Source: Asticcacaulis sp. EMRT-3 (GTDB taxonomy: Bacteria; Pseudomonadota; Alphaproteobacteria; Caulobacterales; Caulobacteraceae). Taken from it: a stretch of 64,000 bases of DNA. The position numbers and the translations under genes are program-made. This document shows positions 1 to 64,000 of the stretch, piece by piece (position 1 is the stretch's first letter; each line of letters opens with the position of its first letter). The stretch is taken from NCBI RefSeq assembly GCF_030027245.1, contig NZ_JASERT010000001.1:1447001-1511000 (forward strand). Direction: 5' to 3'. The notes beneath the pieces are model-generated. The model saw nothing but the letters and a program-made list of their open reading frames with translations, was not told the DNA's origin and did not search any database.

Positions 1-1
1 T

Positions 2-2590
2 GCCTATGCGCCCAATGGCGTGCTGGCGATCAGGGGCCTTGATCTGAAAGCCCCCAAACTGTCGCTGCAAGGCAATGGCACACTGGCCACGGCGGGCCGG
101 AATAATGGCGCGATCCTCTTCAAGGCGACGGCGCAATCAGCCGATTATGGCCCCGCCGATCTGGCGCTGTCCGGCACGATCGACCATCCCAGCGGCCTAC
201 TCCATGCCGCCCATCCGGGGCTGGGCATAGGCCTTGCCAATGTGACGGCGAATTTCGACGCTACGCCCGACGGTTTTGCGGTCAAGGGTGATGGCGGCAG
301 CAACTATGGCCCCTTCACCGCCGACACCCTGATCCATACCGGCAGCCCGCTCACCATCGATATCCACCACGCCGATTTTGCCGGTGTCGGCATGACCGGA
401 ACCCTGACCCAGAACGCCGCCGGGCCCTTTGAGGGTATGCTGGCCCTGTCCGGCGCGGGCCTCAACGGCACAGCGAAGCTGGCCGCCATAAATACGGCTC
501 AGGGGGCCACCCTCCACGCCATCGGCAATCAGTTTGATGTGCCGGGCAATGTGCCGATCCATATTGGCCGTGCCATCATCGACGCCACCCTTCTCATGCA
601 GGATCAGGCGAAGATCGATGCCGATGTGCAGATGGCCGATGTTCACTATCAGAATATGGTGCTGTCCACGGGCCGCGCCAAAGTGGCGCTGATCGGTCAG
701 ACCGGTACGATCAGGGCCGTGGCCAATGGCGCGTCCAGCGGCAAGAACGGCGTGCCGCTCAATATTGCCGTCAGTGCCGACCTGTCGCCCGGACTCTACC
801 GCGTGGCGGCGCAGGGCATGGCCAATGGCATAGGCTTCCATACCGATGCGCCCGCCCGCATCACCCAATCGGGCGCAGACTGGGTGCTGGCCCCGACCAC
901 GATCAAGATGGACGCGGGCAGGCTCGACATTGCCGGACGCTTCGGCGCGCAGAAGACGGCGCAGTTGCGGCTGCACGATCTCGATCTGTCGGTGGCCAAT
1001 CTGTTCGCCGGTGATCTCGGCGTCAATGGCGTGGCCAATGGCGCCGTCGATTTCACACAAAGCGGCGATGGCCTGCCTTCCATGCACGCCCGCCTGACCG
1101 TCAAAGATTTCTCGCGCTCCTCGGCGGCGGTGGCCTCGGCCCCCGTCGATCTCGATCTCGATGCCCGCCTCGATCCCGATGGCCAGACGCAGGACAATTA
1201 CGCCCACGCTCTGGTGCGCCTGAATGGCGCGGTGATCGGCCGCGTCAGGCTCAACCTCACCCCCGGCGCGGGCCAGGACTGGACACAGCGGCTCCAGAAC
1301 GGCAATCTGTCCGGCGGCGTGCGTTATAATGGCCCGGCGGGCGTACCGTTTTCGCTGGCCGGTCTGCCACGTCAGCAACTGGCGGGCGCGGTGGCCGTAG
1401 CCGCCGATGTGTCGGGCCAGGTGGCCAGCCCGCAGCTTAACGGCGTGATCAAGGCCAATAACCTGACCTATGACAATGAACAGCTCGGCACCCGCATCAC
1501 CCATATCGCGCTCGATGGCCGCTTTACCAGCGACCGGCTGCAACTGGACAGCTTTTCCGGTCAGGCGGGCGACGGTACTGTCAAGGCGTCGGGCTGGCTC
1601 AGCCTGGCCGCCGATCAGCATTTCCCGATGGCCCTGCACGCTGACCTCGTCAATGCGCGGCTGGCGCGCTCCGACGCCATCAATTCGGTGGTGTCGGGCA
1701 CGCTCGATGTCGTCAATAACCCGACCGACGGTCCGCTGATCAAGGGCGATCTGCGCCTGCCGCAATTCAAATATCAGGTCGTCAAGCAAGGCGCCGCCGA
1801 GATCAATGTGCTGGATGGCGTGCATCGCAAGGGCGAAAGCCTGACCCCGCCAGCCGATAGCGGCGGCGCGCCCAGCAAATGGAAGCTCAATGTGCGCATC
1901 CGCGCCGACAATAAGGTGTTCGTGTCGGGCATGGGACTCGATTCGGAATGGTCGGCTGATTTGCGCGTCGGCGGCACCAGCGATGACCCTCAGGTCGTCG
2001 GCAGCATGAAGGCGATCCGCGGCGATTACAGCTTTGCGGGCCGCGCCTTCAACCTTGATTCCGGCACCATCACCTTTGATGGCGGCGATGTCACCAATCC
2101 TGAAATCGACCTGTCGGCCAGCGCCAACCTGTCCGACATCCAGGGCATTATCAAGATCAGCGGTTCGGCCCAACGCCCGCAGATCAGCTTCTCCTCCACC
2201 CCTGCCCTGCCGCAGGACGAGGTTTTGTCGCGGATGCTGTTTGGCGAAAGCGTCGCCAATATCTCGCCCACCGAAGCCCTGCAACTGGCCGCCGCCGTCA
2301 ACAGCCTGAATGGTGGCGGCGACAAGCTTAATCCGCTCAATGCCCTACGTTCGGCCACCGGTATCGACCGCCTGCGCGTGGTCAGCGCCGACGCCGCCAC
2401 CGGTCGCGGCACCTCGCTGGCGGCGGGCAAGTACCTGACCAATAATGTCTATGTCGAGATCGTCACCGACACCAAGGGCTTCACCGCCACCCAGTTCCAG
2501 ATCGCTTTGGGCAAGGCTTTAAGCATCCTGTCGCAGACCGGCGGCGTCAACGGCACCAGCGTCAGCGTACGGTATTCAAAGGATTATTGA
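2..2590 (+). CDS. tamB: TamB-like translocation/assembly protein, C-terminal part (5' truncated)
   Basis: The frame is open to the left edge, so the true start lies outside the window; about 862 residues are visible. The protein is rich in short beta-strand repeats with alternating polar and hydrophobic residues, and ends with the conserved DUF490 region: an IKISGSAQRPQISF-type strand, then LPQDEVLSRMLFGE, and a C-terminus reading VSVRYSKDY. This is the classic TamB tail. TamB is an inner-membrane-anchored periplasmic bridge that works with outer-membrane TamA in protein insertion or phospholipid transport. TamA would be expected upstream, outside the window. The family call is confident; the exact cargo cannot be read from sequence. 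Confidence 0.9.
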   Translation, partial: AYAPNGVLAIRGLDLKAPKLSLQGNGTLATAGRNNGAILFKATAQSADYGPADLALSGTIDHPSGLLHAAHPGLGIGLANVTANFDATPDGFAVKGDGGSNYGPFTADTLIHTGSPLTIDIHHADFAGVGMTGTLTQNAAGPFEGMLALSGAGLNGTAKLAAINTAQGATLHAIGNQFDVPGNVPIHIGRAIIDATLLMQDQAKIDADVQMADVHYQNMVLSTGRAKVALIGQTGTIRAVANGASSGKNGVPLNIAVSADLSPGLYRVAAQGMANGIGFHTDAPARITQSGADWVLAPTTIKMDAGRLDIAGRFGAQKTAQLRLHDLDLSVANLFAGDLGVNGVANGAVDFTQSGDGLPSMHARLTVKDFSRSSAAVASAPVDLDLDARLDPDGQTQDNYAHALVRLNGAVIGRVRLNLTPGAGQDWTQRLQNGNLSGGVRYNGPAGVPFSLAGLPRQQLAGAVAVAADVSGQVASPQLNGVIKANNLTYDNEQLGTRITHIALDGRFTSDRLQLDSFSGQAGDGTVKASGWLSLAADQHFPMALHADLVNARLARSDAINSVVSGTLDVVNNPTDGPLIKGDLRLPQFKYQVVKQGAAEINVLDGVHRKGESLTPPADSGGAPSKWKLNVRIRADNKVFVSGMGLDSEWSADLRVGGTSDDPQVVGSMKAIRGDYSFAGRAFNLDSGTITFDGGDVTNPEIDLSASANLSDIQGIIKISGSAQRPQISFSSTPALPQDEVLSRMLFGESVANISPTEALQLAAAVNSLNGGGDKLNPLNALRSATGIDRLRVVSADAATGRGTSLAAGKYLTNNVYVEIVTDTKGFTATQFQIALGKALSILSQTGGVNGTSVSVRYSKDY

Positions 2591-3007
2591 GGCAGGGCAA
2601 GGGACACAGGCCGTACCCTTGATTTGTGATGCACGGTTAAGTTCGCATGATGCGGAGGGGGGCGTGTTAAGAGTTGACCTCACTCCAGATTTCCCAAAGG
2701 GCTATCCTATGCGGACGCTCTGGCAACATGTGGTTACGGTCCCGCAACCAAGCGAAGAAGAGCCTACCTCCTGCTAAAGGGGGATGATATGAGTTAAAAT
2801 CGCTTACTTCCCTCTCCCTGCGTAGCGGGGAGAGGACGGGAGCCAAGCGCAGCGCAGGCGACCGGGTGAGGGGCGTTCTTCATGCGCTTGCCAAACCCCT
2901 CATCCGGCCTTCGTTTCACTCCGGCCACCTTCTCCCCATCACCATGGGGAGAAGGGAAAGCTATGCGATACAAGCACACGTCATCATGCTCTCGCTATCA
3001 AGCCGCC
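2591..3007. other. Gene-free gap with GC-rich palindromic repeat (family R3)
   Basis: No convincing gene is seen between the TamB stop and the convergent hydrolase stop. From about 2811 to 2965 the DNA carries inverted blocks: CCCTCTCCCTGCGTAGCGGGGAGAGG, split here as CCCTCTCCC and GGGGAGAGG arms, and CTTCTCCCC facing GGGGAGAAGG. The same CTCCCC/GGGGAG style recurs near 7244-7297, 42419-42455 and 63244-63299. It resembles the GC-rich intergenic palindromes common in alphaproteobacteria and may end transcription of both flanking genes. Confidence 0.6.
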
Positions 3008-3871
3008 TCACACCCGCCCCGCCATCGCCTGCAAAAACCCGTCAATCGCCGCCACGGCCACCGGTTCGTCGAGCATCGGCGCATGGCCGCGTCCGGGCAC
3101 TGTGACGGCTTGCAGATCGGGATGGCGCGCCTGCATCGCCTCAAAGGTCTGCGGCGATAACAGATCAGATAATTCGCCCCGGATCGCCAGCACCGGCACG
3201 GCCTGCATCTTATCCCACAGGCCCCACATGTCGGGCGGAGCCGCGCCATCATCGGCAGCCTGAAACGGTTTGGCAATATCGGGATCATAGGCGGGCGCAG
3301 GCCCCTGCGGCGTATCGCGGTAGGTGCGATGCGCAAAGGCCAGCCAGTCGGCCTCATTGTAGTCCGGGAAGGCCACCTCATTGACGAGTCGCGTGCGCTC
3401 GGCGGCGTGCACCCAGTCACGCACCGGCCCGCCCTTGCCCGTATAGGTCTTGATGCGTTCCAGCCCCGCCGGATCGAGTTCGGGGCCGACATCATTCAAG
3501 ACCACACCGATCACCATCGGCGCGGCCAGATTGGCCATCAGCATGGCCATGATGCCGCCCATCGAGGTGCCGATAATCACGCAGCGCGGAAGGCCCAGCT
3601 CGCCGAGCAAACCGAACACATCCCCGACATAGACAAGCGGCTGATAGTTAAGCGGCTCGGGGTCGTTATCCGACAGGCCGCGCCCGCGCATATCAGGCAC
3701 AATCACCCGATAATGTGGTGACAGATGCGCCGCCAGGGCTTCAAAATCGGCGCTGTTGCGCGTCAGCCCATGCAGACACAGAACAGGCATCCCCTCGCCG
3801 CCATAATCACGCGCATAAAGGGTCAGGCGCGCATCGGCGCTGGCATAGCGGATGTCGGTATAGGCCGTCAT
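3008..3871 (-). CDS. alpha/beta-fold hydrolase
   Basis: 287 residues. The fold is visible from the HG motif (LCLHGLTRNSADF, near residue 35), the VPDMRGRGLSD strand, the nucleophile elbow GTSMGG (serine near 106) and a C-terminal GRGHAPMLDEP that supplies the catalytic histidine. These place it with soluble cytoplasmic alpha/beta hydrolases of the esterase / C-C hydrolase type. No signal peptide is present. The start ATG has a GGAG ribosome site. It stands alone, facing TamB and preceded by a repeat element. The substrate cannot be inferred. Confidence 0.85.
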   Translation of the reverse strand: MTAYTDIRYASADARLTLYARDYGGEGMPVLCLHGLTRNSADFEALAAHLSPHYRVIVPDMRGRGLSDNDPEPLNYQPLVYVGDVFGLLGELGLPRCVIIGTSMGGIMAMLMANLAAPMVIGVVLNDVGPELDPAGLERIKTYTGKGGPVRDWVHAAERTRLVNEVAFPDYNEADWLAFAHRTYRDTPQGPAPAYDPDIAKPFQAADDGAAPPDMWGLWDKMQAVPVLAIRGELSDLLSPQTFEAMQARHPDLQAVTVPGRGHAPMLDEPVAVAAIDGFLQAMAGRV

Positions 3872-3921
3872 GAGGGTCTCCGGGCTTTGCGCAGACCATA
3901 GCGGCTTACAACGGTAACGCC

Positions 3922-4036
3922 TAGAGCAACGAGCGTTTCATTTGACTTACAAATTGAATGCGAGATGCGGAAAAACGTAAAATGTAGAGTGGGTTGCATG
4001 CCTTTGCCCGATTCAATCAGAATGCAAACCGCTCTA
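3922..4036. repeat. Dispersed repeat R1, copy 1 (115 bp, TA-bounded, MITE-like)
   Basis: The element begins TAGAGCAACGAGCG and ends AACCGCTCTA, giving a TAGAGC...GCTCTA inverted terminus. Its right half forms a long imperfect hairpin (TAGAGTGGGTTGCATG against AATGCAAACCGCTCTA). Near-identical copies lie at 10193-10307 and 14043-14157, with a truncated copy at 20424-20500. The right-hand terminal TA (4035-4036) is part of the TAG stop codon of the neighbouring leftward gene. TA at both ends fits a Tc1/IS630-type target duplication. Confidence 0.8.
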
Positions 4037-4243
4037 GCCCTGCTGACCGCCCAGTACACCGCTGAACACCAGAAGCGTATAGCTGCCGATGGCCAGCAGC
4101 GCCACCACCAGCAAAACCAGTCCCATCTTGTTGTCCTCGCTCATCGGCATCCGCGAGCGTAAAGGCCGATTTTGCTGCGGCACCGGCTCACCGCGTTCCG
4201 GTCGCCGGTCATGGCGTGCAGCGCCATTCGGGTCAAAAGGCAT
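4034..4243 (-). CDS. Small single-span membrane protein
   Basis: 69 residues. The N-terminal 39 residues are hydrophilic and Arg/Pro-rich; then comes one hydrophobic helix (MGLVLLVVALLAIGSYTLLVF) and a short GGQQG tail. The start ATG has a GGAGAA ribosome site 7 bases upstream. The stop TAG is formed at the border of the R1 repeat, so the original C-terminus may have been changed by the insertion. I do not recognise the family. The topology suggests a small inner-membrane protein with a cytoplasmic N-terminus. Confidence 0.6.
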   Translation of the reverse strand: MPFDPNGAARHDRRPERGEPVPQQNRPLRSRMPMSEDNKMGLVLLVVALLAIGSYTLLVFSGVLGGQQG

Positions 4244-4427
4244 ATAGTTTCTCCATCATGCCCCCCCCAGCATCGCTTACCACCTTAACATCGGGCGAAT
4301 AAGTTTCGTCAGCGGACAGAGCAAAGGCTCATAAAAAAGCGGTAAAGCTGCCCGCGATTCCCGTTGACAGGGCGGCAAAAGCGGCAGCACCCTGCGCCGA
4401 TAAAACCATCCCTACAGGAGCAGGATC

Positions 4428-5540
4428 ATGGCCAGCGTCACCGGTTTATCGGGCAACGAAATCTACTGCATGGCGCTGAAAGGTTTTAAGCCCGGCGAAC
4501 TGGTGGTGGGCAACAGCGTCAATTCGATGGGCTTCTTAGGCTCGATCGGCGCAGGATTGAATAATATGCTGGGCGGCGAAATCCCGCAGGTGACGCAGAT
4601 CATTCAGGATGGCCGGATGCACGCCTTCAACCGCATGGCCGCCGAAGCGGAAACGCACGGCGCATCGGGCGTGGCCGGGGTGTCAGGAAATCTGCGCGGC
4701 CTGTCCGGCAATACCGAATTCCTGTTTGTCGGCTCCTGCGTCAAGGGCCCTTCCGGTCGCTTCTTCACCTCGGCGGGCGATGCGCAGGAACTGTATTGCC
4801 ATATGGATGCGGGCTACAAACCGATCCACCACGTCTTTGGCAATATCGCCTATTCGATGGGGGTGGGCGGCGGCATCCTGGGCGCGCTCAAGCAACTGGC
4901 GCGCGGCGAAATCTCGGAATATTCCGACATTTTCAACAAGACCCGCCACAAGGCGCTGGAACGGATCAGCGCCGCTGCCGCCGCCGATGGAGCCAATGCC
5001 GTGCTGGGCATTCGCACCACGGTTTTGCCGTGGATGGGCACGCATGAAATGGTGATGACGGGCACGGCCATGCACCATCCGGGCTTGCCTTCGGGTCAGG
5101 TGGCCACGTCCGATCTGACCGGCGAAGAACTGTGGTCGATGGCCAGTTTGGGCTATGCGCCGGTCAAGCTTCTGATGTCCACCTCCATCTATTCGCTCGG
5201 CATGGTGGGCGGCATCTTCTCGGCGCTGAAATCGCTGGCGCGCGGTGAAATTTCCGAACTGACGACGCTGGTACACGATGCACGCGAACACTGCATCGAA
5301 CGGCTGAAACGCGAAGCCGATTCGCTGGGTGCCGAAGAGGTGGTCGGCGTCAAAACCTATATTATCGAAATCGGTCAGGGCCTGATCGAATTCATGGCCA
5401 TCGGCACGGCGGTGAAGCCCACATCCGGCATGGGCGTGGCCACGCAGATGCTGCCCAGTCAGGCGGTTGTGCGCGACCGCGACACCTGGATCGACGGCGA
5501 TTCCGGCTTTTCGCTGCTGCGCCAGACCGAGGCCAGCTAA
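4428..5540 (+). CDS. Triple YbjQ-like (DUF74) domain protein
   Basis: 370 residues built from three tandem copies of one domain of about 110 residues (roughly 10-115, 120-220 and 232-335). Each copy opens with an M-x3-G-[FY]-x-P segment, then a GNSVNSMGF / GNIAYSMGV / STSIYSLGM strand, a G-G-I turn, a GEI-S/P loop, a long helix and a GA..V.G.....E.. strand with a final V/M-x-G-T/S. This matches the YbjQ/UPF0145 fold, usually a single domain of about 105 residues that forms pentamers. Role unknown; some relatives are called heavy-metal-binding without firm proof. A strong AGGAGCAGGATC precedes the ATG. Confidence 0.75.
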   Translation: MASVTGLSGNEIYCMALKGFKPGELVVGNSVNSMGFLGSIGAGLNNMLGGEIPQVTQIIQDGRMHAFNRMAAEAETHGASGVAGVSGNLRGLSGNTEFLFVGSCVKGPSGRFFTSAGDAQELYCHMDAGYKPIHHVFGNIAYSMGVGGGILGALKQLARGEISEYSDIFNKTRHKALERISAAAAADGANAVLGIRTTVLPWMGTHEMVMTGTAMHHPGLPSGQVATSDLTGEELWSMASLGYAPVKLLMSTSIYSLGMVGGIFSALKSLARGEISELTTLVHDAREHCIERLKREADSLGAEEVVGVKTYIIEIGQGLIEFMAIGTAVKPTSGMGVATQMLPSQAVVRDRDTWIDGDSGFSLLRQTEAS

Positions 5541-5614
5541 CGGGCTTCGCGCCTGACCCACGGCAGGAAGGCGGCGGATAAGTTGATCAAGTTTGGTAAA
5601 TTGACGGCGACGAC

Positions 5615-5633
5615 TGTAACGGGACATGTTACA
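5615..5633. promoter_or_regulatory. Inverted repeat upstream of the LuxR gene (lux-box-like candidate)
   Basis: TGTAAC-N7-GTTACA is a perfect 6-bp dyad with centres 13 bp apart, ending 39 bp before the luxR-type ATG and just after a TTGACG hexamer (5601-5606). Size and position suit a dimeric LuxR-family operator, possibly autoregulatory. Binding is an inference. Confidence 0.4.
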
Positions 5634-5671
5634 AAGGCGACATCCAAATAAGGCCGCCCATCCCTGCCCTC

Positions 5672-6418
5672 ATGCTTGATCGTACCCAGTTTTATCGCTT
5701 CGAAGATTTCATCACGGATACCGCCTATGCGCGTTCGGGTGATGAACTGTTCGCTCTTTTGCAAAAGGCTGTGGGGCAATATGGCTATGACCGGCTGATC
5801 TTTTCCGTGCCTTTTGACCGCGACCTGCCGCCGGAACTGAACAAATCGGGCCTCTACACCACCTATCCCGACGACTGGACGCGCGAATATATCGAAAAAG
5901 ACTATGCCCGGCTCGATCCGGTGCTGCGCGCCGGCGGAACCCACGCCTACGCCTTCACCTGGCAGGAGCTGGAAGATAGCGACTCGATCAGCGACAGCCA
6001 GATCCGCTTCATGCGCACCGCCGCCGAAGCGGGGCTTCATTCGGGCATTGGCGTGCCCATCCGTGGCGAACGCGCCCTGGTGGCAGGGGTCGGTCTGGCC
6101 TCTTCCGAGCCTCAGGATGGCGCGGCCGCCCATCTCGACCTGATCAACGCCCTGTGCAACCAGTTTTATGTCGCCTTCAAGCGCCTGCACGGCCATCGCC
6201 TGCCGCCGAAGCCGGAGGTCGGCTATCTGTCGCCACGCGAGCGCGAAATCCTGAGCTGGATCGCGGCGGGCAAGACCGACGACGATACGGCCACCATTAT
6301 GGGCATCAGCCGCAATACGGTCGATACCCATATTCGCAGCATCTTCCGCAAGCTCGACGCAGGCAACCGCGTCACCGCCGTGGTCAAGGGCATTATGCAG
6401 GGCCATATCCAGCCATGA
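5672..6418 (+). CDS. LuxR-family regulator with autoinducer-binding domain (orphan)
   Basis: 248 residues. The N-terminal autoinducer-binding domain (about 20-165) keeps the acyl-homoserine-lactone contact set as I align it to TraR/LuxR: W69, Y73, D82-P83 and W97. The C-terminal LuxR helix-turn-helix (about 180-245) contains LSPREREILSWIAAGKTDDDTATIMG and the recognition helix SRNTVDTHIRSIFRKL. No luxI-type synthase is in the window, so it appears to be a solo receptor listening to AHLs made elsewhere. It lies alone between the YbjQ-repeat gene and the YedK gene. The ligand cannot be read from sequence. Confidence 0.88.
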   Translation: MLDRTQFYRFEDFITDTAYARSGDELFALLQKAVGQYGYDRLIFSVPFDRDLPPELNKSGLYTTYPDDWTREYIEKDYARLDPVLRAGGTHAYAFTWQELEDSDSISDSQIRFMRTAAEAGLHSGIGVPIRGERALVAGVGLASSEPQDGAAAHLDLINALCNQFYVAFKRLHGHRLPPKPEVGYLSPREREILSWIAAGKTDDDTATIMGISRNTVDTHIRSIFRKLDAGNRVTAVVKGIMQGHIQP

Positions 6419-6479
6419 TCGCCGCCCCTCACGGATTCTCGTGATGGCAGGCGGGCGCATGATATGGTTTTGTCATCCT

Positions 6480-6494
6480 GTGTTGTTACAACAC
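6480..6494. promoter_or_regulatory. 15-bp perfect palindrome upstream of the YedK gene
   Basis: GTGTTGT-T-ACAACAC is a perfect 7-1-7 dyad in the gap between the LuxR stop and the YedK start, about 94 bp before the latter. It may be an operator. I found no alphaproteobacterial LexA box (GTTC-N7-GTTC) in this gap. Confidence 0.35.
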
Positions 6495-6562
6495 GATTCC
6501 AATAGCAAAATCCTGTTTTTAGCCTCTCAGGATTTGCACCGGGGGGTGCATTGGAACCGAGT

Positions 6563-6598
6563 TGTCCGCACATAAGGAGCAACACTTATGTGCGGACA
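6563..6598 (+). promoter_or_regulatory. Perfect 14-bp hairpin enclosing the ribosome site and start codon of the YedK gene
   Basis: TGTCCGCACATAAG (6563-6576) pairs perfectly with CTTATGTGCGGACA (6585-6598) across the 8-nt loop GAGCAACA. The right arm contains the ATG (6588-6590) and the Cys2 codon. The Shine-Dalgarno AAGGAG straddles the stem-loop border. In the mRNA this would hide the start codon, which suggests translational control; in DNA it is also a large dyad that a protein could bind. Confidence 0.6.
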
Positions 6599-7217
6599 GT
6601 TCGATGCGCTGACACAGCTTTCTCTTCTGAAAAATATCGTCGCCCTGCGCGAAGCCGTGCGTGACGACGGGGCCTTGCCGCAACGTATCGTCCCGACCGG
6701 CGGCGCGCCGATCCTGATTGAAAATCCTGAAACCGGCGCCATCGAGCAGATACCGGCGCGCTTTGGCCTGATCCCGTCATGGTATCGCGGCGCGCTGGCT
6801 GAGTGGAAGGCCTCCACCTTCAATGCCCGCCTTGAGGAAGCCTCGATCAAGCCGGTGTTTAAAGGCGCATGGCGCTATCGCCGCTGCATTGTGCCCGCCA
6901 CTGCTTTTTACGAATGGTCTGGCCCTAAATCCGCCCGGCGCAGATGGCGCGTCACCCGCGCCGACAACCAGCCGCTCGCTTTTGCCGGCTTATGGGACGA
7001 GGCCTATCTGGCGGAAGGCGAAATCTGGAGCTTCGCCATACTGACGCGCGGCGCGGGCTCCGACATGCAGGCGATCCACGACCGCGAGCCGGTGGTTCTG
7101 CCACCCGAAGACTGGACACCTTGGCTGAAGCGCCAGCCGGTGGACTTACGCGCCCGCGCCGCCTTACGCCCTGTGTGCGAAGACTCTTCGCAAGAAATAA
7201 CAGGCAGCCTGTTATAG
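6588..7217 (+). CDS. yedK: SOS-associated peptidase family protein (YedK/HMCES), abasic-site DNA-protein crosslink enzyme
   Basis: 209 residues. The family triad is present: Cys2 directly after the initiator Met (MCGQF), N79 in STFNAR, E109 in TAFYEWSGP and H164 in IHDREPVVL. Cys2 forms a thiazolidine link with abasic sites in single-stranded DNA, shielding them during replication; Met1 must be removed. Usual family starts read MCGR[FY], so MCGQF is a slight variant, and HDREP replaces the common H-[DE]-RMP. The gene stands alone, and its start codon lies in a 14-bp hairpin. Confidence 0.88.
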   Translation: MCGQFDALTQLSLLKNIVALREAVRDDGALPQRIVPTGGAPILIENPETGAIEQIPARFGLIPSWYRGALAEWKASTFNARLEEASIKPVFKGAWRYRRCIVPATAFYEWSGPKSARRRWRVTRADNQPLAFAGLWDEAYLAEGEIWSFAILTRGAGSDMQAIHDREPVVLPPEDWTPWLKRQPVDLRARAALRPVCEDSSQEITGSLL

Positions 7218-7243
7218 CCGCGCACCGCAACTGAAAGCGGCAC

Positions 7244-7297
7244 AACCCTCCTCCCCATTTATGGGGAGGTGCCGACGCCGTCGGCGGAGGGGTATGA
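7244..7297. repeat. GC-rich palindromic repeat R3 (second site)
   Basis: ACCCTCCTCCCCATTTATGG and GGGGAGGTGCC flank a short loop, followed by GTCGGCGGAGGGGT. It belongs to the same style as the 2811-2965 block and lies between the stops of two convergent genes, where it could help terminate both transcripts. Confidence 0.5.
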
Positions 7298-7327
7298 CTG
7301 GCCAGATAACTAAGCCTTGCCAGATAG

Positions 7328-8026
7328 CTAAGCCTTAGTCGAAGCCGCCGTCTGACCAAACAACACCTTGCGGGTGTCTTCATTGGGTGGCTCATTACGG
7401 ATGTTCGCGCCCTTTTCATAGGCGCGCACCGTGGCCGGACGCGCGGCAATTTCCTCGAACCAGCGCTTCAGATGCGGAAAATCCTCCAGCTTCTGGCCTT
7501 GCCGCTCATAGGGCACGATCCACGGATAGCTGGCCATGTCGGCGATGCTGTAATCGGCCCCACCGAGATAGGCATGACCCGCCAGACGGCGGTCCATCAC
7601 GCCATAAAGCCGATTGGTTTCATTGACATAACGATGGATGGCATAGGGGATTTTTTCCGGCGCATACTGGCTGAAATGGTGGTTCTGACCGGCCATTGGC
7701 CCCAGCCCGCCCACCTGCCAGAACAGCCATTCCATCACAGCTTTGCGGCCACGCACATCGGCGGGCAGGAAGCGTCCGGTCTTTTCGGCGAGGTAGGTCA
7801 GGATCGCGCCCGATTCAAACACCGTGATCGCCTCGCCGCCATCGGCGGGCGCGCGGTCGATGATGGCGGGCATCCGGTTATTGGGTGAAAAAGCGAGAAA
7901 GTCCGGCCTGAACTGATCGCCCGCGCCGATATTGACCGGATGTATCGCGTAATCGAGCCCCGCCTCTTCCAGCAACATCGTGATCTTATGGCCATTAGGG
8001 GTAGGCCAGTAATAGAGTTCGATCAT
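7328..8026 (-). CDS. Glutathione S-transferase family protein (YfcG/YghU-like)
   Basis: 232 residues. The N-terminal thioredoxin-like domain (1-85) reads YYWPTPNGHKITMLLEEAGLDY, with the PNGHK motif of the Nu-class YfcG group, then NNRMPAIID and the glutathione-binding ES motif (VFESGAILTYLAEKTG). The all-helical C-terminal domain (90-215) contains QVGGLGPMAGQNHHFSQYAPEKIPYAI and the N-capping IADMASYPW segment. Such proteins are cytosolic disulfide reductases or peroxidases using glutathione. An AGGAG precedes the ATG. Substrate unknown. Confidence 0.88.
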   Translation of the reverse strand: MIELYYWPTPNGHKITMLLEEAGLDYAIHPVNIGAGDQFRPDFLAFSPNNRMPAIIDRAPADGGEAITVFESGAILTYLAEKTGRFLPADVRGRKAVMEWLFWQVGGLGPMAGQNHHFSQYAPEKIPYAIHRYVNETNRLYGVMDRRLAGHAYLGGADYSIADMASYPWIVPYERQGQKLEDFPHLKRWFEEIAARPATVRAYEKGANIRNEPPNEDTRKVLFGQTAASTKA

Positions 8027-8082
8027 GGCAGGGCTCCTGTATGTTATGCCGTGGACATGGGGACGGCCGGAGCGATGCGCAA

Positions 8083-9885
8083 TCAGTTTTCGCCAAAGAA
8101 ATCACGCTGCGAGCGTTCCAGTTCTTCGGCATAGCGCCGCGTCACATATTTTTCGGTGAGGATACCGAGCAGCTTGTGATCTTCACCGACCACGGCCAGA
8201 TCATCGACACCGAAATGCTCGAAGACGCGCTGGATGGCGGCAATGTCCATATCGGGCCGCACATAGACCTCGGTCTGGCGGGCAATCTGGCTGGCGGGCG
8301 TATCGGCCTCGACCTGTTCGCCATAGGCTTCGGCGGTCAGTACCAGACCGCGATAATCACCGGCCTCATTGACCAGCAGCACGCGGCTGGTGGAGCCAAG
8401 CGGCACCTGTTCGCGCAAGGCCCCGATGCTGATCGTATCCGGCAATGTGGTGTGGTTCTTGCGCAGCAACTGCATGGCGGTCAGCGAGCGCACCCAGCCG
8501 ATGTCGCGCGCATTGCGGACGGCCTCGCCGCGCAGGTGCAGCCGCCAGGTCGAGAAGGAATAGCCGAAACGTTCGCGCATAATGGCGCTGGAGCACAAAG
8601 CCGCCGTCACCACCGCCGCCGTCAGGGCGAAATCGTGGGTCACTTCCAGCACCAGCAGCGACATGGTCATCGGCCCGCCGACAATCGCCACGGCCAGGGC
8701 CGCCATGCCGACCAGGGCCGAATTGGTGACATCCAGTCCGGCGGCAGGCCAGAGATGATTGACGATCAGCGCGAAGGCCGCGCCGAGCAGCGAGCCCAGA
8801 AACAGCGAAGCGAAAAACAGACCGCCGCGAAATCCGAAGGCCAGGGACAAAACCGAGCCGCACATTTTTAGTACGAAAACCGCTAACAGGGTGGCGACGG
8901 ACGAAGACTGGGCCAGAAAATACTGCATGGCCCCATGACCGGACGACAGGGCCTGCGGGGCCACGAAAGCGACCGGCATCAGGCAGATACCGCCGACCAG
9001 CGGCCGCCACACATCGCCAATCGGCAGGCGGCGCACCAAAGCCTCGGCGCTGCCGACCAGCCGGATGATCATGATACCTGCCCCGGCGCAGATCACGCCG
9101 AGCAGGGCGAACAGCAGATAGCCGGATAAGGCGATGTCGCGCCCCATCGTGCTGGCGATGACGAACGGCTCACTATTCATCAACTGGGCCGCCACCACCG
9201 CCGACAGAGACGCCGCCGCCACAGGGGCCAGTGCGGCGGGCGTATAGCCGCCCAGCACGATCTCAAACGCATAAAAACTGCCGGCCAGCGGCGCATTGAA
9301 GGCCGCGCCGATGGCCGCACCCGCCCCTGCCCCCACCAGGGTGCGCAAAGACGCGCGCTTGAGATCGAGCCACTGGCCGATTTTTGACGCCAGGCCGCCG
9401 CCCATCTGGGCATAGGCCGCTTCCAGCCCGACCGAGCCGCCAAAGCCATTGGAGATCAGGGTTTGCAGCGACACAATCAGGCTGTCACGCAAAGGAATGC
9501 GACCGCCATACAGGGCATTGGCCTCGATCACGTCGATCGGCGAACGGGTACGACGCGGCCAGATCAGCCGGACAAGGCCGAGCACCAGTCCGCCCAGCGG
9601 CAGGGCCAGCAAATGCCAGGGCTTGATACGCTCAAGCGCGCTCAGGCGCAGGTCGGAGGTGAAACCATACAGCAAGGACTGTAAGGCGTGGGCGGTGTGG
9701 CTGAGCAGGGCCGCCATCACCCCCGCCGCCAGACCAATGGCAGCGGCCAGCACGATGAACCAGACTTCCGAGCCCTGCAAATGGCGCTTGAACAGGGCCA
9801 CGCCGCGCAGCACCGGCCGCTTGACCGCCTTACCCAGCAGCAGATCGTTGAGGTGTGGACTTACATTCTGACCAAACAGCGACAT
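8083..9885 (-). CDS. ClC-family chloride channel/antiporter with C-terminal CBS pair
   Basis: 600 residues: about ten membrane helices of the ClC fold (55-445), then a tandem CBS domain module (about 470-590) ending in LGILTEKYVTRRYAEEL. The gating glutamate region reads GLEAAYAQ, aligning with the canonical GREGPTVQ and keeping the Glu. The selectivity loop reads GGRIP in place of GSGIP, so the usual chloride-binding serine appears replaced. The family exchanges chloride or other anions, often against protons; the CBS pair may sense nucleotides. It stands alone, convergent with nothing and followed by a long repeat-rich gap on its upstream side. Confidence 0.85.
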   Translation of the reverse strand: MSLFGQNVSPHLNDLLLGKAVKRPVLRGVALFKRHLQGSEVWFIVLAAAIGLAAGVMAALLSHTAHALQSLLYGFTSDLRLSALERIKPWHLLALPLGGLVLGLVRLIWPRRTRSPIDVIEANALYGGRIPLRDSLIVSLQTLISNGFGGSVGLEAAYAQMGGGLASKIGQWLDLKRASLRTLVGAGAGAAIGAAFNAPLAGSFYAFEIVLGGYTPAALAPVAAASLSAVVAAQLMNSEPFVIASTMGRDIALSGYLLFALLGVICAGAGIMIIRLVGSAEALVRRLPIGDVWRPLVGGICLMPVAFVAPQALSSGHGAMQYFLAQSSSVATLLAVFVLKMCGSVLSLAFGFRGGLFFASLFLGSLLGAAFALIVNHLWPAAGLDVTNSALVGMAALAVAIVGGPMTMSLLVLEVTHDFALTAAVVTAALCSSAIMRERFGYSFSTWRLHLRGEAVRNARDIGWVRSLTAMQLLRKNHTTLPDTISIGALREQVPLGSTSRVLLVNEAGDYRGLVLTAEAYGEQVEADTPASQIARQTEVYVRPDMDIAAIQRVFEHFGVDDLAVVGEDHKLLGILTEKYVTRRYAEELERSQRDFFGEN

Positions 9886-10192
9886 GAGGTGCCCCGCCTA
9901 CGCGCATCACGCAGGCACAAAAGAGATTCTTCAGCAAAAGCTTAGGCTTCCCACATGGCATTGTGAAGACAATTCGCGCCGTTCGTGTGGTTTCAGTAAG
10001 CCAGTCTGGCCCTGACCGTCACCTTGGCCGCGTCAAAGGCCGATGTGTCGCGGCGCACCTGCGAGATCAGCGCCGCGCCTCGATCAGCCCGCAGCGCCCA
10101 GCATATTCCTGTGCGGTGCGCATAGCCAGACCGCGCCTGCACCATATCAATACTTAGAGCGCCAATCCGATCCAGTCGATCGGAACACACGC
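9886..10192. other. Gap with no clear gene
   Basis: No gene with recognisable homology is seen. A 65-codon leftward open frame (9993-10190) has no ribosome site or family motif I know. At 10153-10172 the sequence TTAGAGCGCC...CCGATC is roughly the inverse of GATCGGCGCTCTAA at 10431-10444, so the region between them behaves like a composite of repeats. Confidence 0.4.
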
Positions 10193-10307
10193 TAGAGCAA
10201 CGAGCGTTTAATTTGACTTACAAATTGAATGCGAGATGCGGAAAAACGTAAAATGTAGAGCGGGTTGCCTGCCTTTGACCGATTCAATCAGAATGCTAAC
10301 CGCTCTA
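10193..10307. repeat. Dispersed repeat R1, copy 2
   Basis: This is a full-length 115-bp copy, bounded by TA at 10193-10194 and 10306-10307. It differs from copy 1 at only a handful of positions. Its right border joins directly to the remnant of a 2-hydroxyacid dehydrogenase gene. Confidence 0.8.
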
Positions 10308-10405
10308 ATGCCACACTTGAGGCCCGCACGGCTATGGGCGATAAGGTGGTGGCCACTCTCGACCATTTCTTCACCGGAGAGGCAGTGATCAACCGGCTTG
10401 TTTAG
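10307..10405 (+). pseudogene. Remnant of a D-2-hydroxyacid dehydrogenase (3' end only)
   Basis: About 32 codons read NATLEARTAMGDKVVATL, then DHFFTGEAVINRLV and a TAG stop. This matches the C-terminal tail of glyoxylate/hydroxypyruvate reductases (typically GSATxETRxAM...NLxAFFxGxPLxxPV). The rest of the gene is missing and the R1 repeat occupies the junction. It lies just before the D-glycerate 3-kinase gene, the next enzyme after hydroxypyruvate reductase, so an intact ancestral pair is plausible. Confidence 0.6.
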
Positions 10406-10407
10406 AT

Positions 10408-10508
10408 TGCTGCTCGATCTGATAGACTCAGATCGGCGCTCTAAGTTTTTGTTTTATCGCTCTTCCTTATCCAAAAAGCGGATCCACTTTTTGGGGGAAA
10501 CGCTCTAA
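10408..10508. repeat. Composite palindromic repeat R2, copy 1
   Basis: It contains GATCTGATAGACTCAGATC, GGCGCTCTAA and the palindrome CCAAAAAGCGGATCCACTTTTTGG (arms CCAAAAAG and CTTTTTGG, 10471-10494), ending AACGCTCTAAA. A second member at 51289-51397 shares the CCAAAAAGTGG...CCACTTTTTGG core and the TTAGAGC/GCTCTAA ends. It directly precedes the glycerate kinase gene. Confidence 0.65.
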
Positions 10509-10529
10509 ACTCCTGTAAGAAGACTCAGC

Positions 10530-11354
10530 ATGACCGGACTTCTGCTGCCCGCCCTGACCGCTGACGTGACGCAGAGGCTGAAAACCGGCGGCGCGCGCCC
10601 CCTGTTCATCGGCCTGTGCGGCGCGCAGGGCTCCGGCAAGACGACGGTGACCAAGGCGCTCGGGGGCTCGCTCCGCCGCGACGGCTGGCGTGTGGCGACG
10701 CTTTCCCTCGATGATCTGTATCTGACGCACGCCGCACGCCAGCGATTGTCGCGGGATGTACATCCTCTGCTGGCGACGCGCGGCCCGCCGGGCACGCATG
10801 ATCTGGCCCTGGCCCAATCGGTTTTCGACGGTCTGGCGGCGGGTCGGGCCACGCGCCTGCCGGTTTTTGACAAGGCTATGGACGACAGGCGGCCGTCATC
10901 GGAATGGAAACGGGTGGATGGCGCGTGCGATGTCGTGCTGTTCGAAGGCTGGTGTGTGGGGGCGCGGTCGCAGGCTGCGGCCGATCTCGAAACGCCGATC
11001 AATGATCTCGAAAAGCGCGAAGACCCGGATGGCCTGTGGCGGCGTTACGTCAATCAGGCGCTGGCCGGAGCCTATCAGGATCTTTTCGCCAGGCTCGACA
11101 TGCGTATTCTGCTGGCGGCCCCTGATTTCAGCATCGTCGCCCGGTGGCGCACCGAACAGGAACACGCCCTGCGCCGCCACGCGCAGACGGGGACGCATAT
11201 CATGTCCGATGCCGAAGTAGCGCGTTTTATCCAGTATTATGAGCGGCTGACCCGGCATATTCTGCACGAAATGCCGCACCGCGCCGATCTGGTGGTGTGG
11301 CTCGATGCGGCGCGCCAGCCGCTGCGCCTCACCCGCAATCCGCCTCAGGGCTGA
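10530..11354 (+). CDS. D-glycerate 3-kinase-type P-loop kinase
   Basis: 274 residues. A Walker A loop GAQGSGKT lies at 31-38, followed by LSLDDLYLTHAARQRLSRDVHPLLATRGPPGTHD, a signature of plant/cyanobacterial-type GLYK, and LFEGWCVGARSQ as the Walker B-like strand. GLYK phosphorylates D-glycerate to 3-phosphoglycerate, closing the glycerate route into glycolysis. A remnant of a hydroxypyruvate-reductase-like gene lies just upstream, which supports a glycerate role. The stop overlaps the convergent mutarotase stop by 10 bp. Confidence 0.85.
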   Translation: MTGLLLPALTADVTQRLKTGGARPLFIGLCGAQGSGKTTVTKALGGSLRRDGWRVATLSLDDLYLTHAARQRLSRDVHPLLATRGPPGTHDLALAQSVFDGLAAGRATRLPVFDKAMDDRRPSSEWKRVDGACDVVLFEGWCVGARSQAAADLETPINDLEKREDPDGLWRRYVNQALAGAYQDLFARLDMRILLAAPDFSIVARWRTEQEHALRRHAQTGTHIMSDAEVARFIQYYERLTRHILHEMPHRADLVVWLDAARQPLRLTRNPPQG

Positions 11355-11734
11355 GCGCTGAGCGCATATATCTTCTCCAGCCGGACCCATTTTTCACCGG
11401 GCGCGGCAAAGGGCAGCGCCTGCTGAAATTGCCACATCAGCGTTTCCCAGGCCTGCACTTGCGGATCGTCGCTTTCCGACTGGTTCTTGCCACTGTGGTC
11501 AAAATCGGGGCCGGGCGTCAGCACCATGACCATGCGATTGCCGGTCAGGAATATTTCCAGCTCGGCAATGCCCGCCTCGCGGATGGCGCGCGTCACCGCC
11601 TCGGGCGGCTTGCCCGGCTGGTGCCACGCCTTGTAGCTTTCGATTTTCGCAGGATCGTCTTTCAGATCGAGAATATAGTAGATCGGTTCCATATCGCACC
11701 CTGTCTGTCGGATAGATCGTGGGGCGTTCATCAC
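11345..11734 (-). CDS. L-rhamnose/L-fucose mutarotase family protein (DUF718)
   Basis: 129 residues from the 11734 ATG, which has AGAGGG upstream and lies 20 bp after the GH31 stop; the internal ATG at 11692 would give 115 residues, closer to the family length of about 105. The core reads YILDLKDDPAKIESYKAWHQ, AGIAELEIFLTGNRMVMVL and MWQFQQALPFAAPGEKWVRLEKIY, typical of RhaM-like dimeric alpha/beta barrels that interconvert sugar anomers. As the last gene of an operon with an alpha-L-fucosidase, it probably acts on released L-fucose; that choice of sugar is inferred. Confidence 0.85.
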   Translation of the reverse strand: MMNAPRSIRQTGCDMEPIYYILDLKDDPAKIESYKAWHQPGKPPEAVTRAIREAGIAELEIFLTGNRMVMVLTPGPDFDHSGKNQSESDDPQVQAWETLMWQFQQALPFAAPGEKWVRLEKIYALSAQP

Positions 11735-11754
11735 GTCCCTCTATTGAAATAGCC

Positions 11755-14031
11755 TTACCGGCACTCCGTCAGGGAGACGGTTTGCGCCTTGCCATCATAC
11801 CGGATCAGGCGTCCGCCCTTATCGAGCTTACACGTGACGCGCAAGGCAAGCTGCAAAGCCATGCCCGTATACTGGCCCTGACGCGCGCCCAGTGTCAGTG
11901 TGTGCGCGGCATTGTCCCAGTGCATGGCGATAGTGGCGTACTGGCCTTTTTGGTAACCATAGCCGTCGCCCGCATCATCATACCAGGTGAAGTCGCCATC
12001 CCGGCCCGGAAAGACGCGCAGTTCGGTCGGGGCCTTGCTCGGCGCATCGGCATAGGGCTTGACCGGCCCCAGTGGCAGGATGCTGCCCGCGCGCGCATAG
12101 AGCGGAATGTGGGCGAGCGGCGTCGCCGCCGCTACGGTCTGGCCGCCCGCCTGCCGCACGCCCGTCCAGACGTCGTACCAGTCGCCGCTGCCCGGCAAAT
12201 AGACATTGCGCGTCTTGACGCCCGCCTCCAGCACCGGCGCGACCAGCAGCGTCTTGCCGAACATATATTCATCCGTCACGGTCAAGGCCTTGGGATCGCT
12301 GCGGAAATCGAAGGCCAGGGCCCGCATCATCGTGCCCTGATGCGCCGTCACGTCCCACGAGGTCGCATAGATATAGGGCAAAAGGCGATAGCGCAGCTTG
12401 ACATCATCGATCAGGATTTTCTGCGTCGCCGGATCAAATGTCCATATCTCCTTGCCATTGCCCGCGCCGTGGATGCGGAACATCGGATTGAAGACGCCGA
12501 ACTGATGCCAGCGGATGAACAGCTCGGCATAGGACGGGTCTTTCGCCTGATCGGGGCTGAAGAAGCCGCCAATATCGGCCGACCAGTAAGGAATGCCGCT
12601 CATCGAGAAATTCAGCGCCGCCGGTATCTGATTGCGCAGCGTCTGCCAACTGGCATGGGTGTCGCCCGACCAGGTGACGACGCCGTTGCGCTGCTGACCG
12701 GCATAGGCCGAGCGTGACAGGATGAAGACGCGCTTGTCGGGCTGGTCACGCAGCATACCGTCATGCACGGCTGTCGTGTGCATCAGCGGAAAAGCGTTAT
12801 TGACCTCAATGCCCGGCCCGGCGGCGGTAGCGATCTCGCGCATCTCGCCCTTGGTGCCGCCCAGTTCGGCCTCGTCGCCATCCAGCCACCAGCCGTCGAA
12901 GCCAAAGACGCCGAGGCGGCTCATGATCTGATGCCAGTAGATGTCGCGGCCTTTCGGGTTCCAGGCGTCATACCAGCGCCCCCAGCCGGGCGGATAGACA
13001 TTGGGATAGACACCGGGCAGAACCGCACCCGCCTTCTCGAGTTCGGCCAGCGTATCCGTGCCGAGATCAAAACGCGGCCACACCGAGATAATGGTGTGGA
13101 CGTGCATATCGTGGATGGCCTGCACCATCGCCTTCGGATCGGGATAACGCGCCGGATCCATGCGCTGCGCGCCCCACTGGCCCGCCTGCCAGTATTGCCA
13201 GTCCTGCACCACGGCGTCGATCGGCACGCCCATCTGGCGGTAGCGCGCCGGGATCGAGATCAGTTCGGCCTGCGTGGCGTAGTGCTCCTTCGATTGCCAC
13301 ATGCCCCAGGTCCAGCGCGCCATCATCGGCGCATCACCTGTCAGCCAGCGATAGCCTGCGATGATGTCGTGAACTTCCGGCCCGGCAATGAAGTCGTAAT
13401 CGATCCCCGGTCCGGTTTCGTTGCGTATCTCCAGCGGCGGCTTGCCTGCCACGCCGACATCGACATCCATGACCGAGGCGTTGTTCCACAACAGGCCGAA
13501 ACCCAGCGGCGACACCATCATCGGCACGCCGACATCGGTATTGGCCTGTTGCAGATGAACCGTGGCACCGGTGTAATCGAGCAAACCGTTCTGGTGCTGG
13601 CCCAGGCCATAGATCGGTGTTTTCGTCAGGAAATCCTGCGTCGCGCCAAGGCCGGTATCGCGGTCGCCTTCCTGCAACAGCAGGTGATGTGACGTGTCGT
13701 AAAAACGGGTGCGCGCCGTCGCCTTATCGACCTCAATGCTGAGATCAGCCGTGGTCAGGACATAGGCCATGCCGGTATCGCTGACCTGAAAGGCCACCTT
13801 TGACGGCATGGCGATCACGGCGGGATTATAATTACCGGAAAAGCCGGGCGCGCCGAAGGTGACGTGAATAATCTTGCTGCTCCACGGATCGAGGCGCAGC
13901 ACGCCCTTTTCCGTTGACAGGGCCAGCCCCGTATCCGAAGCCAGCCGCGCCTTGACCACATCGGCATGGGCCTGGACTCCGGCCAGAAGCGCCAGCGCGA
14001 AAACGACGTTGGCGATTTTCAGGTGCCGCAT
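11755..14031 (-). CDS. GH31 family alpha-glycosidase (alpha-xylosidase/alpha-glucosidase type), exported
   Basis: 758 residues with a Sec signal peptide (1-23, VQAHA cleavage). An N-terminal beta-sandwich (about 25-235) precedes a TIM barrel with the nucleophile aspartate D384 in FDGWWLDGDEAEL and the acid/base D457 in VTWSGDTH; beta-sandwich domains follow. GH31 enzymes cleave terminal alpha-xylose or alpha-glucose. Next to GH29 fucosidase and GH42 galactosidase, xylose removal from xyloglucan-like side chains is the most economical reading, but alpha-glucosidase cannot be ruled out. The R1 repeat sits immediately upstream of its GGGAGG ribosome site. Confidence 0.85.
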   Translation of the reverse strand: MRHLKIANVVFALALLAGVQAHADVVKARLASDTGLALSTEKGVLRLDPWSSKIIHVTFGAPGFSGNYNPAVIAMPSKVAFQVSDTGMAYVLTTADLSIEVDKATARTRFYDTSHHLLLQEGDRDTGLGATQDFLTKTPIYGLGQHQNGLLDYTGATVHLQQANTDVGVPMMVSPLGFGLLWNNASVMDVDVGVAGKPPLEIRNETGPGIDYDFIAGPEVHDIIAGYRWLTGDAPMMARWTWGMWQSKEHYATQAELISIPARYRQMGVPIDAVVQDWQYWQAGQWGAQRMDPARYPDPKAMVQAIHDMHVHTIISVWPRFDLGTDTLAELEKAGAVLPGVYPNVYPPGWGRWYDAWNPKGRDIYWHQIMSRLGVFGFDGWWLDGDEAELGGTKGEMREIATAAGPGIEVNNAFPLMHTTAVHDGMLRDQPDKRVFILSRSAYAGQQRNGVVTWSGDTHASWQTLRNQIPAALNFSMSGIPYWSADIGGFFSPDQAKDPSYAELFIRWHQFGVFNPMFRIHGAGNGKEIWTFDPATQKILIDDVKLRYRLLPYIYATSWDVTAHQGTMMRALAFDFRSDPKALTVTDEYMFGKTLLVAPVLEAGVKTRNVYLPGSGDWYDVWTGVRQAGGQTVAAATPLAHIPLYARAGSILPLGPVKPYADAPSKAPTELRVFPGRDGDFTWYDDAGDGYGYQKGQYATIAMHWDNAAHTLTLGARQGQYTGMALQLALRVTCKLDKGGRLIRYDGKAQTVSLTECR

Positions 14032-14042
14032 GGTTTCCTCCC

Positions 14043-14157
14043 GAGAGCAACGAGCATGTAATTTGACTTAAAAATTGAATGCGAGATGCGGAAAAACGTC
14101 AAATGTAGAGCGGGTTGCATGCCTTTGACCGATTCAATCAGAATGCAGACCGCTCTA
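14043..14157. repeat. Dispersed repeat R1, copy 3 (inside the glycosidase operon)
   Basis: This full-length copy lies between the GH29 stop and the GH31 start. The left TA is changed to GA (14043-14044); the right TA is at 14156-14157. It lies within the presumed polycistronic transcript, so its hairpin could affect mRNA stability or polarity between the two genes. Confidence 0.8.
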
Positions 14158-14163
14158 GCCAGG

Positions 14164-15741
14164 TCAGGCCTTGAAGCTGATTTTGAAGGCGCTTGAATGG
14201 CGCGTGGGCAGGCTGGCCGGCAGATCAATCTGCAGGGCGGCGTCCGTCTGGCGAAATTTCAGAGGCTTGTCTGCGCCCAGCAGGTGGACGCTGCGCACGG
14301 CGCGTTTCTCATGGCCCGCCTTGCGGCCCAGCGCGGCGATAGATACCCTGCCGCTGGCTTCGCCGAGCGTGATGGCATAGAGGTCGCTGCCCTTGGTGGT
14401 GAAGCGGATGTCCTGCGGCGTGTAGTCGTCGCCCTCATGGAAGGCCCCGCCCGCGGCTTCGGTCGGGCCCTCGCCATAGATAACCCACGGACGGGTATCG
14501 TGGATCGCCTCGGCATTGACCTTCATCCACGCCGCCAGTTCATCAAGCAGGGTCTGCGATTCCGGCGGCAGGCTGCCATCGGCGTACAGCACCACATTGA
14601 GCAAAAGATTGCCGTTCTTGCTGACAATGTCGGTCAGCATGTGGATGACTTCGGGGGCGGTCTTGTAGGTGAAGTTGTCGCTGTAGAACCAGTCGCCGTT
14701 CGAGGTATCGGTCTGCCAGGGCAGCGGATTGATGCCCTTCAGCACGCCGCGCTCGACATCCTGCACGCAGGCGTCGGGATAGAATTCGCCCGAGCCGAGC
14801 GCCTTGCAATTATAGACGGCCTGCACCCGGCCCGCCTCAACGCTCTGATTATAGAGGTGAGCCACCAGCGAACGCCCGACCACACCGAACGGAATGCCGC
14901 CGTCGGAATAGAGCAGATCGGGCTTATAGGAATCGACCAGATCATGGATGCGGTTGAACCACATCTGATGATAGGCCGGATCGGTGGTGTACCAGGTTGC
15001 AGCGTCGCCCTTATAGGGCTCGTCGGTATTGTGATGATAGAGATCGGCATATTTGGGATCGGCGCCATCGTAATTGACGCCCAGTTTCGGCCAGAACTGA
15101 TCATAGAGATGGCTGGGATACCACCAGTTATGGCTGGCACCCAGATGCTCTGACACGCCAAAGCGTAAGCCGCGTTTGCGCGCGGCTCTTGCCCATTCGC
15201 CGACCACATCGCGCTTCGGCCCCATAGCCACCGCGTTCCAGCGGTGGGTTTTGGAGTTCCACAGATCGAAATTGTCGTGGTGGACGCCCATGCTGACAAA
15301 GTATTTCGCACCGGCGGCAACATACTTGTCCATCAGGGCTTCGGGGTCGAATTTCTCGGCCGTCCACAACGGGATGATGTCCTTATAGCCAAATTGCGAC
15401 GGATGGCCGTAGGTCTTGAGGTGGTGGTCATAGTCGGGATGGCCGGGCACATACATGAAGCGCGCGTACCAGTCGCCCTGGCGCGGCACGGCCTGCGGCC
15501 CCCAGTGCGCCCAGATGCCGAACTTGGCGTTACGGAACCAGTCGGGCGCCTGATAGGTTTCCAGTGATGCCGCCGTCGGCTTGAACGGGCCCGGGGCGAT
15601 CGGCAACTGATAGTCGGGCGCAGGCGCAGGCTTGCATTCGCCGTCCGTCTGCGCCGCCGCGCTGGCCGCACCGGCCACGCCCAGACCAAGCGCCGCCACC
15701 AGCGGCATACCGAGAAGATTTCGCTTATTGATGTCAACCAT
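14164..15741 (-). CDS. GH29 alpha-L-fucosidase, exported
   Basis: 525 residues. A signal sequence with an Asn-Lys-Arg N-region and a GVAGAASAAAQ cleavage zone is followed by the GH29 signature KFGIWAHWGPQAVP (73-86), the HHDNFDLW substrate-binding loop (154-161) and the predicted nucleophile D280 in PDLLYSDGG. A C-terminal beta-domain follows. GH29 enzymes release alpha-linked L-fucose by retention; the acid/base residue is poorly conserved and cannot be fixed by eye. It is 35 bp downstream of GH42 in the same operon. Confidence 0.9.
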   Translation of the reverse strand: MVDINKRNLLGMPLVAALGLGVAGAASAAAQTDGECKPAPAPDYQLPIAPGPFKPTAASLETYQAPDWFRNAKFGIWAHWGPQAVPRQGDWYARFMYVPGHPDYDHHLKTYGHPSQFGYKDIIPLWTAEKFDPEALMDKYVAAGAKYFVSMGVHHDNFDLWNSKTHRWNAVAMGPKRDVVGEWARAARKRGLRFGVSEHLGASHNWWYPSHLYDQFWPKLGVNYDGADPKYADLYHHNTDEPYKGDAATWYTTDPAYHQMWFNRIHDLVDSYKPDLLYSDGGIPFGVVGRSLVAHLYNQSVEAGRVQAVYNCKALGSGEFYPDACVQDVERGVLKGINPLPWQTDTSNGDWFYSDNFTYKTAPEVIHMLTDIVSKNGNLLLNVVLYADGSLPPESQTLLDELAAWMKVNAEAIHDTRPWVIYGEGPTEAAGGAFHEGDDYTPQDIRFTTKGSDLYAITLGEASGRVSIAALGRKAGHEKRAVRSVHLLGADKPLKFRQTDAALQIDLPASLPTRHSSAFKISFKA

Positions 15742-15776
15742 GTTCCTGTCCCTGTTTCTTGTTTTGAAGTTAATCC

Positions 15777-17834
15777 CTATTGCAGCAGATCGACGCCGTC
15801 CTTGTCGAGGTGCAGCGTTCCGTGCCAGGTCTTGCCGGACAGCAGGCCCTTTTTATCACCATCGACAGGCACATCCTTCGCGCTGCCGCTGGCATTGACA
15901 TAGAGCGTCCGGCCATCGACCACGCGCGCATAGACACCTTCGGGCGTCTTCGGGCCGGGGACGATGCTGAGCTGACTGTAAAGGCTGCGATACAGGGCCT
16001 GCAACATGGATGGATCGGCCATAGCCGCAACATAGATGGCCTGACCCTTGCCAAATTTATTGACCGTAACGGCAGGCGGCGTGCCGTCGAGATTGGAGAA
16101 GCGCGCTATCACCTTCGCCGTTGAGGGTTCGAGAATCTCATAGAAGGTATTGGTCGTGGCGAATTCGGTATCGCCGATCTTGCCCTTGAGCGGCCCGCTA
16201 TTGCGGTAGAATTCGTTGGTTTTCAGACCGAACACATCGCTGAGGCGGCCCGGCAAAGGCGTATCGAACCACTGGTTATGCTCATCCACCTTGGCCGACT
16301 GCGCGGTCATGATCACCGTGCCGCCATTCTGGATATAGGCGCGCAGATGGTCGGCCGAAGCCTTGTCCATCAGGTAATCACCGGCCACCACCACCAGCTT
16401 GTAGGGGCTCAGGTCTTCGTGGCCGACATTGATGACGGCGGTGTCGATATTATCGTTAAAGATCGGCGCAAAGGCATTATGCTCCTGATCCAGATAGGGC
16501 ATGGCGATATATTGCTTGACCGTATTGGACGGGCTGACAGGCGTGGTGGCGATGGCGGTGTCAAAGGAATAGGCGAAGGCCACCTGCGGGTCGAGCTTTC
16601 TGGGGAAGCCCATCTTTTCCATCGTCTTGAATTCCGAAGCGATCTGGCCCCACTCACCCAGCTTCCATGACGGCGTATTATCGTGATCGACCAGTCCGAA
16701 CAGGGCCTGTTCTTCACCGCCCAGATGGCTGTTGAAGGTCCAGGCGAGAAAGCCTTGTCCGCCATTGATCAGGCCGAAATAGGCCAGCATCCGCGAATAG
16801 CCCTTCGCACCATAAAAGCCGCCGCCGCCCGCCTGAAATTCGTTAAACCAGCTCGGCGTCTGAAGCGCGCCCTTCATCCACATAGTCTCGAAAGCACCGC
16901 TGATCGGGTCACCGGCATAATAGCCGAAGGCGCCGTAACTGACATAGTCACGATAGGATGACAGATAGTCAAAGCCCTTGCGGCCAGCACCCGGCCACAG
17001 GTTCGAAATGGCGGGCTTGTCGGGCACATTCTTTTCGCGGATCGCTTCGAGATCCTTCAGATCATTCACGGTTACGTCCGACCAGAAGCGATGCAGATCG
17101 AGATAGCGCTCGAACGGCCCCGGCCCGTCGCCATAGGGCAGGCGCACCTCGTCCCAGTTGTCGATGCGCCGCGACCAGTTCTGGGTGGCCCAGACCTTGT
17201 TCAGCGTATCGAGATTTCCGTAACGATTTTTCAGCCAGACGATAAAACGCTGGCGGTCGGCTTCCGACCACGACATGAAGCCATTGCCGATCTCATTATC
17301 GAAACCGATGGCCAGCAAGGCCGGATGGTCGGCATAATGTTTGGTCAGCGTGTCGGCAAAATCCTTGACCAGGCGCTGGTAGTCGGGATCGCTGATGTCA
17401 TCCATATAGCGCTCGGCCGGATAGAGGGTCGTGCCGTTCTGCGCCACCAGATTGACGCCGGGATATTTATAATGCAGCCAGATCGGCGCGGGCAGGCCTG
17501 AAATATCGAGAATGACCTTGATACCCGCCGCGTTCATCTGATCCATGACGGAATCGAAAGCCTTGAAGGTATAGGCGCCCTCGGCGGGCTCGAAATAGTC
17601 CCATGACAGGTCGCCCATGCGCACGACTTTGAAACCGGCCTTCTTCATCAGGGCAATATCGTTGCGGATTTCTTCAGGCGAGCGATCAACCGGCTGATAA
17701 CAGGCTCCGACGAAAAGCTGGCCTGCGCCCGGCCAGTCGGGATGACCGGCGGCGGAGGCATCGGCATAGGCCGCACCAGCGGTCATGGCCATTACTGTGG
17801 CCGCCGCACCCAGAAGAAGGGCTTTCAAACACAT
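15777..17834 (-). CDS. GH42 family beta-galactosidase, exported
   Basis: 685 residues with a signal peptide (about 1-25, GAAYA). The GH42 catalytic barrel starts FVGACYQPVDRSPEEIRNDIALMKKAGFKVVRMGDLSWDYFEP. Acid/base E181 lies in AIGFDNEIGNG and nucleophile E332 in PSWFNEFQAGGGG. A class I glutamine-amidotransferase-like trimerisation domain (about 420-600) and a beta-sandwich follow. It removes terminal beta-galactose. It is the first gene of the leftward operon GH42-GH29-GH31-mutarotase, so its promoter should lie within 17835-18080. Confidence 0.9.
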   Translation of the reverse strand: MCLKALLLGAAATVMAMTAGAAYADASAAGHPDWPGAGQLFVGACYQPVDRSPEEIRNDIALMKKAGFKVVRMGDLSWDYFEPAEGAYTFKAFDSVMDQMNAAGIKVILDISGLPAPIWLHYKYPGVNLVAQNGTTLYPAERYMDDISDPDYQRLVKDFADTLTKHYADHPALLAIGFDNEIGNGFMSWSEADRQRFIVWLKNRYGNLDTLNKVWATQNWSRRIDNWDEVRLPYGDGPGPFERYLDLHRFWSDVTVNDLKDLEAIREKNVPDKPAISNLWPGAGRKGFDYLSSYRDYVSYGAFGYYAGDPISGAFETMWMKGALQTPSWFNEFQAGGGGFYGAKGYSRMLAYFGLINGGQGFLAWTFNSHLGGEEQALFGLVDHDNTPSWKLGEWGQIASEFKTMEKMGFPRKLDPQVAFAYSFDTAIATTPVSPSNTVKQYIAMPYLDQEHNAFAPIFNDNIDTAVINVGHEDLSPYKLVVVAGDYLMDKASADHLRAYIQNGGTVIMTAQSAKVDEHNQWFDTPLPGRLSDVFGLKTNEFYRNSGPLKGKIGDTEFATTNTFYEILEPSTAKVIARFSNLDGTPPAVTVNKFGKGQAIYVAAMADPSMLQALYRSLYSQLSIVPGPKTPEGVYARVVDGRTLYVNASGSAKDVPVDGDKKGLLSGKTWHGTLHLDKDGVDLLQ

Positions 17835-18321
17835 ATCCGTTTTCCTGCCTGTTCGTTACAGGGATTCCCCTTTCGGCGGCAGCCTCAGGCTTCGCCGGGA
17901 GAAGACACCCCGCTTTAGCTTTGCGCATATTCCAATCTGTACCTTCGAGCCTTGCGCATTTGGCCCGGCGCACATCGTCACCGCAGGTTTGTCATAAATC
18001 TACCGGAGGGCATAACAAGCCTGTAAAACATTTTGGCAAATTTGAATCCTCTACGCCCTCGGACAAAGGCTTCAAAAAAGAAAGCTCCTTGCGCTGCGAT
18101 GACAAGGAGCTTCAGTGAGGTCGAGCTCGTCGCATCACCCAGGAAGGAATGAGCGGCGCACGGGTAACAGCCAATTTTCACGTCAGTGTCGCAGTCAGCG
18201 AAAACTCGGGTTGGCATTATGATAGTGCCGTAAAATTTCAGACTTGAAAAGCCATATATGGAATAAATTTTTACTTGTAGCATAAAAATTGTTCCACGCC
18301 TCGCCCGCCCTCACCTGGGAA
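17835..18321. other. Gap upstream of the glycosidase operon, no gene seen
   Basis: Apart from the terminator-like hairpin at 18082-18112, I see no gene, RNA or repeat here. The 18190-18300 part is unusually AT-rich for this window (AAAATTTC, GAATAAATTTTTA), which may mark weakly constrained or acquired DNA. Confidence 0.5.
18074..18112 (-). terminator. Intrinsic terminator downstream of the zinc dehydrogenase
   Basis: Perfect 10-bp stem AAGCTCCTTG (18082-18091) / CAAGGAGCTT (18103-18112), with a TCTTTTTTG tract on the minus strand after it. It should separate the dehydrogenase transcript from the glycosidase operon. Confidence 0.75.
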
Positions 18322-19449
18322 TCAACACTCCACCACGGCCTTGATGACGCCCGCATCGGGACTGGCCCAGGCGGGCATGGCTTTAGGCATATCCGCGAGC
18401 CGCGTGCGGTGGGTGATGAGCGCACTGACGGGCACTTTTCGATCGCGTATAGCCTGCACCACGGCTTCGAAATCGGCCACGGTGGCGTTGCGACTGCCCA
18501 TCAGCGTCGTTTCGCGCTTGTGGAATTCCGGGTCGCTGAAGGTCAGGCTGGCCGCCACCACGGAAATCAGCACATAGCTGCCGCCATGACCGACATAGTG
18601 AAACCCTTTCTCCATCGCCGCTGGCGCGCCGGTGGCGTCAAACACGGTATCAAAAAATTCGCCGTCCGTCGCTTCGGCCAGCCGCGCATCGAGGCCGTCA
18701 TCCACCACGAAGGCGCGATCAACGCCTAAGTGCTCTCGGCAAAAGGCCAGTCGCTCAGGCCGGGTATCCACAACAGTGACGTGCGCGCCTGACAGCTTGG
18801 CAAACAGCGCCGTGGCGATGCCGATCGGGCCTACCCCCACGACCAGAACGCGCTTGCCCTGCCCCCCGCCGACCAGACCCTCGCCAATCAGGCCCTCGCC
18901 AATCAGCCCCGAACGGCGCACGGCATGACGACCGATCGCCAGAAATTCGATCAGGGCGGCGCTGTCGAGGTCAAGCCCTTCGCAGCGAAAGACAAACGCT
19001 TCCGGCACCGCCAGATATTCGGCCATGCCGCCGTCACGATGCACGCCCAGAACCTGAATATTCATGCAGCAATTGGTCTTGCCCGTTTTGCAGGCGCGGC
19101 AATGACCGCACGACAGATAGGGCATGATATAGACAATATCGCCGGGGCGAAGCGCGCTCTGCGCATCGGCTTCGGCCACCTGCCCGGACAGTTCGTGGCC
19201 CATGACGCGCGGATATTGCAGATAAGGCTGGCGCCCGGCAAAAATATGCATGTCCGTGCCGCACACGCCGACACGCCTGACCCGCACCAGAACCTCGCCG
19301 GGGGCGCGCACCGGCCTGGCTCTTTTTTCGAGCGCCAGTTCCCAGGGTTTGACGCACACCAGCACATCCATGATGTCCGCGTCCAGGTCTGCAACTGCGT
19401 CCGATTCCGGCATGGTCATCGCTTCCTTCCCCCTGTTGAGAATTTTCAA
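18322..19449 (-). CDS. Zinc-dependent alcohol/sugar dehydrogenase (MDR family)
   Basis: About 375 residues from 19449; the ATG at residue 11 (MTMPES) or 13 (MPESDA) may be the true start. Catalytic zinc ligands appear in VGVCGTDMHIF and MGHELSG, and the structural zinc site is CGHCRACKTGKTNCC. The Rossmann motif is VLVVGVGPIGIATALF. The family oxidises secondary alcohols and sugar acids (L-galactonate, sorbitol, L-threonine). Its position beside a fucosidase operon and a divergent IclR regulator suggests sugar or sugar-acid oxidation. An imperfect GLIGE-GLIGE-GLVGG triplication sits just before the Rossmann domain. Confidence 0.82.
   Translation of the reverse strand: MKILNRGKEAMTMPESDAVADLDADIMDVLVCVKPWELALEKRARPVRAPGEVLVRVRRVGVCGTDMHIFAGRQPYLQYPRVMGHELSGQVAEADAQSALRPGDIVYIMPYLSCGHCRACKTGKTNCCMNIQVLGVHRDGGMAEYLAVPEAFVFRCEGLDLDSAALIEFLAIGRHAVRRSGLIGEGLIGEGLVGGGQGKRVLVVGVGPIGIATALFAKLSGAHVTVVDTRPERLAFCREHLGVDRAFVVDDGLDARLAEATDGEFFDTVFDATGAPAAMEKGFHYVGHGGSYVLISVVAASLTFSDPEFHKRETTLMGSRNATVADFEAVVQAIRDRKVPVSALITHRTRLADMPKAMPAWASPDAGVIKAVVEC
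18871..18915. repeat. 15-bp tandem triplet inside the dehydrogenase gene
   Basis: Three 15-bp units, GACCAGACCCTCGCC, AATCAGGCCCTCGCC and AATCAGCCCCGAACG, encode the in-frame repeats GLVGG, GLIGE and SGLIGE-type residues. The copies are imperfect, which suggests an older slippage expansion in the linker before the cofactor domain. Confidence 0.7.
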
Positions 19450-19536
19450 GTTTTATGACCCCCTATGGCCCTACATTTTTTTAGTGCCACATGCAAAAGT
19501 ATATTTTATCTACGGCCAATTTGCGCACTTTTGCCT

Positions 19537-19555
19537 GTGAAATTATATATTTCAC
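19537..19555. promoter_or_regulatory. 19-bp palindrome between the dehydrogenase and IclR genes
   Basis: GTGAAAT-TATAT-ATTTCAC is a perfect 7-5-7 dyad in the divergent promoter region, about 95 bp before the IclR start. It is a good candidate for the IclR operator controlling both genes. Confidence 0.5.
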
Positions 19556-19649
19556 CACGGGCCGCGCCCTGCTATGTATGGAAAAAATGCATCATCAGCA
19601 CAAAGATGAACAGGCCGACCCACACGGGATCAGGCCATGAAAGCCAACC

Positions 19650-20426
19650 ATGACGTCAAAAGCTAAAACCGCAACAGGCGCAAAATCGAAATCGCCGGTC
19701 TATTCGGCCCCTGCCCTGGAAAAGGGCTTCCGGGTCATCGAACTGCTGGCCGAACATCCTGGCGGATTAAGCATTTCGGAAATCGCCCAGGGCCTTGGCC
19801 TGTCGATGAGCGAGATTTTCCGTATGATCATGGTGATGGAGCAGATGGCCTGGCTCAAGCGCGGCGATGGCGACCGCTACCGGGTGACCACCAAGGTGCT
19901 CGATCTGGCCTTCAAAGCCACGCCCGCCGAAGAACTGGTGCACGCCGCCGTGCCGCATATGCGCGAACTGTCACGAGCGATTGAACAATCCTGCCATCTC
20001 GTCATCCGCGAAGGTGAGCGCGCCCTCGTCGTGGCCAATCAGCAGACCTTGGGGCCGACGGGCTTTTCCGTGCGCGTCGGCGCGATCCTGCAACTGGAAG
20101 CGACCTGCTCCGGCCATGTGCTCCTGGCCTTCAACGCGCTCGACAACGGCATGTTGCCTGCCGCGGTCGAGCGGGCGGGCGCCACGCAGGACGCCCTGCA
20201 CCGTGTGCGCTCGCGTGGCTTTGAGATGATGAAAAGCGTGCGCACACTGGGCGTAACCGACATCAGCTTCCCGATCTATGCCGGCAGCGGCTACGCCCTG
20301 GCGGCACTCACCGTTCCCTTCCTGCAACTGATCGACGGCACCCAGACGGTCGATAAGGTCATGGCGCGCCTGCATTTGCAGGAAACCGCCCGAAAAATTT
20401 CCACCGATCTCGCAGGTGTCCGCTAG
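19650..20426 (+). CDS. IclR-family transcriptional regulator
   Basis: 258 residues. The N-terminal winged helix-turn-helix (about 22-85) reads ALEKGFRVIELLAEHPGGLSISEIAQGLGLSMSEIFRMIMVMEQMAWL. The C-terminal GAF-like effector domain (about 95-255) includes AVLQLE-type and CSGHVLLAF segments. IclR proteins sense small acids or sugars. Divergent to the zinc dehydrogenase across a 200-bp region with a 19-bp palindrome, it probably regulates that gene. Its TAG stop codon (20424-20426) coincides with the TA border of R1 copy 4, so the C-terminus may have been set by that insertion. Confidence 0.9.
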   Translation: MTSKAKTATGAKSKSPVYSAPALEKGFRVIELLAEHPGGLSISEIAQGLGLSMSEIFRMIMVMEQMAWLKRGDGDRYRVTTKVLDLAFKATPAEELVHAAVPHMRELSRAIEQSCHLVIREGERALVVANQQTLGPTGFSVRVGAILQLEATCSGHVLLAFNALDNGMLPAAVERAGATQDALHRVRSRGFEMMKSVRTLGVTDISFPIYAGSGYALAALTVPFLQLIDGTQTVDKVMARLHLQETARKISTDLAGVR

Positions 20427-20500
20427 AGCAACGCGCGTTTTATTTGACTTATAAATTGAATGCGCGATGCGGAAAAACATAAAATGGAGAGCGGGTTGCG
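20424..20500. repeat. Dispersed repeat R1, copy 4 (truncated at the right)
   Basis: The left 77 bp match the other copies (TAGAGCAACGCGCGTTTTATTTG... GAGCGGGTTGC), then homology stops in the loop of the right-hand hairpin. The left TA contributes the stop codon of the IclR gene. Confidence 0.75.
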
Positions 20501-20515
20501 GAAATCCGGCCGTGC

Positions 20516-20728
20516 CTAAGGTCGGGATCGTGCCTCTGCGGCGGACTTCAGCCCCATAGCTTTAAAGACCATCGCCGCCGGACAGAATTTGGTGAAGGCG
20601 AACTGGAACAGATTCGCCCCCACAAAGACGGTCAGCCAGACGAAATAGGGGCTGACCCAGTAGGTCAGGGCCACGCTCAGCAGGGTCATAAAGCCCGCAA
20701 AGGCAAAAACGGCGCGCTCAATAGTCAT
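20516..20728 (-). CDS. DUF2892 (YgaP-type) inner-membrane protein
   Basis: 70 residues: two hydrophobic helices, VFAFAGFMTLLSVALTYWV and VWLTVFVGANLFQFAF, then the conserved FCPAAMVFKAMGLK tail with a single cysteine. This motif (often CP..W.L..LG) is typical of DUF2892, which commonly accompanies rhodanese or sulfide-oxidation genes and is fused to rhodanese in E. coli YgaP. The ATG overlaps the upstream sulfide:quinone oxidoreductase stop by 4 bp, so the two are co-translated. Confidence 0.85.
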   Translation of the reverse strand: MTIERAVFAFAGFMTLLSVALTYWVSPYFVWLTVFVGANLFQFAFTKFCPAAMVFKAMGLKSAAEARSRP

Positions 20729-22023
20729 GATGACTTCTCCTCTTTCAGCTTGTGTGCGCCCATCAGGTCGAGCGCCATCTTCTCGAAAAACATCTCGCTC
20801 TTACCGGCCTTGACCTTGCCGATGAAGTAGCTCTCAAATGCGGCTTTCGCCATGTGAACCCACTTGCCGGAGGCTGACCAGTTGATGTTGCGCGGCGGAA
20901 TCTGCGGCTGGGCAAAGAAGGCCACGCCACCATCACCGAAATCGGCCAGGCAGATGGCGTTCCAGGTGGCTTCGTGGGTCGCCGCCTTTCCAGCCAGAAT
21001 ATCGCGGATATTGTGCGCAATGGCCGTACACATCGATTCGATCATGAAGCCGGTCTTGGGCACGCCCACCGGCACGGCCGTCTTGCCCGTCGGCGGAATG
21101 GCGACGCAGACGCCGAGGCCGAAAATGTTCGGGAAGGTCGGGTTCTGCTGATGTTTGTCGATCAGGATAAAACCGCGCGGATTGGTAAGTCCCTCAATGC
21201 CGCGCACCGCTTCGACACCGCGAAAAGCGGGCAGCATCATCGAAAAGCCGAACGGCAGTTCATGATCGGCCTTGTGCGCGCCGTCTTCGCTTAGTTCCTC
21301 GACGAACATCTTGCCGGGCTCGATCTTTGCCACCCTGGCATTGGTGATCCACTTGATATGGCGGTTGCGCATTTCCGATTCGAGCAGGCCCTTCGTGTCG
21401 CCCACCCCATCGAGGCCGAGATGGCCGACATAGGGCTCTGAGGTCACAAAGGTCATGGGCACGCGGTCGCGCACCTTTCTTTTCCTCAGTTCGGTATCGA
21501 CGATCATGGCGAATTCATAGGCCGGGCCGAAACACGACGCGCCCTGCACGGCACCGATAATCACCGGCTGCGGGCTGGCCGCCAGAGCATCAAACGCTTT
21601 GGCCGCCTCGACCGCGTGATCAACATGGCAGACCGATGAGGTGAAGCCCTCCGGCCCCAGACCTTCAATCTCGTCAAAGGCCAGTTCCGGCCCGGTGGCG
21701 ATGACCAGATAATCATAGGCCAGTACCGTGTCGTCGGTGAGGATCAGGCGGTTTTGGGCGGGCTCGATCTTTTTGGCGCCATTTGCATAAAGGCCGATGC
21801 CTTTTTTGCGCAGCACGGGCTCAAGCCTGACCTCGATGGCTTCACGGGTGCGCCAGCTCACCGCTACCCACGGATTGGACGGCACAAAATGATAGATGTC
21901 GCCCTTGTTGACGACGATGACCTCGGCCTTGTCGCCGACCGCTTCCCTGATTTCAAAAGCGGCGATGGTGCCGCCCAGGCCCGCGCCCAGGATGACGATA
22001 CGGGGTTTCAGTTCCTTGTCCAT
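20725..22023 (-). CDS. sqr: Sulfide:quinone oxidoreductase family flavoprotein
   Basis: 432 residues. The FAD-binding motif VILGAGLGGTIAAFEI lies at 10-25 and the second flavin strand YLVIATGPEL near 105. Cysteines C132 (SSVCHVDHA), C164 (QGASCFGPAYE) and C358 (AICLADFGD) fall where the three redox cysteines of SQR sit (128/160/356 in the Acidithiobacillus enzyme, from memory). SQR oxidises sulfide at the inner membrane, passes electrons to quinone and yields polysulfide or persulfide. Co-transcribed with DUF2892, divergent from rhodanese and the RND pump. A few flavoproteins of this fold oxidise other thiols, so substrate is strongly suggested, not proven. Confidence 0.85.
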   Translation of the reverse strand: MDKELKPRIVILGAGLGGTIAAFEIREAVGDKAEVIVVNKGDIYHFVPSNPWVAVSWRTREAIEVRLEPVLRKKGIGLYANGAKKIEPAQNRLILTDDTVLAYDYLVIATGPELAFDEIEGLGPEGFTSSVCHVDHAVEAAKAFDALAASPQPVIIGAVQGASCFGPAYEFAMIVDTELRKRKVRDRVPMTFVTSEPYVGHLGLDGVGDTKGLLESEMRNRHIKWITNARVAKIEPGKMFVEELSEDGAHKADHELPFGFSMMLPAFRGVEAVRGIEGLTNPRGFILIDKHQQNPTFPNIFGLGVCVAIPPTGKTAVPVGVPKTGFMIESMCTAIAHNIRDILAGKAATHEATWNAICLADFGDGGVAFFAQPQIPPRNINWSASGKWVHMAKAAFESYFIGKVKAGKSEMFFEKMALDLMGAHKLKEEKSS

Positions 22024-22085
22024 ATGGCTTCCTCCAAAACCGGCTATGCTCTGCCCGCCATTTTACCAACGGACAGGAATGCGTC

Positions 22086-22134
22086 TTGACCTTGCATTTG
22101 CGTTATCTTATATTCGTATTATCGAATTTGTAAA
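22086..22134. promoter_or_regulatory. Bidirectional promoter with SqrR/BigR-type operator ATTC-N8-GAAT
   Basis: Rightward promoter: TTGACC (22086-22091), 17-bp spacer, TATATT (22109-22114). Leftward promoter on the minus strand: TTTACA (22134-22129), 16-bp spacer, TATAAG (22112-22107). Between them ATTCGTATTATCGAAT (22112-22127) is a palindrome of the ATTC-N8-GAAT form that I recall for Rhodobacter SqrR. It overlaps the rightward -10 and fills the leftward spacer, so one bound repressor would silence both transcripts. Confidence 0.7.
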
Positions 22135-22164
22135 TGATCTTTTTGCCATCGCGGAGTCCAGACC

Positions 22165-22491
22165 ATGTTCAATATGTTCACTGTCAAAAATCTCAGCCCC
22201 GCCGAAGTTAAGGCCGGGCTGGATCAGGGCGGGATCGTGCTCGTTGATGTGCGCGAGCCATCTGAGCACAATGCCGAGCGTATCAAGGGCGCGATCAATG
22301 TGCCTCTGTCAAAACTCGACAGCGCGAAGCTGCCCGATGCCGAAGGCAAGATGCTGGTGATGCAATGCGCAGGTGGCGTGCGTTCAGCCAAGGCGGTCGG
22401 CATATGCCGCAAGCGCGGGCTGAAGGTCGATCACCATCTGGCGGGCGGCATAGGCGCCTGGAAGGCCAGCGGCCTGCCCACGGTCCGGTAA
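22165..22491 (+). CDS. Single-domain rhodanese (sulfurtransferase)
   Basis: 108 residues covering one rhodanese domain. It shows LVDVREPSEHNAERIKGAINVPLSKL, the active-site loop CAGGVR (cysteine at about residue 69) and HHLAGGIGAWKASGLP at the end. It moves sulfane sulfur from persulfides to acceptors such as thiols or cyanide. No signal peptide, so it should be cytoplasmic. It is the first gene of the rightward operon rhodanese-MFP-RND-ArsR and faces the sqr gene, fitting a role in handling the persulfide that SQR makes. Confidence 0.9.
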   Translation: MFNMFTVKNLSPAEVKAGLDQGGIVLVDVREPSEHNAERIKGAINVPLSKLDSAKLPDAEGKMLVMQCAGGVRSAKAVGICRKRGLKVDHHLAGGIGAWKASGLPTVR

Positions 22492-22524
22492 CTAGCTCAT
22501 CCTATACACCTTCAGGAAATCCGC

Positions 22525-23550
22525 ATGGTACGGTTCAAAACCTCACTTATCGTCCTGGCCTTTGCCGCGTCCGGCATAGGCCTGTCTGCCTGCGGTCACA
22601 AGGAGGAGGTGACGCAGGTCAAGGCCTTCCGGGGCGAAACGCTTCAGGTCGAGCCGAAGCTGATCGAGGATGTCAAACCGGTAGCGGCAACCCTGACCAC
22701 ACGCCAGATGGGTGAGGCCACGGCGCGGGTGTCGGGCATTCTGACATCGCTGAAGGTGCGCGAAGGCGATATGGTGACCAAAGGCCAGGTGATCGGTTTC
22801 GTAACCGATCAGAGGCTCAATCTGCAAACCGGTGCCTATAATGCGGCCACCTCTGCCGCCGAAGCCCAGGCCAGTCTGGCGCGTGCGGCGCTTAGCCGCA
22901 CCCAGACGCTGTTCGACAAGGGCATCTATGCCCAGGCCAAGCTCGATCAGGACAAGGCCGCTGCCGAAGCCGCCGAGGCCAATGTCAGGGCGGCGCGCGC
23001 CCAGGCCTCGGCCAGCGGTGAAGGCGCTCGGCAAGGCGCTATTCTGGCCCCGGCGTCCGGACGGGTGATCCACGCCACCGTGCCTGTCGGTTCGGTCGTT
23101 ATGGCCGGTCAGTCGGTGGCCACCATCACCGCCGGCAACCGCGTGGTGCGGCTTGAACTGCCCGAAGCGCAAAGCAGCGCACTGACGCAAGGTCAGTCCG
23201 TCTCGCTCGATGCCGGTGGCGTCCGGGCCACGGGCGTGATCAGCGAAATCTACCCTTCCGTCACCGCCGGACAGGTGGTGGCCGATATGACCGCGCCGGG
23301 CCTCGATCAGGTCGTGATCGGCCAGACGGTGACGGCCTTTATCGGCGTCGGCCAGCGCACCGCCATCGTCGTGCCGAAGCGTTTCGTCACCACGCGCTAT
23401 GGCCTCGACTATGTTCGCCTCGTTGAAAAGAATGGCGCGCTGATGGAAACTATGGTTCAGACCGCCCCCACCGGTGACCCGGATGAGATCGAGATTCTGG
23501 GCGGGGTATCGGCCGGTGACAAGATTGCGGCCTATGGAGCGGGGCAATGA
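22525..23550 (+). CDS. RND efflux periplasmic adaptor (membrane fusion protein), lipoprotein
   Basis: 341 residues. The N-terminal segment ends in a lipobox, GIGLSACGHK (Cys near 23). A short biotinyl-lipoyl-like half (ARVSGILTSLKVREGDMVTKGQVIGFV), an alpha-hairpin rich in Ala and Gln (about 110-175), the second lipoyl half (ILAPASGRVIHATVPVGSVVMAGQ) and a beta-barrel follow. It links the inner-membrane pump to an outer-membrane channel; no TolC-like gene is nearby. It overlaps the pump gene by 4 bp. Confidence 0.9.
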   Translation: MVRFKTSLIVLAFAASGIGLSACGHKEEVTQVKAFRGETLQVEPKLIEDVKPVAATLTTRQMGEATARVSGILTSLKVREGDMVTKGQVIGFVTDQRLNLQTGAYNAATSAAEAQASLARAALSRTQTLFDKGIYAQAKLDQDKAAAEAAEANVRAARAQASASGEGARQGAILAPASGRVIHATVPVGSVVMAGQSVATITAGNRVVRLELPEAQSSALTQGQSVSLDAGGVRATGVISEIYPSVTAGQVVADMTAPGLDQVVIGQTVTAFIGVGQRTAIVVPKRFVTTRYGLDYVRLVEKNGALMETMVQTAPTGDPDEIEILGGVSAGDKIAAYGAGQ

Positions 23551-26500
23551 GTGAAGACAACGGGAGCCAGCCCTCACATGAAAAAAAGCTGGGCCTTTCC
23601 GGCCGCCTGACCAAGGCGACTTTGCGCTCACCCCTGACGCCTCTGTTTCTGATCGTCGCCATACTGGTGGGCCTGCTGGCCGTCATGTCGATCCCGCGCG
23701 AGGAAGAGCCGCAGATCAGCGTGCCGATGATCGACATCTCCGTCGCCGCACCGGGCATGAAGGCGGTCGATGCCGAGCAACTGATCGCCAAACCGCTCGA
23801 AACCATCGTCAAGAGCATCAATGATGTCGATCATGTCTATAGCTTCATCGACGACGACAAGGTGCTGGTGACGGCGCGCTTCAAGGTCGGCACCGACCCC
23901 GATAATGCCGCCATCCGCGTTCAGGAAAAACTGAGCGCCAATATGGATCGCCTGCCGGTGGGCATAGCCCCGCCGCTGGTGCAGACGCGCGGCATCAATG
24001 ATGTGCCCGCCATGATCATCACCCTGTCGCCGAAGCCCGGCACGGGCAATGAACTTAATGACACGGCGCTGTATAATCTGGCCGAAAAGTTGCGCGGCGA
24101 ACTGGCCAAGGTCGAGAATGTCGGCCTGACCTTTATCGTCGGCGGACGCCCCGAAGAAATCCGCATCGAGCCCGATGCCGCCGCCATGACCGCCCACGGC
24201 GTATCGCTCGATGCCCTGATGAATGCCGTCAAGGGCGCCAATACCAGCTTCCCGGCCGGTTCCATTCGCCAGAACGCCGAGGCCGTCAGCGTCACGGCAG
24301 GCCAGACCCTGCAAACCGCCACCGATGTCGGCATGATCACCGTGCCCTCGGTCACCGGCGATACGGTGCTTGTCCGCGATGTCGCCACCGTGGTTCAGGC
24401 CCCGCGCGAAGACCAGTCGCACGTCTTTCGCTATTCGCACCTCGCCAATGGCACCTGGGTGCAAACCCCGGCTGTCTCCCTGGCCATCGCCAAGCGCAAG
24501 GGCGCCAATGCGGTGGTTCTGTCAGGCGCGGTGCTGCAACGTGTCGAGAGCCTGAAGGGTTCGCTGATCCCCGATAATGTGCAGGTATCGGTGACGCGCG
24601 ACTATGGCCACAGCGCCAATGACAAGGCCAATGAACTGCTGTTCCACCTGGCCCTGGCCACGGTGTCGATCGTCATCCTGATCGGCTTTACCATCGGCTG
24701 GCGCGAGGCAGGCGTGACCGCCGTGGTCATCCCGACCACCATCCTGCTCACCATGTTCGCCTCATATCTGATGGGCTATACGATCAACCGCGTCAGTCTG
24801 TTCGCCCTGATCTTTTCCATCGGCATACTGGTGGACGACGCCATCGTCATGATCGAGAACATCTCACGCCACTGGGGCATGAATGATGGCCGGTCGCGGT
24901 TCGACGCCACGGTCGATGCGGTGGCCGAGGTCGGCAACCCGACCGTCATCGCCACCCTGACCGTGGTGGCCGCCCTTCTGCCCATGCTGTTTGTGTCGGG
25001 TCTGATGGGCCCCTATATGGCCCCCATTCCGGTCAATGCCTCAGCGGCCATGATCTTCTCCTTCTTCGTCGCGGTGATCCTGGCCCCGTGGCTGATGATC
25101 CGCTTTGCCCGCAAGACCCTGAAGGCTGGCGAGCACGCAGGCCATGCCCACGATCATGAAGGCTTTATCGGCGTCATCTATCGCCGCGTGGCCTCCAGCA
25201 TCATCAAGGATAAAAAGAGCGCCGGGCTTTTTCTGGCCGCTGTCGGCATCGCCACCCTGCTGGCCTGCTCCGCCTTCTATTTCAAGGCGGTGACGGTCAA
25301 GCTTTTACCGTTCGACAACAAGTCCGAGCTTCAGGTGATTGCCGACCTGCCCAGGGGCACCTCGCTCGAAACCACCCAGCGCATCCTCAATCAGGCGGCG
25401 CAGATCACGACCCAGATGAAGGAGGTCGAGGCCATCGATTCCTATGCCGGCACCGCCGCGCCGTTTAATTTCAACGGTCTGGTGCGCCACTATTATTTTC
25501 GAACCAATCCCGAACAGGGTGATCTCAATATATTGCTGGCCCCCAAGGACAAAAGATCGCGCGAAAGCCACGCCATCGCCATCGACCTGCGCAACCGCCT
25601 GAAGGCGATTGCCCTGCCCGCCCACGGCGTGCTGAAGGTGGTCGAAGCGCCACCGGGGCCGCCGGTCATGGCCACCCTGCTGGCGGAAGTGTATGGCCCC
25701 GACGCCGCCACGCGCCGCACCGTGGCCGAAAAGATCAAGGCGATCTACAAGTCGATCCCCTATATTGTTGATGTCGATGACAGCTATGGGGTGGCCCCGC
25801 CGAAACTGGCGATTGTCACCAACCGTCACCGCCTCGAAGCGCTGAATGTTTCTGATGGGCAGGTCTATGCCTCATTGAGCGCCCTAATGAACGGCCAGGT
25901 GCTCGGCTATTCCGACCGGGGCGATGGCCGCGATCCGCTTGAAATCTCGCTGCGCCTGCCGCAGTCCGAGCGCACCTATGATCAGGCGCTGCAATCCATG
26001 CCGGTGGCCGCCTCCACCGGGCCTGCGGGCACGCGGCTGGTGTCGCTGGGCGAGGTAACGACCGCCACCCAGACCACCGGCTCCACCCATATCTATCGCC
26101 GCGATGGTCGCAATGTCGATATGATCATGGGCGAAATGGCCGGCAAATATGAAGCGCCGATCTACGGGATTCTGGCGGTGGATAAGGCGATCAAGAATGC
26201 CGACTGGGGCAAGCTGCCCACACCCGCCATCCGCCTGCATGGCCAGCCCGAAGACGAAAGCCACGCCACGGTTCTGTGGGACGGCGAATGGGAGATCACC
26301 TGGGTCACCTTCCGCGATATGGGTGCCGCCTTCGGCGTGGCCCTGCTCGGCATCTATGTGCTGGTGGTCGGCCAGTTCAAAAGCTTCAAACTGCCTCTGG
26401 TCATCCTGACGCCGGTGCCCCTGACCCTGATCGGCATTGTCATCGGTCATATGCTGTTTCACGCGCCGTTTACGGCCACATCGATGATTGGCTTTATTGC

Positions 26501-26837
26501 GCTGGCGGGGATCATTGTGCGAAACTCGATCCTGCTCGTCGATTTCATCCGTCATGCCGACAAGTATGACAGCGACGGCCATAAGCGCCCCTTGCAGGCC
26601 ATCCTGCTCGATGCAGGTGCCACGCGCTTCAAGCCGATCCTGCTGACGGCCCTGGCGGCCATGATCGGGGCCAGTGTCATCCTGACCGATCCGATCTTTC
26701 AGGGTCTGGCCATTTCGCTGCTGTTCGGGCTTTTTTCCTCAACCCTTTTGACAGTGCTGGTCATTCCCGCCATCTATGTCGTCATGCGGGGTGATTCCAC
26801 GGTGGGCGATTCGGCGAGTAAAGGCGTCAACTCATGA
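23547..26837 (+). CDS. RND-family efflux pump inner-membrane permease
   Basis: 1096 residues, slightly longer than the usual 1020-1050. TM1 near 35-50 is followed by the first large periplasmic loop, TM2-6 with the proton-relay pair in SIGILVDDAIVMIENISRHW, a cytoplasmic connector with HAGHAHDHEG, TM7, the second porter loop and TM8-12. The hydrophobe-amphiphile type (AcrB/MdtC-like) is more likely than heavy-metal CusA because the methionine-rich CusA motifs are not evident. Its operon with rhodanese and an SqrR-like regulator suggests export of a sulfur-related or sulfide-induced toxic compound. Confidence 0.9.
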   Translation: MSEDNGSQPSHEKKLGLSGRLTKATLRSPLTPLFLIVAILVGLLAVMSIPREEEPQISVPMIDISVAAPGMKAVDAEQLIAKPLETIVKSINDVDHVYSFIDDDKVLVTARFKVGTDPDNAAIRVQEKLSANMDRLPVGIAPPLVQTRGINDVPAMIITLSPKPGTGNELNDTALYNLAEKLRGELAKVENVGLTFIVGGRPEEIRIEPDAAAMTAHGVSLDALMNAVKGANTSFPAGSIRQNAEAVSVTAGQTLQTATDVGMITVPSVTGDTVLVRDVATVVQAPREDQSHVFRYSHLANGTWVQTPAVSLAIAKRKGANAVVLSGAVLQRVESLKGSLIPDNVQVSVTRDYGHSANDKANELLFHLALATVSIVILIGFTIGWREAGVTAVVIPTTILLTMFASYLMGYTINRVSLFALIFSIGILVDDAIVMIENISRHWGMNDGRSRFDATVDAVAEVGNPTVIATLTVVAALLPMLFVSGLMGPYMAPIPVNASAAMIFSFFVAVILAPWLMIRFARKTLKAGEHAGHAHDHEGFIGVIYRRVASSIIKDKKSAGLFLAAVGIATLLACSAFYFKAVTVKLLPFDNKSELQVIADLPRGTSLETTQRILNQAAQITTQMKEVEAIDSYAGTAAPFNFNGLVRHYYFRTNPEQGDLNILLAPKDKRSRESHAIAIDLRNRLKAIALPAHGVLKVVEAPPGPPVMATLLAEVYGPDAATRRTVAEKIKAIYKSIPYIVDVDDSYGVAPPKLAIVTNRHRLEALNVSDGQVYASLSALMNGQVLGYSDRGDGRDPLEISLRLPQSERTYDQALQSMPVAASTGPAGTRLVSLGEVTTATQTTGSTHIYRRDGRNVDMIMGEMAGKYEAPIYGILAVDKAIKNADWGKLPTPAIRLHGQPEDESHATVLWDGEWEITWVTFRDMGAAFGVALLGIYVLVVGQFKSFKLPLVILTPVPLTLIGIVIGHMLFHAPFTATSMIGFIALAGIIVRNSILLVDFIRHADKYDSDGHKRPLQAILLDAGATRFKPILLTALAAMIGASVILTDPIFQGLAISLLFGLFSSTLLTVLVIPAIYVVMRGDSTVGDSASKGVNS

Positions 26838-27139
26838 GGCAAGATACCTCCCCTATGGTGTTGGCGGCCAATGCTCAGAAGGCGACGCGCCTGCTGAAGC
26901 TGATGGCCAGCGAACAGCGCCTGATGATTCTGTGCAAGCTGAGCGACGGCGAGCAAAGCGCCGGTGAACTGACCGAACTGGTGGGCTTAAGCCAGGGCGC
27001 GGCCTCTCAGCACCTGCAAAAGATGCGCGCCGAGGGTCTGGTCGAAACGCGGCGCGACGCCCAGACCATCTATTACCGCCTGGACGACGACGCGGCCCGT
27101 CAGGTGATCGACCTGCTCTGCACCATCTACGGCAATTAG
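26834..27139 (+). CDS. ArsR-family regulator, SqrR/BigR-like persulfide sensor candidate
   Basis: 101 residues with a winged helix: RLMILCKLSDGEQSAGELTELVGLSQGAASQHLQKMRAEGLVETRRDAQTIYYRL. Two cysteines only, C34 in helix 2 and C96 in the last helix. BigR and SqrR use a helix-2 and a last-helix cysteine to form a tetrasulfide link when persulfide rises, releasing DNA. C34 matches; C96 appears one helical turn before the remembered position of the second one. Last gene of the operon (4-bp overlap), so it would be autoregulated through the ATTC-N8-GAAT site at 22112. Confidence 0.85.
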   Translation: MRQDTSPMVLAANAQKATRLLKLMASEQRLMILCKLSDGEQSAGELTELVGLSQGAASQHLQKMRAEGLVETRRDAQTIYYRLDDDAARQVIDLLCTIYGN

Positions 27140-27241
27140 AGTTTCATGCACCTCGAAAGCATGACGAAACGGTTATAACTGTTTTCTTATTTTATTCTGC
27201 TTACTGCCTTTGGCGATATGTAGGCAATTCGAGAAGGTGCC

Positions 27242-29800
27242 GTGCACGAAATCGACGCGAACACCCCACCGGATTCATCACAGCAGGTCGCAGACGCACC
27301 TGTGCAGGCCAGCGCCTATCTGGCGGCGATCATCGATTCATCCGACGACGCCATTGTCGGCAAGAATCTCCACAGTGTCATCACCTCATGGAATTCATCG
27401 GCGGAACGGATCTTCGGCTATAGCGCTCAGGAAGCCATCGGCCAGCCGATCACCCTGATCATCCCGCCGGAACTGCGCAGCGAAGAAGACGCGATCATCA
27501 CGAAGATCAGGGCCGGTCAGCGCGTCGAGCATTTCACCACCGACAGGCTGACCAAATCGGGCCAGATCGTCAATGTGTCGATCACCGTATCGCCGATCCG
27601 TGACGCGGCGGGGCGAATCATTGGTGCCTCCAAAATCGCACGCGACATGACCGCCCAGAAGCGCGCCGAAGTCCGTCGCATGGCACTGACGCGCCTGACC
27701 GACGACATCCGCGACCTGAACGAGGCTGAAGACATCGCCTTCGCCGCCGCCCGGATTCTGGGCGAAACCCTCCAGATCAGCCGCGTCGGTTACGGTCTCA
27801 TCGACACGGTCAGCGAAACCATCACCATCGAGCGTGACTGGAACGCGCCGGGCATCAAAAGTCTGGCGGGCGTGCTGCACTTTCGTGATTACGGCTCCTA
27901 TATCGAAGATCTCAAGCGCGGTGAAACCGTCGTGTTCGCCGATGCCGAAAAGGATCCGCGCACCGCACACATGGCGGCGGCGCTCAAAGCGATCAGCGCG
28001 CAGTCGGTCATCAATATGCCCCTGACCAATCGCGGGCAGTTCGTGGCCCTGCTCTACCTTAATCATGTTACGGCACGCGACTGGCCCGAAGACGATCTGG
28101 CCTTCGTGCGCGAAGCCGCCGAACGCACGCGCATCGCCTCAGACCGCGCGCGCGTCAGCGCCGAATTGCGCCAGAGCGAGTCGCGTCTGCGCGATCTCAA
28201 TAGCCAGCTCGAGGGTCGGGTGCGCGAAGCCCTGGCCGAGCAGCGGGTTCTGGCCGACATTCTGGAATCGACCGATGCCTACGTGCAGGTGGCCGATAAC
28301 GCTCTCAACTGGCTGGCGATCAACCGCGCCGCCAGCGAAGAATTCGAACGCATCTATGGCGTCCGCCCGAAGGTGGGCGACAATATGCTGGAAGCGCTGC
28401 GCCACATTCCCGAACAGCAGGCGACGGTCGAACAGGTCTGGCGACGCGCCCTGACGGGTGAGGCCTTTACCCTCGTCGCGCAATATGGCGATCCCAGGAT
28501 CGACCAGCGCTTCTATGAAATGAAGTTCAACCCGCTCTACAATGAAAACGGCCAGCAGGTCGGGGCCTATCAGTTCGTTTTTGATGTCAGCGAACGTATG
28601 CGCAGCGAGGCCCGGCTGCGCGAGGCCGAAGACCAGTTGCGTCAGGCGCAAAAAATGGAAGCTGTCGGCCAGTTGACCGGCGGCGTGGCCCACGATTTCA
28701 ACAATATGCTGGCCGTCGTTTCGGGCTCGCTGGAACTGCTCGACCGCCGCACCACCATCGGCGATCCGCGCGCCAAGAGCCTGATTTCCTCGGCGCTGGA
28801 GGCGGCGCGCCGCGCCGGCAGCCTGACCCAGCGCCTGCTGGCCTTTTCGCGCCAGCAGCCACTGAAGCCCGATGTGACCGACGCCAACAGGCTGGTGGCT
28901 GGCATGTCGGATCTGTTTCGTCATTCGCTCGGTGCCGACATCCAGCTTGAAACCGTGCTGGCTGGCGGCCTGTGGCGGCTGCATGTCGATCAGAATCAGC
29001 TTGAAAACGTTCTGCTCAATCTCGCCGTCAATGCACGCGACGCCATGCCGGGCGGCGGACGCCTGACCATCGAAACGCAAAACGCCCATCTCGACCAGCG
29101 CTATACGGCCAGAGAGGTCGGCCTCGCGCCGGGGCAATATGTGATGATCGCCATCACCGATACAGGTTCGGGCATGACTCCCGACGTCATCGCCAAGGCG
29201 TTCGATCCGTTTTTCACGACCAAGGAGGTGGGCAAGGGCACGGGCCTCGGCCTCAGCCAGGTCTATGGCTTTGTCAAACAGTCAGGCGGTCACATCAAGA
29301 TCTATTCCGAGTCCGCTCAGGGCACGACCATCAAAATCTACCTGCCGCGCCACACCGGCGACCCACTGGACACGCCCGATGACGAGGATACGCACAGCCT
29401 GCCCGCAGCCGAGGGCCGTGAACTGATCCTTGTTGTCGATGATGAAGATCTGGTGCGGCAGTTTTCCACCGCCGCCCTGAGCGATCTCGGCTATCGCGTA
29501 CTCGAAGCCAACAATGCGCGTACCGCCCTGACCCTGCTGAAGGACAGGCCGGACATCGACCTTTTGTTCACCGACATCGTCATGCCGGACATGAATGGCC
29601 GTAAGCTGGTTGATCTGGCGCACGAACATCGCCCCGGCCTGCCCGTTATCTACACCACCGGCTATACGCGCAACGCCATCGTCCATAATGGCGTGCTCGA
29701 TGCAGGCGTCGAACTGATCGGCAAGCCCTTCACCCTGGAAGAACTGGCAACCCGGGTCAGGAACGTCCTTGACCGGGCGGCGCTTGACCGTCAGGGCTGA
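27242..29800 (+). CDS. Hybrid sensor histidine kinase (PAS-GAF-PAS-HisKA-HATPase-REC)
   Basis: 852 residues, GTG start with GAGAAGG upstream. PAS 1 (about 20-140) includes [13 protein letters not shown] and [22 protein letters not shown] (about 150-300); a short coiled coil; PAS 2 (about 330-450); a HisKA dimerisation helix with [11 protein letters not shown] (phospho-His); HATPase_c with N, G1 (DTGSGM) and G2 (GKGTGLGLS) boxes; and a C-terminal receiver with [14 protein letters not shown]. No membrane helices, so it senses a cytoplasmic signal. No partner regulator is adjacent. The signal is unknown; a flavin-LOV cysteine motif (NCRFLQ) is not seen. Confidence 0.88.
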
Positions 29801-29815
29801 AAGGCCTGCCTTGCC

Positions 29816-32770
29816 CTATTGCGTCCTGATCTGGCCGGGATCCACAATATCACTGGTGGCGGGCGGCGTGGTGACCGTGACCGGTGCCACATAGCGCGTC
29901 GCCAGCCAGCCATCGAGCGCGTCAGGCGCAATCGCGGTCTGCGGCTGGAAGGCCTCCGACGCCATATAGTCGAACAGGGAACGCCTCAGCGACGGCGCAC
30001 CGGCATGGCCGGACAGGCCCGCTTCGCTGAGGTCGAACGATGTCGCCATCAGCCTGCCCTGCCCCACCCGGCATTCAAACAGCATGGCCAGACGCAGATT
30101 GCGGTTCCAGTCGTCGATCGGCTGCACCACAGGCGTCAGGTCACGCGGCAGGGCCTCGACATTCATCGCTGTGGTTCTGGCCAGCAGGTCGCTCCATTGC
30201 CAGTCGCAATGCGCCTCGGTCGGGAAACCGCGCAGCGCCGCATGATCGGCGTCATTAAGCAGGCCCAGCATCCAGGTGCGCCTGGGGTTCATCAGGCGGT
30301 TCCAGAACACCGGCACCGTCGTCAGGGCCAGATCGGGCACCGGCTGATCGGGTGCCCCCGACAGGAACAGGACGCGCCCGCCCGCCGCCAGAGCCGCCTT
30401 CGCCGCATCCCACGACGCGGTGACGGTCACGCCCTCCGGCACGGACGCCTTCACCTCTGCCGGATAGAGCCAGAACGGCCAGCTATTGCCAAACGCCGTG
30501 CCTTGCAGCGCCACCTCCAGCCGGTAGGCCGCCGGGGCGGGCAGATGGGCAAGCGCCATCGTCACCGTGCCGAGCGCCAGATTCTTGCCGCGCGGCACAT
30601 CGCGCACCGGCAGGACGCCCGACGCCACGGCCTTGCCCGCTGCATCCGTGATGCGCCAGACGGGCGCGATGCCTTGAAGCGGCGCGGGGCCATAATGGGC
30701 CAGCTCGATGTCGGCGCTTAAGGTCTGGTCGCTGGTGAACACCCGGTCTTTCAGCCGCGCCAGCGGCACGGTGGCGCCGTTATACTGGCGGAACGCTTCG
30801 GGCGTCACATAGCCTTTTTCTTCCCAGAAGGCGTCGAGCATGCCGATCAGCGCCCCGCCCTGCCCCAGATAGTCGTGCAGGTCGAGCAGTTCATAACCCG
30901 AATAGGAGGGCGTGCGCAGATTGGCCTCGATCTCCTCCTTGTAACAGGCGACCTGAAACCGGCCAGATGCCTGCGCCAGCGCCTTGTTGCGCGGCAAAAG
31001 CCCATGTTCCTCGGCGGAATCGCGCATGATGATATAGTTGCCAGGGTGCATATAGGGTTCTTTGCCCGAACCGATGCCATCGGCGAAGGCGGCGTAATCC
31101 CCTTTGCCGGAAAACTTGTCGATGACGGAAAAATCGGGATAGGCGCACCATTGCCCGACCTCGTGGCCGATGCAGGGAAGGCTTGCGCCCTGCCGCACCT
31201 TGCGCAAACTCTCTTCGTAATCGGAACCGAACCAGCCTCTGGGACCGCGCGCCAGCCCGCCGGTAATGAGATAGTCGGCGGCGAACGGCGTGCCCGGCCC
31301 GCCCGGCGGCGGCGCCCAACGGCCCGTCCCGTCCGTATAGAGGCGGCGCGGATCGGCTTCGCGCCACGCCCTGTCCCAACCCGGAAGCTGTTCGGCGTAA
31401 TGGCCGGCGGGCTCATTACTTGCGGCCAGCATGATCAGCGACGGGTGATTGCCATAGGCTTTCAGCAGACGCTGCGTCTCATCGTTCAGCACGGCCAGCA
31501 TCTTGCCATCGGGATCGAAGCTGTTCCACATGCCGCATTCGGGCTGGAGGTAGAAACCGGCCTCGTCGGCAGCGATGAAGGCGGCTTCGGGCGGGCACCA
31601 CGAATGGAAGCGGATGCCGTTCAGCCCCCAGTTTTTGCAGATGGCGATGATGCGCGCCCATGTCGCCACATCGGTGGCCGGATAGCCGGTCAGCGGGAAA
31701 CCGCCGCCATCATGGGTGGCGCGAAAATTCAAAAGCTCGCCATTCAGGCGGATATATTGGCCGTCAGCCCTGATCTCGCGCATCCCGAAGCGCACGTCGC
31801 GGCGGTCGTCGGCCTGCGGCCCCGTCAGGATCACGCTTAAGCTTTGCAGCACAGGCGTGAATTCCGACCAGGCCTGCGCGTCCGGCATGGGCACATCCAG
31901 CACGGCCTCGGCGCCATCCTTCGTCCAGTTGACCGGCACGGACACCGCGCCCGCCTTCAGCACGCCCTTGCCCGGCTTGCCAGTCAGATTGCCAAGGCGC
32001 ACGCGCACCCGCGCCGATTTCGCGGCCAGATCGGGGAAAACCTGCACATCGTCGATCCATACCGGCGTGGTGGCGGCCAGTTCGATCCGCCCGACAATGC
32101 CGTTCCAGGTCGCGCCTTCAGCGTCCGACACCGAATGGCCGTCCGGGCGGTAGGGCGGGTCCTGCATCCGGTTGTCGATGCGGATCGACAGGCGGTGCTT
32201 TCCGGGTGTCAGCAGGCCGAGATCGACATCGTGCGGCGCGACCAGCGAACGATTGCTGCCCGCCAGCCGGTCGTCGATATAGACATCGGTGCGCCAGCGC
32301 GTGCGCTCAAGGCCCAGCGTAACGCGCTTGCCCGCCCACGCCGCCGGAATATCTATGTCGCGCTGATACCAGGCGACGCCAAGATAGTGACGCACCGGCT
32401 GCGACAGATAGGGCACTTCGACATGGCTGGGCTGTGTATAGGCCTTATATTGCGGCAGCAGATACCAGCGCATGTCGCGCGGCAGGGCGGCCACGAACTG
32501 GGTTTCGGCGGTGATCTCATCGCCATAGCCCTGCGTTTGCAGAATACCGGGCAGTTGAATATCGGCCTCGCCCGTCAGATGACGCCCAAACCAGCCCGAC
32601 GTTACGCCTTTATCGTCGCGGTCAAGCGCGAACCGCCATGTCCCGGCCAGCGATAAGGCCCCTTCGCTGACGGGCTGGGCCGGAACCGAACGGGCATAGA
32701 GGGCCAGCGTAGCGGCGGCAGCGCCGCCCGCAGCCAGAAAGGCGCGGCGGTTCAAGGGGGCTTGGGTCAT
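29816..32770 (-). CDS. GH2 family beta-glycosidase, probably Tat-exported
   Basis: 984 residues. The N-terminus NRRAFLAAGGAAAATLAL is a twin-arginine-type signal. GH2 sugar-binding jelly roll (about 40-235), immunoglobulin-like domain (about 240-330) and TIM barrel follow, with acid/base E453 in MLAASNEPAGHY and nucleophile E537 in CIGHEVGQW. A long C-terminal region (about 650-984) carries further beta-domains. GH2 includes beta-galactosidase, beta-glucuronidase, beta-mannosidase and others; the substrate cannot be fixed here. It is divergent from the SDR-GntR pair, with an AT-rich palindrome just upstream. Confidence 0.85.
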   Translation of the reverse strand: MTQAPLNRRAFLAAGGAAAATLALYARSVPAQPVSEGALSLAGTWRFALDRDDKGVTSGWFGRHLTGEADIQLPGILQTQGYGDEITAETQFVAALPRDMRWYLLPQYKAYTQPSHVEVPYLSQPVRHYLGVAWYQRDIDIPAAWAGKRVTLGLERTRWRTDVYIDDRLAGSNRSLVAPHDVDLGLLTPGKHRLSIRIDNRMQDPPYRPDGHSVSDAEGATWNGIVGRIELAATTPVWIDDVQVFPDLAAKSARVRVRLGNLTGKPGKGVLKAGAVSVPVNWTKDGAEAVLDVPMPDAQAWSEFTPVLQSLSVILTGPQADDRRDVRFGMREIRADGQYIRLNGELLNFRATHDGGGFPLTGYPATDVATWARIIAICKNWGLNGIRFHSWCPPEAAFIAADEAGFYLQPECGMWNSFDPDGKMLAVLNDETQRLLKAYGNHPSLIMLAASNEPAGHYAEQLPGWDRAWREADPRRLYTDGTGRWAPPPGGPGTPFAADYLITGGLARGPRGWFGSDYEESLRKVRQGASLPCIGHEVGQWCAYPDFSVIDKFSGKGDYAAFADGIGSGKEPYMHPGNYIIMRDSAEEHGLLPRNKALAQASGRFQVACYKEEIEANLRTPSYSGYELLDLHDYLGQGGALIGMLDAFWEEKGYVTPEAFRQYNGATVPLARLKDRVFTSDQTLSADIELAHYGPAPLQGIAPVWRITDAAGKAVASGVLPVRDVPRGKNLALGTVTMALAHLPAPAAYRLEVALQGTAFGNSWPFWLYPAEVKASVPEGVTVTASWDAAKAALAAGGRVLFLSGAPDQPVPDLALTTVPVFWNRLMNPRRTWMLGLLNDADHAALRGFPTEAHCDWQWSDLLARTTAMNVEALPRDLTPVVQPIDDWNRNLRLAMLFECRVGQGRLMATSFDLSEAGLSGHAGAPSLRRSLFDYMASEAFQPQTAIAPDALDGWLATRYVAPVTVTTPPATSDIVDPGQIRTQ

Positions 32771-32797
32771 GTGTGGCCTTCCTGTTTTTCAACTTTG

Positions 32798-32816
32798 CAA
32801 TATATATTATATATTG
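32798..32816. promoter_or_regulatory. AT-rich palindrome upstream of GH2 (candidate operator)
   Basis: CAATATATATTATATATTG is a perfect 9-1-9 dyad about 30 bp before the GH2 start. Its core ATATATATTA-T-ATAT recurs, with one change, upstream of the sugar porter and GH35 operon (38556-38574). Confidence 0.5.
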
Positions 32817-32850
32817 ACGCTGTTGTTTTCAATCCTATAACGGGCTTATA

Positions 32851-32998
32851 CCAAGCTGCGATGCTTTGACTCATCGCAGCTTGGCAAGCGCGACTGCGCG
32901 TCGCCGCGGATGCGGCGAGCCATGCGGCGCTTGAGCTGCAAAAAAATGCGAATACCAACTTGCACCCAAATAGGTTCTGGGCTGCGCAAGTTGGTATT
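32851..32998. repeat. Composite palindromic repeat R4, copy A
   Basis: Two perfect 13-bp inverted repeats bracket a conserved middle: CCAAGCTGCGATG/CATCGCAGCTTGG (32851-32884) and AATACCAACTTGC/GCAAGTTGGTATT (32951-32998). The middle (32884-32939), on the opposite strand, matches 50607-50662 at 50 of 56 positions. Confidence 0.75.
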
Positions 32999-33028
32999 AG
33001 CTGCGGGTTTACGAGCATAGGGTGGATC

Positions 33029-33766
33029 ATGCGCTTCAAGGACAAGGTCATCATCATCACCGGCGGACTGGGCGGCATCGGTCTGGCCTGCGCCCGGCAA
33101 TTTGCCTGTGAAGGCGCAAACCTCATGCTCGTCGAACCCAAGGCCGCCCCTGACAATCCGGCCATCGACGATCTGCAAAGCCTGGGCGCGCCCGCCGTGG
33201 TGATGGCCGCGTGCGATGTGTCGGTCGAGGCCGAGGTGGTGGCGGCCTGCGCCACGGCCCTGCACCGCTTTGGCCGCCTCGACGTGGTGGTCAATGTAGC
33301 CGGGGCCATGATCTATAAGCCGATCATCGACCTGACCGGCGCGGACTGGCAGCATTATCTGGGCGTCAATCTGATGGGGGCTGTCCATTTCACGCGCGAA
33401 GCCTTCCGCCACATGAAGGCGGGCGGCGCCATCGTCAATGTGTCGAGCATCCACGCCTTTCAAACCTCGGCCAATGTCGCCCCCTATGCGGCGGCCAAGG
33501 CGGCGCTCACTTCGCTGACCCGCACTGCCGCCATCGAAGGCAAGCCGCTGGGCATCCGCGCCAATGCCGTCCTGCCCGGCGCGATTGATACGCCCATGCT
33601 GTGGGCCAGCCCCAATATCCAATCGGGCGCAGAAGTGCTTTTGCCCGAAGATGTCGGCCAGCCTGAAAACATCGCCGCCGCCGTCGCCTTTCTGGCCAGC
33701 CCGGAGGCGGCCTTCATCACCGGATCGAGTCTGGTGGCCGATGGCGGGCGTCTGGCCAAGCTCTGA
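33029..33766 (+). CDS. SDR-family NAD(P)-dependent oxidoreductase
   Basis: 245 residues from the ATG at 33029, which has GGTGGA upstream; an in-frame ATG at 32960 lies in the R4 repeat and lacks a ribosome site. Cofactor motif TGGLGGIG (about 10-17), NVAG near 90, catalytic S in VNVSSIHA and Y-x3-K in APYAAAKAAL. An acidic or basic choice for NAD versus NADP is unclear. Placed between GH2 and a GntR regulator, it likely oxidises a sugar or sugar acid released by the neighbouring glycosidases. Confidence 0.85.
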   Translation: MRFKDKVIIITGGLGGIGLACARQFACEGANLMLVEPKAAPDNPAIDDLQSLGAPAVVMAACDVSVEAEVVAACATALHRFGRLDVVVNVAGAMIYKPIIDLTGADWQHYLGVNLMGAVHFTREAFRHMKAGGAIVNVSSIHAFQTSANVAPYAAAKAALTSLTRTAAIEGKPLGIRANAVLPGAIDTPMLWASPNIQSGAEVLLPEDVGQPENIAAAVAFLASPEAAFITGSSLVADGGRLAKL

Positions 33767-33814
33767 TGATGGTCGTCTGTTGTATTGCCGCCATATCGTG
33801 ATAATCAGGCGGAC

Positions 33815-34567
33815 ATGACCTCTCATGGTCAAACCGGAGCCGGGAATATGCGTGGACGGAGCGAACCGGCCAATATTACGGAAACCATCGTCCACGACCT
33901 CGGCGTCGCCATCGTCACCGGGCGCTTCAATGACGGGCCCTTCCCCAAGGAAAGCGAGTTGTCGCAAACCTATGGCGCGGCGCGCACCGTGACGCGCGAA
34001 GCCGTGAAGATGCTGACCTCGAAGGGGCTCCTGACCTCAAGACGGCGGCGCGGCATCGTCATCAATGACGAAGGCAAATGGAACCTGCTCGATCCCGATG
34101 TGCTGCGCTGGCTTCTGGGCCGCGATTTCTCACTGTCGCTGCTGATCGAATTTACCGAAATCCGCCTGAGCATCGAACCGGGGGCGGCAGCCCTGGCCGC
34201 GAAACGCGCCACCCATGACGAACGGGCCGGAATCGCCGCCGCCATCGACCGCATGTTCGCCGCCGATCAGAGCCTCGACGACCCGCTGGAGGCCGACATC
34301 GCCTTTCACGCCGCCGTTCTCGACGCCAGCGGCAACCGTTTTTACCGCCAGCACCGCGAAATGATCGCCACGGCCCTGCGTTTCAGCATCCGCAAGACCA
34401 ATGACCTGAAGGGTGTGCGCTTCGCCAGCGCCCTCGACCACAAGCGCGTCGCCGACGCCATTCTGGCCGGCAACCCGTCCGCCGCCGAAACGCAGATGCG
34501 CCAGTTGATTCAGGGCGCACTCGACCTGATGGAGCGCGTTCAGCGCGACGAACAGGGCCGGGTTTAA
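33815..34567 (+). CDS. GntR-family regulator, FadR/FCD subfamily
   Basis: About 250 residues from 33815; the ATG at 33848 with GGAG upstream is equally possible, and 33785 less so. The winged helix reads ITETIVHDLGVAIVTGRFNDGPFPKESELSQTYGAARTVTREAVKMLTSKGLL. The all-helical FCD domain keeps metal-binding D/H residues (EADIAFHAAVLDASGN, ASALDHKRVADAI). Such regulators sense sugar acids or other carboxylates. The gene follows SDR in one transcript and probably controls the GH2 and sugar porter/GH35 promoters that share a palindrome. Confidence 0.88.
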   Translation: MTSHGQTGAGNMRGRSEPANITETIVHDLGVAIVTGRFNDGPFPKESELSQTYGAARTVTREAVKMLTSKGLLTSRRRRGIVINDEGKWNLLDPDVLRWLLGRDFSLSLLIEFTEIRLSIEPGAAALAAKRATHDERAGIAAAIDRMFAADQSLDDPLEADIAFHAAVLDASGNRFYRQHREMIATALRFSIRKTNDLKGVRFASALDHKRVADAILAGNPSAAETQMRQLIQGALDLMERVQRDEQGRV

Positions 34568-34572
34568 AACCG

Positions 34573-37041
34573 CTACCGCGTGGGCGGCGTCAGCACCAAC
34601 TGGTATTCCGGCACCAGATCGACGCCTTTCAGCTCGGCCAGTTGCGGCTGACCTTTGAAATCAGGCGCATAACGGGCGTCGATATAGATGGGCGCGTCCG
34701 CCCGCAGCGGCATGACGGTCAGGGTCAGCGGGGCTTTCAACAGATCGGGAAAACGCTTCAGCCCCACCACCCAGTCCGGCCCCGACCAGAAATCGTCGTC
34801 GAGCAGCGCGCCCTTGCCAAACAGGCGGCCAATATCGCCGCGATAACGGATGTGCATATAGAGGTTGCTCAGTCCGTCTAGCGCATGGGGCGGCACGGAA
34901 ATCTGCCACGCCGCCGCCACGCCGAACTGTTCGGGATAGGGCTGGAGCGCGGCATGTGCGCGTCCGCCGATCATGACGGGCGGCGCCTTACCCGCCGGAC
35001 GCAATGGCTGCACCGAAGCCGTCAGGCTGACCGCTTTGGCCTGCGCGCGCCAGGTCTGGAACAGCCCCGATGTGCCCCCCGACGTGCCCGATGTGAGCGG
35101 CAGGCTGGCCGCAGGCTTCCCCGCCAAAGCCGGAAAGACCTGCACGTCGAAATCGCTCTTGCCCTCGGAACGCAGGGTGAGGTCGCCATGATCGCCAACG
35201 AAGACGGTAGCCGGGGTCAGCACCAGCCGCCGCCTTCCGGCGAAATCGACGACGCTGGCGGATTGCGCATCGGCGGCGGACAGCACGATGACCGACACGT
35301 CATGGCCATTGGCACGCAGGCGCAGCGCCTCTCCCCTGCCCGGTCGGATGGCACTGACGATCAGCCGCCCGTCATGGTGCGACACATGGCCGGAAGCGGT
35401 TTTCAGCGCTACGCCTTCGTCAAAGGCAAATTCCGGTGCGATCCCGTCACTGGCGGCAAAGACGTAGGTGGCGTGGCCCGCCCCATCCACGATCCGGGTC
35501 AGTGGCTGGGCCGTCGCCCAGTCGAGCCGGATACCGTCGAGGTCGAAACGGAAGGGCCAGATAAAATAGTCCCCGTCGGCCACCTTTACCGGCCTGTATG
35601 GAAATTGCAGCCGCCCGTCCGGCAGATCAATGTCGAAACGCACATCGGTGTGCGCGGCCATCGCATACTGGCGCAGATAATTACCCACGAAGATAAAGCC
35701 GCTGTCGCCCAGCGAGCGGACATCCCAGCGCAGGGTGTTCAGGTCGTCCTTGCCCTGCGGCAGCTCTGAGGGGGCATGAACCGCCATCGGGGCCAGCCGG
35801 TCGCCGAAGCTGTTGAGGAACAGGTTGAAAGGGCGGATGGCGGCCAGAACGGGGTGGGCCTGACCATATTCACCGAACGGGGCCTGAAAATCATAATTGA
35901 TGATCGGCACATCGTTAAAGCCGCCGATCAGGGCGTTTTCTTCAAAGGTGGTGTCGCCCGCCGGATTGCGCCCGCCATGATACATGTAATAGCCGTAGAG
36001 ATTGACGCCCGAACCGAGCTGCACCGGCACCATAGCGGCAATATCATCTGCGGTGACCAGGGTGCGGCGACGGTACATGATCGGCAGGCCACCCGCATAT
36101 TCCGCACCGAGAAACGGCGTCGTCTGCATATCGGTCATGGCCGTGCCCTTGCCCGTCGCCACGGTCTGCGCGCCGGTTTCGCCCGCCACGCGGCTGGAAA
36201 AGCGGAAACTATAGACTTCGCTGGGCGGGGATTGCGTCTGGCCCGTGCCCCACGGCGCATCGGGATAGCCGCCAAAGACGGGCACAACCTCGCCGCTGGG
36301 ATAGATGGCATTGTTCCAGCCCGTCACCGTATAGAGCGGCACGTCGAAGCCGATCCGGCGCGCCATGTCTTTCAGGGCAGCGATATGATCGGCGCCGCGT
36401 CCCGGCCCGCCCTGATTATATTCGTTTTCAAGCTGGATGGCGATGACCGGCCCGCCGTCCTTAAACAACAGCCCCTTCGCCTGATCATAGACGTGCTGCC
36501 AGTAGCGCTCAACGAACCCCATATAGACGGGGTCGTTCTGCCGCGTCGGGGTCTGGGCGACCAGCCAGTCGGGCAGGCCGCCATAGCGCACCTCGCCATG
36601 CGCCCACGGGCCGAGACGCAAAACCACCTTCATATCGTTGCGGGCGCACAGTTGCAGGAAACGGCGCAGGTCGCGGTCACCGGAAAAGTCGAACACGCCC
36701 GGCTTTTCCTCGTGATACTGCCAGACGACATAGGTCGAGATAATATCGACGCCCGACGCCTTCATCTTGCGGATTTCGACATCCCATTCATCGGCGGGCA
36801 CGCGGGCATAGTGGAACTCACCCATCACCGGCAGCCACGGCTGGCCGTTGCGGGTCAGGTAGCGGTTATTGATGCCGATGGTTGAGCCATCCGGTGCTTG
36901 CGATGCCCCCATGTGCAACTGGCTGCTGACCGGCGCGGCGGGCTGAGCGCGCGCATCGGCATGAACGGTTTCGGCCATGACCGGCATGGGCGACAGCAAG
37001 GCCAGCACAAGGCCGATCCACAGGACTTTCAGAGACATCAT
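34573..37041 (-). CDS. GH35 family beta-galactosidase, exported
   Basis: 822 residues with a signal peptide (1-23, MAETV). The GH35 barrel runs NRYLTRNGQPWLPVMGEFHYARVP..., with acid/base E207 in AIQLENEYNQ and the predicted nucleophile E314 in FLGAEYAGG. Several beta-domains make up the C-terminal half. GH35 enzymes release terminal beta-galactose from oligosaccharides and plant polymers. It lies 7 bp after the sugar porter stop, so the two are co-transcribed leftward, coupling periplasmic hydrolysis with uptake. Confidence 0.9.
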   Translation of the reverse strand: MMSLKVLWIGLVLALLSPMPVMAETVHADARAQPAAPVSSQLHMGASQAPDGSTIGINNRYLTRNGQPWLPVMGEFHYARVPADEWDVEIRKMKASGVDIISTYVVWQYHEEKPGVFDFSGDRDLRRFLQLCARNDMKVVLRLGPWAHGEVRYGGLPDWLVAQTPTRQNDPVYMGFVERYWQHVYDQAKGLLFKDGGPVIAIQLENEYNQGGPGRGADHIAALKDMARRIGFDVPLYTVTGWNNAIYPSGEVVPVFGGYPDAPWGTGQTQSPPSEVYSFRFSSRVAGETGAQTVATGKGTAMTDMQTTPFLGAEYAGGLPIMYRRRTLVTADDIAAMVPVQLGSGVNLYGYYMYHGGRNPAGDTTFEENALIGGFNDVPIINYDFQAPFGEYGQAHPVLAAIRPFNLFLNSFGDRLAPMAVHAPSELPQGKDDLNTLRWDVRSLGDSGFIFVGNYLRQYAMAAHTDVRFDIDLPDGRLQFPYRPVKVADGDYFIWPFRFDLDGIRLDWATAQPLTRIVDGAGHATYVFAASDGIAPEFAFDEGVALKTASGHVSHHDGRLIVSAIRPGRGEALRLRANGHDVSVIVLSAADAQSASVVDFAGRRRLVLTPATVFVGDHGDLTLRSEGKSDFDVQVFPALAGKPAASLPLTSGTSGGTSGLFQTWRAQAKAVSLTASVQPLRPAGKAPPVMIGGRAHAALQPYPEQFGVAAAWQISVPPHALDGLSNLYMHIRYRGDIGRLFGKGALLDDDFWSGPDWVVGLKRFPDLLKAPLTLTVMPLRADAPIYIDARYAPDFKGQPQLAELKGVDLVPEYQLVLTPPTR

Positions 37042-37048
37042 GACCGCC

Positions 37049-38482
37049 CTATTTGCGCCGGGTGAGCTGGGCTTCGATCTCTTCCAGCGACCGGCCGCGC
37101 GTTTCCGGCACGGTCAGGGCGATGAAGATGACGCCGGCGAGGCAAAAGACGCCATAACACCAGAATGTGCCCGCCGCGCCCAGTTGGCGGTTGAGGATCG
37201 GGAAAGTGTAGGTGACGGCGAAACAGGCGATCCACAGGGCCGATACAGCCACCGACATGGCCAGTCCGCGGATACGGTTGGGGAAGATTTCCGACAGCAG
37301 CACCCAGGTGACCGGGGCCAGCGACATGGCGTAGGCGGCGATGACGGCCAGGGTCAGGGCCAGCACGACCGGGCCGGTAATGCCGAAATAGAAGGCCGCG
37401 CCCAGCAGGCCGTGCAGCACGGTGAGCGCCCCCGCCCCCCACAGCATCAGGGTGCGCCGCCCCAGCCGGTCCACCGTCGCCGTGGCCACCAGCGTAAAGA
37501 CCAGATTGATCGCGCCGGTGATGACGATATTGAACATCACCCCGCTCAGATCATAGCCCGCGCCGCGATAGATTTCCTCGGCATAGTTGAAAATGACATT
37601 GGTGCCGCTCCATTGCTGAAGCACGGCCAGACCGATGCCGATCAGCACCAGTCCCATGATTGCCGGACGGAACAGTTCGCTGACCGCGCCGCGCTCGCGG
37701 CTTTCGCGGCTTAAACCCGACTCGACCGCCCGCACCTCGTCCTCGGCATAGGCGTCGCCGCCGATACGGCGCAGGATATGCAGGGCCTTGTCACGCGCGC
37801 CGCTCTTGATCAGCCAGCGCGGGCTTTCCGGCACCAGAAAGGCACAGACGAAAAAGACCAGAGACGGCACGGCCACGGCGGTGAACATCCAGCGCCAGCC
37901 GAACTGGCCCTGCCAGGAGGCGCGAATGGCGTCGGCGGACAGGCCATTGGCGATATGACCGGCGATCAGCAGGTTGACGATCTGGGCGGCCAGTATGCCG
38001 ATCACGATGGTGAGCTGGTTCAGTGTCACCAGCCGGCCCCGCCAGCGCGCCGGAGCCACTTCGGCGATATAGGTAGGCGACACATTGGACGCGATGCCGA
38101 TGGCCACCCCGCCCAGTATGCGCCACGCCACGAAGGTGTTGAACTGATGCGACCAGCCTGTGGCCACTGACGATACGCCGAACAGTAGCGCGGCCGCGAT
38201 CAGCAGTTTCTTGCGGCCAAAACGATCACTGACCGCGCCCGACAGGATCGAGCCAAGAAGGCAGCCCAGCAGGGCGCAGCTATTGGCCCAGCCGATCTGT
38301 TCTTCCGAGGTCAGGTGGAAATAGGGTTCGTAAAATGGCTTGGCCCCGCCGATTACCACCCAGTCATAGCCGAACAAAAGACCGCCCAGCGCCGCGACCG
38401 CCGAAATCATCCAGATATAGCCGAGATTGAACCGGTCATGGGCCGATACCGCCCCATCGCCGCCTTCTGAAAAACTATGCAT
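37049..38482 (-). CDS. Sugar porter, major facilitator superfamily
   Basis: 477 residues from the ATG at 38482; the longer frame to 38527 would need a TTG. Twelve membrane helices with sugar-porter signatures: FGYDWVVIGG in TM1, DRFGRKKLL, PESPRWLIKSG, the central QQWSGTNVIFNYAEEIY, DRLGRRTLM and PETRGRSLEEIE at the end. It imports a monosaccharide by proton symport, plausibly galactose or another sugar released by the co-transcribed GH35. The AT-rich palindrome at 38556 lies about 75 bp upstream. Confidence 0.92.
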   Translation of the reverse strand: MHSFSEGGDGAVSAHDRFNLGYIWMISAVAALGGLLFGYDWVVIGGAKPFYEPYFHLTSEEQIGWANSCALLGCLLGSILSGAVSDRFGRKKLLIAAALLFGVSSVATGWSHQFNTFVAWRILGGVAIGIASNVSPTYIAEVAPARWRGRLVTLNQLTIVIGILAAQIVNLLIAGHIANGLSADAIRASWQGQFGWRWMFTAVAVPSLVFFVCAFLVPESPRWLIKSGARDKALHILRRIGGDAYAEDEVRAVESGLSRESRERGAVSELFRPAIMGLVLIGIGLAVLQQWSGTNVIFNYAEEIYRGAGYDLSGVMFNIVITGAINLVFTLVATATVDRLGRRTLMLWGAGALTVLHGLLGAAFYFGITGPVVLALTLAVIAAYAMSLAPVTWVLLSEIFPNRIRGLAMSVAVSALWIACFAVTYTFPILNRQLGAAGTFWCYGVFCLAGVIFIALTVPETRGRSLEEIEAQLTRRK

Positions 38483-38555
38483 ATCCTGATGTCCCTGATG
38501 CGTGCCGTATCGACTTCTTGGCCGCAATTAGGGTGTATCACATGGCTTTCGTCAA

Positions 38556-38574
38556 GATATATATTACATATATC
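38556..38574. promoter_or_regulatory. AT-rich palindrome upstream of the sugar porter (candidate operator)
   Basis: GATATAT-ATTAC-ATATATC is a perfect 7-5-7 dyad. It shares the 15-base core ATATATATTA[TC]ATAT with the palindrome in front of GH2, suggesting one regulator, most simply the GntR protein encoded between them. Confidence 0.5.
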
Positions 38575-38666
38575 GGTCTTTCGTGGGCATGAAAGCCCAT
38601 GTGCAGCGTGCATAGGGCTTCTTAATGTGTGATGCTTTCATCCCCTAACTTTCAGGAAACGTACAC

Positions 38667-38701
38667 GAATATAATGTTGCCAATGTAGCAACATTATATT
38701 C
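38667..38701. promoter_or_regulatory. Perfect 14-bp inverted repeat upstream of the MFS gene
   Basis: GAATATAATGTTGC and GCAACATTATATTC face each other across a 7-base loop (CAATGTA). The dyad lies about 90 bp before the MFS start and in the long gap between two divergent transporters. With no T-tract and a central position, an operator is more likely than a terminator. Confidence 0.5.
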
Positions 38702-38792
38702 ACAGTGAAAAATAGCAATAGATTGTATTTTAAGCTTTATTTATTTAAAATTTCACCTAAGCCTTCGCTTATAAGTTTCCGGGGGCCGGGTC

Positions 38793-40412
38793 ATGGATGC
38801 AAGAGTCTTTTTTGAACGCCGTGGCGTTTGGGCCTTCGGGCTTGGCTGCGTAGCCGTTACCGTCGGCGTTTTGCTGCATCTGCCAATGTTCTGGATGGGC
38901 CGCATGAACGGTTTCCATCTGGCAGGTATGCCGATGGATCCCGGCATGATTTTCGGCATGTTTCTGATCGTGGCCGGTATAGGCGTGGCCGCCTATGGTT
39001 TGCTGCCGCGTGGCATCACCCGGCAGGTGGTGGCGGCGAAGCGTATCTCCGTTCATGCGCCGGAAGACGCGCCTCTGGGTGGTGCACACTGGCTGCTGAT
39101 GGCCGTGCTGGTAGTGGCTCTGACGATCGATGTGATGAAGCCCGCAGCGCTCGGCTTCGTCATGCCGGGCATGGTGGCCGAATATGGCGTGCCCAAGGCC
39201 CATGCCGCGCTGGTGCCATTTTTTGCCCTGATCGGCACGGTCTGCGGCTCGGTTTTGTGGGGCATTATCGCCGACATCTATGGCCGCAAGGCGTCGATTC
39301 TTCTGTCAGCGGTCGTCTTTGTCGGCACCTCGATCTGCGGTGCCATGCCGTCGCTCGAATGGAATATGGCCATGTGCTTCCTGATGGGGCTGGGCGCGGG
39401 CGGCATGTTGCCGGTCACCTATGCCCTGCTGGCCGAAACCATGCCGTCAAAGCATCGCGGCTGGGCGCTGGTCCTGGTGGGCGGATTAGGTGCCGTGGGC
39501 GGCTATTTCGCGGCGTCGGGCTTTTCGTGGTGGCTGGTGCCGCACTGGAGCTGGCGCATCCTGTGGCTGCTCAACCTGCCGACTGGCCTGCTGCTGATCT
39601 GCATGGGCGGACTGATCCCCGAATCGGCCAAGTTTTTGCTGGCGCGCGGCCGCGATGATGAGGCGCATAAGGTGATGGCGCGCTTCGGCACGATCAGCCA
39701 CCAACTGGCCGAGGACGAAGAGGACGAAACCGAGGTTATATCTCACGGTCATGGCGGCCACGGTCATGCTCAAGACGGCCTGAAAACCCTGTGGACGCCC
39801 GCCATGATCGGCAAGACCGCCGCCCTGATCATTGCCGCCCTGGCCTGGGGGCTGATCAATTTCGGCCTGCTTTTGTGGATGCCAAATGATCTCGTCTCCA
39901 AAGGCTATTCGATGGCCGTATCGTCGAAGCTGCTGGCGGAATCGGCGCTGATCGCCTTCCCCACCGTCTTTGCCTGCACCTGGCTTTACAGCCGATGGAG
40001 CACCAAATGGGCCCTGACATCGATGATCGCGGTGACCCTGGCGGGCCTGATCGGCGTCTGGGCGCTGGAAGCGCATCTGTTGCCCAGCCCCGTCCTGCCC
40101 GTGGCCCTGCTGATCATCGGCTCCAATGGCATGATCGCCATTCTTTTGCCCTATGCTTCGGAATCGTATCCGATGAAGATCCGTGGCCGCGCCACCGGCT
40201 GGGTGGCTGCCTGCACCAAGGGCGGCGGCGTACTGGCGCAATCCTTAAGCATCACGGCGCTTGTGCCCGCGCTCGGCATTGTTGCGGCTTTTATTCTGGC
40301 GCCAATTGTGCTGACCCTGTTCCTGTTCGTCCGCTTCGGCACCGAAACGCTCGGCCTCGATCTGCGCCATCTCGAAACCCCGCCTGAAAACTCGCCTGAA
40401 AGCCCTGTCTAA
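38793..40412 (+). CDS. MFS transporter with two extra N-terminal helices and a His-rich loop
   Basis: 539 residues. Two membrane helices (about 12-33 and 48-70) precede the 12-helix MFS core, which starts near LLMAVLVVALTIDVMKPAALGFVMPGM. The motif DIYGRKASIL after TM2 and PESAKFLLARGRDDEA before the central loop resemble organic-acid and aromatic-acid porters. The central loop contains SHGHGGHGH. Substrate unknown. The stop overlaps by 4 bp the stop of the convergent CDF transporter, which has a similar His-rich tract. Confidence 0.8.
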   Translation: MDARVFFERRGVWAFGLGCVAVTVGVLLHLPMFWMGRMNGFHLAGMPMDPGMIFGMFLIVAGIGVAAYGLLPRGITRQVVAAKRISVHAPEDAPLGGAHWLLMAVLVVALTIDVMKPAALGFVMPGMVAEYGVPKAHAALVPFFALIGTVCGSVLWGIIADIYGRKASILLSAVVFVGTSICGAMPSLEWNMAMCFLMGLGAGGMLPVTYALLAETMPSKHRGWALVLVGGLGAVGGYFAASGFSWWLVPHWSWRILWLLNLPTGLLLICMGGLIPESAKFLLARGRDDEAHKVMARFGTISHQLAEDEEDETEVISHGHGGHGHAQDGLKTLWTPAMIGKTAALIIAALAWGLINFGLLLWMPNDLVSKGYSMAVSSKLLAESALIAFPTVFACTWLYSRWSTKWALTSMIAVTLAGLIGVWALEAHLLPSPVLPVALLIIGSNGMIAILLPYASESYPMKIRGRATGWVAACTKGGGVLAQSLSITALVPALGIVAAFILAPIVLTLFLFVRFGTETLGLDLRHLETPPENSPESPV

Positions 40413-41389
40413 ACCGGCATGTCCGGGCAAGGCGAACACGGCGTTTCACCGTCGCCGATCTCGATCTGCACCGTGGCGTGCTGCACGCCGTGATCATGCG
40501 CCAGCCGGTGGGCCAGATCGTGCAGGAAGGCATCACCCGGATGGCCGTCGGGCATGACCAGATGGGCCGACAGGGCGTTTTCGGTCGTGCTCATGCCCCA
40601 GACGTGCAGGTCGTGCACCTCGCAGACACCGGGGCGCGACGCCAGCAAGGCGTAGATTTTGGCCAGATCAATGCCCGGCGGCACGGCCTGGAGCGACAGA
40701 TTGACCGAGTCGCGCAACAGCCCCCAGGTGCCGAGCAGAATCACCGCCGCGATGATCAGGCTGACCACGGGATCGAGCCACGCCCAGCCGGTCAGGAGGA
40801 TCACCCCGCCCGCCACCACCACGCCCAGCGACACGGCGGCGTCGGCGGCCATATGCAGGAAGGCTCCGCGAATATTGAGGTCGCCCTTCGCGCCGCTCAT
40901 GAACAGGAGCGCCGTTATGCCATTGACCACAATGCCCGCCCCGGCCACGGCCATGACTGTGACGCCTGCCGCTGCCTGCGGATGGGTCAGGCGCATGATC
41001 GCCTCCCAGCCAATGCCGCCCAGCGCCACCAGCAGGAAGACGCCATTGCCGAGCGCCGCCATGATGGTCGCCCCGCGCAGGCCATAGGTATAGCGCGCCG
41101 TCGGTTTTTGCTTGGCCAGCAGGGCTGCGCCCCAGGCCATGAAAAGCCCCAGCACATCGGACAGATTATGACCGGCATCGGCCAGCAACGACAGCGAATT
41201 GGCGCGCAGGCCGAAAATCACCTCCGCCAGAATGAACAGTGAATTGAGCGCGATGCCGATCAGGAAGGCCGTGCCGAAATCCTTCGGCGCATGATGATGG
41301 CCGTGCCCGCCATGCCCATGCCCATGATCATGGTGTTCATGCCCGTGGTGGTCATGTCCATGATGGTCTTGCCCATGATGGTCTTGCAT
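40409..41389 (-). CDS. Cation diffusion facilitator (zinc/cobalt-type exporter)
   Basis: 326 residues from the ATG at 41389 (AGGAG 9 bases upstream). A His-rich N-terminus (about 30 residues of HH, GH and DH) precedes six membrane helices with transport-site motifs LLADAGHNLSD (TM2) and HMAADAAVS (TM5), then a cytoplasmic ferredoxin-like domain with HDLHVW. CzcD/ZitB-like proteins export zinc, and often cobalt or cadmium, from the cytoplasm by proton exchange. No metal regulator is adjacent. Confidence 0.92.
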   Translation of the reverse strand: MQDHHGQDHHGHDHHGHEHHDHGHGHGGHGHHHAPKDFGTAFLIGIALNSLFILAEVIFGLRANSLSLLADAGHNLSDVLGLFMAWGAALLAKQKPTARYTYGLRGATIMAALGNGVFLLVALGGIGWEAIMRLTHPQAAAGVTVMAVAGAGIVVNGITALLFMSGAKGDLNIRGAFLHMAADAAVSLGVVVAGGVILLTGWAWLDPVVSLIIAAVILLGTWGLLRDSVNLSLQAVPPGIDLAKIYALLASRPGVCEVHDLHVWGMSTTENALSAHLVMPDGHPGDAFLHDLAHRLAHDHGVQHATVQIEIGDGETPCSPCPDMPV

Positions 41390-41522
41390 AGCGCTCAACT
41401 CCTGCCTTGTCTGTGATTGACAAATCCCACGCATGGGGTCAAATGAATTCGCATCTAAAGCCTTGTTTTTACAGAATTTAGAAACGTTATCTCATAACCG
41501 CCGCACCCCATTGAGAGATGTC

Positions 41523-42407
41523 ATGAAACGCCTTGCCCCCGCCCTGCTGGTTCTGTTCGCCGCCGCCGCCTGTCAGGCGCAAAACGCACCCGGCAAGATG
41601 GTGCCCGCCGCCGAGGCGCACAGCTTTCAGATCGGCACGCTGCGCCTGACCGCCCTGCACGACGCCGACTTCAATCCGCCCAATGACGGCAAGGTGTTCG
41701 GTGTCGATCAGGGGGCGGCGGCGGTGGCGGATGTCTTGCAGGCGCATGGCGCGCCCAAAAGCCCGATCCACCTCAGCGTCGATGCCCTGCTGGTGCAGGA
41801 TGGCGCGCATCTGGTGCTGATCGATACCGGCCTCGGCCCCAAGGCCAATGGCGCCCTGATGGGCAGTCTGGCCAGGGCCGGGGTTCGTCCTGCCGCCATC
41901 ACCGATGTGCTGATCACCCACGCCCACCCCGATCATATAGGCGGACTGACCACAGCCGACGGCAAACCGGCCTTCCCGAACGCCACGGTGCGCATGTCGG
42001 CCACCGAATGGGCATGGGTGAAAAGCAATCCCGGCATGGCGGCATTCGTGGCCACCATCGGCCCGCAGGTGAAGCCCTTTACGCCTGGCGATATTGTGGC
42101 CCCCGGCATCACTGCCATCGCCCTGCCCGGCCACACGCCCGGCCATTGCGGTTATGAGATCGTGTCCGGCAAGGACAGGCTGATCGACATCGGCGATACG
42201 GCCCATTCCAGCATCATCTCGCTGGCCGAACCGGACTGGAACATCGCCTTCGACAGCGACAAGGCCGAGGGCCGCGCCACGCGCCGCGCCGAACTGACCA
42301 AACTGGCCGCCAGCCACGAAGAGGTGTTCGCGCCGCACTTCCCCTTCCCCGGCATCGGCACCATCTCGGCCAGCGGCGATGGTTTTGTCTGGAACCCGGC
42401 GAAGTAG
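41523..42407 (+). CDS. MBL-fold metallo-hydrolase, exported or lipoprotein
   Basis: 294 residues from the ATG at 41523; an upstream in-frame ATG (41433) would add 30 unlikely residues. The N-terminal segment ALLVLFAAAACQAQ is a signal with a possible lipobox cysteine. The metallo-beta-lactamase motif THAHPDHIGG (HxHxDH), a second histidine in LPGHTPGHCGYE, the bridging aspartate in LIDIGDTAHS and HFPFPGIG follow. Close in style to exported lactonase/quorum-quenching-like MBL proteins, but the substrate is not readable. Divergent from the CDF gene. Confidence 0.85.
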   Translation: MKRLAPALLVLFAAAACQAQNAPGKMVPAAEAHSFQIGTLRLTALHDADFNPPNDGKVFGVDQGAAAVADVLQAHGAPKSPIHLSVDALLVQDGAHLVLIDTGLGPKANGALMGSLARAGVRPAAITDVLITHAHPDHIGGLTTADGKPAFPNATVRMSATEWAWVKSNPGMAAFVATIGPQVKPFTPGDIVAPGITAIALPGHTPGHCGYEIVSGKDRLIDIGDTAHSSIISLAEPDWNIAFDSDKAEGRATRRAELTKLAASHEEVFAPHFPFPGIGTISASGDGFVWNPAK

Positions 42408-42560
42408 AGCCAGCCTTACTGCATTTCCCCTCCGGCACCTCCTCCGTAAACGGGGAAGGATGACGGTAGTGATTCATTGCTTTTCCGTTTATGGGCAAAT
42501 GCCAATGACGAGAGAGGGGGCGATTGCCGCCGCCCCCGTCGGTCTGCTACAGCGGCAGGC

Positions 42561-43706
42561 ATGACCGACACAGATCCCGACGCCATCCAGCCCTTCCTGA
42601 CGATGGAGATCAGCCGCGCCGCCCACGCGATGGCGGCCTCAGGTGCGTCCGTCATCCATATGGAGTTCGGCCAGCCCTCCACCGGCGCGCCCAAAGCGGC
42701 CATTGCCGTGGCGCATCGTGTGCTCGACGCCGATCCGATGGGCTATTGGGAAAGTCCGGCGCTGAAAGAGCGCCTGTCGCGTCACTATTGCGAAAACTAT
42801 GGCCTCAGTATCGCGCCGGAGCGCTTCATCCTGACCTGCGGGGCCTCGCCCGCCCTGGTGCTGGCGCTATCCGCCGCCTTCCGCCCCGGCGCGCGCATCG
42901 CTCTGGCGCGACCCGGCTATGTCGCCTATCGCAACAGCTTGCGCGCCCTGGGTCAGGTGCCGGTGGAAATACCGTGCGGCCCGGACAGCCGCTTCCAGTT
43001 GACCGCCGAGGCGCTCAGCGCGCTCGATCCGGCCCCCGATGGCGTCATCATCGCCAGCCCGGCCAATCCGACCGGCACGATCCTGCCCACCGCTGAACTG
43101 AAAGCCATAGCCGAAATGTGCCAAAGGCGCGGCATACGCCTCGTTTCCGATGAAATCTATCATGGCCTGAGCTATACAGACCCGGCCCATTCCATCCTTG
43201 AATACGCACCTGACGCCTTTGTCATCAATGGTTTTTCGAAATATTTCAGCATGGTGGGCTGGCGGCTCGGCTGGCTGGTAGCGCCCGATGACCTGCGCCA
43301 TCGCGCCCGCGCCCTGATGAGCAATCTCTTCCTGACAGCGCCTTCGCTCAGCCAGCACGCTGGTCTGGCCGCGCTCGATGCCGGTGATGAATTGCGCGGC
43401 CATGTCGCAACCTATGCCCGCAATCGCCAGCTTCTGCTCGATGCCCTGCCCGGCATGGGGCTGCGCCGGATCGCCCCGCCCGATGGCGCCTTTTACATCT
43501 ATGCCAATGTCGGCCATCTGACCGATGACAGCCTCGCCTTCTGCCATAGGATGCTGGCCGACACCGGCGTGGCGGCGGCGACGGGGCGCGATTTCGATCC
43601 GGTGGACGGCCATCGCTTTATCCGCTTCAGCTTTGCCGTTTCGACCGAGGAAACCGAAGACGCAATTCGGCGGTTGCACGACTGGTTCGCCCGCCAGCCC
43701 TCATGA
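42561..43706 (+). CDS. Class I/II PLP-dependent aminotransferase
   Basis: 381 residues from the ATG at 42561; the frame extends upstream but without homology. Fold-type I motifs: ANPTG (N169), D197 with Y200 in LVSDEIYHGLSY, and the PLP lysine K227 in INGFSKYFSMVGWRLGW. It belongs to the aspartate-aminotransferase superfamily. A stand-alone gene ending at a bidirectional terminator. The amino donor and acceptor are not evident. Confidence 0.9.
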   Translation: MTDTDPDAIQPFLTMEISRAAHAMAASGASVIHMEFGQPSTGAPKAAIAVAHRVLDADPMGYWESPALKERLSRHYCENYGLSIAPERFILTCGASPALVLALSAAFRPGARIALARPGYVAYRNSLRALGQVPVEIPCGPDSRFQLTAEALSALDPAPDGVIIASPANPTGTILPTAELKAIAEMCQRRGIRLVSDEIYHGLSYTDPAHSILEYAPDAFVINGFSKYFSMVGWRLGWLVAPDDLRHRARALMSNLFLTAPSLSQHAGLAALDAGDELRGHVATYARNRQLLLDALPGMGLRRIAPPDGAFYIYANVGHLTDDSLAFCHRMLADTGVAAATGRDFDPVDGHRFIRFSFAVSTEETEDAIRRLHDWFARQPS

Positions 43707-43707
43707 A

Positions 43708-43739
43708 AAACGGCCTGAGACGATAGCCTCAGGCCGTTT
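43708..43739. terminator. Bidirectional terminator between aminotransferase and TonB receptor
   Basis: Perfect 12-bp stem AAACGGCCTGAG (43708-43719) / CTCAGGCCGTTT (43728-43739), placed between two convergent stops. Confidence 0.8.
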
Positions 43740-43749
43740 CGTTAACAGC

Positions 43750-46077
43750 TTACATCGGGCCACCGGGGCCGCCGGGGCCACCGGGGCCATGACCGCCACC
43801 ACCGCCCCAGTGGCGTCCGCCCGTCTGGCTCTGATCATTACCCGCGCCACCCAGCATATAGGTCAGGCCGATATAGAAGGTCGGGGCCTGCAACGAACGC
43901 GACGACGAACCGAACACGGTGCCATTGTCGGTGATGGTTTTGAACTTGGCGGTACGGAACGGATCATTGACCGTAGCCACCATCGCCACCTTCTGCGTGA
44001 AGTTATGACGATAGGACAGATTGCCCATCATAAAGGGCGAGCGATAACCCTGACCGGTCAGGGTCTTGCCGGAGCTGAAATAGCTGAACTGCACGCGATC
44101 CGTCTTGGTCACCTGATAATCGAGGCTGACGCGGCCGCGCAGCGAAGTGCCCGATTGCTTGCCCGCCAGCGTGCCTGTATCCAGTTCCTGCTGCGACAGA
44201 TTGCCATTGAGCATCACGTTCAGCTTGGGCGTCAGCTTGCCTTGCAGGTTGAATTCCAGACCGCTCGACTGGCCGGTGCCGAAATTGCGCTTGGTCGTCA
44301 GCAGAACGCCGTCGCTGAGGAAGTAAGAATAGTCGGTAATGCTGTCGGTATTATTCTGATAATAGCCGCGCAACTGATAATTGATCTTCTTGCCGGTATA
44401 TTCATAGCCCAGCTCGTAGGAATCGGTTTCCTGCGGGCGCAGATTGGGATTGCCCTGGGTCACGTTCTGCGCATCGACATAGACCGTATAGGGATTGAGA
44501 TCCTGCGGCTGCGGCCTTTGCAGGCGGTGCGAATAGGAGAAGCGGATCTTGCCCGCGTCCGACAGGTCATAGGTGGCGAAGAAGCTGGGGCTCAGCTTGG
44601 TATAGGCGATATGGCTGTCCACCCCGGCATCGATGCGGTGGGTGGTGAGATCAAGCGCCTCGGCGCGTACCCCGCCCATCACCGTCCATTTCGTGCCGAT
44701 CGTCGTTTGATAGGTGACATAGGCGGCACTCAGGGTCTGCTTATAGGCAAAATCGCTCGAAAGCTGGCTGCTGATCGTGGCCGGATCACCGAGCGGATCG
44801 GGCCCGGTGGCCACATTGACATAGTGGTTGTCATCATAGGTGATCTGCGCCCCCGTCGTTAAAATGCCATTGGCCCCGACATTGCGCGCGTAATCGACGC
44901 TGAACACGCCGTTCTGCGTCTTCGATTTCGACAGCTTGGTATCGACCAGATTGTCGCCATTGGCATAGGCGTTGAGATTGTCCGAACTGGTCTTGCCGTC
45001 GGATGAGCTGCCGCGCAGATCGACCTTCAGCGTTTCACCCGGCTGGTCGCCCGTATGGTTCCAGTTGAGGTCGATGCCTGCATCCTCGCGCGGGCCCTTG
45101 CCGGTCGAGGTGCGCGTATAGTCGCCCAGGCTGCCCGGCGGCAAGGCCCCCGTCAGGCTGTAATTGGCCACGGAATCGGTATCGAACTGGCGGCGCGCAT
45201 AGTTGATCTGGGCGCCGACCGAATCGATGTCGCTGATATTGTAATTGATGCCGGCATTGGCCGAGGCGCTGTCGATGGTGTTCTGGCTTTTGCCGGTCTG
45301 GCTCTGGCCGCTGACCACATCGCCGGTGGTCGGATCAAGGCGATTCAGCACGGATGAGGTGTTGGAATTGCGATTGTCGTGGCGCACATTGAGCCCGCCC
45401 GACAGGGTCATCTTGCCCGAATTGCGCGCAATCGACAATGCGCTGTTATAGCGATCCTGCGAACCGATATTGGCGATCAAAGCGCCCGATGTGCCGGGTT
45501 TGCGGTTCTTTTTCATCACCAGATTGATGATGCCGCCCGTGCCGTCCGAGCCGAACTGCGCACCGGGATTGGTCATGACCTCGACCGAATCGATGTCGCC
45601 CGACGACAGGGATTGCAAGGTGGCGGCCCGGTTGTCACCCTGCAACATGGCCGAGGGCTTGCCGTCCATCAGCACGGTGACATTGGCATTGCCGCGCAAG
45701 GTCACATTGCCATCGGGATCGACATTGACCGACGGCACCTTGTTCAGCGCGTCCGCCGCCGTGCCCGAAGCGGAATCGATATTCTGACTATTGTCATAAA
45801 CCTGCCGGTCGATGCGGTTCTGCACGGGCGGCTTAGTGCCCACCACCGTCACGGTCGTGATCGGCCCATCACTTTTTTTCTGGTCGTCCCCTTTCTGAGT
45901 GTCAGGCGCGGCAGCCGAAGACGCATCGGCTGCTGCGGGCGGGCTCGCTGGCGTCGCGGCGGGTGCATCCTGCGCAAAGGCCGGCACGCCGCCGGCAAGG
46001 CCCAGCAGCATCAGGCCGCACAGGCCTGTCATGCTCCTGAGGCGACGGGCGGACGAAGAAACAGTCGAGTGGGTCAT
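43750..46077 (-). CDS. TonB-dependent outer-membrane receptor
   Basis: About 775 residues from the ATG at 46077; a TTG at 46110 is the longer option. A signal peptide (VPAFAQ) is followed by a Pro/Ala-rich linker, the plug domain (ITTVTVVGTKPPV..., DALNKVPSVNVDPDGNVTLRGN, VTNPGAQFGSDGTGGIINLV-type motif) and a beta-barrel with outer-membrane family features (RFSYSHRLQRPQPQDLNPY, NPNLRPQETDSYELGYEY). The final 20 residues are a Gly/Pro-rich tail after barrel strands, which is unusual because barrels normally end in an aromatic residue. Ligand unknown; no linked transport genes. Confidence 0.88.
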   Translation of the reverse strand: MTHSTVSSSARRLRSMTGLCGLMLLGLAGGVPAFAQDAPAATPASPPAAADASSAAAPDTQKGDDQKKSDGPITTVTVVGTKPPVQNRIDRQVYDNSQNIDSASGTAADALNKVPSVNVDPDGNVTLRGNANVTVLMDGKPSAMLQGDNRAATLQSLSSGDIDSVEVMTNPGAQFGSDGTGGIINLVMKKNRKPGTSGALIANIGSQDRYNSALSIARNSGKMTLSGGLNVRHDNRNSNTSSVLNRLDPTTGDVVSGQSQTGKSQNTIDSASANAGINYNISDIDSVGAQINYARRQFDTDSVANYSLTGALPPGSLGDYTRTSTGKGPREDAGIDLNWNHTGDQPGETLKVDLRGSSSDGKTSSDNLNAYANGDNLVDTKLSKSKTQNGVFSVDYARNVGANGILTTGAQITYDDNHYVNVATGPDPLGDPATISSQLSSDFAYKQTLSAAYVTYQTTIGTKWTVMGGVRAEALDLTTHRIDAGVDSHIAYTKLSPSFFATYDLSDAGKIRFSYSHRLQRPQPQDLNPYTVYVDAQNVTQGNPNLRPQETDSYELGYEYTGKKINYQLRGYYQNNTDSITDYSYFLSDGVLLTTKRNFGTGQSSGLEFNLQGKLTPKLNVMLNGNLSQQELDTGTLAGKQSGTSLRGRVSLDYQVTKTDRVQFSYFSSGKTLTGQGYRSPFMMGNLSYRHNFTQKVAMVATVNDPFRTAKFKTITDNGTVFGSSSRSLQAPTFYIGLTYMLGGAGNDQSQTGGRHWGGGGGHGPGGPGGPGGPM

Positions 46078-46484
46078 ACAGTTGAACTCGATAAAAGAGT
46101 GCCAAAACAAAAAACCGGGCCGCGCATTTGCAGACCGATGGCTTTACCCGCGCCCTGTGCCATCACAATGCGGCCAAGCTGCGGCCATCAATGACAGAAT
46201 ACGCAACACACCGCAATTTCAGGCTGTGCACGCAGGAAAAGCCACCGGGCCGTTTGCTTCACGACCATGCTGGCAACTTAACGCGCGCCTCAGGCCATTC
46301 CGTCGCGGCATTTGCAAATCCGCTTTTGTGCGGCGCAAATACCACTCTTATATAGCCGACTTTGCCTGTGCGGACGCCTGTTTCACTGCCCGGCAGCACG
46401 GATGGCGCGCCCGACTTTGAAGGCGACAGAAGCGGCCCCGTCTGCTAGAACAGGGTTAACCGATAGGATGCGAGGGGTAGATCC
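46078..46484. other. Gap between divergent TonB receptor and DUF2939 genes; no gene seen
   Basis: The region should hold both promoters. I found no repeat, RNA or convincing small gene; the open frames across it lack family motifs and ribosome sites. Confidence 0.5.
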
Positions 46485-47105
46485 GTGTCGAGACTATTGA
46501 GTTTTCTGCTGGTGGTGATCGTGGCGGGGGCGGCGGCGCTGTTCTATTTTGCTCCCACACTGGCTTTTTACGACATCCGCAGCGCCTGCAAGAGCCAGGA
46601 CATTGGCTCCCTGGCCGAACTGGTCGATTTCGACGCCGTCCGCACCAGTCTGCGCATCCAGTTGGAGGCCGGACGCCAGGGCGTGGCCGCCCCTGCGCCC
46701 GATGCGCTTAATGATCCGGTCGGCGCCACCGGCAGCGCGCTGAAAAACGTCGCCGATTCCGTGGGCCGCGCCTTCAGCGACCTTGTCCATCCCGAAACGG
46801 CCAAGCCTGCGCCGCCGCCCATCGATCCCAATGCCTATCTGACGCCGCGCGCCCTGCTGGGCCTGACCTATGGCCAGGCTGAGGATGCCGACCGGTTCGA
46901 TCCCGCCGGTTATGAGGCCAAACCCCCACGCCCGCATGTCGTTTTTTTCTCTCTCGAACACGTCCGGCTGACCGTCAGCGACGAGATACACGGCACCACC
47001 ACCTTCACCTTCGAGCGCCACGGCCTCACCCACTGGCGGCTGGTGCATATCGGCCTGCCCCTGCCCGGCACGGACAGCGAAACCAGCGGATCACCCGCGG
47101 GCTGA
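46485..47105 (+). CDS. DUF2939 domain membrane-anchored protein
   Basis: 206 residues, GTG start with GAGGGG upstream. One N-terminal hydrophobic helix (LLSFLLVVIVAGAAALFYF) acts as an anchor. The DUF2939 core begins PTLAFYDIRSACKSQDIGSLAELVDFDAVRTSLRIQL and ends with TTTFTFERHGLTHWRLVHIGLP. The function is unknown; the position suggests a periplasmic domain. It ends at a bidirectional terminator shared with the next gene. Confidence 0.8.
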   Translation: MSRLLSFLLVVIVAGAAALFYFAPTLAFYDIRSACKSQDIGSLAELVDFDAVRTSLRIQLEAGRQGVAAPAPDALNDPVGATGSALKNVADSVGRAFSDLVHPETAKPAPPPIDPNAYLTPRALLGLTYGQAEDADRFDPAGYEAKPPRPHVVFFSLEHVRLTVSDEIHGTTTFTFERHGLTHWRLVHIGLPLPGTDSETSGSPAG

Positions 47106-47122
47106 TCTATGGCTGAAATACG

Positions 47123-47154
47123 AAAGCGGGCGCTTCGTGGGAAGCGCCCGCTTT
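47123..47154. terminator. Bidirectional terminator
   Basis: Perfect 14-bp stem AAAGCGGGCGCTTC (47123-47136) / GAAGCGCCCGCTTT (47141-47154) with a 4-base loop, between two convergent stops. Confidence 0.85.
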
Positions 47155-47159
47155 AAGCG

Positions 47160-47888
47160 TCAGTTATTGGGGGAATAGCCGGTATTCTGGTTGTTGTTTT
47201 CGACGTGCCAGGTGCCGCGTGAATCACGCCAGCCATAGGTGATATTGCCCGTGTGCCAGACGCCGTTATCGTCCTGCCAGCCAAAGGCGCGCGGCGCGCC
47301 GTAGTGCCACTGGCCCCGCGCGTCCTGAAAGCCTTCCTGACGCTGCCCGGGACGCTGATCACCATAGCGGCCGTTATTGTCATATTGGCTGTTATTGTTG
47401 CGATTCTGATAGTCGCTGTTGTCATTATAAGGCTGACTATTATAGGGCTGGCTGTGATCGCCATAGCCGCCGCTCGGCGCGGTGGGTGCCGAATTATAGA
47501 CATGGTCATAATAGCCGGTGGTCGGGCGATCCTTGAAGTACAGAACCTCATAGCCATCGGGCGCGGCGGGCGGCGTATAGTAGCGGCCACTATAGCTGTA
47601 ATAGGCACCGTTGTAGCACTTGACCGACGACTTGCCGATCTGCGAACCGACCACCCCGCCCAGCACAGCGCCACCGATCGCGCCCAGACCGCGTTCGTGC
47701 TTCGACACCTGCGATCCGGCCAGTCCACCGACCACGGCACCAAGCACCGCGCCATTGGTCTTGGCGTCAGACTTGCGTGCGTAACAATAGCCGTCATAGG
47801 CCTGGGTGGAATATTGGGCATGGGCCGCCAGCGGCGCGCCCAGGGCCAGAGCAGCCGTGGCGGCCATTAAAATTAGTTTCGAGGACAT
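47160..47888 (-). CDS. Glycine-zipper envelope protein
   Basis: 242 residues with a signal peptide (LGAPLAAHAQ). The glycine-zipper segment reads GAVLGAVVGGLAGSQVSKHERGLGAIGGAVLGGVVGSQIG (about 45-85), preceded and followed by cysteines that may form a disulfide (C35 and C91). A low-complexity Tyr/Asn/Gly/Gln-rich region (about 120-190) and repeated W-x-[DN]-x-G-x-WH motifs (GQWHYG, GVWHTG, GTWHVE) make up the C-terminal part. Such proteins associate with the envelope; exact role unknown. Codon use looks native. Confidence 0.75.
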   Translation of the reverse strand: MSSKLILMAATAALALGAPLAAHAQYSTQAYDGYCYARKSDAKTNGAVLGAVVGGLAGSQVSKHERGLGAIGGAVLGGVVGSQIGKSSVKCYNGAYYSYSGRYYTPPAAPDGYEVLYFKDRPTTGYYDHVYNSAPTAPSGGYGDHSQPYNSQPYNDNSDYQNRNNNSQYDNNGRYGDQRPGQRQEGFQDARGQWHYGAPRAFGWQDDNGVWHTGNITYGWRDSRGTWHVENNNQNTGYSPNN

Positions 47889-48070
47889 AGAGCGTCTCCT
47901 TCATGTGGCGTTTTCGCGCGTGACCGACAGGATGGGCAAGCGGGTATAAAATAGCAATGCGGGGGTAGTATGGTGCATCCGCCATGAACGCCTGATGAAT
48001 GCAATATGGCGAAGGCTCGCCATAATTCGGTTACATCAAGGGTGCAGTCTTGACCTGCGGAGGTAGGGCC

Positions 48071-48688
48071 ATGATTGCAACTCATCAGACTTTGGCAGCA
48101 AAGCTGGCGGCCATGATCGTGGCAGCGGGCCTGATATCCCTGCCCGCCATAGCTGCTGACGAAGAAGTGGTGTCCACGGCCCGGACGGCACCACCCGCCG
48201 TCCTTTCCGGCGATGCGGCGTCGTCGGGCACCACGTCCGCCAATGGCGGGACTGCGGGCAGTGCCTCTTATGTCCCGCTGCAAAAAGCCCCCACCGCGCT
48301 GAGCCTTGTGCATGGATCGGCAGGCGTCAGCATCGGCACGGGCGGCTATCGCAGCGCCTATGCCACCGCCGTCATGCCGGTGGGCGACAATGGCATACTG
48401 GGTCTGGCCGTCAGCCAGACCGATTACGGCAAAAACAGTGGTTATGGTTATGGGGGCTATGGCTATGGCGATTATGGCTATGGCGGCTATGGGCGCTATG
48501 GTTATGGCCGTCGCACAGGCACCTCCACCTCGGCGGCGGTGATGCTCGATCTGAGCCACAACCGCAATTCCGCCACCACGCCCGAAGGCTGCGCGCCCGG
48601 TTTCCGCGATGGTGATCGCTATATCGAACCCTTATGGGTCACGCGCCTGCGCGGCTCCGATAGCTGCGAAAGCACTAACGGACACTGA
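48071..48688 (+). CDS. Secreted Gly/Tyr-rich hypothetical protein
   Basis: 205 residues from the ATG at 48071, which has GGAGG 9 bases upstream. A signal peptide (LISLPAIAAD) is followed by a Ser/Thr/Ala-rich linker, a strand-rich segment (VSIGTGGYRSAYATAVMPVGDNGILGLAVSQTDYG), a run of GYG/GGY repeats (about 125-150) and a segment with two cysteines (CAPG, DSCES). I do not recognise the family. Likely periplasmic or outer-membrane associated. It stands between the glycine-zipper gene (divergent) and the diguanylate cyclase. Confidence 0.6.
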   Translation: MIATHQTLAAKLAAMIVAAGLISLPAIAADEEVVSTARTAPPAVLSGDAASSGTTSANGGTAGSASYVPLQKAPTALSLVHGSAGVSIGTGGYRSAYATAVMPVGDNGILGLAVSQTDYGKNSGYGYGGYGYGDYGYGGYGRYGYGRRTGTSTSAAVMLDLSHNRNSATTPEGCAPGFRDGDRYIEPLWVTRLRGSDSCESTNGH

Positions 48689-48742
48689 GTCTTTTCTCCG
48701 CCACTTAACGGGACGGAAAACATATCTCTGTAAGAGGGAGAT

Positions 48743-50551
48743 ATGAAACTCGCCACCATCACCAACTGGGCCTACGGGGCCACCCTTATCCTCACCCTGA
48801 TGTCGGGCGGCACCATGCTGTTCGCCGCCAACGCCCAGGATAATGAACGGGCCGCCGTCGCCCAGCGTTACCAACTGGACGCCCTGACCGCGCAACTCGA
48901 CGAAGACATGTACGCCCAGACCGGGCTGGCGCGCCAATATGTGATTACGGGCGCGCCCAATACGCTCATCGTCTATGATCAACAGGCGAAAGCCCTGCAA
49001 TCGCTGGATGACAGAACCCGCCGCGTCAGGGATGCCGGTGCCAGTTTCAGCGAGTTGGCGGCTCTGAAGGACGCCATGCGCTGGAGCGACACTCTGCACG
49101 ATGAGCAGATGGCCGCCATCGAAGCCTGGAAGCAGGGCGACCGCGATCGCGCCCGCACCCTTCTGTTCGGCCCGGAATATGAACGCGAGCTTGATCGCGT
49201 CAAGAACCAGTTCGAGCAGTTTCAAACCCAGCTCGACCAGCGCACCTCTGCCGAGGTCGATGCCGCCACGCGCATCGCCAAGGTCTGGCGCACGGTGTCC
49301 GAACTGACACTCGCCATCACCGCCCTGCTGTTTTTGTGCGTGCTCTATTTCGTGTTCAAACGGCGGGTTCTGCGCCCGGTTATCCGACTAAGCGACGTGA
49401 TCGCCCGGCTGGCGGTGCAGGACTATGCCGCCGTGCCGCCTTCGCTGGGTCAGGTCGATGAAATCGGTGATATGGCCCAGGCTATCGGCATTTTCCGCGA
49501 AAACGGACTCGAACGGCAAAGGCTCGAACGCGAGCGCGACCTGGAATTTTCGATGCGCGACCTGATTGCGCGCATGACGCAGCGTATGCAGGGCTGCGAC
49601 AGCCGCAAGGATCTGGAAGACGTGATCCAGCGCTTCGTGCCGGAAATTGCCCCCGCCCTCGCCGGTCGCCTCTATCTGATGGACGAAAAACGCGGTGCGA
49701 TGGTGGAGGCCTGTTCGTGGCAGTCGCCCGTCCATTCGCGCAGCGAGTTTTCCCCGCTTGGCTGCTGGGCCCTGCGTCGCGGGGTTCCACACCGGCCATC
49801 GGGCCAGCAGATCGATATTCCGTGCGAACATGTTCAGTCTCAGGATGGCATACCCGTCGATTCAATCTGCCTGCCCCTGACCGCGCAACGCGAAACCCTC
49901 GGCCTGCTCTATCTGGAACCGCTGACGGAATCGGCGCTGGACGGCATACCCGAAACCTATCTTGTCATGCTGGCGGAAAATATCGGCCTGGCCTTCAGCA
50001 ATCTGAAACTGCGCGAAACCCTGCGCGAAATGGCGATGGTCGATCCGCTGACAGGGCTGGCCAACCGGCGCTCGCTGGAAAACCGTCTGGCGGCGGCCGT
50101 GGCCGAAGCCGAACGGCTGGACAAGCCGCTGAGCTGCCTGATGGTCGATGTCGATCATTTCAAGCGCTTCAATGACGAGCATGGCCATGACGCCGGTGAC
50201 GCCGTGCTGCGCGCGGTCGGCGAATCCCTGCTGGGCATTACCCGCGAACACGGCATGGCCTTCCGCTATGGCGGTGAGGAATTTGCCCTGCTGATGCCCG
50301 GCCTGACCAGCGCCCAGGCGCAGGAGCGTGCCGAAACCATCCGCCGGAGGATCGCCGCCCTCGCGGTTCGGCACGACAACAAAAATCTCGACGCCATATC
50401 GGTATCGCTGGGCCTTGCCACCACGCCCGAGCACGGCCCGCCGAACCGCCTGATCAAGCTGGCCGACGAAGCCCTGATCCGCGCCAAGGCCACCGGTCGC
50501 AATCGGGTTGTGGTATCGGATGGCAAGGATCGCAGGGAAAGTGCGGCATAA
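48743..50551 (+). CDS. Membrane diguanylate cyclase (sensor-HAMP-GAF-GGDEF)
   Basis: 602 residues. TM1 (about 8-28), a helical periplasmic sensor (30-180) of four-helix-bundle style, TM2 (about 190-210), a HAMP linker, a GAF-like domain (about 280-425) and a GGDEF domain (about 435-590) with DPLTGLANRR and the active-site GGEEF. It makes cyclic di-GMP from GTP. The RxxD inhibitory site expected five residues before GGEEF is absent (TREHGMAFRYGGEEF), so product inhibition by that route is unlikely. The ligand is unknown. Confidence 0.9.
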   Translation: MKLATITNWAYGATLILTLMSGGTMLFAANAQDNERAAVAQRYQLDALTAQLDEDMYAQTGLARQYVITGAPNTLIVYDQQAKALQSLDDRTRRVRDAGASFSELAALKDAMRWSDTLHDEQMAAIEAWKQGDRDRARTLLFGPEYERELDRVKNQFEQFQTQLDQRTSAEVDAATRIAKVWRTVSELTLAITALLFLCVLYFVFKRRVLRPVIRLSDVIARLAVQDYAAVPPSLGQVDEIGDMAQAIGIFRENGLERQRLERERDLEFSMRDLIARMTQRMQGCDSRKDLEDVIQRFVPEIAPALAGRLYLMDEKRGAMVEACSWQSPVHSRSEFSPLGCWALRRGVPHRPSGQQIDIPCEHVQSQDGIPVDSICLPLTAQRETLGLLYLEPLTESALDGIPETYLVMLAENIGLAFSNLKLRETLREMAMVDPLTGLANRRSLENRLAAAVAEAERLDKPLSCLMVDVDHFKRFNDEHGHDAGDAVLRAVGESLLGITREHGMAFRYGGEEFALLMPGLTSAQAQERAETIRRRIAALAVRHDNKNLDAISVSLGLATTPEHGPPNRLIKLADEALIRAKATGRNRVVVSDGKDRRESAA

Positions 50552-50579
50552 GCGCATCCCCAAAAGTGGAACCTATCGA

Positions 50580-50664
50580 TGTGCAGGTTGGCATTATGCA
50601 CTATTTGCAGCTCAAACGCCGCATGGCTCGTCGCATCCGCGACGACGGGCAGTCGCCCTTGGAA
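50580..50664. repeat. Composite repeat R4, copy B
   Basis: 50607-50662 matches the minus strand of 32884-32939 at 50 of 56 positions. The flanking GTGCAGGTTGGCATTA also resembles the AACTTGC-containing arm of copy A. It lies between the diguanylate cyclase stop and the DUF1989 stop. Confidence 0.7.
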
Positions 50665-50679
50665 TAGGACAGCGGCGCG

Positions 50680-51267
50680 TCAGCCGCCCTCGATCTCATA
50701 GTGAATCGGCTTGAAAGCGTAGTTGTTGGATTGCAGGGCCGAACAGGCGGTCAGGGCCACGATCAGATCCATATCGGCCTCGAACAGGATATGATCCCCG
50801 GCCTTGCTGAGCGGCGGATCCACCGTCAGAGCGCCGCTTTGCCCGTTGACCTGAACGTTCATGAAGATATTGAAAGCCACCGGAATCTGATCGGGCGTGA
50901 TGCCGTAAGGCTGCAAGGCGTGCGACAGATTGCCGAAACAGCCCTGATGCGGATGGGTATCGCCATAGATGATGCGGAACGTATCTTTTGAGCACGGCGT
51001 CAGCAGGAAATCATGCCGTCCGACCGTATCTTCGACAATGCGCAGCATAATACGACTGCGGTTGGAATAGAGCGGATCGCCCGTCGTCAGAAACAGTTTC
51101 GAGGCATAGTCGAGCGTGCGGCCCGATGAAATTACCTCGGCGGTATCATCGGCGTTGAAGGCCAGCATATCGGATACCTGTTCGCCCTGCGGATCGATCA
51201 CGCGCAGCCTCTGCCCCTTGTTCAAACGAAAGGCCGTCCCGCTGCGCGGCGCGATAATATGGGTCAT
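50680..51267 (-). CDS. DUF1989 / urea carboxylase-associated family protein
   Basis: 195 residues covering one DUF1989 domain: GQRLRVIDPQGEQVSDMLAFN, SSGRTLDYASKLFLTTGDPLYSNRSRIMLRIVEDTVGRHDFLLTPCS, HPHQGCFGNLSHALQPYGI, and PVAFNIFMNVQVNGQSGALTVDPPLSKAGDHILFEADMDLIVALTACS. Relatives include the carboxyguanidine deiminase pair of guanidine breakdown. It is separated from the upstream YqcI/YcgG gene by a repeat only, and shares its direction. A role in guanidino-group chemistry is plausible; the reaction is not known for single-gene forms like this. Confidence 0.85.
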   Translation of the reverse strand: MTHIIAPRSGTAFRLNKGQRLRVIDPQGEQVSDMLAFNADDTAEVISSGRTLDYASKLFLTTGDPLYSNRSRIMLRIVEDTVGRHDFLLTPCSKDTFRIIYGDTHPHQGCFGNLSHALQPYGITPDQIPVAFNIFMNVQVNGQSGALTVDPPLSKAGDHILFEADMDLIVALTACSALQSNNYAFKPIHYEIEGG

Positions 51268-51288
51268 AAGTCTGTTTTCCGATCAGGG

Positions 51289-51397
51289 TTTAGAGCATCA
51301 TGCCAAAAAGTGGATGCCACTTTTTGGAAAAACATGATGCGTAAGCAAAGACTTAGAGCGAGATGACGAGTCTATCTAAAGTCATCTTGCTCTAAAC
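51289..51397. repeat. Composite palindromic repeat R2, copy 2
   Basis: Left module: TTTAGAGCATCATG, CCAAAAAGTGG-ATG-CCACTTTTTGG, then CATGATGC. Right module: TTAGAGCGAGATGAC facing GTCATCTTGCTCTAA. The right end (51382-51397) supplies the last three codons (R-A-R) and the TGA stop of the YqcI/YcgG gene, so the insertion changed that protein's C-terminus. Confidence 0.75.
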
Positions 51398-52074
51398 GGG
51401 CATTGCCAGTCGGAACCGACATGACGGCCACTGTATTGGGCGGCTTCGGAAGTATCGCCAAACCGCGACAGCATGGGATTGGGCGCTCCGGCCAGGGCGA
51501 TGTCACGGCCGATAATGCTGGCGCGCAACGTCTCATAACGGCCATCAGCGCGCAATTGCTGAAACTGGTCGTGGGCGTTGAAGACGACAGCGGGTGCCGA
51601 AAAGCGCCGCGCCGGACGGCTGGCGCCCGGATGAAGGCCTACCAGATAAAAGGCCTCGCCAGCGAAGCTCAATGAAAAATCGGATCTTGCCGGATCGCTG
51701 CCGACACGCCGGTCATAGGCATAGCCACGCGCCACATCCAGATCGTGCAGCGCCTGAATGCGCGCCCACAGGGCCTGCTCGAAAGCCTCTTCCGACAAGG
51801 CGTCGCCTGTAGCGAAGATCACGACGAAGGATTGAAACAGGTCGGGGCTGGCAGCAAAATCGGCAGCAAAACCGGCCAGTCTGTCGAAGATGGCGGCGTC
51901 GTCACGCGGACACCTTATATCTCCGGCTTCCATAATGTGCATGTGATGACGGGCCAGAGCCGATCTGGCTCCGACGCACGGAAAACTTTTCTCACGGATG
52001 AAGGCCCGGAACAGCTCGCTTACGCCTTCAACCGGCTTTGACAGGCTCTGCGGCCCGTCGATTGCGTCAAACAT
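51382..52074 (-). CDS. YqcI/YcgG family protein (heme-dependent N-oxygenase-like)
   Basis: 230 residues from the ATG at 52074 with GGGAG 5 bases upstream; the frame extends to 52152 without homology. Family motifs: REKSFPCVGARSALARHHMHI (about 27-47), FQSFVVIFATGDALSEEAFEQALWARIQALHDLD and LVGLHPGASRPARRFSAPAVVFNAHDQFQQLR. Relatives GntA (guanitoxin) and DcsA (D-cycloserine) are heme enzymes that N-hydroxylate guanidino groups. Neighbours are DUF1989 and an ATP-grasp gene. The last residues derive from repeat R2. Substrate unknown. Confidence 0.82.
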   Translation of the reverse strand: MFDAIDGPQSLSKPVEGVSELFRAFIREKSFPCVGARSALARHHMHIMEAGDIRCPRDDAAIFDRLAGFAADFAASPDLFQSFVVIFATGDALSEEAFEQALWARIQALHDLDVARGYAYDRRVGSDPARSDFSLSFAGEAFYLVGLHPGASRPARRFSAPAVVFNAHDQFQQLRADGRYETLRASIIGRDIALAGAPNPMLSRFGDTSEAAQYSGRHVGSDWQCPFRAR

Positions 52075-52179
52075 AGGGACTCCCTTGTATGGACAGGCAC
52101 CATAACCATTCACGGATAAGAGTGCTGTCCGGAAGCCGTGGATGTCCGGCAAGCAGACGATAAGCCTTATGCCCCCGCC

Positions 52180-53148
52180 TCAGCGCGCCACCAACCGCCG
52201 CAAGGCGCGCGCCAGCCGGTTCATCGAACGGATTTTGTCACCCCAGGACAAGGCGATCAGCGGGCCCAGATCGGTCTTGTTGACATCAACGATATAGATG
52301 CGGCCGTCGGAGCGGTCGCGCAATATGTCGAGCCCGCCCCAGTCCAGCCCCATGCGTGCGGTAAATTGCCGGATCAGGGCCTGTTCCTTCGGCGTATAGG
52401 TCTGGGCCATATCGGCCAGATAGGCGCGGCGATTATGGATCGAAAACCGGCCCTGCGGCGTTTTCACTTTGACCCAGACCAACACGGCCTCGCCACCGGC
52501 GCAGGGCGTGCGCAGATCATGGCAGCAACCTTCGTCATCGCGTGTATCGATGAGGCGCTGATACACAAAACCGGGACGCGGCGCACAGGGCGCCGTGATA
52601 ACGCGCCCGCCATGAACGCCGTTTGTCTCAGGCTTCTCGACAATCTCGCCCTGCGCTGTCAGCGGATCGAGCGCCAGCGGATAGCCGAACACATCTTTGA
52701 AAACCTGAGCGACATGGCTCTTGGAGATATTGGTACATGTGGCATTGAGGCTGGTCATGGCGGGAAAGGCCTGAGGCCCGCCTATCGTGCTGTCATCAAA
52801 ATAGACGCAAGCATCGGCATTCCCGGCGCTTGTCGCCAGATCAATGCCACCCCACATAGCTGCCCCGCGTAACAGATACCAGGCGCGCGGACGATCAGGC
52901 GCAAACCACAGACGCGGGCGCGGGCGACCGTTCAGGCGCGTGGCGAAGGACATGATATTCAGCAGTCCCAGATAGATGGCCCAATTGAAAATTTCATTCA
53001 GAACCGGGCCATTCAGGCGAACTTCGATTCCGGTCTTGCGGATCACAATGCGTCCGTCGCGCCATATGAAGTCATTCAGCCAGGTTTTATGCGGCGCGGA
53101 TGGGGCTTCAGGCGGCGCATCACGCATCAGGGCTTCAGCAGGCGGCAT
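52180..53148 (-). CDS. ATP-grasp-like protein
   Basis: 322 residues; ATG at 53148 with GGAGAGG (alternative at 53127). The second half looks like an ATP-grasp domain: GFVYQRLIDTRDDEGCCHDLRT strand, then GLDWGGLDILRDRSDGRIYIVDVNKTDLGP, where the Asp and the VDVN pair are typical magnesium-binding positions. The N-terminal half (IWRDGRIVIRKTG..., RPRAWYLLRGAAMWGGIDLA) is not recognised. ATP-grasp enzymes ligate a carboxylate to an amine or thiol. Same direction as YqcI/YcgG, 105 bp ahead of it, so a three-gene unit is possible. Confidence 0.6.
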   Translation of the reverse strand: MPPAEALMRDAPPEAPSAPHKTWLNDFIWRDGRIVIRKTGIEVRLNGPVLNEIFNWAIYLGLLNIMSFATRLNGRPRPRLWFAPDRPRAWYLLRGAAMWGGIDLATSAGNADACVYFDDSTIGGPQAFPAMTSLNATCTNISKSHVAQVFKDVFGYPLALDPLTAQGEIVEKPETNGVHGGRVITAPCAPRPGFVYQRLIDTRDDEGCCHDLRTPCAGGEAVLVWVKVKTPQGRFSIHNRRAYLADMAQTYTPKEQALIRQFTARMGLDWGGLDILRDRSDGRIYIVDVNKTDLGPLIALSWGDKIRSMNRLARALRRLVAR

Positions 53149-53269
53149 CGCCTCTCCAACTGTCGCCTTATGTCCGCGACCGGAAGGACATTATCCACAT
53201 TGCCATAAGTGACGGATGGCGAATGCGCCGCCCAATATCAGGGCATGGTAAAGACCTGCCGCCTGCTGT

Positions 53270-54214
53270 CTACTCGAACAAGGTGGCCAGACCCGACAAT
53301 TCCATATCGGCTGCCAGGGTGCGAAACACCGGAATTTCGCGCACATAGGCGGCGCGCGGCCCCTTATCGAGATAGTGGCGGCAGAACAGCTCGGTATCGA
53401 ACTGATCACCGATCATATCCAGCAAAGCGCCGGTCAGATACACCCCGCCGCTGGCCCCCATGATCAGGGCGACATCTCCGGCCATGCCCGCCAGAAAGCC
53501 GGTCATGATATCGAGGGTTTCACGCGCCGTGGCCTCACCTCTGCGGGCGGCATCAAGGATGGCGGCGGGCGTCATATCGGGCGCGGGCCGCCCTTCCAGA
53601 CGGTGCAGGGCCTGCCAGATGGCTTTCAGCCCGGCCACTGAAATGCACGATTCGCGCGACACATAACCTGTCTGCGCACGAACCGCCTCGATAATGCGCC
53701 ATTCGCGCTCGGTCTTAACCGGCATATCGGAATGGCCGCCTTCACCATGCAGGGCCGTCCAGCCGCCGAAGCCGTCCGATACCAGAGCCGCCAGACCCAG
53801 ACCGTGATGCGGCCCCATCACGACGAGCGCATGTTCATCATTGACCTCGCCGCCGCTGATCTGCTGTCTTTCATCACGGCGCAGGCGCGGCACGGCCAGG
53901 GCGCGCGCCACAAAATTATTGAGAAAATTAACGCGCTGTATGCCCAGCAGTTCGCGCATCATATCGCGGTCGATACGAAAATCGACCCCGACCAGATGCA
54001 GATCGCCTTTCTGTTCCCAGCCGCGCGCCGAAACGGCCGCCGCCATCAGTTCAGGATCGCCCTGCCCGGCGAGCCATGCCTTGACGGCGCTGGCGAAATC
54101 CGCCCAATTGGCGGCTTGAAAACGTTCTACGGTTTCCGGTCGCCGCCCCGGCACCGCCAGCGCCAAAGCTATATCCGGCGCTTGTGACAGGTCGCACAAA
54201 AGTGCCAATGTCAT
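53270..54214 (-). CDS. Glucokinase homologue with lost catalytic residues
   Basis: 314 residues, alignable over its length to E. coli Glk (GEGGH, RESCISVAGLKAIWQAL, GGVYLTGAL, YVREIPVF). However the phosphate loop GDxGGTN is replaced by CDLSQAPD (7-14), the FINDF catalytic aspartate (D100 in E. coli) is Asn in NFLNNF (N100), and GAGTGLGV reads GPHHGLGL. These changes should abolish sugar phosphorylation. It may be a regulator or scaffold derived from glucokinase. The open frame is intact, so selection for another role is likely. Confidence 0.8.
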   Translation of the reverse strand: MTLALLCDLSQAPDIALALAVPGRRPETVERFQAANWADFASAVKAWLAGQGDPELMAAAVSARGWEQKGDLHLVGVDFRIDRDMMRELLGIQRVNFLNNFVARALAVPRLRRDERQQISGGEVNDEHALVVMGPHHGLGLAALVSDGFGGWTALHGEGGHSDMPVKTEREWRIIEAVRAQTGYVSRESCISVAGLKAIWQALHRLEGRPAPDMTPAAILDAARRGEATARETLDIMTGFLAGMAGDVALIMGASGGVYLTGALLDMIGDQFDTELFCRHYLDKGPRAAYVREIPVFRTLAADMELSGLATLFE

Positions 54215-54316
54215 GGTTCACTCCCAACACGCGGCTTTTGTTTTATGTGCCGCTTGCCATCATCCTCCCCCGATTGTCATAATAATTTGCAAATCAAATA
54301 TCGTTTCAGGCCCTCT

Positions 54317-55123
54317 ATGGACAATTCCCCCGCCCTCTGGCGTCTGCCTGCCCACGGCCGCGACGGCAGCAAATACGACCGCGGCCATTGCGTGGTGCTG
54401 GGCGGTTCGGTGAGCCACACCGGCGCGGCGCGGCTGGCGGCGCGCGCGGCCTTACGCATCGGGGCGGGCCTCGTCACTGTGGCCTGTGATCCGGCCAGCC
54501 TGATCGTTTACGCCACGGCGCTGGAAGCGGTGATGACGAAGGTGGTGAAGGATGCTGCGGCCTTTGCCGCCCTGCTGGAGGACGCGCGCATCACCTCGCT
54601 GGTGCTGGGCCCGGCGGCGGGCGTCAATGACCGCACGAAGGCGATGGTGCTGGCGGCGCTGCAAACAGGCAAGGCCTGTGTGCTCGACGCCGACGCCCTG
54701 ACGGTTTTCCGCGAGGCGCCGCAGGCGCTTTTCGCGGCCATAGAGGGTGAAGTCTTGCTCACCCCCCACGAAGGTGAGTTCAAACGGCTGTTCGGTGAGG
54801 TGACGGACCGTGAGGCCGATGCGATGCGCGCCGCGAAAACATCCGGCGCGGTGGTGTTGCTGAAGGGGGCCGACACGGTGATCGCCGCCCCCGATGGCCG
54901 ACTGGTGATCAACCGCGACGCACCGTCAAGCCTGGCCACAGCCGGTTCGGGCGATGTGCTGTCGGGGCTGGCGGGCGGGCTGCTGGCCCAGGGCATGACG
55001 GCCTTCGACGCGGCCTGCGCCGCCGCCTTCATTCACGCCGAAGCGGCCCGCCTGTTCGGCCCCGGCCTGATCTCCGAAGATTTGAGTGAAAAGGTGCCCG
55101 AAGTCCTGCGCAAACTCAGATAA
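54317..55123 (+). CDS. nnrD: ADP-dependent NAD(P)H-hydrate dehydratase (stand-alone NnrD)
   Basis: 268 residues from the ATG at 54317 (the frame is open to 54245). Carbohydrate-kinase-like fold: [60 protein letters not shown] and the final [21 protein letters not shown]. It dehydrates S-NADHX and S-NADPHX back to the active cofactors using ADP. Most bacteria fuse it to the NnrE epimerase; here the epimerase half is missing and not nearby. Divergent from the glucokinase homologue. Its stop overlaps the msrA stop by 8 bp. Confidence 0.9.
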
Positions 55124-55754
55124 CGCAGACCGCGCCCGTGCCCTTCATAGCGCAATATCCGCCAGGATTCTTGTCGAGATAGCCCTGATGATAGCCCTCG
55201 GCAAAGTAAAACAGCGGCTGGCTGGCGGCGGGGACGATCTCGGTGGTGATCGGCCCCATGCCTTTTGCGCTGAGCGCCTTCTGGAATTCGGCGGCACTGG
55301 TCATGGCGGCCTCATACTGCGCATCGGTGGATGGATAGATGGCCGAGCGGTATTGTGTGCCGATGTCATTGCCCTGACGATGGCCCTGCGTGGGATCGTG
55401 ATTCTCCCAAAACACCTTCAGGAGTTGGCCAAAGCTGATTTTCTGCGGATCATGGACCACCAGCACGCCTTCGGTGTGGCCGGTGCGGCCGGAGCAAACC
55501 TCCTCATAGGTCGGGTTGGGCGTATAACCGCCCACATAACCGGCGGCGGTGACATAAACCCCTGGCTGCTGCCAGAACTTGCGCTCCACGCCCCAGAAAC
55601 AGCCCATAGCGAAGACCACGCTCTCCATACCCGCCGGATAAGGCCCTTTCAGCGGCCTGTGCAGCACCGTATGTTGCGCATCGGTGGCGAGCGGGTCGGG
55701 CCGTCCCGGCAGGGCGTCGGCAGGGGCAATCATCTCGGCTTTGCGACCAAACAT
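55116..55754 (-). CDS. msrA: Peptide methionine sulfoxide reductase MsrA
   Basis: 212 residues from the ATG at 55754 ([18 protein letters not shown]), which aligns with the E. coli start. Catalytic C52 in [10 protein letters not shown]; resolving cysteines C201 and C210 near the C-terminus ([15 protein letters not shown]). It reduces S-methionine sulfoxide in proteins using thioredoxin. The open frame continues upstream across tRNA-Ser, but that extension is not real. Convergent with nnrD. Confidence 0.95.
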
Positions 55755-55919
55755 GGTTTTGACCTTATCAATCTGGCGGATGGGAAGCGTAACTACGCCT
55801 TTGCCCCTCATATGGTTACAAAAAAAGCGTGTTGAAGAGGCCGATGAGGGATTGCGTCTTCGTGCGGCATGGGTATAAAGACCGCCTTCCGACAGGCGGC
55901 CAGTACGCCCGTAGTGAAT

Positions 55920-56009
55920 GGACAGGTGGCGGAGTGGTCGATCGCGCACGCTTGGAAAGCGTGTGTACGTGCAAGCGTACCGAGGGTTCGAATCCCTCCC
56001 TGTCCGCCA
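55920..56009 (+). tRNA. tRNA-Ser (anticodon GGA)
   Basis: The 90-nt gene has an acceptor stem GGACAGG/CCTGTCC, discriminator G and encoded CCA. The D-arm, an anticodon loop CTTGGAAAG, a long class II variable arm (GTGTACGTGCAAGCGTACC) and GGTTCGAATCC T-arm are all present. The long variable arm and the GGA anticodon identify serine. Confidence 0.95.
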
Positions 56010-56099
56010 CTTTATAGCCCTCAAACCCGTTTTACACAAGGCGATGGCGATTTCCGAATCGCTTCGTACCCCCAAACTGACCCCAGAATAATATTCTAG

Positions 56100-56204
56100 C
56101 CAGTCTGGCTGGTCATGCACGAAGAAGTGCGCAGCCATGCCCGCATCCGCCGCGTTGCCGATGCTTTGTCCGAACGCCTGTCCGACTGGCTGAACACGCA
56201 TTGA
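56100..56204 (+). pseudogene. LysR-type regulator remnant (C-terminal 34 codons)
   Basis: The frame reads [20 protein letters not shown], then [14 protein letters not shown] and a TGA. This is the usual C-terminal tail of LysR regulators (P-x-W-L-V-x-H-x-D-x-R-x-x-x-R-x-R). A TAG stop lies directly before it in frame, and no other part of the gene remains. It lies 90 bp after tRNA-Ser, a typical integration locus, so it may be debris from a past insertion or deletion. Confidence 0.6.
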
Positions 56205-56266
56205 CCTGGCCGCCGGAAGTGTCCACCATGACGGACGCGGCTGGGATCAGCACACCGGAGATCATG

Positions 56267-57037
56267 ATGAACCTGCACAGGACATGGGCCGCGAACACTC
56301 TTGCCGGACTGGCCATGTTCGGGCTGTCCGCCTGCCAGGCCGCCAAGACAGATGCGCCACAAAACGCCGCTTCCAGCGCAAGTCCTGAGGCCAGCGAGGT
56401 TACATCCGCCCCCGCTAGCCTGTCGGCATCCTCCTCCAGCCTGTCCGCCCTGTCCCTGTCGCCGTCCGCCGGGCCCATTTCCTGTGCGGCCGAGATCGGT
56501 AAGGCCGCCGCCGAAAAGCGTGCGCACATCTGCCGCTCGGTGTCGCCCGCCACCCATCCGCCGTGCAATGCCGCCAATAGCTGCGCGATGATCGATAACG
56601 AAATCGCCCGTAGCTGCGCCCTGTTCGCTGATAAGGCCCCGGCCGATTGCCAGCCTGCGCCCAAGAGCCAGGCCGCCGCCGTGGCGGTGGTGAAACGTTA
56701 TTATGCCGCCCTCAATGCCCGCGATTACGCCACGGCCTGGCAGCAATGGGGCGATAATGGCCCGCCCAACCAGAGCCTCAGCAAATTCGCCGCAGGCTTT
56801 GCCCATACGCGCTCCACCCAGGTCACCATCGGCCAGCTCGAACCCGCCGAGGGCGGCGCGGGTTCGATCTACCAGACGGTGCCCGTGACGGTCGAGGCCA
56901 CACTCGACAACGGCCAGAGCCAGCGTTTTACCGGCGACTATATCGTGCGGCGCGTCAATGGCGTCGATGGTGCCACGCCTGCACAACTGCGCTGGCATAT
57001 TGACATGGCCCATCTGAAGGCCGCGCCCACTGGCTAG
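56267..57037 (+). CDS. Putative lipoprotein with cysteine-rich middle and C-terminal lumazine-like fold
   Basis: 256 residues from the ATG at 56267, six bases after GGAG. A lipobox GLSAC (Cys near residue 23) is followed by a Ser/Ala/Pro-rich linker, a segment with six cysteines (about 70-130: ISCAAE, HICRS, PPCNAANSC, RSCALF, DCQPA) and a C-terminal domain (about 140-250) resembling NTF2-like or DUF4878 folds (VVKRYYAALNARDYATAWQQW). I do not recognise the whole. Probably anchored to the inner or outer membrane facing the periplasm. Its stop overlaps that of the convergent flavoprotein by 4 bp. Confidence 0.6.
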   Translation: MNLHRTWAANTLAGLAMFGLSACQAAKTDAPQNAASSASPEASEVTSAPASLSASSSSLSALSLSPSAGPISCAAEIGKAAAEKRAHICRSVSPATHPPCNAANSCAMIDNEIARSCALFADKAPADCQPAPKSQAAAVAVVKRYYAALNARDYATAWQQWGDNGPPNQSLSKFAAGFAHTRSTQVTIGQLEPAEGGAGSIYQTVPVTVEATLDNGQSQRFTGDYIVRRVNGVDGATPAQLRWHIDMAHLKAAPTG

Positions 57038-58182
57038 GCCAGTATGGCGCGGGCGGCCACCACGGCGGTCGAGAAACAGGCCTGCAACAGATAGCCGCCG
57101 GTGGGGGCTTCCCAGTCGAGCATTTCGCCGACGCAATAGACGCCGGGCAGGGCGTTCAGCTCGAAATGGTTCGTCAGGCTGTCGAAAGCCACGCCGCCCG
57201 CGCTCGAAATGGCGCGCTCCAGCCCCTGCATAGCGGTCAGGCGCACCGTGACGGCCTTGGCATCAGTAGCGCCGGTTTCAAACATCAGGGCGATGGCGGC
57301 GGGGCTCAGGCCCAGCGCCTTGCGCAGGCGATTGCTGTGGCTGTCCTTGGGCGAGGCGCGGCCCAGCTTCGAGATCACCTGACCGGCACTGAGATCAGGC
57401 TTGAGATCGATCAGCAGGTCGGCGTGGCCGTGACGCGCGATGGCCTCACGCAAAGACCCGCTCAAGGCATAGACGGCCCCGCCTTCCAGTCCAAAGCGCG
57501 TCAGCATCAATTCGCCCCTGAGGGTGCGCCCGTCAAAGGTGACGGCGATGGTTTTGAGCGGCTGACCGGCGAAACGCTGCATCCCCTCAGACCAGCCGAC
57601 CGAAAAACCGGCATTGGCGGGCTGAAAAGGCGCGACCATCACGCCGCGATCACGCAGCAGCCCCGCCCAGCCGCCATCGCCGCCCAAGCGCGGCCAACTG
57701 GCCCCGCCGAGCGCCAGTACGGTGGCATCTGCCACCACAGCCGCGCCATTGATCAGCAGGCGGCCCTGATCGTCCCAGCCCTGCCAGTCGCTGCGCATCT
57801 TAAGCCTGACGCCTTGCGCCTCCAGCCGCTGCAACCAGGCGCGCAACAGGGGTGAGGCCTTCATCGCCTTTGGGAAGACGCGCCCCGAACTGCCGGTGAA
57901 GGTCTGCGCGCCTAAGCCATCGGCCCAGGCGCGCAGGGCTGAGGGCGGGAAGGCTTCGAGGGCCGGACGCAGATGGGGCTTGCGTTTGCCATAGCGCGTG
58001 ACGAAGCGCTCAAAGGCTTCGGAATGGGTCAGGTTAAGCCCGCCGCGCCCGGCCATCAGGAACTTGCGCGCCGGTGACGGCATTCGGTCATAGACCGTGA
58101 CCCGGCAGCCAGAGGCGCTTAAAATCTCGGCCGCCATGAGCCCAGAAGGCCCGGCACCGATAATAGCGATGGTCTTGTTCAT
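57034..58182 (-). CDS. NAD(P)/FAD-dependent oxidoreductase, TIGR03862/BaiN-like flavoprotein
   Basis: 382 residues. FAD motif IAIIGAGPSGLMAAEIL (5-21), then ARKFLMAGRGGLNLTHSE, a signature of the HI0933/YhiN group, ALGGASWPRLGGDGGW, and a C-terminal SSAGGVAFDSL...LPGVYCVGEMLDWEAPTGGYLLQACFSTAVVA. Function of this subgroup is unknown; relatives in gut bacteria act in bile-acid dehydroxylation. It stands alone in the cytoplasm. Confidence 0.9.
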   Translation of the reverse strand: MNKTIAIIGAGPSGLMAAEILSASGCRVTVYDRMPSPARKFLMAGRGGLNLTHSEAFERFVTRYGKRKPHLRPALEAFPPSALRAWADGLGAQTFTGSSGRVFPKAMKASPLLRAWLQRLEAQGVRLKMRSDWQGWDDQGRLLINGAAVVADATVLALGGASWPRLGGDGGWAGLLRDRGVMVAPFQPANAGFSVGWSEGMQRFAGQPLKTIAVTFDGRTLRGELMLTRFGLEGGAVYALSGSLREAIARHGHADLLIDLKPDLSAGQVISKLGRASPKDSHSNRLRKALGLSPAAIALMFETGATDAKAVTVRLTAMQGLERAISSAGGVAFDSLTNHFELNALPGVYCVGEMLDWEAPTGGYLLQACFSTAVVAARAILA

Positions 58183-58325
58183 GCCGCGCTCAATAACCTT
58201 TTCAAGGTGTCATGACTACAGGCCCTGATGTTTTTGACCCTTGCGCCTCATTGAATCCTTATGCGGTATCACGGAAGCTGTGAACTCATGGCGAGCGGAC
58301 GCCATTTCCACGAAAGGGATAAAAC

Positions 58326-58454
58326 ATGAAGCGCATCATTCTCGTTTCCATCATGGCCATGCTGCCTTTGCTCGCTGCCTGCCACACGGTTCAGGGCGCA
58401 GGCAAGGACATCAGCGCTGTTGGTCATGGCGTGACCGAAACCGGCGAACAATAG
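58326..58454 (+). CDS. Entericidin-like small lipoprotein 1
   Basis: 42 residues with the entericidin A/B pattern: MKRIILVSIMAMLPLLAACH signal and lipobox (Cys19), then TVQGAGKDISAVGHGVTETG. Entericidins are tiny outer-membrane lipoproteins linked to envelope stress and cell lysis in E. coli. Followed by its own terminator. A close paralogue lies 140 bp downstream. Confidence 0.8.
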   Translation: MKRIILVSIMAMLPLLAACHTVQGAGKDISAVGHGVTETGEQ

Positions 58455-58470
58455 ATTTTTCTTCGCTGAC

Positions 58471-58507
58471 AAAAAGACGCCGTGGCCACAGGCTGCGGCG
58501 TCTTTTT
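58471..58507 (+). terminator. Intrinsic terminator after entericidin-like gene 1
   Basis: AAAAAGACGCCG (58471-58482) and CGGCGTCTTTTT (about 58496-58507) form a 12-bp stem ending in a T-tract. Confidence 0.85.
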
Positions 58508-58595
58508 GCTGTCTTGCCACAGGCCGGGCTTAAGCCTAGACATACCGTCATCGGAGATGAGTCTCCGCTCATTGTCTTCGTCCGGGAAAGCCACC

Positions 58596-58721
58596 ATGAA
58601 ACGCATCGTCATCGTCTCGCTTCTGGCCATGATTCCGCTGCTCGCCGCCTGCCATACCGTGCAGGGCGTGGGGCAGGACATCACCGCCGTCGGCAAGGGC
58701 ATGGAACGCGCCACGCATTAA
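58596..58721 (+). CDS. Entericidin-like small lipoprotein 2
   Basis: 41 residues, lipobox Cys19, sequence pattern the same as its upstream neighbour (about two-thirds identical), ending GVGQDITAVGKGMERATH. The tandem pair points to a local duplication; each copy has its own promoter region, since a terminator separates them. A toxin-antidote pairing as in ecnA/ecnB is possible but is inferred only from the arrangement. Confidence 0.8.
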   Translation: MKRIVIVSLLAMIPLLAACHTVQGVGQDITAVGKGMERATH

Positions 58722-58765
58722 AAACCCGGACAGGGCGGGGCCGGGGGATCGCTTAAAGGATCGCC

Positions 58766-59343
58766 ATGAGCTTTACGCGCTTCATAAGCTGGGTCGCTGA
58801 AAAGCTGATCGAACTGGTGCTGGCGGCGGCCCTGCTGCTGGTCGTGAAGTTTGCGCTGCCGCAGGAGGGGACCAGCTATGGCTCGCCCGCCGCCTTTCTG
58901 GCCGGGCTGCGTGACGCCTGGGCGGCCAATAGCGATGAGGCGGCCTTTCTGACCCACAGCTTTTTCGGCGGCCAGTGGTGGCGCTATGGCCTGCATGTCA
59001 TGGCGGCGCGCTATGGGTGGTGATCGATTATTTTTACGTGGCGGCGCTGTATGGCCTGTTATCGCTATGGGCGCGGCTGGTCAGCGGTGCCGATTACCGT
59101 CGCCATGCCCTGATGGCCTTTGCGGCGGCCTTCATCCTGTTTTGTTTGAGATTTATCCCCGTTTATGACGCGCAAAATCTGCGTCTGGCCGTGGCCCTGC
59201 TGGCGGGTGGACTGCTGGTGTCTGCATTAAGCGCGGCGCTCGGCCAGGCGATCTGGCGCGGCCTGCGACCCGATGAGCCACCGCCACGCCCACGCAAGAG
59301 CGCTGCGTCAACCGGCCGTACACGGCTGCATTTCAGCGAATAA
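58766..59343 (+). pseudogene. Membrane protein gene split by a -1 frameshift
   Basis: The first frame (58766-59023) encodes 85 residues beginning MSFTRFISWVAEKLIELVLA and one helix, then stops at TGA. A second frame (from about 59010 to 59343) continues with VVIDYFYVAALYGLLSLWA, two further hydrophobic helices and a basic tail (RPRKSAASTGR). Adding one G to the GGG at about 59016-59018 would join them into one four-helix protein of about 192 residues. Either a natural mutation or a sequencing error; no slippery site that would support recoding is evident. Family not recognised. Confidence 0.6.
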
Positions 59344-59468
59344 ACGGGTTGCGTCGCCACAAAAGCATGGAATCGCAATGGGTATGACCTGACCGGACAA
59401 TGGCTTTCTTATCATAGCCACGTTTTTATAGGCCTTCATCCGGTCTATGACATGAAAAGGACAGCGAT

Positions 59469-59639
59469 ATGCCGACAACACACGATCCGAGGGGCGGTTC
59501 CAGGGGACGCCGCCGTCTTCTGCTCATCGTGGTGACGATTGCGGTATTGGCCGTGATCGGTGGTCTGGCGATCATGATCGTCACGCCTGCCGCCATGCAT
59601 GGCGAAAGGGTCAATTCCGCCGTCATCCAGAGTCAATGA
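59469..59639 (+). CDS. Small single-span membrane protein
   Basis: 56 residues: an Arg/Gly-rich N-terminus, one helix (RLLLIVVTIAVLAVIGGLAIMIV) and a short polar tail (NSAVIQSQ). AAGGA lies eight bases before the ATG. The stop is 8 bp before the left end of the IS630 element. Basic N-terminus suggests the tail faces the periplasm. No family recognised. Confidence 0.6.
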   Translation: MPTTHDPRGGSRGRRRLLLIVVTIAVLAVIGGLAIMIVTPAAMHGERVNSAVIQSQ

Positions 59640-59668
59640 TTGCGCTCTAGACTCTTTTGTGATTAGGT

Positions 59669-60289
59669 TTACGCATACCCTGAGTTTCTGAGATAATTGG
59701 CACATTCTTGTTGAGAGAAGAGGTCGAGCAACTTGCCGATCCTGTTCCACAGTGTTTCGACCGTGCGTTCGGCGGCTTTTCGCAAGAGGGTTTTGAGCTT
59801 GGCGAAGACCTGTTCGATAGGGTTGAGATCAGGCGAGTAAGGCGGCAGGAACAGCAGGTGGACTTTGGCCTTGCGGAAGGCGCTTCGCACCGCCTTGCCT
59901 TTATGGCTTCCCAGATTGTCGAGGATAACAATGTCACCAGGTGAAAGCGTCGGGATCAAAACCTGCTCGACATAGGCTTTGAAGATGTCGCCATTGATGG
60001 CGCCATCGACGACGAAAGGTGCGTCGATGCGGTTGTGGCGCAAGGCGGCAAGGAAAGTGGTGGTTTTCCAGTGACCGAAGGGCGCTTTGGCCCGTAGCCG
60101 CCGACCTTTGCGGCATCGGCCGTGGGTGCGGGTCATGTTGGTCTTGGCCCAGGTTTCATCGATGAAGACAAGCCGCCTGGGATCAAGCCGGTTCTGATAC
60201 TTGCGCCAACGTTCCCGTTTGCGCGCCACATCCGGCCGATCCTGCTCGCTGGGCAGCACGCTTTTTTTTGAAGCTGATCCCTTCTTCAC
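59669..60289 (-). CDS. IS630 transposase, ORF B (DDE catalytic domain)
   Basis: 206 residues as an open frame, whose own start is probably not used. The DDE triad is readable: RLVFIDETW (first Asp), VILDNLGSHKG (second Asp) and PPYSPDLNPIEQVFAKLK (Glu). It is expressed as a fusion with ORF A by slippage on the A8 run around 60262-60270: the joined sequence ISFKKKSVLPSEQDRPDVAR restores the family consensus. Confidence 0.88.
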   Translation of the reverse strand: MKKGSASKKSVLPSEQDRPDVARKRERWRKYQNRLDPRRLVFIDETWAKTNMTRTHGRCRKGRRLRAKAPFGHWKTTTFLAALRHNRIDAPFVVDGAINGDIFKAYVEQVLIPTLSPGDIVILDNLGSHKGKAVRSAFRKAKVHLLFLPPYSPDLNPIEQVFAKLKTLLRKAAERTVETLWNRIGKLLDLFSQQECANYLRNSGYA

Positions 60290-60611
60290 GAAAGAAACGC
60301 GACAGCATACCGGTGTCCACCTTCACGCCGCGCTCGGCCAAAAGCTGGTCGCACAGCGCCTGTAAGGTAAGGTCAGCCACCTCGTCGATCCGGCGCAAAA
60401 GCCAGACACGTTCCGGCTTTACCTTCGAGGGACGGTGCCCGCCCGTGCCAGCAGGGCGACGGTCAGCCAAACGCTCATAACGCTGCAACCATTTAACAGC
60501 CGAAGCGTCACTCACGCCAAAATGTCGGGCGGCGGCACGCCGGCTCAAACCTTTATGCAAAACAGCGTTGATTACACGGTCACGCAAATCCTGAGAATAA
60601 GCCTTCGCCAT
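60183..60611 (-). CDS. IS630 transposase, ORF A (DNA-binding domain)
   Basis: 142 residues, of which about 115 are meaningful. Helix-turn-helix: YSQDLRDRVINAVLHKGLSRRAAARHFGVSDASAVKWLQRYE, then GGHRPSKVKPERVWLLRRIDEVADLTLQALCDQL. After the poly-A run the frame goes on as RAAQRAGSAG..., which is out-of-frame readthrough. The A8 run matches the slippery sequence that IS630 elements use for programmed frameshifting. Confidence 0.85.
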   Translation of the reverse strand: MAKAYSQDLRDRVINAVLHKGLSRRAAARHFGVSDASAVKWLQRYERLADRRPAGTGGHRPSKVKPERVWLLRRIDEVADLTLQALCDQLLAERGVKVDTGMLSRFFREEGISFKKKRAAQRAGSAGCGAQTGTLAQVSEPA

Positions 60612-60702
60612 CGGAACCGGCCTCCTAAATCCGGTCCCTATCTTGAATCATTATTCGACCGATTTGGGAATCCCCCGCGATTCAACCTCATCGCGGAACG
60701 CT

Positions 60703-62127
60703 CTAGCCGAAACTCGCCGTAATCGTCTGGTCGCCGCGCTGAATCGTCACCTGCCAGCGATGCGCCCTGCCTTGCGTGGCGGCCTGCACATCGGCGGTGG
60801 TGTTGATCGTCTTGCCGTTGATCGAACGGATGATGTCGCCGGGACGCAGGCCCACATTGGCGGCGTAACCGCCATCGACCTGGGAAATCATCACCCCCTT
60901 CGGCGCATCGAACGGATCAATGCCCAGATCATCAGCCACGGCGGGCGACAGATTGACGACATGGGCGCCGGCAAACGGGTTTTCGCCCTTCAGCACAATC
61001 TCATCGCGCGGCGGATTGCCGGAAGGCACCTCCGCCTTGAGATGCACATCGATCGGCTTGCCAGAGCGCAGCCCCTTGACCTCGACCGTATCGCCCGGTG
61101 ACATCAGATTGATGCGGTATTTCAGCGAGGCCTCGTCATTGACTGCCTGACCGTCAAGCGAGATGATCACATCGCCGGTTTTCAGACCCGCCTTATCGGC
61201 GGGGCCTCCCGGATAGACATCGGACACCAGAACGCCTTCGGGACGATCCATGCCCAGACTGCTGGCAATATCGCCGGTGATGGTATTGCCCTTCAGGCCC
61301 AGCCACGGATGCGACAAATGGGTGGCCCCGCCCACCGCCGAATCGATCACCCGCTTGACCAGAGGGGCGGGAATGGCAAAACCGACGCCGGAGGATTGCC
61401 CCGCGCCAGACAGAATCATCGAATTGATACCGATCAGCCGTCCGTTCATATCGACCAGCGCCCCGCCCGAATTGCCGGGATTGATGGCGGCGTCGGTCTG
61501 GATATAGCTGCCGTCGCCCTGCCCCACATCGGTGCGGTCGAGCGCCGAAATAATGCCGTTGGTGACGGTCTGGCCGACGCCGAACGGATTGCCGATGGCC
61601 AGAACCAGATCGCCGACCTCCAGGTCGCGGTCGTTATCGAGCGCGATGGTCGGCAGGTTTTCGCCCTTGGTGTCAATCTGCAAAATGGCCAGATCGGTGC
61701 GCGGATCGGCCAGCAGCACCTTGGCCGGAAATTGTCTGCGGTCATTGAGCACCACCATAAAGGAGGTGCCACCGGCGATGACGTGATTATTGGTGACGAT
61801 AATGCCGTCTTTACGCACAATCACGCCGGAACCGAGCGATTCCTGGGCGCGTGCCTGCGGCTGCATCCCCGAAAACATCTGCCAGAACGGATCGACCTGC
61901 TGGCGCACCACGCTCTTGGCATAGACATTGACGACGGCGGGCGCCACGGCCTTGACCACCGGCGCGAACGACGCCTTCATGCCGAGTGCACTCGACGGCA
62001 CCTGACGCGGCTGGCCGGTATTGAAGGCGTCGCTGGAAAACTTATTCGCGTTTTGCGAATGGCTGGGCGAACAGGCCACCAGCAGGGCGGCAACAGAAAG
62101 ATAAAGCGGGGCGCGCAGTCTGATCAT
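60703..62127 (-). CDS. Do-family (DegP/DegQ-like) periplasmic serine protease, lipoprotein
   Basis: 474 residues from the ATG at 62127 (AGGGA upstream). Lipobox ALLVACS (Cys19). Trypsin-like domain (50-260) with H115 (TNNHVI), D145 (PRTDLAIL) and S220 (NPGNSGGAL), then PDZ1 (about 265-365) and PDZ2 (about 390-470). It degrades or refolds misfolded envelope proteins. A lipid anchor is less common than the soluble DegP form. The TAG stop is at the insertion site of the IS630 element, which follows directly. Confidence 0.92.
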   Translation of the reverse strand: MIRLRAPLYLSVAALLVACSPSHSQNANKFSSDAFNTGQPRQVPSSALGMKASFAPVVKAVAPAVVNVYAKSVVRQQVDPFWQMFSGMQPQARAQESLGSGVIVRKDGIIVTNNHVIAGGTSFMVVLNDRRQFPAKVLLADPRTDLAILQIDTKGENLPTIALDNDRDLEVGDLVLAIGNPFGVGQTVTNGIISALDRTDVGQGDGSYIQTDAAINPGNSGGALVDMNGRLIGINSMILSGAGQSSGVGFAIPAPLVKRVIDSAVGGATHLSHPWLGLKGNTITGDIASSLGMDRPEGVLVSDVYPGGPADKAGLKTGDVIISLDGQAVNDEASLKYRINLMSPGDTVEVKGLRSGKPIDVHLKAEVPSGNPPRDEIVLKGENPFAGAHVVNLSPAVADDLGIDPFDAPKGVMISQVDGGYAANVGLRPGDIIRSINGKTINTTADVQAATQGRAHRWQVTIQRGDQTITASFG

Positions 62128-62239
62128 GGCAATTTCCCTGAAGCGTATCGTTTCGCAGGGTTTCACCTTAAAAATCAATGCGGCCTTATCATGACGAGGG
62201 CCGATTATGTGGCAGGGAAATTATGCTGCCACGCATAAA

Positions 62240-62268
62240 AAAACCTCCGGCAGAGGCCCGGAGGTTTT
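62240..62268. terminator. Terminator-like hairpin
   Basis: AAAACCTCCGG (62240-62250) and CCGGAGGTTTT (62258-62268) form a perfect 11-bp stem with A and T tracts on either side, so it can act in both directions. It lies directly after the small acidic protein gene on the minus strand. Confidence 0.8.
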
Positions 62269-62292
62269 CAATATAAAAAGCAACCCGGCTGA

Positions 62293-62448
62293 TCAGTCGC
62301 TGGTGCGGATGCGATCCAGCACGGGGGCCGCGTAAACATCATGGTCTTCAAAGGCCATTTCGCCCGTGAAATCCATAGTTTCGGCAGGCTGTTCGGAAGA
62401 CGCATTGCGCGCCATCTCGGCGGGGTCAATAAGGCTGGTATCAGTCAT
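62293..62448 (-). CDS. Small acidic hypothetical protein
   Basis: 51 residues from the ATG at 62448, which has a perfect AGGAGG six bases upstream (the frame is open to 62490). Sequence is acidic and polar (DPAEMARNASSEQPAETMDFTGEMAFEDHDVYAAPVLDRIRTSD), with no membrane helix or cysteine. Strong ribosome site and its own terminator argue that it is expressed. No family recognised. Confidence 0.6.
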   Translation of the reverse strand: MTDTSLIDPAEMARNASSEQPAETMDFTGEMAFEDHDVYAAPVLDRIRTSD

Positions 62449-62602
62449 GTGGACCTCCTGTTTGCGAATGGAAGACGACGACCTGGGCACACAGGGCCTG
62501 TCACCGTCAGCTTAACCTAAACGCAGCCGCGCCAAACAGGAAATAACGCTTGATACCTTTTTGATCACACCTGCGTTAACAGAGGTAAAGAACAGGTAAA
62601 GA

Positions 62603-62630
62603 AAAAGGCCCCCGCACAGCAGGAGCCTTT
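62603..62630 (-). terminator. Terminator of rplQ
   Basis: On the minus strand AAAGGCTCCTGC...GCGGGGGCC is followed by TTTTTC; the stem is imperfect at its centre. It ends 26 bp after the rplQ stop. Confidence 0.7.
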
Positions 62631-62655
62631 GTCCGTACAGGCTTGGAAACCCGTC

Positions 62656-63069
62656 CTATTCTTCGCCTGCAGCTTCGAACACCGGGCCCGAATCCTTGCC
62701 CTTTTCGTTTTCGTCGCGGTCAACGAACTCGATAATGGCCATAGGGGCATTGTCGCCGTGGCGGAAACCGGCCTTCATGATGCGGATATAGCCACCGTTA
62801 CGCTCGGCATAGCGCGGGCCAAGCACGGCGAACAGCTTGCCGACCTGCGGAATGTCGCGGACGCGCGAAAGGGCGATGCGGCGGTCGTGCAGCGTGCCCG
62901 ACTTGGCCAGCGTGACCAGCTTTTCGACGAAGGGACGCAGTTCCTTGGCCTTCGGCAGGGTGGTGACGATCTGTTCGTGCTTGATGAGCGAGGCCGACAT
63001 GTTGGCGAACATGGCGATACGGTGCGAAGTGGTGCGACCGAGTTTGCGATAGCCGGAGCCGTGACGCAT
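62656..63069 (-). CDS. rplQ: 50S ribosomal protein L17
   Basis: 137 residues from the ATG at 63069 (GGAGAA upstream). [56 protein letters not shown] is the L17 signature; [34 protein letters not shown] follows, then a short acidic tail. L17 lines the peptide exit tunnel of the large subunit. It normally follows rpoA closely; here 370 bp with hairpins separate them. Confidence 0.97.
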
Positions 63070-63243
63070 GATAAATTCTCCAAAAGACCGGCGCCACGCA
63101 GGCGTCACGATCTCCCAAAAACGAGCCCGAAAACAAAGGTCAAAGGCCGACCGGCCCGTGCCCGCTCCGAACGTCCGCCTCAAAAAAGAAGCGGAAATTA
63201 CCGGGACAAGGTTTTGGTCTTTCCCGGTAAGTTGAAGAAGCCT

Positions 63244-63299
63244 TCAGTATGCCCCCTCCCCCGCTTCGCGGTCCCCCTCCCCCGTGAACGGGGGAGGAG
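63244..63299. repeat. GC-rich palindromic repeat R3 in the rpoA-rplQ gap
   Basis: CTCCCCCGTGAACGGGGGAG (arms CTCCCCCG/CGGGGGAG, about 63276-63297) follows CCCCTCCCCCGCTTCGCGG. The style matches R3 elsewhere in the window. Confidence 0.55.
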
Positions 63300-63340
63300 A
63301 AGGAAGGAAAATCCTGAATATCTTCTCCTATAAAAAGGGA

Positions 63341-63433
63341 AAGCCGGAAGCGAATTCACTTCGCTTCCGGCTTTCTCGATCTTCATACACATAAAAAGTA
63401 CACTGAGGCGACAGCCGAAGGACTTTTTATGTG
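63341..63433 (-). terminator. Two hairpins directly after rpoA, one terminator-like
   Basis: First after the rpoA stop: CACATAAAAAGT (63388-63399) / ACTTTTTATGTG (63422-63433), a perfect 12-bp stem. Second: AAAGCCGGAAGCGA (63341-63354) / TCGCTTCCGGCTTT (63361-63374), a perfect 14-bp stem followed on the minus strand by CCCTTTTTATAGG. The second looks able to end transcription before rplQ. Confidence 0.7.
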
Positions 63434-63439
63434 AGACTC

Positions 63440-64000
63440 TTAGATCTGGTCTTCGAACTTCTTGGCCAGATCTTCGACGTTTTCCGGCGGCCAGTTCGGC
63501 ACATCCATGCCGAGCGACAGGCCCATAGATTGCAGAACTTCCTTGATTTCGTTGAGCGACTTGCGGCCGAAGTTCGGTGTGCGCAGCATTTCGCTTTCGG
63601 TCTTCAGGATCAGGTCGCCGATATAGACGATATTGTCGTTCTTCAGGCAGTTGGCCGAACGGACGCTGAGTTCCAGTTCGTCAACCTTCTTGAGCAGGGC
63701 CGGGTTGAACGGCAGCTCAGGCTTGCCTTCTTCAACAACCGGTGCCTTTGGCTCTTCGAAGGTGATGAAGATTTGCAACTGGTCTTGCAGGATACGCGCC
63801 GCGAAAGCGACGGCGTCCACCGGCGTGACGGCGGCATTGGTTTCAACATCGAGGATCAGCTTGTCGTAATCGAGCGATTGACCCTGACGGGTCGGCTCGA
63901 CGCGGTAAGCCACCTTCTTGACCGGCGAATAGAGCGCATCGACGGCGATCAGGCCGATCGGGGCGTCTTCGGGACGCAGGCGGTCGGCGGGCACATAGCC
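63440..64000 (-). CDS. rpoA: RNA polymerase alpha subunit, C-terminal part (5' truncated at window edge)
   Basis: 187 residues visible; the frame is open to the right edge. It covers the end of the N-terminal domain ([64 protein letters not shown]), the linker and the alpha-CTD ([57 protein letters not shown]), which contacts UP elements and activators. Confidence 0.98.

Follow-up and report, generated by a model that had tools for sequence, protein, structure and literature searches.

The window analysed here is a 64,000-nucleotide stretch of the genome of Asticcacaulis sp. EMRT-3. Within it, a 141-bp gap (22024-22164) separates sqr and ygaP-TM, which run leftward, from a rightward series of rhodanese, MFP, RND and ArsR genes. 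The features discussed below are as follows.

20516-20728, reverse strand: ygaP-TM, YgaP-like transmembrane protein of 70 aa (PF11127), overlapping the end of sqr
20725-22023, reverse strand: sqr, sulfide:quinone oxidoreductase (phmmer E 1.7e-141 against the SQR of 3sz0)
22086-22114, forward strand: promoter TTGACC-N17-TATATT of the rhodanese–MFP–RND–ArsR operon (direct reading and promoter scan)
22094-22113, no strand: O1, upstream dyad of the putative tandem operator, in the −35/−10 spacer and one 16-bp step from O2
22107-22134, reverse strand: putative promoter TTTACA-N16-TATAAG for sqr (direct reading)
22112-22127 (20-bp frame 22110-22129), no strand: O2, dyad ATTCG-N6-CGAAT, over the rightward −10 and the expected start; conserved block
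22165-22491, forward strand: single-domain rhodanese (PF00581), loop CAGGVRS read from the sequence
22525-23550, forward strand: RND periplasmic adaptor, MFP (TIGR01730, above cut-off)
23547-26837, forward strand: RND permease (PF00873, 492 bits)
26834-27139, forward strand: ArsR-family regulator with C34 and C96, the proposed repressor

The SQR aligned to the solved SQR 3sz0 over residues 8-430, nearly its full length, and all three cysteines that we take to be catalytic are aligned. The MFP, RND permease and ArsR genes overlap by 4 bp at each joint. Directly 3′ of the ArsR gene lies a gene for a PAS-domain hybrid histidine kinase (27242-29800, forward strand), CckA-like by NCBIfam at scores below the cut-offs. 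Judged by the RND protein, the closest named relatives among the best 80 of 570 are Asticcacaulis benevestitus (90%), A. sp. AC466 (88%) and A. taihuensis (87%).

The first-pass annotation had described the gap as 141 bp long with two outward-facing promoter-like sites, and direct reading of the sequence bore this out. On the right, the −35 TTGACC (22086-22091) and −10 TATATT (22109-22114) match 10 of 12 consensus positions, in agreement with a promoter scan of 20500-28000, which returned seven promoter-like sites where shuffled sequence averaged 2.5. On the left, we read a −35 TTTACA (22134-22129) and a −10 TATAAG (22112-22107), while the scan favoured an alternative, N18-TAAGAT, with 9 of 12 matches. 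Across the five Asticcacaulis-clade regions, the rightward −10 is TATATT in all five and the −35 is TTGACC in four; the leftward −10 is TATAAG in all five and its −35 is variable. Conservation of the leftward −10 is not independent evidence, because its bases also belong to O1 and O2. As read from these sequences, the putative leftward promoter is weaker than the rightward one and not independently conserved. As had been claimed, the palindrome ATTCGTATTATCGAAT at 22112-22127 overlaps the rightward −10 and fills the leftward spacer: it shares 3 bp with the former, occupies 15 of the 16 bases of the latter and extends one base into the leftward −10.

The palindrome contains the pattern ATTC-N8-GAAT, which occurs once in the window against 0.96 expected and at least once in 63 of 100 shuffles. 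Genome-wide, 16 sites were found against 11 for a reversed control pattern, and a genome-wide regulon on this pattern was therefore rejected. The other 15 sites, judged by open reading frames only, include a near-identical palindrome ~50 kb away within the frame of ribosomal protein S17. Nine of the remaining 14 lie inside a frame of at least 200 aa; two are just 5′ of frames, one for a phosphonate-binding-like protein (L166) and one of 497 aa with no Pfam match (L159); at one further site (L161), a glutathione S-transferase-like frame starts ~570 bp away. Thus, ATTC-N8-GAAT alone is not significant; its position together with its conservation is.

To follow the locus through its relatives, we sampled 99 genomes of the family; 33 had an SQR match (E ≤ 1e-40), 39 a permease match (E ≤ 1e-200) and 73 a related ArsR (E ≤ 1e-8). 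The loci compared were 40 from these genomes and 80 named ones, the best 80 of 570 relatives. With L058, L062, L074 and L082 (which has no right-hand gene) left out, the comparison covered 117 regions, 104 of them distinct after merging of copies. Six of the 104 (L086, L098, L100, L113, L149 and L154) are cut contigs or fall-back stretches that lack sqr and the promoter, and were kept as misses. An sqr gene is present in 85 of the 104 distinct regions, and 81, from Caulobacterales and Sphingomonadales, have divergent sqr and RND genes. Of these 81, 73 have a 3′ ArsR gene, some contigs being cut short; 62 of the 73 also have the rhodanese gene, and 12 carry a second, 5′ ArsR gene between sqr and RND. 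Related regions share ancestry, so these counts are not independent events. In L067 and L134, sqr appears in two frames. In many Caulobacterales loci sqr and ygaP-TM are separated by ~450 bp or more, whereas in the window they overlap; the sole such gap that was read, in L084, holds a gene for a thioredoxin-2-like protein (3384-3833, reverse strand; CPSCG... WCGPC).

Run on 38 of the 41 regions, a motif search reached a score of 689, compared with 141-162 in six shuffled sets; on the 104 regions it yielded GCTTGACTTTATATTAGAATTATCGCATATACGCAATTACGAAATT. Exact ATAT-N12-ATAT occurs in 71 of the 104 regions (shuffled mean 0.56, maximum 4) and ATTAG-N6-CTAAT in nine. Only four contain ATTC-N8-GAAT (in shuffles 0.74 on average and 4 at most): the window, L075 (A. 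benevestitus DSM 16100), L078 and L084. Three of these are Asticcacaulis-type, and the pattern was rejected as the general box of the sqr/RND locus. The expectation that the motif would recur beside sqr thus held for the palindrome as part of a conserved operator, and failed for ATTC-N8-GAAT as its common form. The common site looks like a tandem operator under a TTGAC −35, built of ATAT-N12-ATAT units at a 16-bp step; its ATAT-like half-sites at 0, 16 and ~32 make up two dyads. In L140 and L147, both with sqr, the motif search found nothing resembling it.

We then asked whether the arms of each dyad pair with one another across the 92 regions used for this tally, 12 of the 104 having scored ≤15, the six without the promoter among them. 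Mean arm pairing was 4.89 of 7 positions for O1 and 3.49 of 7 for O2, against at most 3.58 and 2.24, respectively, at slid partners; the true partner beat all eight slid partners for both dyads. This test is less exposed to shared ancestry than the region counts. The window itself lacks an exact ATAT-N12-ATAT: O2 reads ATAT-N12-ATTT, one base off, and O1 reads GCAT-N12-ATAT, two bases off, with arms pairing at 6 of 7 and 3 of 7 positions. In 15 of the 92 regions O2 pairs better than O1, and the five Asticcacaulis-clade regions (window, L035, L036, L075 and L078) are all among them. On this comparison, the window carries a diverged form of the putative operator, in which the palindrome is O2; in the Asticcacaulis clade this dyad seems to have been perfected as O1 degenerated. 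With up to three mismatches allowed, the genome contains a single copy of the whole-operator pattern, as would suit a regulator that acts locally. For the extended O2 pattern at up to one mismatch, forward and reverse rows numbered 12 and 7, compared with 6 and 5 for the control, so that single O2-like sites lie somewhat above control (19 versus 11 rows); four other O2-like places that were inspected, including the only other exact site, are each inside an open frame.

The last gene of the rightward operon had been called SqrR/BigR-like. The protein scores 53.9 bits against HTH_5 (cut-off 22), and its predicted structure is a winged-helix ArsR fold with N- and C-terminal helices that superposes on SqrR, BigR and HlyU. 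Among 10 HTH_5 matches in its genome, its only match (E ≤ 1e-8) is itself. C34 aligns with the first sensor cysteine of SqrR/BigR in helix 2, which we take to be residue 41 in SqrR and 42 in BigR, the second presumably being 107 and 108. The second cysteine, C96, precedes the position of SqrR C107 by four residues, or one helical turn, and position 100 is a glycine. Among 90 distinct proteins from the 3′ slot, C34 is present in 89 and C96 in 81, and seven have serine at position 96. Our alignment A1 of 30 hand-picked rows contains none of the nine 3′-slot proteins that lack C96, so the invariance of C96 there is no count. Three loci with Ser-96 (L046, L047 and L123) have no 5′ ArsR, and the cysteine pair is thus not needed everywhere. 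The fold and the two cysteines support the earlier assignment, but the score of 82.5 bits against the NCBIfam BigR equivalog cut-off of 155 and the position of the second cysteine do not; the protein is SqrR-like and is not established as SqrR.

The anatomy of the gap, its conservation, the gene order, the predicted fold, the cysteine positions and the single full-length site in the genome point to a role for 22086-22134 that we consider likely: that of regulatory region for a conserved sulfide-stress module, in which the 3′ ArsR would act as a thiol switch that represses the rhodanese–pump operon and perhaps sqr too.

Shared control of sqr from the operator in the window is, in our judgment, about an even call. 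One alternative, possible though doubtful, is that the repressor controls the rightward operon only, that sqr has its own promoter, activated by an FNR/FixK-type factor in many relatives, and that the overlap in the window is incidental. Consistent with this idea, the leftward −35/−10 is poorly conserved, the operator in Caulobacterales lies at a median of 109 bp from sqr, and an FNR-like box, TTGAT-N4-RTCAM, precedes sqr in 23 of 53 Caulobacterales regions (e.g. L060, L084 and L114). The box is 50-73 bp from the sqr start in 20 of the 23, a usual place for an FNR/FixK activator, which would presumably be the factor acting there; it is 44-52 bp from the operator in 19 of the 23. However, within the Asticcacaulis clade only L036 has the box, which is absent from the other four regions, among them the window, and from all 24 regions of a mostly Sphingomonadales group that also includes a few other Alphaproteobacteria (e.g. 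L139, L146 and L153). In that group, the first half-site lies at a median of 30 bp from the sqr start and within 45 bp in 14 of 24 regions; an sqr promoter in these regions should therefore overlap the operator, provided that the start codon is correctly assigned.

A second alternative concerns the signal. The substrates of RND/MFP pumps are diverse, as are the effectors of thiol-switch ArsR proteins; the module could thus answer another thiol-reactive stress (oxidant, electrophile, metal or antibiotic), with SQR and rhodanese taking part in repair and the RND pump exporting a xenobiotic. In 16 of the 104 regions, RND and 3′ ArsR occur with no sqr in the fetched stretch, some of these being contigs cut short. 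No SQR match at E ≤ 1e-40 came from the six genomes that carry loci L068-L073. We nevertheless regard this explanation as unlikely, given that sqr, the rhodanese gene, ygaP-TM and the thioredoxin-like gene of L084 are all sulfane-sulfur or thiol genes.

Finally, a different regulator might bind the operator while the 3′ ArsR acts elsewhere. One candidate, where it is present, is the 5′ ArsR of some relatives, which has its second cysteine at the standard position (C100); seven such proteins also fell below the BigR cut-off (88.0-93.5 bits versus 155). In all 13 regions listed, the 5′ ArsR frame starts at an ATG inside O2, for example ACGCAACTATGAA; loci with this arrangement include L041, L043, L050, L051, L053, L061, L067 and named ones such as L079 and L087. 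This arrangement suggests self-repression: the gene is probably leaderless, with its start codon at about the expected transcription start. In L151, from Sphingomonas canadensis, an ArsR of the 5′ type (C100) occupies the 3′ slot behind the RND gene, and the operator there is similar but lower-scoring (12.7), with a spacing one base longer, possibly a repressor swap. Arguing against a different regulator in the window, the locus has no 5′ ArsR copy and the full operator occurs only once in the genome. Moreover, across 79 regions, operator distance tracked the distance of the ArsR HTH part after removal of RND distance (partial correlation 0.15; 0 of 499 permutations), compared with 0.08 (37 of 499) for whole ArsR and 0.06 (74 of 499) for the rest of the protein; given the rest of ArsR, the HTH–operator partial correlation was 0.24, calculated without permutation. 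The DNA-binding part of ArsR thus appears to track the operator sequence modestly, a small effect from which shared ancestry is incompletely removed, in a kind of test that can be lenient. On balance, a different binder seems quite improbable. That the palindrome is a chance AT-rich repeat of two promoters, as the near-chance counts in the window and the genome might suggest, was rejected as highly improbable, since dyad conservation and pairing among relatives were looked for and found.

Returning to the 3′ ArsR as repressor, the mechanism that we infer, in its binding, repression, persulfide chemistry, start sites, sqr control and pump substrate, would run as follows. The product of the final gene in the rightward operon, a dimeric thiol switch of the ArsR type, would bind the adjoining dyads O1 and O2 and block the rhodanese–MFP–RND–arsR promoter, and with it the expression of its own gene. 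Because O2, the better of the two dyads in the Asticcacaulis clade, also fills the spacer of the putative sqr promoter, a single dimer could shut off transcription in both directions. SQR would turn sulfide into persulfide, which would link C34 and C96, and the DNA would be released.

A broader reading, which we put forward tentatively, is that the 3′ ArsR forms a separate persulfide-sensor lineage, with a C34–C96 bridge one helical turn from the SqrR/BigR bridge and a tandem operator of three half-sites. In some Caulobacterales it would act beside a standard-type (C100) 5′ ArsR, whose start codon lies inside the operator, so that two sensors together would switch sulfide oxidation, sulfur transfer and efflux; the Asticcacaulis clade would have shifted the better dyad from O1 to O2, bringing the sqr promoter under the same repressor. 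For Caulobacterales and Sphingomonadales, the locus offers a putative operator and sulfide-stress sensor that can be tested, and it ties an RND pump to sulfane-sulfur handling. It may also be a natural instance of the SqrR/BigR fold with its second sensing cysteine relocated, which would test what sets persulfide selectivity. The original interpretation was right in kind and is corrected in its motif (4 of 104 regions) and its family assignment (82.5 bits for BigR against 155).

Among known systems, NolR of Sinorhizobium fredii (PDB 4omy) is listed among the closest to the window ArsR; to our knowledge, it is not a sulfide regulator. HlyU and YgaV are among its best sequence and fold matches and carry a C-terminal LYC/VYC cysteine where the window protein has G100; HlyU is named an activator, whereas the window ArsR is proposed as a repressor. 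Relative to BigR of Xylella fastidiosa (PDB 3pqj), the window ArsR has its second cysteine at the IFC position, and we know of no RND pump in the BigR operon, unlike that of the window. Compared with SqrR of Rhodobacter capsulatus (PDB 6o8k-6o8o), the second cysteine aligns to residue 103, not 107. The window carries one ATTC-N8-GAAT, which we take to be the SqrR site of R. capsulatus; the operator common to its relatives is instead the tandem ATAT-N12-ATAT, and the operon here is rhodanese–RND.
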